Shown here: piece after piece, positions 1 through 11,350 of the stretch
How the letters are laid out: every line of letters begins with the position of its first letter
How positions within the stretch are numbered: position 1 is the first letter of the stretch
Assembly (NCBI GenBank): GCA_009777365.1
Contig: WRLZ01000015.1
Coordinates: forward strand, 1-11,350
Direction of reading: 5' to 3'
Origin: Candidatus Saccharimonadota bacterium
GTDB taxonomy: Bacteria; Patescibacteriota; Saccharimonadia; Saccharimonadales; Saccharimonadaceae
DNA: 11,350 nucleotides
The notes under the pieces: generated by a model
Told to the model about the DNA's origin: nothing
Database searches by the model: none
The model's input: only the letters and a program-made list of their open reading frames with translations
Made by a program: the position numbers and the translations under genes

Positions 1-188
1 TGAACATTGGGCTTATGAATGTTCAGGTGGAGCTTAGGGACTATGTGATTTGGCATGAACTGGCGCATACGCGGCACATGAATCATAGCCCGGAGTTTTG
101 GGCGGAGGTCGCTCGGCATTGTCCGAGTTTTAAGTATTATAGGGCGGAGCTTAAGAAGTATTTGCCGCAAGAGGGGAAGGTGAGGTAG
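1..188 (+). CDS. YgjP-like metallopeptidase, 3' end only
   Basis: The reading frame starting at base 3 is open from the window edge to a TAG stop, giving the last 61 residues of a protein whose start lies outside the window. The fragment contains WHELAHTRHMNHSPEFW, a zinc-binding HExxH-type motif (HELAH) followed by a short spacer and NHSPEFW. This matches the C-terminal half of the YgjP/DUF45 (SprT/WLM-like) metal-dependent hydrolases, where the third ligand is the His of the N-H-S-P/R-x-F-W block. The tail (about 40 residues ending in a Lys-rich helix) fits the family's usual ending. The physiological substrate of the family is not established. No downstream gene follows on the same strand for about 1 kb, so this is probably the end of a transcription unit. 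The product class is well supported; specificity is unknown. Confidence 0.85.
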   Translation, partial: NIGLMNVQVELRDYVIWHELAHTRHMNHSPEFWAEVARHCPSFKYYRAELKKYLPQEGKVR

Positions 189-197
189 TTTTAGTAT

Positions 198-332
198 GGC
201 AAGCTTCAGAATGATTTCACTATCGAATACGGACAGGGGAGCATCTGTCGTTACAGATGCTCCGCCTTGTCCTGGCTCTGACAGTCGTCACTGTTCAGAG
301 ACATTCTCTAGTGGAATATTCTGAAGCTTGCC
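198..332. repeat. 135-bp inverted-repeat element folding as a three-way junction
   Basis: The outer arms GGCAAGCTTCAGAAT (198-212) and ATTCTGAAGCTTGCC (318-332) are a perfect 15-bp inverted repeat. The stem continues for 9 more pairs (214-222 with 309-317), broken only by bulged G213, then 4 more pairs (225-228 with 303-306). Two hairpins sit inside. The first spans 231-272, with 11 uninterrupted pairs closing a CGTT loop (238-248 with 253-263) and an outer part carrying bulges at 264 and 268. The second spans 276-300, 10 pairs with bulged T294 and a CGTC loop. The whole folds as a three-way junction as DNA cruciform or RNA. It lies 10 nt after the metallopeptidase stop. I see no clear promoter and no T-run after it, so it is not a plain terminator. 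It may be a small repeat element or a structured RNA. Confidence 0.75.
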
Positions 333-343
333 TGTCTCAATAG

Positions 344-371
344 TTGTTATGCGTGTAGTTTGTTATATGAT
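344..371 (+). promoter_or_regulatory. possible promoter upstream of the noncoding region
   Basis: TTGTTA (344-349) and TATGAT (366-371) are separated by 16 nt, an acceptable sigma-70 arrangement. It could start a transcript running through the hairpin at 465-493 into the structured segment. The evidence is only sequence similarity. Confidence 0.3.
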
Positions 372-464
372 TCTTGTCATTGCAAGATAGTTCTCTTACA
401 AGACGTCATGAAATAGCGATGACCACAATCCCATACTTACACCACAACGTCTAAACCGATACTG

Positions 465-493
465 CGTAAAAGAAAGCGTAGCTTTCTTTTACG
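465..493. other. perfect 13-bp hairpin with 3-nt loop
   Basis: CGTAAAAGAAAGC (465-477) and GCTTTCTTTTACG (481-493) are perfect inverse complements around the loop GTA. ACCGA and TCGGT on the outside can add pairs after a small internal loop. It sits directly upstream of the TATAAT at 503-508. It could be a bidirectional terminator, an operator, or the 5' domain of the RNA that follows. There is no separate T-run after it on either strand, so terminator activity is uncertain. Confidence 0.6.
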
Positions 494-502
494 GTCGGTG
501 GG

Positions 503-508
503 TATAAT
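503..508 (+). promoter_or_regulatory. -10-like TATAAT ahead of the structured segment
   Basis: A perfect TATAAT lies 10 nt after the 465-493 hairpin. I find no good -35 at 16-18 nt upstream, where the hairpin's 3' arm lies. If used, transcription would begin near 515 and run into the structured segment. Confidence 0.35.
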
Positions 509-514
509 ATGTTG

Positions 515-1100
515 CGAGATTATGTGCTTCTTGGGCTACCTACCGCGAGGCTACGGGCGAATCCCGGCTACGCCGGCATTGCCACTCCTGGCTTCGGAAG
601 AACTAGAGCTCGCTCTAGTTCTTCGCTCGCTGCGTCGGGCTATGTACGACCACGGTAGATGCATCAAGCCAGCGGATGAAAATAATGACAGACGAGTTGG
701 CGAATGCCCCCGACCAAGTAAGATTAGACTACACTCGTTCGCTCGGAGTGAATCCGAGCTCACTACTAAAGAGCCTACGGCAGCGCCTAAAGGCGCTAAG
801 GAGATTTTTGCCGTGCAACGGACGGTCAACCCATAAGGGGTTAATCCCTATCACTAAAATGACAAGGCCTTTCGGCCTATGTTCAGAGTATAGCATAGAC
901 TTAGTATCGTACAATTCCATACCTCGAATCCTCTGGGTGGTCGGGGGCGCAATCAGCTTCGTTCAATGGGCCGTCAGACTATTGGTTCATGCGGGGAGGA
1001 TCGCTAAACACGGCGGAGGGCGCAGGTGTGGAAACTCTTAGTCGCTATCCTGGACAGGCGGTGGCTGCTATTGGTTTTCGTGGGGAAATCAGACTTTTTT
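515..1100 (+). ncRNA. candidate large structured noncoding RNA of unknown class (~590 nt)
   Basis: No reading frame here looks like a protein, yet the segment is dense in complementary pairs. A long-range helix joins 705-716 to 938-949 (11 Watson-Crick pairs plus one G-T). Local hairpins are 597-608 with 613-624 (12 perfect pairs, CTCG loop), 741-747 with 753-759 (7 perfect), 782-787 with 792-797 enclosed by 777-781 with 810-814, 828-832 with 838-842, and 865-869 with 874-878 (TTTC loop). A -10-like TATAAT precedes it and a hairpin with a T6 tract follows at 1071-1100. I searched by eye for tmRNA, RNase P RNA, SRP RNA, 16S/23S and tRNA signatures and recognised none. Size and ornateness recall large RNAs of unknown function such as ROOL or GOLLD, but no sequence match is claimed. 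Both ends are approximate. Confidence 0.5.
1071..1100 (+). terminator. intrinsic terminator of the structured segment
   Basis: GGTTTTC (1073-1079) pairs with 1084-1090 around a 4-nt loop, extended by T1072-A1091 and T1071-G1092, and is followed by six T (1095-1100). Three of the pairs are G-T, so the hairpin is modest. It sits just before the promoter of the next gene, where a boundary is expected. Confidence 0.5.
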
Positions 1101-1135
1101 ACTACTGTAAACCTAAAGAAAATTGCTAAAATCTA

Positions 1136-1164
1136 TTGACAAATTTGACAATGTGTGCTATAAT
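1136..1164 (+). promoter_or_regulatory. consensus sigma-70 promoter of the methyltransferase-like gene
   Basis: TTGACA (1136-1141), a 17-nt spacer, and TATAAT (1159-1164) preceded by TGC form a consensus promoter with an extended -10. Transcription should begin near 1171. The leader then carries a perfect 8-bp hairpin (TTTGTTCG 1183-1190 with CGAACAAA 1194-1201, loop CAA) before the ribosome-binding site near 1233-1238. Confidence 0.85.
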
Positions 1165-1248
1165 ATGTACAATTGGGCTATTTTTGTTCGCAACGAACAA
1201 ACATGGAGCGAAAGTTACACTATTATGAAGAAAGAGGGTGTGAATGCC

Positions 1249-2181
1249 ATGAAAAAGTGGCAAAGATATCACAAGCAAATATCTCTCGAGAAAGAAAGAG
1301 AGAGGCAATATCTTCGGACACGCAATAGAGACTTGATAGAAGCGGCAGCTAGGCAACAGAACGTTCGTTTGCCGTGGATGTACTTAGCGCTTAGAATCTG
1401 GGGGGCCATTGTTTGGTTTGTCATGTTTAAGGTCTTAGGTTCCTGGATAGCATTAGAGCCCGTGTATGCGTCTGCTGACGAATCTAGAGACCTGATCCCC
1501 GAGGCTATAAAAAGCAAGGTTGTTTGGATAAGCGAGCAAGTCGCAAACTTTGCCAGGTTTACTGTTTTTGGTGAAGTATACGGCGGAAGGTTTGCCTATG
1601 TCGTTGGCGCAGTCGAGAATTGCGCTAGAGGAATAAGCACAATCATATCGCTAGGAAGCGGGAGCGGGTTGGCTGAAGTGATCGGCCTATACCGTAGGCG
1701 TCAGATGGGCGTCAGTTTGCCAAAGCTAATTCTTATAGACAGTAGCGTGAAGGCTTTGGGGCGTGCAGCAATGTTTGCGAGTATCTTGGGGGTATCGGAT
1801 TACGTAGAATGCCAACGTCAATTTGTCGGGCAAGATTACAAAATTCCTACTGATGCCTCAAAGGTAATGGTAATCAGTTGTGGGCTGGCCGGAAATTACT
1901 TTTCTGCCGATGCCTTGCGTAAGCTCATGGATTCACTGACTAGCCAGGAGAATGTTGTAGACATTCGTGTTGATTTCGTGGCCTCTTTCTTGGCTTGTCT
2001 TTTGAAGAGTGCCGTTGGCTGGGGAGTAATGCCCGATGCCGAGGAAGGTGTTGGAGTATATCCAAGAGATGAAGAAAATATCCGTGAATTTTTTGCGGAC
2101 AGCGAAAACTTCAGCAATGAAGTGGAAAGTATTGATGGCGGAGGGATTAAATTCCTAAAAGTGGCAAGGAGGACAACATGA
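1249..2181 (+). CDS. membrane-anchored protein with a class I methyltransferase-like fold
   Basis: The 310-residue product begins with a basic, charged segment (1-40), then a Trp-rich hydrophobic stretch at about 42-70 that looks like a membrane anchor. After it, ISLGSGSGL (132-140) resembles the glycine-rich SAM-binding motif I, and LILIDSS (160-166), with an Asp after a beta strand, resembles motif II. Helix and strand alternation continues to the C terminus. I infer a Rossmann-type SAM-dependent methyltransferase or a relative; no catalytic motif IV is obvious, so the substrate is unknown. The frame is open upstream to 1123, but the promoter at 1136-1164 rules out starts before about 1171. 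ATG 1249 is preferred over ATG 1225 because AGAGGG at 1233-1238 is correctly spaced. The gene has its own promoter and terminator and so appears monocistronic, 63 nt before the histidine kinase. Confidence 0.7.
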   Translation: MKKWQRYHKQISLEKERERQYLRTRNRDLIEAAARQQNVRLPWMYLALRIWGAIVWFVMFKVLGSWIALEPVYASADESRDLIPEAIKSKVVWISEQVANFARFTVFGEVYGGRFAYVVGAVENCARGISTIISLGSGSGLAEVIGLYRRRQMGVSLPKLILIDSSVKALGRAAMFASILGVSDYVECQRQFVGQDYKIPTDASKVMVISCGLAGNYFSADALRKLMDSLTSQENVVDIRVDFVASFLACLLKSAVGWGVMPDAEEGVGVYPRDEENIREFFADSENFSNEVESIDGGGIKFLKVARRTT

Positions 2182-2186
2182 TAGTG

Positions 2187-2218
2187 AAAAGGCAATGCGT
2201 GAATGTGTTGCCTTTTTT
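2187..2218 (+). terminator. intrinsic terminator after the methyltransferase-like gene
   Basis: AAAAGGCAA (2187-2195) pairs with TTGCCTTTT (2208-2216), nine pairs, around a 12-nt loop, and the T-rich run continues to 2226. It starts 6 nt after the TGA stop. This makes an ATG at 2203, inside the loop, an unlikely start for the kinase. Confidence 0.85.
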
Positions 2219-2236
2219 CTTTTTTTGGTGTAATAT
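2208..2236 (+). promoter_or_regulatory. possible kinase promoter overlapping the terminator
   Basis: TTGCCT (2208-2213) and TAATAT (2231-2236) are 17 nt apart. Transcription would begin near 2243, almost exactly at the kinase ATG (2245), giving a leaderless message. No strong Shine-Dalgarno precedes that ATG, which agrees with this reading. Confidence 0.4.
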
Positions 2237-2244
2237 TAGAAAGT

Positions 2245-4383
2245 ATGATAGAGGTTGTGAATAGAGTTGTTGTTCCAGTATTGTTTATTATGTCGGCATT
2301 GCTTTTCATAATGATAGTGGGTATGTTGTATAATTTCAACCGCAACCTTAAAACAAAGACGCTGGTTTTCGTTACTGCTATAGGGCTGGTTTGGTGTGCC
2401 GCGATTGCTGTGTTTTTGACTCCGGGCTTTGATTTATCAATTAGGGAAATTATGCCGAAAGTCTATTATTCAGCTTCGGCTTTTTTGCCGGTCTCCATGA
2501 TATTCTTTGCCGATGCGTATAGCAAAAAACCAATAGGTCTTGCGGTAAAGGGTTTTTTCTTGCTCATTGCTGTTTCCATATGTATTTACGTTTGCTTTCC
2601 GGCAACAACGCTTTTCCGATCCGTCGATGCCGGGTCGTACACGGTAGAATTGAATAAAATTCCATACCTGGTCTATACGATTTACTTCGTGAGCTTCTTT
2701 TTAATCAGCATGTTTGTCTTGCTGAAAAATTACAGTGATAAGAACTTGCATAGAAAACAAAGAGAGACGAGTTGGAGAATTTTTATTCCATGGGTAGCTG
2801 GAGGTGTTTTTGGGTCGATTTTCAACCTATGGTTGCCGTGGGCGGGGAATTATTCGCTGATCGCATTAGGGCCTTTGTCGGTTTTGATATTTATCCCGAT
2901 TCTTATTGTGGCGGCAACCACTAACGAATATCTCTCCGCTCCAAAGATTTTCCTAAAAGGGTTGACGGGGTGTTTTAGTCTTATGGTTACCGTGTTTAGT
3001 ACGATTGGCATTTTGTTGTTGATGAATTTGTTTTTACCGATTGAAAGAAAGGTCGACTATCAACACTATCCAATATATGCTATTGCTTTTGCTATAGGCA
3101 TACTGTGGGCTGTGGCTGTTTTTAGGCTCAATCGTGTATTGATAAAGCAGATTGATTCGGACGGGTATAATGAAGAAGGGATAATGGAGGCAATATCGGT
3201 GGTTCTGGCTGAGAAGCGCGAGGCCGTGGAGCTCTTTGGGGCAATTCGACATACGCTTGACAAGTCGTTTGGAGTAAAGCAGGTGGATATAGTTATTTTT
3301 GACGAAAATACGGCGGTGCATGTTGATGATACGAAATTGGAGTCGGTGCTCATGCGGATCACTTCGGGAAAGAAAACCAACACGATTTTTCGCGAGGAGA
3401 TTCGCAATAAACTAGATTATGCGGCGCTGGTTGCATATGATATTGAGGCTGTAACTCCGATTATCGGAGTTGTGCATAAAAAGGTTATTGGCGTAATTCT
3501 GCTAAGCCCCAGAAAGCGAAAGTTTAGCAGGTATTATGGTGAAACATTGGAAAGAGTTGCAAAAATGCTTTCTCCATTTATCCAGTCCGCAGTTTTTTAT
3601 GAGCAGATTAGCAGCTTTAACACCAAGCTCAAACAAGAAGTCCGCATAAAGACCAGGAAGCTCCGTGAGAATAACAAAGAGCTCATGAAGCTCGACGAGA
3701 TGAAGAGCGACCTGCTCACCATTGCCTCCCATAACCTCCGCACGCCCCTTACGGGCGTGCTCGGCTACGCCGACATGCTTAGAGAGGGTGACGCCGGAAA
3801 GCTAAGCAAAGGGCAGAAAGAATACATCGAAGAGATCATCAAGAGCGCCAACAACATGAACCGAGTGCTCCTGGACTTCCTCGACGCAACCCGCATCGAC
3901 ACCGGCAAGTTCGGGCTCAGAAAGGAAGAGATCGACTTCAGTCGGATTGTCGACGGAGAAATGGAGATGCTCGAGGAAATGGCCAAGTCGCATGAGCGGG
4001 AGATCGTATACAGCCGCGACAAGGAAGACATCCATATGGTCGGAGACAGCTCAAGGCTTCGCCAGACCGTCACCAACCTGGTCGACAACGCCATCTACTA
4101 CAGCAAGAGCAAAGTGGAGGTCAACCTGCACAGGGATGGCAACCTGGTCAAGTTCACGGTCAAGGATGACGGCATCGGCGTACCCCGGGATGAGCAAAAC
4201 AAGCTCTTCACCAAGATGTATCGAGCCTCCAACGCCGAACTGGCCCGACCGGACGGCAGTGGTATCGGACTGTATGTCGTCAAGAACATCATAGAGGCCA
4301 GCGGCGGCAAGATCATCTTCGAGAGCAAGGAAGGCAAAGGCAGCACCTTCGGCTTCGAGCTGAGGTTGGGGGAGGAGGGGTAG
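2245..4383 (+). CDS. multi-pass membrane sensor histidine kinase
   Basis: The 712-residue protein has about nine hydrophobic segments in residues 1-300, resembling the N-terminal 7TM module of histidine kinases (HisKA_7TM type), then a GAF-like region (about 310-450), a short coiled coil and a complete kinase core. H496 in SHNLRTPL is the phospho-accepting H box; N615 in TNLVDNA is the N box; DDGIG (641-645) and GSGIG (671-675) are the G boxes; so ATP binding and autophosphorylation should be intact. ATG 2245 is chosen because an earlier ATG at 2203 lies in a terminator loop. No response regulator lies beside it, so it is an orphan here. From about codon 455 the base composition changes sharply to C-rich third positions, as described in the findings. 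The ligand is unknown. Confidence 0.9.
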   Translation: MIEVVNRVVVPVLFIMSALLFIMIVGMLYNFNRNLKTKTLVFVTAIGLVWCAAIAVFLTPGFDLSIREIMPKVYYSASAFLPVSMIFFADAYSKKPIGLAVKGFFLLIAVSICIYVCFPATTLFRSVDAGSYTVELNKIPYLVYTIYFVSFFLISMFVLLKNYSDKNLHRKQRETSWRIFIPWVAGGVFGSIFNLWLPWAGNYSLIALGPLSVLIFIPILIVAATTNEYLSAPKIFLKGLTGCFSLMVTVFSTIGILLLMNLFLPIERKVDYQHYPIYAIAFAIGILWAVAVFRLNRVLIKQIDSDGYNEEGIMEAISVVLAEKREAVELFGAIRHTLDKSFGVKQVDIVIFDENTAVHVDDTKLESVLMRITSGKKTNTIFREEIRNKLDYAALVAYDIEAVTPIIGVVHKKVIGVILLSPRKRKFSRYYGETLERVAKMLSPFIQSAVFYEQISSFNTKLKQEVRIKTRKLRENNKELMKLDEMKSDLLTIASHNLRTPLTGVLGYADMLREGDAGKLSKGQKEYIEEIIKSANNMNRVLLDFLDATRIDTGKFGLRKEEIDFSRIVDGEMEMLEEMAKSHEREIVYSRDKEDIHMVGDSSRLRQTVTNLVDNAIYYSKSKVEVNLHRDGNLVKFTVKDDGIGVPRDEQNKLFTKMYRASNAELARPDGSGIGLYVVKNIIEASGGKIIFESKEGKGSTFGFELRLGEEG

Positions 4384-4407
4384 ATTGTTTTTGGGAGTGG
4401 TTGGAAA

Positions 4408-4436
4408 TTGTAAGGAATGTATGGTTGTGGTATAAT
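4408..4436 (+). promoter_or_regulatory. extended -10 promoter driving the structured leader
   Basis: TTGTAA (4408-4413), a 17-nt spacer and a perfect TATAAT (4431-4436) preceded by TGG. Transcription should begin near 4442, at the first arm of the structured RNA, so the RNA's closing stem would include its 5' end. Confidence 0.8.
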
Positions 4437-4439
4437 TGA

Positions 4440-4593
4440 GGTGTCATAAGTCGCAGTCGATTGCCCATAATAGAATGAGAACGGTTTGCCGTTTCGTACG
4501 TATGTCCAAGCAAGGACACCGTACGAAGCAGTAGGACATCCGTTCTGTTGTGGGAAAGCGATTTATGACACCGTTACGGTGTCCTTTCATTTT
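4440..4593 (+). ncRNA. structured leader RNA or small RNA with switchable hairpins
   Basis: The segment folds as one long interrupted rod: 4440-4454 with 4558-4572 (15 pairs, one G-T), 4464-4470 with 4548-4554 (7), 4478-4484 with 4540-4546 (7), 4493-4500 with 4520-4527 (8), 4503-4507 with 4514-4518 (5), closed by a 6-nt loop. A second hairpin, GACACCG (4567-4573) with CGGTGTC (4577-4583), is followed by CTTTCATTTT and shares GACACC with the rod's closing stem, so the two cannot coexist. A third option pairs 4512-4523 with 4575-4586, twelve perfect pairs. This is the layout of an attenuator or riboswitch-like leader for the two membrane-protein genes downstream. A free small RNA, possibly 6S-like in overall shape, is the alternative. 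No known riboswitch class is recognised. Confidence 0.6.
4567..4593 (+). terminator. candidate attenuator hairpin
   Basis: A perfect 7-bp stem with a TTA loop (4567-4583) is followed by a broken T tract. The tract is weak, so termination would be partial or conditional. It competes with the closing stem of the upstream RNA for bases 4567-4572. Confidence 0.5.
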
Positions 4594-4627
4594 GGGCGCT
4601 TAGGTAAAAATAATAAAGGAGGTAGTA

Positions 4628-5686
4628 ATGGATGATGGAAATGTGCGAGATCAAGATTTTTCAAAACAGGAGTATCCCCAATCCGAGTTGTCATTGTCGC
4701 CAGTTTTGCCAAAAGATACAAACGAGGGGTCGAATAGGGTTCCCATTGTCTTTGCCGTGATCATTGTTATTGTTTTGGCGATAGCTGCAATTACTATAGG
4801 GTTGCTGACTAGCCGCGGTTCGAGAACGGACGATAGCGTTTCGACGACAAGCGAGTCTCAGGATTGGGATTATAAAACCACTATGGAAGAACTTGCCAAA
4901 ATTTGGAATTATGAGGCGAGAGACAATACTGATTTCACTTACAGGGAAGGTCCTGCAAATGCTACGGGCGTAGTAAGCCCAAACATTTTTGGGGCAAGAG
5001 GCTACAATCATCTTGCGATATTCCCCGAAAAGACAGCTGACGGAGTGCCAGAGGGGTTAGTAATCGTAACGCTTTTTCCGCAAAAGGGGTGTATGTCAGA
5101 TGATAATATTCCTATACCATACTGCGATCCGTCTCCTTCGGAAAAGACTCAGTCACTCTATCGAGCGATCCGAGCTTCTTTTATTCACGACTGGAAATTT
5201 GATGTAAAAAATAATGAAGATAGCGGCTATGGCAAAGTTCTCGTAGTGGCAAACAATAAAACCTCCTGCAATATTATGATGGTAGATGCACAATTTGGTG
5301 CTTATATTGAAATTGCCTGCGTAGATGTTGGTCTCATTATCGGCCAGCTGGAAGAAACCGAGCCTTTTTCTGTTGCTCTATTGTCATCATTGCCAGATTC
5401 AGCGGGTAGCGTCTTGACTTCTCCTGGGATACGCGATAGTTCAATAGAAGGGTATCAGAGCGCCTATTTGTCCTATTGCGTTGGTTCGGCAGGTTGTGTG
5501 AGTGCGTTATTTTATAGGGTTGGTTCGGGGGATTGGCAATTTTTTGCAATGGAGCAACAGGCGATAGGTTGCGAGATGTTTGATACTGACGATAAGCGTA
5601 GAGCTTTTGCTGATTATATGTGCGATAGCGAGCAGTCAGGGTCTCCCGTTATAAGAGTTGGTGAATATTACGGATTGTTTAATTAA
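4628..5686 (+). CDS. single-pass membrane protein with unknown extracytoplasmic domain (first of a pair)
   Basis: The start is set by AAAGGAGG at 4615-4622, the strongest Shine-Dalgarno in the window, 5 nt before ATG. The 352-residue product has a short acidic, Gln/Pro-containing N terminus (1-37), one transmembrane helix (about 38-61), a Ser/Thr/Arg linker, and a roughly 280-residue domain expected outside the cell. That domain has several cysteines, including a CMSDDNIPIPYC pair, an SCNI/IAC pair and later ones near the C terminus, so disulfides are possible. I recognise no family. Residues 1-18 match the next gene's product at 11 of 18 positions, while the outer domains do not look alike, suggesting duplication followed by domain divergence or swapping. 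It is transcribed with the next gene, probably under the structured leader. Confidence 0.8.
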   Translation: MDDGNVRDQDFSKQEYPQSELSLSPVLPKDTNEGSNRVPIVFAVIIVIVLAIAAITIGLLTSRGSRTDDSVSTTSESQDWDYKTTMEELAKIWNYEARDNTDFTYREGPANATGVVSPNIFGARGYNHLAIFPEKTADGVPEGLVIVTLFPQKGCMSDDNIPIPYCDPSPSEKTQSLYRAIRASFIHDWKFDVKNNEDSGYGKVLVVANNKTSCNIMMVDAQFGAYIEIACVDVGLIIGQLEETEPFSVALLSSLPDSAGSVLTSPGIRDSSIEGYQSAYLSYCVGSAGCVSALFYRVGSGDWQFFAMEQQAIGCEMFDTDDKRRAFADYMCDSEQSGSPVIRVGEYYGLFN

Positions 5687-5700
5687 AAAGAAAGGAACAA

Positions 5701-6729
5701 ATGGATAATCAAAATGTGCAAGATCAAGATTTGGTGGAGCAGGAGCAGCCACAGCCCATAGCGCCAGTTCCTCCGGTTTCGTTGCAGTATGCCACGCATG
5801 CGCCGCAGGGAGCCACGGAGAAAAAATCGAATAAAGCTTTGGTTTTTGCTCTAGCGATTCCGATTGCGATTGTTGTGGTGTTTTTTGCTTTGGTTTTTGT
5901 TGTTGGCTCTATTCTTGGTGCCAATCATGAAACGAAGGATGAAAAGGCGAAGAGGATATTGGCGGAGAATATTGAGAAGAATTGTACGACATGGGAGAGT
6001 CGAGAGCAGAGTGATTATGGTATGGGCGGGGTCGGCGGAACGAGAACTTTTGTAGACATAGGGGTTTGTGATGGGCGGATGGTTGAGCATAGGGTGGTGG
6101 TGTACTATAATAATTACGAGTATGAGTTGATTGAAGTCTCCTTGGATGATGCGGGATTGACTGGAACCGTAACTAGCGATGGGGACTGGAGAATATTCAC
6201 TTCAAATTATGGATTTAGTTTTCGTTATCCGAAGGGTTGGTTGTTGGAGCAGGAGGCGGGGACGCTTTATGATGGGTATGTATCAAATTTGACGACGGTT
6301 ATTTCTCCGAGGGGGTACAGGCTGACTCTTTATGAGGGGATGGTTGATGGGATCGGGGGCACATGTTCCGACGAGGATCCTGCAGAGGAGGTGTTTTATA
6401 GTTTTTTGGGAAAGTCGGGGATAGAAAACACGACGGTGATTTCGGTTGGGGATAGTTGGGAGTCTCCGAACTCTCGCAGATACCCGTATCTTTCAAATTT
6501 GAATATTAGCCAAGATACAACTTCGTTTTTCCATTGCTATCCATTTATGGAGAGTGGTACTCTCTTTGGGGGTGGGGCTGATTTGAGTTTTATTATCAGC
6601 CTGCATGGCGACGAGGAATACTTGTATACGATATTTGGTTTTCCGTGGAAGAATGCAGAAGAGCAAAGTTTGTCTGACGAGGAGTTTGGCGCGGTCGTGG
6701 AGATTCTTAGGAGTGCGATGCTGGATTGA
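5701..6729 (+). CDS. single-pass membrane protein with a PsbP-like outer segment (second of the pair)
   Basis: The gene begins 14 nt after the previous stop, with GAAAGGAA at 5690-5697 as ribosome-binding site, so the two form an operon. The 342-residue product has a Gln/Pro-rich cytoplasmic tail (1-45), one strongly hydrophobic helix (about 46-73) and an extracytoplasmic domain. YGFSFRYPKGW (170-180) after a short linker is the characteristic start of PsbP-like/MOG1-fold domains found in many bacterial surface proteins (consensus F-x-Y-P-x-G-W). Before it lies a separate region (about 80-155) with two cysteines. The N terminus MDNQNVQDQD resembles the first gene's MDDGNVRDQD. Function is unknown; a surface-exposed anchored protein is the safest description. 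Confidence 0.8.
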   Translation: MDNQNVQDQDLVEQEQPQPIAPVPPVSLQYATHAPQGATEKKSNKALVFALAIPIAIVVVFFALVFVVGSILGANHETKDEKAKRILAENIEKNCTTWESREQSDYGMGGVGGTRTFVDIGVCDGRMVEHRVVVYYNNYEYELIEVSLDDAGLTGTVTSDGDWRIFTSNYGFSFRYPKGWLLEQEAGTLYDGYVSNLTTVISPRGYRLTLYEGMVDGIGGTCSDEDPAEEVFYSFLGKSGIENTTVISVGDSWESPNSRRYPYLSNLNISQDTTSFFHCYPFMESGTLFGGGADLSFIISLHGDEEYLYTIFGFPWKNAEEQSLSDEEFGAVVEILRSAMLD

Positions 6730-6736
6730 TCACGAC

Positions 6737-6756
6737 CACTCCGACGGGGTGTCTTT
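6737..6756 (+). terminator. weak candidate terminator after the membrane-protein pair
   Basis: CACTCC (6737-6742) pairs with GGGGTG (6746-6751) around GAC, with one G-T, followed by TCTTT. The stem is short and the T tract poor. It sits 8 nt after the TGA stop, between convergent genes, where a terminator is expected. Confidence 0.35.
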
Positions 6757-6796
6757 GAGGATAGTGTATGGTTTATCCGATTTGATTTATATTATG

Positions 6797-7552
6797 TTAG
6801 ACTAGTCGGGCGTAGATGATGAGGCGTTGGTTGAAGGTGCCGAGGCTGGGGACGAAGTGGCCGTAGCAGGTCATGAGGGAGATGCCGCGGCTTGGGAAGC
6901 GGTAGTGATTGAGTATTGGTAGCATAGAGAGACCGATGAGGTCGGTGACGTATTTTTGTTCGACTTGGTAGCGGTGGATGTTGCCGCCGCTTTCGATTTG
7001 GATGATTTGGCCGATTTCGACGCGGTGTAGGGAGTGGAAGATTCCGTCGGAGTGTCCGTCGAGGAAGCTGGTTCCGGAGGGGGAGCCGAGTCCTGCGCTT
7101 TGGTTAAACCAGCCGACGTTGTGGGCGGGTACGTCGATTTTGTTATTGGTGGTGCCGACTTCTTCGATGATGGCAGAAAGTCCGATGCTGTCGATGATTA
7201 TTCGGCCGATGCTATGCACGACTGGCAATTGGGGGGCGGGAGTTTCTGGATTTGCTACGACAGTTACGCCGATCGTTCGTGCGCCGCTTGTTTGTTCGAC
7301 TTCTGGCTCTGGTTCGGTAGCTACTTCCTCGGTTTTTTCCGGTTCTGGGTTTGGGGTGATGCGCTCGAGCTCTGTGAACTCTTCCGGGTAAGTGGAGGTG
7401 GTTGCCAGGACGTCGATATTATTTCGGCCGTTCATGCTCTTGATTATGCTTGGGATAGAAGCCAAAAGGAGGGATGTGAGTAAAAATGGTGTGATGAGAA
7501 GCGCGAAATGTGAATAATTTTTCCTAAATTTTGCAAACGTCATTCGTGACAC
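6797..7552 (-). CDS. sortase (cysteine transpeptidase)
   Basis: The 251-residue product has an N-terminal transmembrane helix (about 15-37), a Pro/Glu/Thr-rich linker (about 55-110) and a C-terminal sortase domain. The catalytic triad is visible: H167 in LDGHSDG, C229 in LMTCYG, and R243 in NQRLIIYARLV. The overall layout, a short domain ending right after the Arg strand, fits the class D/E/F-like sortases; the exact class cannot be fixed by eye. The enzyme would attach proteins carrying a sorting signal to a surface acceptor. No LPXTG-like substrate is visible in this window. GTG at 7550-7552 is preferred over ATG 7541-7543 because GGGGG (7565-7561 read on the minus strand) is 8 nt from the GTG and 17 nt from the ATG. 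It converges with the membrane-protein pair. Confidence 0.92.
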   Translation of the reverse strand: MSRMTFAKFRKNYSHFALLITPFLLTSLLLASIPSIIKSMNGRNNIDVLATTSTYPEEFTELERITPNPEPEKTEEVATEPEPEVEQTSGARTIGVTVVANPETPAPQLPVVHSIGRIIIDSIGLSAIIEEVGTTNNKIDVPAHNVGWFNQSAGLGSPSGTSFLDGHSDGIFHSLHRVEIGQIIQIESGGNIHRYQVEQKYVTDLIGLSMLPILNHYRFPSRGISLMTCYGHFVPSLGTFNQRLIIYARLV

Positions 7553-7592
7553 TAAAATATCCCCCGGTCTCCCACCTTGATATTATGTTTAT

Positions 7593-7621
7593 ATTGTAAC
7601 ATAAATTAGATTATAATGCAA
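7593..7621 (-). promoter_or_regulatory. sortase-proximal promoter
   Basis: On the minus strand TTGCAT (7621-7616), a 17-nt spacer and TACAAT (7598-7593) preceded by TGT give a good extended -10 promoter. Transcription near 7586 would leave a leader of about 34 nt before the GTG. It lies beyond the T6 terminator at 7664-7643, so it is the likeliest source of sortase message. Confidence 0.65.
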
Positions 7622-7628
7622 GCATTAT
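7613..7628. promoter_or_regulatory. 16-bp palindrome overlapping the sortase -35 (operator candidate)
   Basis: ATAATGC (7613-7619) and GCATTAT (7622-7628) are perfect inverted repeats separated by AA. The palindrome covers the -35 hexamer (7621-7616) of the sortase-proximal promoter, the usual place for a dimeric repressor site. The regulator is unknown. Confidence 0.5.
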
Positions 7629-7642
7629 GGCATTGTTGTAAG

Positions 7643-7664
7643 AAAAAAGGGGAATATTATCCCC
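7643..7664 (-). terminator. intrinsic terminator upstream of sortase
   Basis: On the minus strand GGGGA (7664-7660) pairs with TCCCC (7653-7649) around TAATAT and is followed immediately by six T (7648-7643). It can end the queA operon transcript or transcripts from the promoter(s) at 7665-7704. Confidence 0.65.
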
Positions 7665-7704
7665 ATTATACCTCTATTATATCACAAGTCAAGGGAAAAG
7701 TCAA
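7665..7704 (-). promoter_or_regulatory. two overlapping TTGACT/TATAAT promoters
   Basis: Minus strand: TTGACT (7704-7699) is 17 nt from TATAAT (7681-7676), and a second TTGACT (7692-7687) is 16 nt from a second TATAAT (7670-7665). Predicted starts are near 7669 and 7658. The first transcript would contain the whole terminator hairpin at once; the second begins inside it. Confidence 0.6.
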
Positions 7705-7887
7705 GTTTTTTGGGGATTTTGGGTGGTTTTTGGGAGAGATTGGGGGATTTTACGGATGAGAAGTGGTTTGGGGGAAATCTGAGAGAAAAGGGGCAGAATT
7801 GGGTGGGTTTGGGTAAGATTGATGGGAATAACAGATGGGGGATTCTTGTTGATTTTGGGGGAAATAGCGGGGGCTGATAGTAGTAGG
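7705..7887 (-). terminator. C-rich, G-poor trailer of queA (possible Rho-loading region)
   Basis: I counted 78 G and only 8 C on the plus strand here, so the transcript trailing queA has 78 C and 8 G in 183 nt, with repeated CCCCC/CCCAAA-type clusters and little capacity to fold. This is the composition expected of Rho utilisation sites. No gene, repeat unit or hairpin is seen in it. Confidence 0.4.
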
Positions 7888-9042
7888 CTATAAAATGAGC
7901 ATGCTGTCGCCGTAGCTTAGGAATTGGTAGTGTTCGGAGATGGCGTGCTCGTAGGCGCGGAGGAGGAAGTCCCAGCCAGCGAAGGCGCCGGCGAGCATGA
8001 GGACGGTGGATTTTGGCGCGTGGAAATTGGTGAGTAGTCCGTCGACGATTTGGAATTTGTAGCCGGGGTAGATGAAAATGTCGGCTTCGCCATGGAGCGA
8101 ACTTGTGGCGGTTTCTAAATCTTTGGCGGCGTATTCGAGGGTGCGGGCGACTGTGGTGCCGAGGGCGATGACTTTTTTGTTATTGGATTTGGCGGAGTTG
8201 ATGGCGGCAATGGTTTCGGCGGGGATCTCGAAATATTCTTGGTGCATTTTATGATCTTTGATGCTTTCGGAGCGGATGGGGAGGAAGGTGCCGAGGCCGA
8301 CGTGGAGGGTGAGGTAGGCGACGGACACGCCGCGAGTTTCGAGGTTGGATTTTAGTTCGTTGGTGAAGTTGAGGCTGGCGGTTGGGGCGGCGGCGGAGCC
8401 GGATTGTTCGGCAAAGACGGTTTGGTAACGGCGGCGGTCGCTTTCGTTGGCGTTGCGGTTCAGGTAGGGTGGGAGTGGGACGGTGCCTTGCGTGAGGGCT
8501 AGGTCGAGGAGGGTTTTGTTGGGGTCTAGGCTTCGCGCGACCGCGATGCCGTCACCGAGGATTTTTTTGATGATAATGACAGGGCGATTTTCGCGAGTCA
8601 TCTCCTTATCCAAATGAGGATGACGAACAGAAGTACCACATTCAGGAGAGCGCTCCGGGCCGCTTGGCCAAGTCATACTCTCCTGAGATGTGGTATTCGG
8701 TTCGTCATCATATAAAAACAACTCGTCACTGGTGGAGAGGGAGCCGCGGTACATGATGCGGTGGGAGTGGTAGTTGTCGTTGCTGTGACGTTCGAGGAGA
8801 ATGATTTCGCGCTTGGCTCCATTCCTTTTGGTAACTTGAAGCCGGGAGGGGATGACGCGGGTGTTGTTTAGGATTAGGAGGTCGCCGGGGTTGAGGGAAT
8901 CTGCCAGGTTGGCATATTTGGAGTCAACTAGAGTTTGATTTTTGCGATCCAAAAGCAAAAGCCGCGAGGAGCCGCGGACTTTTGGTGGATGTTTTGCAAT
9001 CAATTCATCCGGTAGATTGTATGAGTAATCGCTGAGAAGCAT
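7888..9042 (-). CDS. queA: S-adenosylmethionine:tRNA ribosyltransferase-isomerase QueA
   Basis: QueA transfers and isomerises the ribosyl part of SAM onto 7-aminomethyl-7-deazaguanine in tRNA, forming epoxyqueuosine at wobble position 34. All major family blocks are present: YNLPDELIAKHP...SRLLLLDR near the N terminus, GDLLILNNTRVIPSRL (53-68), QTVFAEQSGSAAAPTASLNFT, LHVGLGTFLPIRSE, HKMHQEYFEI, LLTNFHAPKSTVLMLAGAFAG near the end. The usual GLHFT appears as SLNFT. At 384 residues it is longer than the usual 340-350; the excess matches a palindromic insertion at residues about 112-149, between FLYD and RPVIIIKKILGDG. ATG 9042-9040 overlaps the rpmA stop by one base (TAATG), implying translational coupling. 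It is the last gene of a three-gene operon. Confidence 0.96.
   Translation of the reverse strand: MLLSDYSYNLPDELIAKHPPKVRGSSRLLLLDRKNQTLVDSKYANLADSLNPGDLLILNNTRVIPSRLQVTKRNGAKREIILLERHSNDNYHSHRIMYRGSLSTSDELFLYDDEPNTTSQESMTWPSGPERSPECGTSVRHPHLDKEMTRENRPVIIIKKILGDGIAVARSLDPNKTLLDLALTQGTVPLPPYLNRNANESDRRRYQTVFAEQSGSAAAPTASLNFTNELKSNLETRGVSVAYLTLHVGLGTFLPIRSESIKDHKMHQEYFEIPAETIAAINSAKSNNKKVIALGTTVARTLEYAAKDLETATSSLHGEADIFIYPGYKFQIVDGLLTNFHAPKSTVLMLAGAFAGWDFLLRAYEHAISEHYQFLSYGDSMLIL
8597..8709. repeat. palindromic element inserted in frame in queA
   Basis: Arms 8620-8650 and 8678-8708 form a stem of about 29 pairs with single-base bulges (G8633, G8687) and one mismatch, nine perfect pairs at the base (ATGACGAAC with GTTCGTCAT) and nine at the loop side. 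The 27-nt loop contains the palindrome CTTGGCCAAG (8663-8672). A third copy of the arm end, GTCATC (8597-8602), competes with 8704-8709 for GATGAC (8619-8624). The reading frame stays open through it and encodes about 38 hydrophilic residues absent from standard QueA. Confidence 0.75.
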
Positions 9043-9320
9043 TACTCGGCGACGATTTCAACTCGGGTTCGTGGAACGGATGCGCCAGAAAAGGTTGTTT
9101 TCTTGGTCTTCGTGAACTTTACAACGCCATCGCGTGCGGCGTGGATTGTGAAGTTGCGGCTAACATATGCGCCCTCGCCGGCGATCTTGGTTGAGCCGGT
9201 TTGGCGGACGATAACTTCGCCGGCCTTGACTTTTTGACCACCAAAACGCTTTACGCCAAGTCGTGCGCCAGCATTGTTGTGGATATTTTTGGACGAACCG
9301 CCTGCTTTAACTTTTGACAT
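9042..9320 (-). CDS. rpmA: 50S ribosomal protein bL27
   Basis: The 92-residue product is bL27, whose N terminus reaches the peptidyl transferase centre. The family block RLGVKRFGGQKVKAGEVIVRQTG is nearly canonical (shown in parts: RLGVKRFGG, then AGEVIVRQTG), preceded by KAGGSSKN and followed by an AGEGAYVSRNFTIHAARDG segment corresponding to the usual AG...G.D.TLFA.DG. The second residue context is MSKVKAGG rather than MAHKKAGG, and the C-terminal tail is longer and Lys/Thr-rich. No cleavable N-terminal extension of the Firmicutes type is seen. AAGGAG lies 4 to 9 nt upstream of ATG and overlaps the end of the preceding gene, whose stop is only 8 nt away. Its stop overlaps the queA start. Confidence 0.97.
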   Translation of the reverse strand: MSKVKAGGSSKNIHNNAGARLGVKRFGGQKVKAGEVIVRQTGSTKIAGEGAYVSRNFTIHAARDGVVKFTKTKKTTFSGASVPRTRVEIVAE

Positions 9321-9328
9321 GTAACTCC

Positions 9329-10597
9329 TTATTTCTTCTCTAAAACTAGTAGCTCGCGGCCGACAATCTGGCCTTCGCGGTGATAAATCAGGTCTTCATC
9401 ACTTATACCACTAATACTTATCCTATTATACCCCACTCGCTCCAAAATGTCAAGGGAATCGAGCCGAGAAAAGCCATTTTTGCCATCATTCCAAGCTGGA
9501 ACGGCCAAACAGAGCGTAAAACCGGGTTTAATTTGTGGGGAAATGTTGCTGAGGAAGCCGTGCAAGATGTTTTCTACTTCGTGAGTAGCGGCCTTTAGTT
9601 TAATGGGAACGGGGATCTGGCTCATAGGAGGGCCGAGGTAGATTTCGGAAGCGACGGCGTCGAAAGGCGCGTGCCATTTGTAATTGGTGGCGTCGGCGAC
9701 TTCGGTGCGGCAATCTGGGAGATAGTGGTATTTGCCTCGTAGCCAGTCAATGTTTTTCTGGCTTTCGCTGGGCATTTTCGGGTTTTTGTCGGTTCCGTAG
9801 GCGGCTAGGCTCATCATCAATGATTCTTGGAGGATGGTTCCTGAGCCGCAAAACGGATCGAGAATCGTGAGTGGCGTGCTCCAAGAATCATTCCGTCCAG
9901 GAGACATCTCGCGGCCACCAGTCTCCTGGCCAGAATGTTTCTTGGAGCCGATGGCGAGGTTGATGACGATTTGGGCGAGTTTTGGGGGGAGCATGCCGTT
10001 CTGGGCGCTGCGGAAGGGGCGGTTTTGGTCGCGGGAGGCATAGGCGGTGATGTTTTGGGCGCCGGTCGAGAAGGCCAGGATGACTTCTTTGTCGGAGAAA
10101 ACTATGAGGAGTTCGATTTTGTTGGGGGAAAGGCCTAGCTTGTTATGGTGGGAGATGGCGGTGGAGAGTTCGAGAGAGCGAGGTTCGATGAAGCGGGTTT
10201 TGACGTCAAGTTTGCCGAGAGCGTTTTTGATTTTGCCTTGTAGCTTGATGATTTGGGTTGGGGTTATGCCAGATGGGACGTTGCCGAGGAGGCTGATGCC
10301 GAGAGAGATGCGGCCAGCGCCAGGGGGAAGATTGTTTTTGATAAAAGCCAGGGCGGGGTCGAAAAAGTCGCCAAGATTGCGGAAAGATCCAAGAGGGGCG
10401 CGCGAGATAAGGATGCCGGACTTTTTGCTGCCGCCGAATGAGGAGATGAGCGGGGTGGGGGTGTTGGCTGGCAGGGTGACGGAGGCGACGGAAGGGGAAA
10501 TGAGGCTGGCGGAGGCGCCGAAGACGCGAGAAAGCTCAGCGTAGCCGAGGAGTGGCTGGCGGCCGAGGTCGAATATGATGGTTTTAGTATTATTCAT
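9329..10597 (-). CDS. Trm11-like RNA methyltransferase
   Basis: The 422-residue protein resembles the Trm11/Trm14 group of SAM-dependent RNA methyltransferases, most of which make N2-methylguanosine in tRNA. Residues 1-180 form a THUMP-like or similar RNA-binding region; YASRDQNRPFRS (186-197) and LPPKLAQIVINLA (203-215) are the family's pre-catalytic block; LDPFCGSGTILQE (246-258) is the SAM-binding motif I; GTDKN is motif II. The usual DPPY/NPPY catalytic motif is replaced by SEIYLGPP, as in divergent members with an EPYLGPP-type motif, so the exact base modified is uncertain. A palindromic insertion sits at residues about 218-240, directly before motif I. It is the first gene of the operon with rpmA and queA. 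No Shine-Dalgarno precedes ATG 10597, which suggests a leaderless message. Confidence 0.82.
   Translation of the reverse strand: MNNTKTIIFDLGRQPLLGYAELSRVFGASASLISPSVASVTLPANTPTPLISSFGGSKKSGILISRAPLGSFRNLGDFFDPALAFIKNNLPPGAGRISLGISLLGNVPSGITPTQIIKLQGKIKNALGKLDVKTRFIEPRSLELSTAISHHNKLGLSPNKIELLIVFSDKEVILAFSTGAQNITAYASRDQNRPFRSAQNGMLPPKLAQIVINLAIGSKKHSGQETGGREMSPGRNDSWSTPLTILDPFCGSGTILQESLMMSLAAYGTDKNPKMPSESQKNIDWLRGKYHYLPDCRTEVADATNYKWHAPFDAVASEIYLGPPMSQIPVPIKLKAATHEVENILHGFLSNISPQIKPGFTLCLAVPAWNDGKNGFSRLDSLDILERVGYNRISISGISDEDLIYHREGQIVGRELLVLEKK
9879..9947. repeat. palindromic element inserted in frame in the Trm11-like gene
   Basis: Arms 9879-9905 and 9921-9947 pair over 27 positions with three mismatches, around a 15-nt loop containing GCGGCC. 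The frame stays open and encodes about 23 hydrophilic residues (SKKHSGQETGG... onward) just before motif I. Its loop-proximal core, CAGGAGA (9898-9904) with TCTCCTG (9922-9928), is identical to that of the queA element (8643-8649 with 8679-8685). The outer arm CTCCAAGAATCATT (9879-9892) is also perfectly complementary over 14 nt to host-gene bases 9819-9832. Confidence 0.7.
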
Positions 10598-10638
10598 GTG
10601 TATGATACAATTTTAACATGAACAAGGGAAAAAGTAAA
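10598..10638. promoter_or_regulatory. compact divergent promoter region
   Basis: Only 20 nt separate the two start codons. On the minus strand TTTACT (10638-10633), 17 nt, TAAAAT (10615-10610) would start RNA about 6 nt before ATG 10597. On the plus strand TATGAT (10601-10606) would start RNA about 5 nt before ATG 10618, but its -35 is poor. Neither gene has a Shine-Dalgarno, so both may be leaderless. Confidence 0.4.
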
Positions 10639-11350
10639 AAACGTTTGCAGTTTAAGCATATTTTGAGTATAATCACGCTTGTTTTGGTTGGTCTTATTAT
10701 ATATGGGGCGAGGGAGGACTTCGCGGGGGCGATTGGGTATCTGGGGGATATGAATATTTGGATTTTGCTTTTGCTTATTCCGATGCAGGTTTTGATGTAT
10801 TTCGCGGCGGGTAAGGTTTACTTTACGTATCTTCAGGCCAAAAAGGAGGGGATGAAGATTTCGCTTTGGAAATTGATGCGAATATCTTTTGAGATAAATT
10901 TTGCCAATCAGATTTTGCCGAGTGGTGGGGCGAGCGGGATAGCTTATATTGCTTGGCGGCTGAGGAGTTATGGGATTACGCCGGGGCAGACGACGATGAT
11001 GCAGATATTTCGCTATGCGGCTGTGTCTGCGGCTACGGTGTTTCAGATGCTGGTGGCGTTGGTTGTTCTCGGGATAACGGGGGCGCTTTCGGGGTGGATT
11101 TTTTGGATTAGTGTGGCGATTACGTCGGGGTTGATGGTGGGTGTGGTGGTTTTGCTTCTTATTATATCGCGGAAGAAACGGGTGGATTGGTTCGTGCAAA
11201 TTGTTTCAAGGTTTATAAATTTTGTCATAGGCAGGTTGCTTTTTTGGAAGAAGGAGCGGCTTGTTTTGATCAAGCCTGCGAAATTGGATGGGTTTTTGGC
11301 GGACTTGCATAAAGAATATGACGGTGTGCGAAAGAATCCGAGGGTGCTTG
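10618..11350 (+). CDS. LPG-synthase-type flippase domain membrane protein (UPF0104), 5' part
   Basis: The frame is open from ATG 10618 to the window end, giving 244 residues of a longer protein. Hydrophobic segments lie at about 14-30, 46-63, 132-153 and 158-183. The block EINFANQILPSGGASGIAYIAWRL (read in parts: FANQILPSGG, then ASGIAY) is the family signature of the lysylphosphatidylglycerol synthase transmembrane region (UPF0104, related to MprF N terminus and AglD/YbhN), with its N-x-x-L-P-S-G-G-x-S-G-x-A-Y pattern. Members act in transport or synthesis of lipids or lipid-linked sugars at the membrane. Whether a catalytic domain follows cannot be seen. No Shine-Dalgarno precedes the start. 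It diverges from the methyltransferase-rpmA-queA operon. Confidence 0.85.
   Translation, partial: MNKGKSKKRLQFKHILSIITLVLVGLIIYGAREDFAGAIGYLGDMNIWILLLLIPMQVLMYFAAGKVYFTYLQAKKEGMKISLWKLMRISFEINFANQILPSGGASGIAYIAWRLRSYGITPGQTTMMQIFRYAAVSAATVFQMLVALVVLGITGALSGWIFWISVAITSGLMVGVVVLLLIISRKKRVDWFVQIVSRFINFVIGRLLFWKKERLVLIKPAKLDGFLADLHKEYDGVRKNPRVL

Follow-up and report, generated by a model that had tools for sequence, protein, structure and literature searches.

The long palindrome inside queA probably belongs to a dispersed family of palindromic, non-autonomous mobile repeats of ~90–135 bp, whose copies are alike mainly in an apical module and whose arms are free to vary while they stay paired. 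We observe a repeat family with pairing within each copy, absent from the queA genes of relatives, inserted in frame many times on both strands and scattered patchily over distant lineages; that the element actively moves is what we infer.

A long palindrome lies in frame within queA

The window (the whole stretch analysed: positions 1 to 11,350 of contig WRLZ01000015.1, Candidatus Saccharimonadota bacterium) encodes a QueA of 384 residues, and the sequence-only reading had placed in it a long palindrome that leaves the frame intact and the family blocks undamaged on either side. Both statements hold: the queA reading frame stays open across the whole palindrome, and the protein matches NF001140 (E 5.9e-115) and, in two stretches, TIGR00113. 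The relevant features are as follows.

7888..9042, minus strand: queA, host gene of the insertion, 384 aa, family blocks intact on either side of the insertion
8597..8624, plus strand: small imperfect palindrome GTCATCTCCT...AGGATGAC adjoining the element, which supplies the third arm-end copy
8599..8709: approximate extent of the insertion, 111 nt or 37 aa in comparison with the two nearest homologues, by protein alignment (edges ± ~15 nt)
8619..8709: palindromic element, left arm + core + right arm, with ~30 stem pairs, by folding
8619..8650, plus strand: left arm, of a sequence peculiar to the queA copy
8652..8677, plus strand: conserved apical core GCTCCGGGCCGCTTGGCCAAGTCATA, with the inner 4-bp hairpin GGCC-GCTT-GGCC between the conserved unpaired GCTCCG and AAGTCATA
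8678..8709, plus strand: right arm, complement of the left arm

The 91-nt palindrome has the inner 4-bp hairpin in addition to its ~30 stem pairs. DNA folding of the element with its borders (8597–8712) yielded –31.8 kcal/mol as compared to a shuffle mean of –11.6 (z –8.2), and none of 200 shuffles folded as well.

The third arm-end copy can be read in the letters: the hexamer GTCATC is found at 8597–8602 and 8704–8709, and GATGAC at 8619–8624. The two GTCATC copies are spaced by 107 nt, which is not a multiple of 3, while the homologues imply an insert of 111 nt (384 vs 347 aa); the pair therefore does not mark obvious insertion borders. The third arm end of the proposed arm/anti-arm/arm layout is indeed present in the queA copy, but family-wide this layout is a modest tendency at most: in 32 of 88 family copies six nucleotides of the outer arm occur a third time within 40 nt, as compared to 20.1 expected from shuffled flanks, an excess of ~3 standard deviations. 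The layout is possible for some copies and is not a family rule, and the small palindrome at 8597–8624 may be incidental.

The family shares an apex, and each copy has its own paired arms

We searched the window's own genome (G000; 645 kb, 88 contigs, 64% complete) with a 126-nt stretch and found six further places, all of which match over the apex. The apex pattern, allowing up to 3 mismatches, recovered nine copies – queA and eight other sites – while the backwards control recovered none. The expectation of similar palindromes elsewhere in the genome was therefore correct as to their presence; the part that recurs, however, is not the CAGGAGA arm, which is specific to the queA copy, but a 26–29 nt apex, GCTCC[G/A]GGCC-GCTN-GGCC-NAGTCNTA. 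Side by side, each own-genome copy forms the tip of a long hairpin with dissimilar arms. AAGTG/CACTT adjoins the core in six of them and is absent from the copies in queA and on contigs C18 and C71; the latter two do not differ in their arms, perhaps because a single stretch was duplicated.

Arm pairing was scored in the 92 of 94 copies found that had enough flank. Taken as complements, arms of the same copy have a median score of 16.5, compared to 6 (99th percentile 11) for arms of different copies; the score is at least 12 in 80 of the 92 copies and lower in 12. By the median, outer arms of paralogous copies were barely more similar than shuffled ones (median similarity, shuffled median, pairs above every shuffle):

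G000: 11.25, 10.25, 7 of 28
G062: 12, 11, 18 of 120
G071: 11, 10.5, 5 of 66
G066: 11.5, 10.5, 3 of 21
JACOWS: 11.25, 11, 2 of 6
Bifidobacterium: 15, 12, 123 of 630

That a minority of paralogous pairs have arms in common fits copying of whole hairpins followed by drift.

The inner stem reads GGCC/GGCC in 140, GGGC/GCCC in 10 and GACC/GGCC in 2 of the 152 fetched copies with paired arms. The GGGC/GCCC form is a two-sided change, and single-sided variants are also present among the matches listed. Since most loci were fetched by core patterns, conservation of the core is partly built in; this bias is lessened by the comparison of orthologous sites (see below) and by a search with the inner-stem letters left open, which yielded 281 copies and no control match; 55 of the 56 genomes, almost all of them picked as carriers, were positive. 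One locus (L154, 246–451) contains a tandem array of four cores with a 60-bp period, the first with both arms, the next two with the right arm only and the last degenerate.

Patchy occurrence and orthologous sites

With 2 mismatches allowed, matches among 61 genomes (the window's own and 60 relatives) were confined to the two genomes of its own genus; a later scan added a relative, G285, with two copies. An even sample of the window's phylum gave five carriers in 379 genomes, own genome included, one of the five at 1 mismatch. Scanning named genomes yielded at least 109 stretches. The 80 that were fetched come from Saccharibacteria, other Patescibacteria (Parcubacteria, Kaiserbacteria, Adlerbacteria, Peregrinibacteria) and MAGs that bear no group name, and include 24 Bifidobacteriaceae loci; the family is thus not restricted to Saccharibacteria. 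Rickettsia is not named among the 80 stretches listed of at least 109. Carriers hold 1 to 33 copies per genome (49 of the scanned carriers, 2 mismatches), with zero control matches in every one. The core had no match in viral contigs (two scans) or plasmids, so no carrier was seen there, and phages gave one short match only (E 0.6). That cores so nearly identical occur so patchily suggests that the family has spread horizontally.

Five sites in the genus of G062 are occupied by the element in more than one genome. At four of these the core differs at most at the N position and the arms of each copy still pair, despite diverged arms and flanks (left-arm agreement of 32/48, 27/41, 28/34 and 33/45 aligned columns). 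The fifth site (L045, L221 and L200, in three genomes) has one degenerate core, one enlarged core and one core of the GGGC/GCCC subtype. The apical loop of L221 (near 4450; G071) is extended by 18 nt, which include the palindrome TGCCTGCGCAGGCA. At three sites within one genus, the element is present in one genome and absent from another (L208 vs L235, L214 vs L226, L045 vs L221), which indicates that the element comes or goes. The junctions of these filled and empty sites are too diverged to show a clear target-site duplication; besides GATGAC, the search for such duplications found a single further 6-nt direct repeat at 84–140 nt distance.

Preservation of the core at four of five old sites hints at a host function beyond mobility. 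The repeat could be a structured element of use to the host – a protein-binding DNA site or an RNA processing or termination hairpin – held by selection, with the gene insertions as by-products. We regard this as unlikely, if the most serious of the alternatives: the fifth orthologous site, with its degenerate, enlarged and different-subtype cores, speaks against it, as does presence in as few as five of 379 genomes. Nor did Rfam lend it support, as nothing in the window matched at gathering score and the nine matches in five loci were all sub-threshold. A tRNA reading of the feature is likewise unsupported.

In-frame insertions into conserved genes

We examined 93 copies: nine from the own genome, two from G001 and 82 in 80 named loci, 69 being non-bifidobacterial and 24 bifidobacterial. 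The core lies away from the ends of 28 reading frames of at least 150 aa, with L016 added by hand; these were scanned against NCBIfam (20), Pfam (10) or both (two). In 15 of the 69 non-bifidobacterial copies, and in none of the 24 bifidobacterial ones, the element is in frame within a conserved gene, in that the family match extends over the core or flanks it on either side. The hosts are:

QueA (the window's copy, L009)
KsgA (L014)
CysS (L017, L054)
QueA at another site (L029)
Tgt (L037, family match in two stretches)
UvrC (L044)
MiaA (L049)
PrmC (L058)
TlyA (L075)
ValS (L076)
ArgS (L088)
UvrD (L090)
cysteine desulfurase (L102)
RarA-like AAA ATPase (L103)

Of the 13 other frames, eight matched no family in the library scanned (L031, L043, L055, L059, L065, L077, L098, L101) and five matched a family that does not extend across the core (L016, L046, L079, L082, L083). 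In L016 (~1501; G000:C40) the core is near the predicted start of an ABC_trans_CmpB-domain protein, and an ATG within the core could be the start codon. PDB comparisons of KsgA and CysS start after the insert or break around it and added little.

The core follows the strand of the host gene in 8 of the 15 and runs against it in 7. As it can lie on either strand, its translation differs between hosts: it is read in five frames, as RSGPLGQV, APGRSAKSY, LRAARPS, TWPSGPER and RLGLAARSA, and the sixth frame, as read off the core, often contains TAA or TAG. The two CysS insertions are in the same region but on opposite strands and are probably independent. Outside called ORFs we counted 37 copies, using simple ORF calls: 20 between co-directional ORFs, 12 between convergent and one between divergent ones, and four with one neighbour. 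While this placement is in keeping with a host-functional hairpin, the orientation is not: cores between co-directional ORFs are sense in 10 cases and antisense in 10. The even orientation, both there and within genes, speaks for action at the level of DNA rather than of one RNA strand.

Candidate mobilisers and known palindromic repeats

For a mobile repeat, an apex that is conserved and arms that may vary but stay paired suggest a handling factor that reads the tip of a folded strand. A trans-acting enzyme would recognise the apex in single-stranded or cruciform DNA and move the entire hairpin; new copies within genes would persist only where their length and frame are harmless, as in the β-turn loop of QueA; and the arms would stay paired by compensatory change, their pairing being maintained by selection that favours the hairpin or, alternatively, by arm-templated (quasipalindrome) correction. 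We looked for a common mobiliser in two enzyme families, Y1_Tnp and RVT_1, and found none: Y1_Tnp is present in 22 of 51 carriers and in 6 of 29 element-free relatives, two sets that differ in lineage, and was not found in the own genome (64% complete), in G001 or in the ten Bifidobacterium genomes tested, while a reverse transcriptase (RVT_1) is present in 6 of 24 carriers. Neither the Y1 transposase nor the reverse transcriptase is therefore supported as the common mobiliser.

The distribution of Y1_Tnp bears directly on a further alternative, namely that the repeat is of the REP/REPIN type and is mobilised by the Y1 (HUH) transposase that accompanies REPs. The arrangement of tag, short hairpin and tail is REP-like, the enzyme is more frequent among carriers than among the relatives (in sets of unequal lineage), and in bifidobacteria eight pairs of copies (L146–L153) are arranged head to head, 135–300 bp apart, as in BIMEs or REPINs; by eye, most of these have CGCTGGAAC at one outer end and three have the matching GTTCCAG at the other. 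These outer ends also bear on a possible MITE nature, for which terminal inverted repeats common to the copies and a target-site duplication would be expected; a clear duplication was not seen. The reading is nevertheless improbable, since Y1_Tnp is missing from the genomes named above, both the GTAG and CGTC tags are missing, and conservation lies at the apex of a long hairpin.

GTAG REPs and REPINs with their RAYTs are similar as dispersed palindromes and, in Bifidobacterium, in the paired layout; they differ by the GTAG tag and by a Y1 transposase that G000 and the ten Bifidobacterium genomes tested lack. CGTC-tagged REPs, which include RPE-4, RPE-6 and dRS3, are described as tagged short hairpins with a tail that form head-to-head dimers, include intragenic units and come without associated transposase genes (PMC3733652). 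The present family resembles them in its short hairpin with tag and tail, its head-to-head pairs and its intragenic copies; the difference is that those REPs have a CGTC tag and an 8–9 bp stem, whereas here a 4-bp hairpin beside AGTC sits atop a long variable stem.

The sequence-only reading had likened the queA insert to Rickettsia palindromic elements (RPEs) that enter tolerant loops, and this likeness is supported by the absence of the insert from the relatives' QueAs, the eight further genomic sites and the in-frame insertions; active movement is presumed. RPEs are reported as palindromes of ~105–150 bp, found in frame in conserved protein genes as well as between genes, with several families per lineage (PMC2229807, PMC10969869). 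The corresponding features here are a 91-nt palindrome with an implied insert of 111 nt, nine copies in the genome, and in-frame insertion in conserved genes for 15 of 69 non-bifidobacterial copies. RPEs are, however, described as encoding a conserved peptide (PMC10969869), whereas here it is mainly the apex that is kept, the arms vary from one copy to the next (a minority of pairs excepted) and the core is read in five frames. The hosts seen, Patescibacteria and Bifidobacteriaceae, differ as well. Palindromes that enter genes in frame are familiar above all from Rickettsia; in other bacteria, REPs and some MITEs behave likewise (PMC3733652, PMC2229807). A 2024 review puts Rickettsia at an unusually high level and considers a similar route of protein evolution conceivable in other prokaryotes (PMC10969869).

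The best reading of the core element is thus a gene-invading palindrome of RPE-like behaviour with a conserved apical recognition module. Its apex is near-constant and its arms are free, so one can search directly for the factor that reads the apex, and the long-standing question of how RPE-like elements move becomes testable.

In integron attC sites it is the base of the hairpin, not the apex, that is conserved. The likeness to attC lies in the variable self-complementary stems combined with a conserved part, and the difference in the conserved part being the apex here. The literature titles and abstracts listed, largely from open-access papers, contain no description of the core or of such elements in Saccharibacteria, and core strings retrieved one unrelated fly paper only; the core family, scattered in Patescibacteria and bifidobacteria, is apparently undescribed.

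Two unrelated palindromes occur at the QueA loop

QueA was found in 16 of the 61 genomes, own included. The insert is missing from all 15 comparable relatives, of which 13 have no comparable insert (one of the 13, G132, lacks most of the QueA region) and two, G013 and G031, have unrelated inserts. The nearest homologues, P0002 and P0003, are 62% and 61% identical to the window QueA and, at 347 aa, 37 residues (111 nt) shorter; with the closest homologues at this level of identity, no nucleotide-exact empty queA site was found. Neither of the two outcomes by which the sequence-only reading would have fallen, an insert conserved in other QueAs or a lack of similar palindromes elsewhere in the genome, was thus observed. 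An idea taken from L159 (where a hairpin lies over the end of a frame taken by eye for valS), that the arms are an inverted copy of the target, has no clear support from the QueA comparison, since most of both arms lies within the inserted stretch, although the outer ~15 nt of one arm could be native.

In an AlphaFold2 model of QueA (34 sequences, mean pLDDT 83.2), residues 114–148 have pLDDT below 50 and lie between strands 107–110 and 155–163, so that the insert is a disordered loop at a β turn in the model. No benefit of the insert to QueA is apparent.

Homologues P0020 and P0095 have other inserts at the same loop, and P0070 has two inserts with a common peptide (EVFASSS...SEREAQHG-like), one at the window's loop and one at another; with inserts in P0020, P0070 and P0095 at one place, the QueA loop looks like a hot spot. 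Separately, the loop region of G001, of the same genus as the window, reads identically to P0044, which one source labels Candidatus Nomurabacteria; the other named QueA matches are labelled Candidatus Saccharibacteria, and the label of P0044 may be wrong.

The recurrence of inserts at this loop in G013, G031, P0020, P0070 and P0095 might be taken for a native loop extension conserved as protein, which is very improbable: the inserts of the other QueAs look unrelated in sequence, that of G031 belongs to another palindrome family, in other proteins the core is translated in five different frames, and the insert peptide was not found in the 33 other QueAs aligned with that of the window from the best 120 of 7999 scored homologues. 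Equally remote is a local origin of the palindrome in the queA lineage by template switching, with no mobile element, for while the arms of the queA copy are unlike those of the other own-genome copies compared, this origin is refuted by a 26-nt core common to eight other own-genome sites and to distant genomes.

The insert in the queA of G031 (L161/L244) is another long palindrome (–70.3 kcal/mol over 135 nt, RNA parameters), unrelated to the core family. There are thus two gene-invading palindrome families in Patescibacteria, one of them also in bifidobacteria, and annotators should bear in mind that an unusual loop in a protein of Patescibacteria may stem from selfish DNA. One might tentatively go further and imagine a trans-acting machine, unlike REP/RAYT or MITE systems, that moves hairpins by reading only their apex and pairedness and is active in Patescibacteria and bifidobacteria, and that, along with the second family of like architecture, repeatedly writes disordered loops into housekeeping enzymes of reduced genomes; we consider this broader picture possible, though doubtful.

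Of the 61 genomes examined in the window's family, 11 contain the G031-type palindrome, and G000 is not one of these. Its apex consists of two hairpins around CCCGTAACGACGGG, and the arms are again copy-specific (20 loci: L244 and L245–L263). The apex pattern is present in 17 of the 20 loci; 15 of these 17 copies lie in an open frame of at least 100 aa, 12 of them with RNDG-type peptides. Ten of the 15 frames were scanned, and nine have Pfam domains around the insert, in PheT, a YchF-type GTPase, MnmA, three TopA, an O-antigen-ligase-domain protein, PriA and UvrA. The exception is a Mur ligase, where the insert precedes the first matched domain.
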